From Actinomycetota bacterium (GTDB taxonomy: Bacteria > Actinomycetota > Humimicrobiia > Humimicrobiales > Humimicrobiaceae): a stretch of DNA of 10,380 nucleotides. Position 1 is the first letter of the stretch; the number at the start of each line of letters is the position of its first letter. The position numbers were made by a program, and so were the translations under genes. The notes beneath the pieces are model-generated. The model worked only from the letters and a program-made list of their open reading frames with translations. It made no database searches and had not been told where the DNA came from. This document shows, piece after piece, positions 1 to 10,380 of this stretch. The stretch covers positions 1-10,380 of the forward strand of contig JAMCQQ010000016.1 in the NCBI GenBank assembly GCA_023379515.1, read 5' to 3'.

Positions 1-431
1 ATCGTGCGAATACGACCAAACTTCTTTAATATAACTGCGGCTAAAGAGTTAATACTCTCAACGCCTATAAATAAATCCAGCTTGTGAGAAATACTAAAAG
101 TAATAAAATAAAAATTCGATATGAAATCGCGCATCTTAAGTCTGATTACTGTTTGATTTGATGTAACTTTTCTGGGGTTAACCCAGCATAGCAATTGCAA
201 AAACCTAGGCATTTTCTTTATCCATAAAAGCTTTCCATCTCTATAAATGCTTAAAGTCACAGTAAGATCGTCTTCCCCAGGCATTGGCTGGCTTATAAAA
301 TAAACATTGGAAAATTTCCGGCACAGATACCCGATAAAGTTCTCCACAGGGCCAAAAAGCGCATACGTTTCGTTATTAACCGTATTTATGTAGGTGCTGA
401 GCAATACGGTCTTGATATTTGTTTTATGCAT
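1..431 (-). CDS. Glycosyltransferase, GT4-like, N-terminal part (runs off left edge)
   Basis: An open frame of 143 codons from the ATG at 431 to the window edge, with an in-frame TGA four codons upstream fixing this as the first possible ATG. The end of the fragment reads LDLFIGVESINSLAAVILKK. This matches the segment around residue 101 of the glycosyltransferase at 5209-6372 (LDLYVGADPLNGFAGFILKR), and a shared IY(K/R)DG segment and NIK start also line up. It is therefore probably the N-terminal Rossmann (acceptor-binding) half of a paralogous GT-B glycosyltransferase acting in glycan assembly at the cytoplasmic membrane. The C-terminal donor-binding half is outside the window, so sugar specificity cannot be judged. 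No strong Shine-Dalgarno is seen. It is the most distal visible gene of the minus-strand block. Family call by similarity to its neighbour; moderately sure. Confidence 0.75.
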   Translation of the reverse strand, partial: MHKTNIKTVLLSTYINTVNNETYALFGPVENFIGYLCRKFSNVYFISQPMPGEDDLTVTLSIYRDGKLLWIKKMPRFLQLLCWVNPRKVTSNQTVIRLKMRDFISNFYFITFSISHKLDLFIGVESINSLAAVILKKFGRIRT

Positions 432-494
432 AAACTTAACTCATAATAATAAATAAAATAAGGAATTGTTAAACTAATTTAGCATTATCGAAAA

Positions 495-524
495 ATTATA
501 ACAATAATAATCTCGGCCAGTCAT
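495..524 (-). promoter_or_regulatory. Possible internal sigma70-type promoter for the left-edge glycosyltransferase
   Basis: On the minus strand, ATGACT (519-524, four of six bases of the -35 consensus) and a perfect TATAAT (495-500) are separated by 18 bp. Transcription would start near 488, leaving a leader of about 57 nt before the ATG at 431. The -35 overlaps the stop of the methyltransferase gene. In DNA this AT-rich, a TATAAT can arise by chance, so this is a candidate only. Confidence 0.33.
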
Positions 525-1249
525 TATTTTTTAGCCATGCACATCAAGTAATGGCACATAGATTTTCCTAGATTACTCTTCGGGTACTTTGAGAAAACCA
601 TGTTCATAAATGGCATTCCGAAATAACAATGGATAAACCTGACATCATGAAAACCTGTGCAATTTAAAAGCATTTTTAGCATTTGATCGTAGTATTCATG
701 AGTATGAATATAGTTTCCAACTATTTTTCTATAACCTAATATTGTAGGGTATTTAAGTCTCCCTGTTAATAATTTAAACAAGTTTCCAGGTCTGAATATG
801 TTGGGGGTACCTATAATTATTCCACCTCCTGGTTTTAAAACCCTGTACTGTTCGGACAAAAAAAGAAATGGATTATTTGTATGTTCAATGACGTCAAGAT
901 GATAGACCAAATCAAACATATTCCCATGGAAAGGTAAAACACCATCAGCCTCAACTTTGCAGAACTCCCACTCTACTAAAGACTTTAACAACATCTGGTC
1001 AGATTCTTTTATAATTCCTTCAACAATATCTATTGAAACAATCTTTCTGATATTAAATAACCTCTTTAAAAGAATATACTCCCAAATACCACTCCCAGCA
1101 CCTACCGATAGAGCTGTGATATCTCTAAATTCAAACTCTTTGACCATATTAATAAAGGTTTCACGATAACATTTCTCTATTTGGTTCAATTTTGGTTTTT
1201 CATAATGTTCAATAATAGACAACAATTCATCCATAAATAATTCAATCAT
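524..1249 (-). CDS. Class I SAM-dependent methyltransferase (Methyltransf_11 type)
   Basis: A 241-residue protein with a Rossmann-fold SAM-binding core. Motif I is ALSVGAGSG at residues 46-54, with Ser where the family usually has Asp in vLDvGcGtG. An acidic residue follows strand beta2 (VSIDI, D74). A DLVYHLDVIEHTNNP segment (113-127) and VLKPGG plus GTPN (137-150) are typical of small-molecule or sugar methyltransferases. It probably methylates a sugar, or a terminal residue of the glycan built by the neighbouring transferases; the substrate cannot be told. The start is ambiguous: a GAGAGG purine run ends one base before the ATG at 1249, unusually close, while the next in-frame ATG at 1234 is about 16 bases away. 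It lies 83 bp downstream of the large membrane-protein gene and 92 bp upstream of the partial glycosyltransferase. Confidence 0.88.
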   Translation of the reverse strand: MIELFMDELLSIIEHYEKPKLNQIEKCYRETFINMVKEFEFRDITALSVGAGSGIWEYILLKRLFNIRKIVSIDIVEGIIKESDQMLLKSLVEWEFCKVEADGVLPFHGNMFDLVYHLDVIEHTNNPFLFLSEQYRVLKPGGGIIIGTPNIFRPGNLFKLLTGRLKYPTILGYRKIVGNYIHTHEYYDQMLKMLLNCTGFHDVRFIHCYFGMPFMNMVFSKYPKSNLGKSMCHYLMCMAKK

Positions 1250-1258
1250 TCCTCTCTA

Positions 1259-1287
1259 TATATAAACATGAAAAATAAATCTGCTAA
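1259..1287 (-). promoter_or_regulatory. Weak candidate promoter before the 241-residue methyltransferase gene
   Basis: On the minus strand, TTAGCA (1282-1287) and TATATA (1259-1264) are spaced by 17 bp, each matching four of six consensus bases. Transcription would begin a few bases before the ATG at 1249 and give an almost leaderless mRNA. That would fit the odd purine run abutting that start, but the match is weak. Confidence 0.18.
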
Positions 1288-1332
1288 TTAGATCAGATAG
1301 CTAAATAAAAACATAACCTACTCCTATGGACA

Positions 1333-3924
1333 TTATAAAATGACGGTGTCTCGCTTTTTCCTAAAAACATACGTTCCAATTAGAAGAAAACAAATAAACA
1401 CAGCAAAAGGCACAACATAAACTTTAGTAATACCTAATATTTTTTGAGGCAAGAATTCCACGATTACCTCTAAATCATATGTCCCGTTAGCGTTTTCCTT
1501 AAGAAAGCCTGGAAAATTTTTGTCCAAATATTCTATATCAACCTGCCAATAGTTAGCATAACCATTTGCAATCTGATGGAATTTTTCATCAATAGGTTTA
1601 AGAAACCATGTATCATAAAAATGTCCTCCAGATATATTATCATTTTGGATAACCCCTTTAATTTCTTTTGATAAAAAATCAACGTAATACTTCTCCTCAT
1701 AGTTTTGTTCAGAGTTAAAAGATGTCCATAAGGCTATCTTTCTTTTCTTTTCTGCGTCATCACCTAACTCTGAAACCCAACCTTTCTTAAGGTAAGACTT
1801 CAGTTCCTCTTTTGTAGCCTGGTAAGTATCGTTTTGATCAAAAATCCTATATCCTTCAATATTGCTACTCTCAGCTTCAGTATAATACATAGGGTAAACT
1901 TTCCAAGAAGAATTAAAAGATTCAGAGAAAACAAAAGGGAAAGATTTACTTATACCGTGAAATTTTATTTTATATTTTGCAGGATTAATTTTCTTATATT
2001 CGATAACAATTTTATCGTCGCCTAACATCAGGCCAGCCAAATTCTCATTGTCAGATTCCAAAATAACAGGTTTTTCAAATTTAGGCACGTTTTCAAAAAC
2101 CAAAGGAATACGGCTGGGTTCTTTAATAATATATTTCCCATCCGGGATATAGAAATGTGGAAGGAAAAACTTATTTGATATCTCAAAAAAGTCAAAATAT
2201 TGATTAGAAGTTAAAGGACTAATAAATCCTTTTTCCTTATAAAAATTTATTTTTGAGGTTGCTTTATTTACAAACATTTCTGGAACATCTTTTTGAAAAA
2301 TCAGATATTTTGCATTAAGCATGCCAGATAGGGACATCAACCAAAGAGATTCGCTATCCACCTGCTCATTCCATTCTTCCCCATAATTCCAACCTCTAAA
2401 TGAATTTGGATCATTCATCTGAACAAAAGGACGATTGAAATATTGTATAATTGGATTGGCTCCTTTATTCTTCCATTCCGGCGATATAATCCAGCCCTTA
2501 AGATCCGGATTTTCCAATGACCACGGGACGCTAAAAACCCTGAAATCATTCTTTATCTGATTTGTTTTGCTTATTATATCAAAATATTCCTGGGGGATCT
2601 TAACTAAAGAAGCATAATTACTTGTAAGATAATTTTTACCATTCTCCACAGCATAATGTTTTTTATACAGATCACCATGAATAAAGGGGTAACTAAAAAT
2701 TAAAGTAAAAACCAATAAAATCAACGGAATGAATTTGTACTTTATGCCTGACCTATATAAACAAAACGGCATTAACAGCATAAATGGCAGAAAAATAAGT
2801 ATTTTATCAAAACTGCGTAAAGAAGATAAAATAATATTATTTATAAACATAGACTGCACTGGTGCTTCCCAGGGGAATCCTCGTCCTTTATTTAAAAGAA
2901 AAATAGTAACTAATACCATAAAACCAAATATAATGCTTGTCTTCTTATATCTATTATTCTTAAAAACCAAAAAGCTTCCAAGCAGTAATGCAAATAAAGA
3001 AAAGGTTAACGCAAAGAAAAAAAGAAGATTAATCTGATTAATATTAACCAGACCAAAAAGTCTATTGCGGAATGAAAAAACATCCAACATCGTTAATGAT
3101 TGTGAATAAATCCAATCATGCATATTCACTTGATATTTACCCTGATTGATCCCGGGGATAATTTCAAGTAATATTGCAGGCCATGTAAATAAATACATTG
3201 CATAGCTGCTTATAAATATAAAACAATAAAGAGCACATTTCTTAACCAAAACGAAAAAACTATACTTCCTGTAAAAAATAGAAAGCAACATAATATAAGC
3301 AGAAATTAATATAACGAGTGCTAAAAAATAAGGCGGATTCACAAAGCTAACAGTACTTATAAGCATAAATATTGCGCACCAAAGCAAATTTCTATTAAAT
3401 ACCTTGGATTCCATAAAATAAGCATGAGTCGTAGCAAATAAAACTGGTATAAAGATGTATAGAACAAAATAAATGGATGGCAACTCGAACCTTATAGCTG
3501 TATATGAATTTATTGCGTATAGCAAAGATAAACAGAGTATTATATGCCTGTCTTTTTCCCTGTCAAGACCATAAAATATGGTAGCTATATAAAAAGAATA
3601 AAAACTGCTAACAAGGAAAATAAAAGAATAAACTATAGACATATATTGAACTCCTGCAAAGTTCTGAATGAATCCTAACACTGAATAGTAAAAAGGGACA
3701 TATAAAAAATTTACACTTCCTGCTCCAATATCTATAAAAGCATTACTAAACCATTTCAAGGTATCTTTAAAATTTACAAGCTGAAAGAAATCGCTGTAAG
3801 AGTAAATATAATCTTTCGGAAATTTATTTAACAGCGATATTACAAAAAGCAGAATTAAACATAAAGATAGCCCAAACTTATTAATGAAAAATATGATTTG
3901 CGCAGTAAAAGGTTTCTTATTCAT
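1333..3924 (-). CDS. Large polytopic membrane protein, GT-C / YfhO-like, with extracytoplasmic domain
   Basis: 863 residues. The N-terminal half (about 12-412) holds roughly eleven or twelve hydrophobic segments, for example near 12-33, 92-118, 126-169, 178-217, 226-255, 297-344 and 371-412. A mostly hydrophilic domain of about 415 residues follows, then one last membrane segment (about 832-854) and a basic tail RKKR. This layout is that of GT-C fold, polyprenyl-phosphate-sugar-dependent glycosyltransferases and YfhO-type proteins. An Asp (D45, in YSYSD) in the first outer loop is where GT-C enzymes often carry a catalytic acid. LNAKYLI (536-542) resembles a segment common in YfhO-like proteins. 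ESFNSSWKVY (668-677) and NGYANYWQVD (787-796) look like related motifs in the outer domain. Role inferred: adding or transferring a glycan unit on the outer face of the membrane. The start lies 9 bp after the acyltransferase stop with no clear Shine-Dalgarno, suggesting translational coupling. Exact family not certain. Confidence 0.8.
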   Translation of the reverse strand: MNKKPFTAQIIFFINKFGLSLCLILLFVISLLNKFPKDYIYSYSDFFQLVNFKDTLKWFSNAFIDIGAGSVNFLYVPFYYSVLGFIQNFAGVQYMSIVYSFIFLVSSFYSFYIATIFYGLDREKDRHIILCLSLLYAINSYTAIRFELPSIYFVLYIFIPVLFATTHAYFMESKVFNRNLLWCAIFMLISTVSFVNPPYFLALVILISAYIMLLSIFYRKYSFFVLVKKCALYCFIFISSYAMYLFTWPAILLEIIPGINQGKYQVNMHDWIYSQSLTMLDVFSFRNRLFGLVNINQINLLFFFALTFSLFALLLGSFLVFKNNRYKKTSIIFGFMVLVTIFLLNKGRGFPWEAPVQSMFINNIILSSLRSFDKILIFLPFMLLMPFCLYRSGIKYKFIPLILLVFTLIFSYPFIHGDLYKKHYAVENGKNYLTSNYASLVKIPQEYFDIISKTNQIKNDFRVFSVPWSLENPDLKGWIISPEWKNKGANPIIQYFNRPFVQMNDPNSFRGWNYGEEWNEQVDSESLWLMSLSGMLNAKYLIFQKDVPEMFVNKATSKINFYKEKGFISPLTSNQYFDFFEISNKFFLPHFYIPDGKYIIKEPSRIPLVFENVPKFEKPVILESDNENLAGLMLGDDKIVIEYKKINPAKYKIKFHGISKSFPFVFSESFNSSWKVYPMYYTEAESSNIEGYRIFDQNDTYQATKEELKSYLKKGWVSELGDDAEKKRKIALWTSFNSEQNYEEKYYVDFLSKEIKGVIQNDNISGGHFYDTWFLKPIDEKFHQIANGYANYWQVDIEYLDKNFPGFLKENANGTYDLEVIVEFLPQKILGITKVYVVPFAVFICFLLIGTYVFRKKRDTVIL

Positions 3925-3933
3925 GCGTCAGTG

Positions 3934-4425
3934 TCAGTCTAGTTGTCTTATTACCTTACAGGGGTTACCTGCAGCAAAGCAATTTGGTGGGATATCGGCA
4001 GAGACAACGCTTCCGGCTCCTATTATGGAATTATCTCCAATTCTTACTCCACCAAGTATTATGCATCTTGATGTAATCCATACATTTTTCCCTATATAAA
4101 CCGGCTTGGCTTTAACTGTATTAAAATCCTTGTAGTCATACATAGATGTTATAACAATGTTTTCTAAAGAAAACATTGTTCCTTCTCCAATATAAACAGG
4201 TGCATAATCAACAAAAAAAGTATCATTTACACTGATATTTTCTCCATAAATATTGCCATAAAAAAACCTAAAACCAGGGATAAAATATATATTTTTACAA
4301 TGCTTCAGATATTTTTTAATTATGATTTTTATAAAAGGGAAGACCAATAAAAACTTTGAGAATAAAATAAATAATATAAGCTTATTTTTTTTAGGAATAC
4401 CATTTTTAAATATTATCTCTTCCAT
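3934..4425 (-). CDS. Left-handed beta-helix (hexapeptide-repeat) O-acyltransferase
   Basis: 163 residues. Residues 15-37 are hydrophobic and basic and may attach to the membrane. From about 60 on there are hexapeptide repeats of the LbH fold, ending in IGDNSIIGAGSVV (129-141) and the classic AAGNPCKVIRQ tail (151-161), as in CatB, WcaF and maltose acetyltransferase relatives. Such enzymes move an acetyl (or other acyl) group from acyl-CoA to a sugar hydroxyl or amine, as homotrimers. The active-site segment reads TSMYDYKDF (93-101), whereas WcaF-like proteins have TGSHDY here. The catalytic His is thus apparently Tyr96, from codon TAT where CAT is expected. The start is well supported by GAGGTGA a few bases upstream. 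The gene lies between a methyltransferase gene (36 bp) and the large membrane-protein gene. The substrate is inferred to be the cluster's glycan. Confidence 0.9.
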   Translation of the reverse strand: MEEIIFKNGIPKKNKLILFILFSKFLLVFPFIKIIIKKYLKHCKNIYFIPGFRFFYGNIYGENISVNDTFFVDYAPVYIGEGTMFSLENIVITSMYDYKDFNTVKAKPVYIGKNVWITSRCIILGGVRIGDNSIIGAGSVVSADIPPNCFAAGNPCKVIRQLD

Positions 4426-4461
4426 TTTTTCACCTCAAATACCTGCAATTGATATAGTTAA

Positions 4462-5079
4462 TCAATCCAATTTAATAATTGCCATATTATATGAGAGAAA
4501 TTTCTGAAAAACAGGAGTACTTTCAACTATATTTTCAAAATAATGAAAAGCCCTTATTAAGGCATAACTATTTGTTGGATAAACATGCGATTCAAAGCTA
4601 GAAAATACAGCTGTTTTACCAAAAACTTCATTTACTATTTGTCTAAAAAATTTTTGCGTGAAATGCTCGTGCTTATGCAATAAAGTCATATGAAAATAAA
4701 AAATAGGATTATATCTATTGGCTTCCAAGATAACAATGGATCCGCCCTTTTTTGTAATCCTTTTAATCTCTTCTAGAGCTCGTATCGGGTTACCAGTATG
4801 ATGAAGCATATCTTTTTCAAAAACAACATCAAAAGATTCTTTTCTAAACGGGAGATTTTCGCTATCTGCAACACTAAATTGCAAACAGTCTGAACGATGT
4901 TCAACCCACTGGGAATTAGTCAGAATGTCTATGCCAACAGCCATTTTAACCTTATCAGCTAAATATAGTAAATCCGCACCATCACCACAACCCACATCTA
5001 AAATAGTTTGATTATTAAAAATCTCTAGACCTATCTTTCTAAATATCTTTTTTCTGTACTCATCTACTGGGTTTATCAT
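4462..5079 (-). CDS. Class I SAM-dependent methyltransferase (Methyltransf_11 type)
   Basis: 205 residues with a textbook SAM-binding core: motif I ILDVGCGDG (26-34), the acidic residue D51 after beta2, ADSENLPF (71-78), FDVVFEKDMLHHTGNP (83-98) and KKGGSIVILEAN (110-121). The His pair after the Leu is typical of UbiE/Methyltransf_11 relatives. It is short for the family, with little C-terminal substrate domain beyond about residue 125. It is not clearly related to the other methyltransferase here (524-1249) outside the common core. It probably methylates a sugar or lipid-linked intermediate. The ATG at 5079 lies inside the end of a possible 43-codon ORF (5060-5191), and only a weak purine stretch precedes it. 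Confidence 0.9.
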   Translation of the reverse strand: MINPVDEYRKKIFRKIGLEIFNNQTILDVGCGDGADLLYLADKVKMAVGIDILTNSQWVEHRSDCLQFSVADSENLPFRKESFDVVFEKDMLHHTGNPIRALEEIKRITKKGGSIVILEANRYNPIFYFHMTLLHKHEHFTQKFFRQIVNEVFGKTAVFSSFESHVYPTNSYALIRAFHYFENIVESTPVFQKFLSYNMAIIKLD

Positions 5080-5191
5080 AGATTAGATTCTTTTTATTAC
5101 TCATGAATGCTTCCATAAATTGAATATAATATACCTGAATATTTTTATAAATTTCATTGAATAAGTTCATAATTTTCAACATAAAAGGCAT
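5060..5191 (-). CDS. Possible small ORF, 43 codons, overlapping a methyltransferase start
   Basis: This fills the 129-bp gap between the glycosyltransferase stop (5209) and the methyltransferase start (5079). The ATG at 5191 is preceded by GGTGAG at good spacing, a better ribosome-binding site than that of the methyltransferase. It ends at a TGA (5060-5062), 20 bp inside the methyltransferase gene in a different frame. The product begins MPFMLKIMNLFNEIYKN and is rich in Ile, Tyr and Asn, with no recognisable domain. It could be a coupling leader peptide that delivers ribosomes to the methyltransferase start, or chance in AT-rich DNA. Confidence 0.22.
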   Translation of the reverse strand: MPFMLKIMNLFNEIYKNIQVYYIQFMEAFMSNKKNLIYDKPSR

Positions 5192-5208
5192 GTTTCTCAC
5201 CACTGGTA

Positions 5209-6372
5209 TTATAAGCATCTGACCAATGTATTGCTAAAAATATTCTCCCAACGTACCGTTGAAGCAAATTCAATCGCATTTCTCCTGCATTCAAAATAAA
5301 ATTCATTATCCAACAAAAGTTTGAGCACTCCTTTTACGAAGCTTTCTTTATTATAATTTACTATCAATCCGAGCTTTTTTGATTTTATCTCATCAGATAT
5401 TGCCGGAACAGAAGTAATTATTACAGGCAAGCCGCTTGCCATATACTGCTTTGGCTTGCTTGGATCTGAATACCAGGTAATGCTATATGGATCCGGCTCA
5501 TACAATGCAAGCCCTACAGCGCATTCACTTAAAATACTCTCTACATCCCTATGATCCGGGATGTACCCCTTAAACTCAACATATTCACCAAGGCACTTCT
5601 TGGCTACTATATCCTTAAGATGTTCCTCTAAATCACCTCCTCCGACAATCAAAAGCTTTACTTTTGGAACTTTATGAATTATATCTTTGAGACTGTTAAT
5701 AACTAGCTCCAGCCCCTGATGTTTTTTGACATGCCCCATATATACAAGGCAATAACGATTTATTTTATCATCATCCCTTCTTTGTATCCTGTCGAAATTT
5801 ACTCCTATAGGAACAACAATCTGATTAATAGTTTTTAATATACCCTTCTTCTTACGCTCTTCAGCCATCCTGGCTGAGAGGTTCCACACAAAATCAGAAT
5901 TCCTTACACAAAAAGAATCTAATCTATGATAAACCCAATTTAAAGCCTTATTGTTAAATCTTTTTGGTACATAATCTATTGTATACAATACTGTTTTTTT
6001 AACCTTGCCTCTTCTCTTCAATATAAATCCTGCAAATCCATTAAGAGGGTCTGCGCCTACATATAAATCAAGATTGCCTTTTCTGAAAAACAGCCATAAT
6101 AGTGTATAAAAGACATCTTTACAATATAGAATCACTTCGGGAGCCCTATAATTAAATGAATAATGAGCCTTGCTTAAAACACCATCCTTATATATCTTAT
6201 AAAAAGACCTGGTATCGTGGGAATATCTGAAAGGATGTCCGATAAACACTAACTCTTTCACCCTTCCTTTAAGATAATCCTCAAGCTCTTGAGCAGGTCC
6301 GGTTGTATAAACATGCGTTACTATTGCTGCTTTTATATTCTTTAGATTAGATTCAAAATCATTCATTCTCAT
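5209..6372 (-). CDS. Glycosyltransferase, GT4-like (GT-B fold)
   Basis: 387 residues, the usual GT-B length. The N-terminal half contains LDLYVGADPLNGFAGFILKR (101-120) and a VLYTIDYVPKRF segment (128-139). The C-terminal half has the Glycos_transf_1 pattern: VYMGHVKKHQGLELVI (210-225), LLIVGGGDLEEHL (240-252), VEFKGYIPDHRDV (265-277) and KQYMASGLPVI (308-318). The usual E-x7-E signature is not present: the second Glu aligns with Gln309 and the first falls on a Tyr. It probably adds a hexose from a nucleotide sugar to a lipid-linked or growing glycan at the inner membrane face. The start at 6372 overlaps the radical SAM gene by 14 bp (ATG inside its last codons), which implies translational coupling. 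It is paralogous to the partial gene at the left edge. Donor and acceptor unknown. Confidence 0.9.
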   Translation of the reverse strand: MRMNDFESNLKNIKAAIVTHVYTTGPAQELEDYLKGRVKELVFIGHPFRYSHDTRSFYKIYKDGVLSKAHYSFNYRAPEVILYCKDVFYTLLWLFFRKGNLDLYVGADPLNGFAGFILKRRGKVKKTVLYTIDYVPKRFNNKALNWVYHRLDSFCVRNSDFVWNLSARMAEERKKKGILKTINQIVVPIGVNFDRIQRRDDDKINRYCLVYMGHVKKHQGLELVINSLKDIIHKVPKVKLLIVGGGDLEEHLKDIVAKKCLGEYVEFKGYIPDHRDVESILSECAVGLALYEPDPYSITWYSDPSKPKQYMASGLPVIITSVPAISDEIKSKKLGLIVNYNKESFVKGVLKLLLDNEFYFECRRNAIEFASTVRWENIFSNTLVRCL

Positions 6373-7765
6373 GCTTTACCCAATGCTTAAAAAAGCTCGT
6401 CTTCATAAGAGTTTTTATACTGCCAGGGGACATATTGCGCAAAACACTAAATATGCGATTGGGGCGTGCTAAATAAAACTCTTTTAGGGCCCTGCGCTGC
6501 CAATAAACCATATCTTCTGCGTTTAAGTCTTCGTATTTTATCCCCTTTGTAATCATACCTGTAGTTGCATCAACCCCTGTCCAGTCAATTTCATCATAAG
6601 ACTTGCCCTGAGCGTATAAATCAAAAATCTCTGTTCCGGGATATGGCACAAGCACATTAAACCATGCTCTGTCTAAAGGAAGCTTCTTTGCAAACTCAAT
6701 CGTCTGGCGAATAGTCTTCTTTGTTTCACCCAAAAGGCCTATAATAAAAAAGCCGTAAGTAAGAATTTTGTGCTTCTTTGCCAATCTCACTTTCTCTTCA
6801 ACTTGAGATAAATCCAGTTGCTTTTTGGCACGATTAAGAATCTCCTGGCTGCCTGACTCTATCCCAAGGCCTACAAGATAACATCCTGCCTCACGCATAA
6901 GTCCAAACAGTTCATCATCAACCTTATCAACCCGGATGCCATTAGGGCATGCCCACGGTATCTTAATCTTTCTGAATAATATTTCTTTACACATAGCCAT
7001 GGCATGGCTTTTCTTTAGTGTAAAATTATCATCTGAAAGAAAAATCTGCTTTACACCGAATTTATCCCTCAATAGCTCAATCTCGTCCACAATATTAGCT
7101 GCACTGCGCATACGAAAAGACCTTTTCCACATAAGAGACCCTCCACAGTAGTTGCATTTATAAGGGCATCCTCTTGTTGTAACAATGGGTGCGATGGGCT
7201 TTTCTTTTATAGGCGTTAAAACAGGCTGCAAATTATATTTTAACGGAGCAATATAATCCCAAGCCGGAAAAGGCAGAACATTGAGATCCTTTATAAAATC
7301 TCTTGGTTTATTAATAATAGCTTTATTATCTTGTTTATATACAAGCCCTTGGACAGAATCATAGTCTTTTCTACCAGCTGATAAAAAATCCGCTAACTCC
7401 ACTATAGTTAATTCTCCCTCGCCAAACACTGCAAAATCAGCACCAGTATAGTTAACAGTAAATTCAGGAGCAATGGTAGGCTGTGGCCCTCCTATTACAA
7501 CCGGATAATCCCCTGCTTCTTTTATATTTTGAATAAGCGCCTGAACATAAGGCAAAGCCCTAACCATTAAAGATATCCCAATTAAATCAGGCTTATAAGC
7601 AGTTAACTGTGCCTTAAAATCAACCATTGAAATCGGCTGCAAGGTATAATCGGCTAATGCCACTTCGTGCTCTGCCTGCTCTAAAAATGAAGCAATATAT
7701 CCTAATCCAAGAGGTGGAGCTGCCCAAGTATCCTTATATTCAGGTTGAATAAGTAAAATTTTCAT
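6359..7765 (-). CDS. Radical SAM protein with N-terminal B12-binding-type domain
   Basis: 468 residues. Residues 1-130 are a B12-binding-type Rossmann domain (start MKILLIQP, then PPLGLGYIASFLEQ, VVIGGPQPT and GEGE). The radical SAM core follows, with its [4Fe-4S] cysteines in RGCPYKCNYCGG (C200, C204, C207), then FLSDDNF (242-248) and a GIESGSQEIL segment (301-310). A helical tail of about 70 residues closes it. This is the BchE/HpnJ/Elp3-like layout (B12-binding plus radical SAM) of enzymes doing C-methylation or other radical chemistry, often in secondary metabolism or lipid and sugar modification. The usual DxHxxG cobalamin motif is not seen, as is common in this class. It is the first gene of the minus-strand block. 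Its start codon and leader lie inside a repeat shared with the plus-strand block. The substrate is unknown; modification of a sugar or lipid in this glycan is an inference. Confidence 0.93.
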   Translation of the reverse strand: MKILLIQPEYKDTWAAPPLGLGYIASFLEQAEHEVALADYTLQPISMVDFKAQLTAYKPDLIGISLMVRALPYVQALIQNIKEAGDYPVVIGGPQPTIAPEFTVNYTGADFAVFGEGELTIVELADFLSAGRKDYDSVQGLVYKQDNKAIINKPRDFIKDLNVLPFPAWDYIAPLKYNLQPVLTPIKEKPIAPIVTTRGCPYKCNYCGGSLMWKRSFRMRSAANIVDEIELLRDKFGVKQIFLSDDNFTLKKSHAMAMCKEILFRKIKIPWACPNGIRVDKVDDELFGLMREAGCYLVGLGIESGSQEILNRAKKQLDLSQVEEKVRLAKKHKILTYGFFIIGLLGETKKTIRQTIEFAKKLPLDRAWFNVLVPYPGTEIFDLYAQGKSYDEIDWTGVDATTGMITKGIKYEDLNAEDMVYWQRRALKEFYLARPNRIFSVLRNMSPGSIKTLMKTSFFKHWVKHENE

Positions 7766-7788
7766 AGTTTTATGTAGCCCTTAAGAAA
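7754..7788. repeat. Inverted repeat copy 1, over the radical SAM leader and start codon
   Basis: Read on the minus strand, 7788-7762 is identical over 27 bases to plus-strand 8858-8884. After one mismatch (7761), seven more bases match (7760-7754 against 8886-8892). The copy covers the untranslated leader and the first codons (ATG at 7765) of the radical SAM gene. Identity stops sharply on the outer side of each copy. Confidence 0.95.
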
Positions 7789-7808
7789 GCAATATCAGAA
7801 ATTAATTT

Positions 7809-7838
7809 ATTATAACCTTCTTTAATAAATAGAATCAA
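7809..7838 (-). promoter_or_regulatory. sigma70-type promoter of the minus-strand block
   Basis: On the minus strand, TTGATT (7833-7838, four of six) and a perfect TATAAT (7809-7814) are separated by 18 bp. Transcription would begin near 7802 and give a leader of about 37 nt before the radical SAM ATG at 7765, most of it inside repeat copy 1. It is well placed between the stop of an upstream ORF remnant (7865) and the operon. It lies just inside the segment bracketed by the inverted repeats. Confidence 0.55.
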
Positions 7839-7864
7839 GCTTTTCATAATACACTTCTTTTATA

Positions 7865-8026
7865 CTAATAACTGCTTAGATAACCTTCGCCAAATACATT
7901 ACTCCTACTGAAATTGTAATTATTCAGGTACTTAGATTTGAAAACATATTTAACCATTTCAGGGATTTCTCCTGTATAATAATGTATATATTTAGTTTCT
8001 GGTGAATAATTAACCTTTTTTATGTT
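7865..8026 (-). pseudogene. Unidentified coding-like ORF, possible C-terminal gene remnant
   Basis: In the 400-bp divergent intergenic region, one minus-strand frame is open for 53 codons between a TAA (just above 8026) and a TAG (7865-7867). Part of the translation reads SPETKYIHYYTGEIPEMVKY, then SNVFGEGYLSSY and stop. Its mix of Gly, Pro, Glu and aromatic residues looks more protein-like than a chance AT-rich frame. The only in-frame ATG (7957) would give 30 residues; an AGGAG lies 11 bases upstream of it. Sequence further upstream is not coding in any frame I can see, so this may be the tail of a gene whose front was lost. I do not recognise a family. A chance open frame of this length is possible. 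Confidence 0.3.
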
Positions 8027-8094
8027 TTAAAAATATAGCTATAATTTTATTTTTTATTTAAATTAGGCAATAAAAAAGCTGAAAATAATTGCAT

Positions 8095-8123
8095 TTGCAA
8101 AATTTCTTGGCTAGAAATTTTAT
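8095..8123 (+). promoter_or_regulatory. Candidate hddC promoter with a palindromic operator-like element
   Basis: A perfect inverted repeat lies at 8099-8121: AAAATTTCT, a 5-nt spacer TGGCT, then AGAAATTTT. It overlaps a weak promoter match, TTGCAA (8095-8100) and TTTTAT (8118-8123), with 17 bp between. The palindrome ends 44 bp before the ATG at 8166. No T-tract follows and no plus-strand gene lies upstream, so a terminator is unlikely; an operator for a dimeric regulator is the better reading. A palindrome this AT-rich could arise by chance. Confidence 0.28.
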
Positions 8124-8165
8124 TACTTAGTCTTAATTAAAGAGCGAAAACATATAAGAGTATCT

Positions 8166-8876
8166 ATGAATATTGTAATTATTGCTGGTGGTAAGGGAGT
8201 AAGGTTGGGATCTCTGACGCTGGATATTCCCAAACCGATGGTTTTGCTAGAAGGAAAGCCTGTTTTAGAACATCAAATCGAACTGGCAAAGCGGTACAGT
8301 CTAAAAGAAATAATAATATTATCGGGATATATGTCAGATAAGATAGAAGAATACTTTTCTGATGGGAACTTGTTGGGAGTAAGTATTAAGTATATTAAAG
8401 AGCAGTTTCCTTTAGGTACAGCAGGTTGTTTGAAACAGATTGAAGAATTCGTCTCAGATGATTTTATTATTTTTAATGCTGACATTGTTATGGATTTTGA
8501 TATTTTAAGAATGATCGATTTTCACTATATGAAAAATTCGGCTGCTACACTTTTTTTACATCCTAACGACCACCCTTATGATAGTGATTTGATAGAAATC
8601 AATGAGAACGGTTATGTTTTATCAATTTATCCAAAGCCACATTCTGATGATAGATGGTATCAAAATCTTGTTATGGCAGGCGTTTATATTTTTAAAAAGA
8701 GGATATTACAGCATATAAAGAAGGAGGAAAAAGCCGATTTAGGAAAAGATTTAATCCCCACACTTTTAAAATCGGGTGAGATGATTTCGGGTTATATCTC
8801 TTCTGAATATGTTAAAGATATGGGAACTCTCGAAAGGTATGAAAAAGTAAAAAAAGATTTCTTAAGGGCTACATAA
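8166..8876 (+). CDS. hddC: Sugar-1-phosphate nucleotidyltransferase (HddC-like heptose-1-P guanylyltransferase)
   Basis: 236 residues of NTP_transferase fold. The N-terminus reads IIAGGKGVRLGSLTLDIPKP: the nucleotide-binding loop with G8, G9, G11, R13 and the phosphate-contacting K23. Then come PLGTAG (82-87), NADIVMDFD (104-112, Asp106 as probable metal ligand; Ala where the family mostly has Gly), HPNDHPYDSDL (132-142), HPKPH-like KPH and NLVMAGVYIF (167-176), and KDMGT (217-221). It should transfer a nucleotide to a sugar 1-phosphate. With the phosphatase and GmhA next to it, D-glycero-D-manno-heptose 1-phosphate is the likely substrate. In the family I recall, this domain is fused to a HAD-IIIA phosphatase through a linker after KDMGTPER. 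Here a TAA (8874-8876) falls at that linker, and the phosphatase continues in the same frame. The Shine-Dalgarno is weak (AAGAG). First gene of the plus-strand block. Guanylyl rather than other nucleotide specificity is an inference. Confidence 0.85.
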   Translation: MNIVIIAGGKGVRLGSLTLDIPKPMVLLEGKPVLEHQIELAKRYSLKEIIILSGYMSDKIEEYFSDGNLLGVSIKYIKEQFPLGTAGCLKQIEEFVSDDFIIFNADIVMDFDILRMIDFHYMKNSAATLFLHPNDHPYDSDLIEINENGYVLSIYPKPHSDDRWYQNLVMAGVYIFKKRILQHIKKEEKADLGKDLIPTLLKSGEMISGYISSEYVKDMGTLERYEKVKKDFLRAT

Positions 8877-8892
8877 AACTATGATAATTTTA
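8858..8892. repeat. Inverted repeat copy 2, over the hddC end and the phosphatase start region
   Basis: 27 bases (8858-8884) identical to the minus strand of 7762-7788, then one mismatch at 8885 and seven more matching bases. This copy encodes the last codons of the nucleotidyltransferase (FLRAT), its TAA stop, and an ATG at 8881 that is out of frame with the phosphatase. The two copies bracket 1,069 bp. Confidence 0.95.
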
Positions 8893-9452
8893 AATACAAA
8901 CGGCCGGCAATATTTATTGATCGCGATGGCGTTATAAACAGAGACATAACTCTTTTGTGCAATGCTAATGATTTTGAATTGCTTCCAGGTGCAGCAAGTG
9001 CTATAAAAAAGATAAATGATTCGGGATATCTTGCGGTTGTCGTTACTAACCAGCCGGTAATTGCACGCAATCTGATTGATTTTAACGGTTTGAGGCAGAT
9101 CCATAATAAAATGGAGTGGTTGTTAGGCAAACAAGGCTGTTATCTTAATGCAACTTATTTCTGCCCTCACCACCCAGATAGCGGTTATCCTGAAGAAAGA
9201 AAGGAATTCAAGTTAGACTGTGATTGCCGAAAACCAAAACCAGGGATGATTCTTCGTGCAGCAGGAGAGTTAAATATAGATTTGGAAAAATCTTTCATTA
9301 TCGGTGATAGAGAGTCAGATGTCATAGCTGGCAAAAATGCAGGAATAACAACAGTTCTTGTTAAAATAAATGGAGAATATTGGGAAAATCAGGATTCTTG
9401 TGCAGACATGAGGTTTAATGCACTCGAAGAAGTGATTAATGCTATATTATAA
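8877..9452 (+). CDS. gmhB: HAD-IIIA phosphatase (GmhB-like heptose 1,7-bisphosphate phosphatase), no proper start codon
   Basis: The frame is open from directly after the hddC TAA to the TAA at 9450-9452, in the same frame as hddC. Within it are all HAD-IIIA motifs: AIFIDRDGVIN with the nucleophile and acid Asp codons at 8919 and 8925, VVVTNQPVIAR (motif II), the zinc-loop pattern FCPHHPDSGY ... CDCRKPKPGM with the motif III Lys, and IIGDRESDV (motif IV). The enzyme removes the C7 phosphate of D-glycero-D-manno-heptose 1,7-bisphosphate. No in-frame ATG, GTG or TTG precedes the DRD motif; the first is a TTG at 8955, which would make a protein without the catalytic Asp pair. Options: (a) ATG at 8881 with a -1 shift at the TTTAAAT heptamer (8889-8895); (b) readthrough of the TAA, giving a 428-residue fusion; (c) a non-standard start; (d) a sequence error or a real lesion. 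Function call firm, expression route open. Confidence 0.8.
   Translation, partial: NYDNFKYKRPAIFIDRDGVINRDITLLCNANDFELLPGAASAIKKINDSGYLAVVVTNQPVIARNLIDFNGLRQIHNKMEWLLGKQGCYLNATYFCPHHPDSGYPEERKEFKLDCDCRKPKPGMILRAAGELNIDLEKSFIIGDRESDVIAGKNAGITTVLVKINGEYWENQDSCADMRFNALEEVINAIL
8889..8895 (+). other. Possible -1 ribosomal slippery heptamer (U UUA AAU)
   Basis: TTTAAAT lies in the X XXY YYZ phase relative to the ATG at 8881 (codons ATG ATA ATT TTA AAT). A -1 slip here would be followed by TAC at 8895 in the phosphatase frame, producing MIILN then YKRPAIFIDRDG. I see no clear stimulatory stem-loop downstream, and slipping at codon 5 would be unusual. Such heptamers are easily met by chance in AT-rich DNA. 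Confidence 0.25.
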
Positions 9453-9495
9453 GAATTATATTAAATTAGGATAAAATATATTAAACTATTTTATC

Positions 9496-10137
9496 ATGAA
9501 GAAATATTTATCAAACTTGATCCAAAAATATCCTGAGATAGAAGAGTGTGCCGCTGATATCAACCTTGCTATAGAACTGATGAGAAGTTCAATAAACAGC
9601 AAAGGCAAGGTGTTAACTTGTGGTAATGGGGGCAGTGCTTCCGACGCAGAACATATTGTCGGAGAGCTAATGAAAGGATTTATGCACCCGCGAAATTTAG
9701 AAAGCAAAGAAATTGAATCTATTATGCAGCTTTATCACGAAACCGGGAGTGAAATTGTAAAAAATCTGCAAAAGCCGATTCCTGCAATTTCACTTACCAG
9801 CAATATGTCTTTTATTACAGCATATTCAAATGATGTTAATCCTGAATATATTTTTGCCCAACAAGTGTATGGGTTAGGTAATAAAGGCGACGTTTTATTA
9901 TGCCTGTCTACATCCGGGAATTCAAAAAATGTAATTAATGCAGCTATGGTAGCAAAGGTTAAAGGAGTAAATATTATTGGGTTTACCGGTAAAAATGGTG
10001 GGATATTAAAAGAGTATGCAGATGTACCTATCAAAGCTCCTTCTTTAATTACTCCAGAAATACAAGAATATCATATTGCAATATACCATACAATATGTGC
10101 ACAGATTGAAGAAGACATTTTTCATAAAAATAATTAA
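9496..10137 (+). CDS. gmhA: Phosphoheptose isomerase (sedoheptulose 7-phosphate isomerase)
   Basis: 213 residues of SIS fold. TCGNGGSASDAEHIVGEL (41-58) holds the phosphate-binding GNGGSASD and the catalytic Glu57. LSTSGNSKNV (137-146), FTGKNGG (163-169) and PEIQEYH (187-193, Gln190 and catalytic-position His193) complete the active site. The enzyme converts sedoheptulose 7-phosphate to D-glycero-D-manno-heptose 7-phosphate in the cytosol, the first step of heptose supply. Relative to the E. coli type (about 192 residues) there is an insertion of roughly 25-28 residues after GELMKGF (about 63-92), a known long variant. It lies 43 bp after the phosphatase, third gene of the plus-strand block. 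No Shine-Dalgarno is visible before the ATG; the 43-bp gap is almost wholly A and T. Very sure of the family. Confidence 0.95.
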   Translation: MKKYLSNLIQKYPEIEECAADINLAIELMRSSINSKGKVLTCGNGGSASDAEHIVGELMKGFMHPRNLESKEIESIMQLYHETGSEIVKNLQKPIPAISLTSNMSFITAYSNDVNPEYIFAQQVYGLGNKGDVLLCLSTSGNSKNVINAAMVAKVKGVNIIGFTGKNGGILKEYADVPIKAPSLITPEIQEYHIAIYHTICAQIEEDIFHKNN

Positions 10138-10143
10138 CGATTG

Positions 10144-10170
10144 CCCTTCATGTACCTTAAACATAGAGGG
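10144..10170. terminator. Weak hairpin between convergent gmhA and GT2 genes
   Basis: CCCTTCATGT (10144-10153) can pair with ACATAGAGGG (10161-10170) with one G-U and one C-A mismatch around a 7-nt loop. It sits in the 53-bp gap between the converging genes, where a bidirectional terminator would be expected. No T-tract follows on either strand, so a canonical intrinsic terminator is not shown. Confidence 0.2.
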
Positions 10171-10190
10171 GAAATATTGGAATTGATTTA

Positions 10191-10380
10191 CTATTGTTTC
10201 CATTCATCTCGATTTTGTTTATCAGTTTTAAAAAAACTCATAATTTTTATAAAGCTATAAATAAAAAATGTTAAAAAACATGCCAATGGATGGAAAAACC
10301 ATGCTGCATCCTTTTTAATAAAATAACCTCTGATAGATTGAAGAATCAGAGGAATAAATAAAATATTCCGACTATAGGTG
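10191..10380 (-). CDS. GT2-type glycosyltransferase, C-terminal end (enters from right edge)
   Basis: A minus-strand frame is open from the window edge to a TAG at 10191-10193, giving the last 62 residues of a protein. It contains RNILFIPLILQSIRGYFIKK, then DAAWFFHPLACFLTFFIYSF and a polar tail. The RG-x(n)-KRD-AWF-HP pattern followed by a membrane segment is what I know from the C-termini of family 2 glycosyltransferases with a membrane-anchoring tail. The catalytic domain is outside the window. It converges on gmhA, so it belongs to a separate transcript. Family call from the tail only; moderately sure. Confidence 0.65.
   Translation of the reverse strand, partial: TYSRNILFIPLILQSIRGYFIKKDAAWFFHPLACFLTFFIYSFIKIMSFFKTDKQNRDEWKQ

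Follow-up and report, generated by a model that had tools for sequence, protein, structure and literature searches.

A Fused Sugar Nucleotidyltransferase-HAD Phosphatase Gene Interrupted by an In-Frame TAA within a Garbled Linker

Organization of the Locus

The window, that is, the whole 10,380 bp stretch of DNA analysed here, has a G+C content of 32.8%. It appears to be an entire contig, since the database entry for its phosphatase ORF (P0242) gives 10,380 bases as the longest contig. On its plus strand, positions 8166-9452 form a single frame that runs from ATG 8166 through 236 codons to a TAA at 8874-8876 and then through 191 codons to a second TAA at 9450-9452. An earlier note on this DNA had placed a nucleotidyltransferase and a HAD phosphatase in one frame interrupted by the TAA at 8874-8876, and the translation and the ORF coordinates bear this out. 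Its count of 428 codons including the stop at 9452 was one short: there are 429 codons with both stops, and 428 residues when the internal TAA is counted as one and the final stop is left out. The features of this region are as follows.

8166..8873, plus strand: nucleotidyltransferase domain (PF00483, 130.8 bits), 236 codons, a relative of mannose-1-P guanylyltransferase and HddC-like sugar-1-phosphate nucleotidyltransferases
8864..8881, plus strand: garbled part of the linker, R-A-T-stop-N-Y in frame against S-G-K-I-K-K or similar in close relatives, and KGYIKL one base earlier (alignment and frame comparison)
8874..8876, plus strand: in-frame TAA, codon 237 (translation)
8877..9452, plus strand: GmhB-type HAD phosphatase domain, 191 codons and stop (Pfam and NCBI models, aligned motifs)
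8955..9452, plus strand: HAD ORF from the first usual start (TTG), 165 aa, lacking DRDG, present in the protein database as P0242 (ORF table, protein search)
9496..10137, plus strand: next gene, gmhA-like sedoheptulose-7-phosphate isomerase with a SIS domain (TIGR00441, 159.1 bits, below the cut-off of 209.45)

TAA terminates four other genes of the window, at 524, 1333, and 5209 (minus strand) and at 10137 (plus strand), as the earlier note had held in treating TAA as a genuine stop elsewhere in the window; three others use TGA. A change of genetic code was ruled out, since TAA ends these four genes and the 8166-9452 frame itself at 9452. On the minus strand, 1333-3924 is an 863-residue ORF with the look of a membrane protein by eye and no Pfam match at E 0.001. 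Between 7700 and 10380, a search for promoters and terminators found no terminator and 18 promoter-like sites, where 14.1 would be expected.

Domain Assignment and Proposed Pathway

The first domain matched the nucleotidyltransferase family NTP_transferase well above the Pfam cut-off of 21.2 bits, and the second matched the HAD-IIIA phosphatase model TIGR01662 at 105.9 bits against a cut-off of 44.6. In an alignment with five relatives, the HAD half retained the DRDG, TNQ, CPHHP, CDC, and GDR motifs, whose usual roles we presume to apply. The more specific models stayed below their curated cut-offs: the window reached 94.2 of 300 bits with the HddC equivalog NF049965, and the 191 codons after the TAA reached 144.1 of 149.6 bits and 164.5 of 178 bits with the GmhB models TIGR00213 and NF006506, respectively.

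In the available text of PMC10680097, C. jejuni GmhB takes off the 7-phosphate, and HddC then couples heptose 1-phosphate with GTP. As in C. jejuni, the two activities assigned to the fused gene are successive pathway steps, and a gmhA-like gene adjoins it in the window; unlike the window, C. jejuni has separate genes according to that text, and the domains of the window lie under the NCBI HddC and GmhB cut-offs. From the domain matches we infer that the fused enzyme may carry out the two final steps in making nucleotide-activated heptose, namely phosphate removal followed by nucleotide transfer. Fusing consecutive steps of a pathway is sensible.

Fused Relatives

A protein search with the TAA entered as X yielded the best 120 relatives (P0001-P0120), all of 406-631 aa. 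The five closest among these listed matches (P0001-P0005) were 83-87% identical to the window, consisted of single 428-residue chains, and aligned with it without gaps. The spacing from DMGT to DRDG was 38 residues in 119/120 listed relatives (P0084 did not match the pattern). The window has the same spacing of 38 when its TAA is taken as one residue, so the linker length is unchanged, as had been claimed earlier. Both the NTP_transferase and the HAD families were matched in all 57 relatives scanned out of the 120. Most of the listed relatives are unnamed; source names of the others include "D,D-heptose 1,7-bisphosphate phosphatase", "histidinol-phosphate phosphatase family protein", and "HAD-IIIA family hydrolase". 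The window's own 236-residue product was absent among the best 120 listed, and other shortened copies may be missed likewise. Thus, the window shares with P0001-P0120 the two domains in the same order, the motifs, and a bridge of 38 residues, whereas the relatives are uninterrupted and the bridge of the window is garbled and holds a TAA.

A scan of genome contigs added six more distant loci (L001-L006), the best of them 55% identical. In L001-L004 (50-55% identical over the first domain), a HAD motif followed the nucleotidyltransferase tail in the same frame, and in the whole-genome search L001-L003 had an open frame free of inner stops. For L005 and L006 (34 and 38% identical), neither motif was seen and the match was confined to the first domain. 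Because the five closest listed proteins are single 428-residue chains and 119/120 listed relatives share the 38-residue spacing, we take the fused state to be ancestral.

In a PDB search with P0001, the second domain matched GmhB-type chains and the first domain matched nucleotidyltransferases, and 0 of the 55 listed sequences matched across both domains. The D,D-heptose 1,7-bisphosphate phosphatase 2gmw, which we take to be E. coli GmhB, and further entries are related in sequence to the second domain (residues 240-426 of P0001), but the matched 2gmw chain has 211 residues and one domain. Five of the 57 scanned relatives (P0050, P0068, P0080, P0093, and P0100; 622-631 aa) also matched the P-loop kinase family PF00485; therefore, three-domain versions exist. 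The fused gene was also present on 27-kb plasmids annotated as Lawsonia intracellularis (three records, H1-H3), with 44% identity across the full length of P0001. All 838 plasmid and 102 phage matches lay below 60% identity to P0001, and two scans of viral contigs gave no relative. Among 98 genomes from the phylum of genome G002, only G002 itself matched at E 1e-100. A literature search found no paper on the fused enzyme, which does not prove absence, and the word "fused" did not occur in the available text of PMC10680097.

Separate phosphatases were sought with the phosphatase half alone, taking the best 120 matches. The best was P0241 (86% identical), named in its source as a "partial" heptose bisphosphate phosphatase of "Candidatus Humimi..."; apart from the window's own ORF, no further HAD-length protein among the listed matches reached 86% identity. 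P0241 was taken for a fragment of a fused gene because it starts inside an intact linker without a Met. The second match was the window's own ORF, and the other 118 listed were 53-64% identical. By sequence pattern, 76 of the 120 carried a nucleotidyltransferase tail, 14 had a Met start with DRDG within 25 residues (stand-alone or mis-started), 4 were fragments without a Met, 3, including P0242, had no DRDG-type motif, and 23 were of other kinds. The 14 proteins with a stand-alone look occurred only among the matches at 53-64% identity. Close relatives with two separate genes, set beforehand as one refuting case, were not found among the 120 listed matches.

By the name of P0241, the affinity of the phosphatase half (8877-9452) would lie with Candidatus Humimicrobiia (Actinomycetota) or with one of its subordinate taxa. 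For the radical SAM protein encoded at 6359-7765, the closest listed relative was P0121 (92%), and the closest named relative, 73% identical, belongs to Candidatus Omnitrophica (649-kb contig). These differing affinities may perhaps reflect gene transfer or a mis-binned contig.

Sequence of the Linker

The difference from the relatives extends beyond the TAA codon. In codons 234-242, the window was identical to each of the five closest relatives at 1/9 positions and differed at the other eight, while pairwise agreement between the five relatives was 83%. On either side of this block, and leaving out codon 233, identity to the same relatives was 81.5-86.2% over codons 1-232 and 83.9-91.9% over codons 243-428. 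G235 is present in 55/57 and K236 in 52/57 sequences; in the window both are lost in frame, with A-T replacing G-K just before the TAA at codon 237. Reading one base earlier regains G235 and not K236, which becomes Y: codons 234-238 then read KGYIK against SGKIK of the closest relative, and the conserved G-x-I-K pattern is recovered.

The block scored 11.0 in the shifted frame and -10.6 in frame, -8 of the latter being the charge for the stop. With a profile built from the five relatives, the score of the shifted block was reached by 46/20724 18-mers of the window (both strands) and by 5/1580 other out-of-frame blocks of the gene at four offsets, or 1/395 at the same offset. With a profile from 57 sequences, the corresponding counts were 42/20730 15-mers of the window, 10/1568 blocks at four offsets, and 5/392 at the same offset. 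Across 18 settings of the stop and shift penalties, a frameshift-aware alignment placed two opposite one-base shifts, near 8866 and 8879, in 15 and none in the other 3. In the control, the radical SAM gene at 6359-7765, no shift appeared in 6/6 settings, with columns taken from an alignment that included the window's own translation. From these comparisons with protein profiles, in which the signal is short, we infer two opposite one-base shifts, with fair but not conclusive support. A template switch as the origin was set aside for want of a donor: no direct or inverted repeat of at least 10 bases overlapping the patch was found in 8600-9200 by a gapless search with seed 7, which a distant or shorter donor would escape.

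An AlphaFold model of P0001 computed with 57 sequences had a mean pLDDT of 95.1 and a pTM of 0.91, with helices at 222-234 and 236-239 around G235. The prediction thus describes the bridge not as a loose string but as an ordered element, constant in length, which would make free drift at eight of nine residues unlikely.

The two halves were also compared for conservation. Among the columns that do not vary between the five relatives, the window departed at 5/157 in the first domain and 4/132 in the second, and the same test applied to each relative gave departures at 2-11 of 154-163 and 0-13 of 128-141, respectively. By this measure, relaxed conservation appears in neither domain. Since neither half is visibly decayed, the defect would be absent from the genome, or very recent, or the half would still be used.

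Expression of the Phosphatase Half

The phosphatase frame has no ATG, GTG, or TTG from the TAA up to DRDG; its earliest such codon, TTG 8955, lies beyond that motif. An ATG at 8881 lies 4 bases after the TAA, out of frame, and opens an ORF of 18 residues. Heptamers of the TTTAAAT type can promote -1 slips, and one at 8889-8895 is in register for a -1 slip from ATG 8881 into the phosphatase frame. TTTAAAT occurs 8 times in this AT-rich window on both strands together, and the register of ATG 8881 and TTTAAAT is probably due to chance. The RNA of 8830-8930 showed no notable fold (z +2.65; 200/200 shuffles folded at least as well, with pseudoknots outside the test), and recoding driven by RNA structure was rejected on this ground. 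All five closest relatives have a residue where the window has the stop, a one-sided comparison, as a protein database cannot represent an interrupted copy as one protein.

Discussion

The earlier note had proposed that an ancestral bifunctional enzyme was split or is read through. The fused ancestor and its interruption in the window are supported, but two working genes or read-through are not: adaptive fission and programmed read-through are unsupported because there is no ATG, GTG, or TTG before DRDG, no notable RNA fold, and a garbled, probably out-of-frame patch. A functional split would require reinitiation, in which ribosomes either use a rare start (such as ATA 8910 or ATT 8916) or begin at ATG 8881 and then slip by -1 at TTTAAAT, entering the phosphatase frame just before YKRPAIFIDRDG. 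The short distance from the TAA to ATG 8881, the register of the heptamer, and the unrelaxed HAD half are in its favour. The frequency of TTTAAAT in the window, the lack of a stimulating structure, the position of the first usual start beyond DRDG, and the absence by eye of an AGGAGG-like sequence within 20 bases upstream of ATA 8910 or ATT 8916 argue against it, and we regard it as quite improbable. Its most specific form has only the slightest probability. This form assumes a genuine patch that has become fixed in the species, a nucleotidyltransferase that terminates with the TAA, and a phosphatase reached by restart at ATG 8881 with a -1 slip at TTTAAAT; if true, it would represent the fission of a fused enzyme through restart coupled to a -1 slip. 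Read-through of the stop would give the full fusion and agrees with the preserved frame and linker length. It is very improbable given that TAA ends four other genes of the window, that the RNA shows no fold, that the closest relatives have a residue at this position, and that the near-invariant G235 and K236 would still be absent. Functional restart and read-through taken together are improbable by our own estimate.

A genuine nonsense mutation accompanied by drift of the linker without indels would make the phosphatase half a young pseudogene, with the nucleotidyltransferase half in use. The 8 changed codons can indeed be read without any indel, and the linker has kept its length; however, eight of nine neighbouring codons are changed although the remainder of the gene is not relaxed, and the shifted frame is the better fit. 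We consider this course unlikely.

The explanation that we judge probable is a gene for a fused enzyme whose linker is locally defective, owing to a consensus or assembly error or a very recent mutation. In this copy of a widespread fused enzyme, the bridge carries a local defect of about 15-20 bases, including the in-frame TAA. The patch would probably be out of frame between two opposite one-base shifts, with the frame correct again in the phosphatase. The cause would be either an error made in the consensus or assembly of this short contig or an inactivating mutation that arose very recently in the strain sampled. From the sequence as written, the nucleotidyltransferase half alone would be made. 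Since the radical SAM gene is free of frameshifts, there is no indication that the contig is error-ridden in general, which speaks somewhat against sequencing error. Two independent errors at so short a distance would be odd, and one complex event would therefore be needed. By our estimate, which was not computed, a contig error has nearly an even chance. A real recent mutation, whether by two shifts or by substitutions only, is not far short of even, its two-shift form being possible though doubtful when considered separately.

Most likely, the window contains a fused enzyme gene of a familiar type in an interrupted copy, and no new mechanism for producing two proteins from one gene. A neat single in-frame stop at a domain linker can be a small garbled patch instead of a site of recoding or gene fission. 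Public data contain many copies of the fused enzyme, and its constant, well-ordered 38-residue bridge, which would join the enzymes of two successive pathway steps, is a reasonable subject for structural study.
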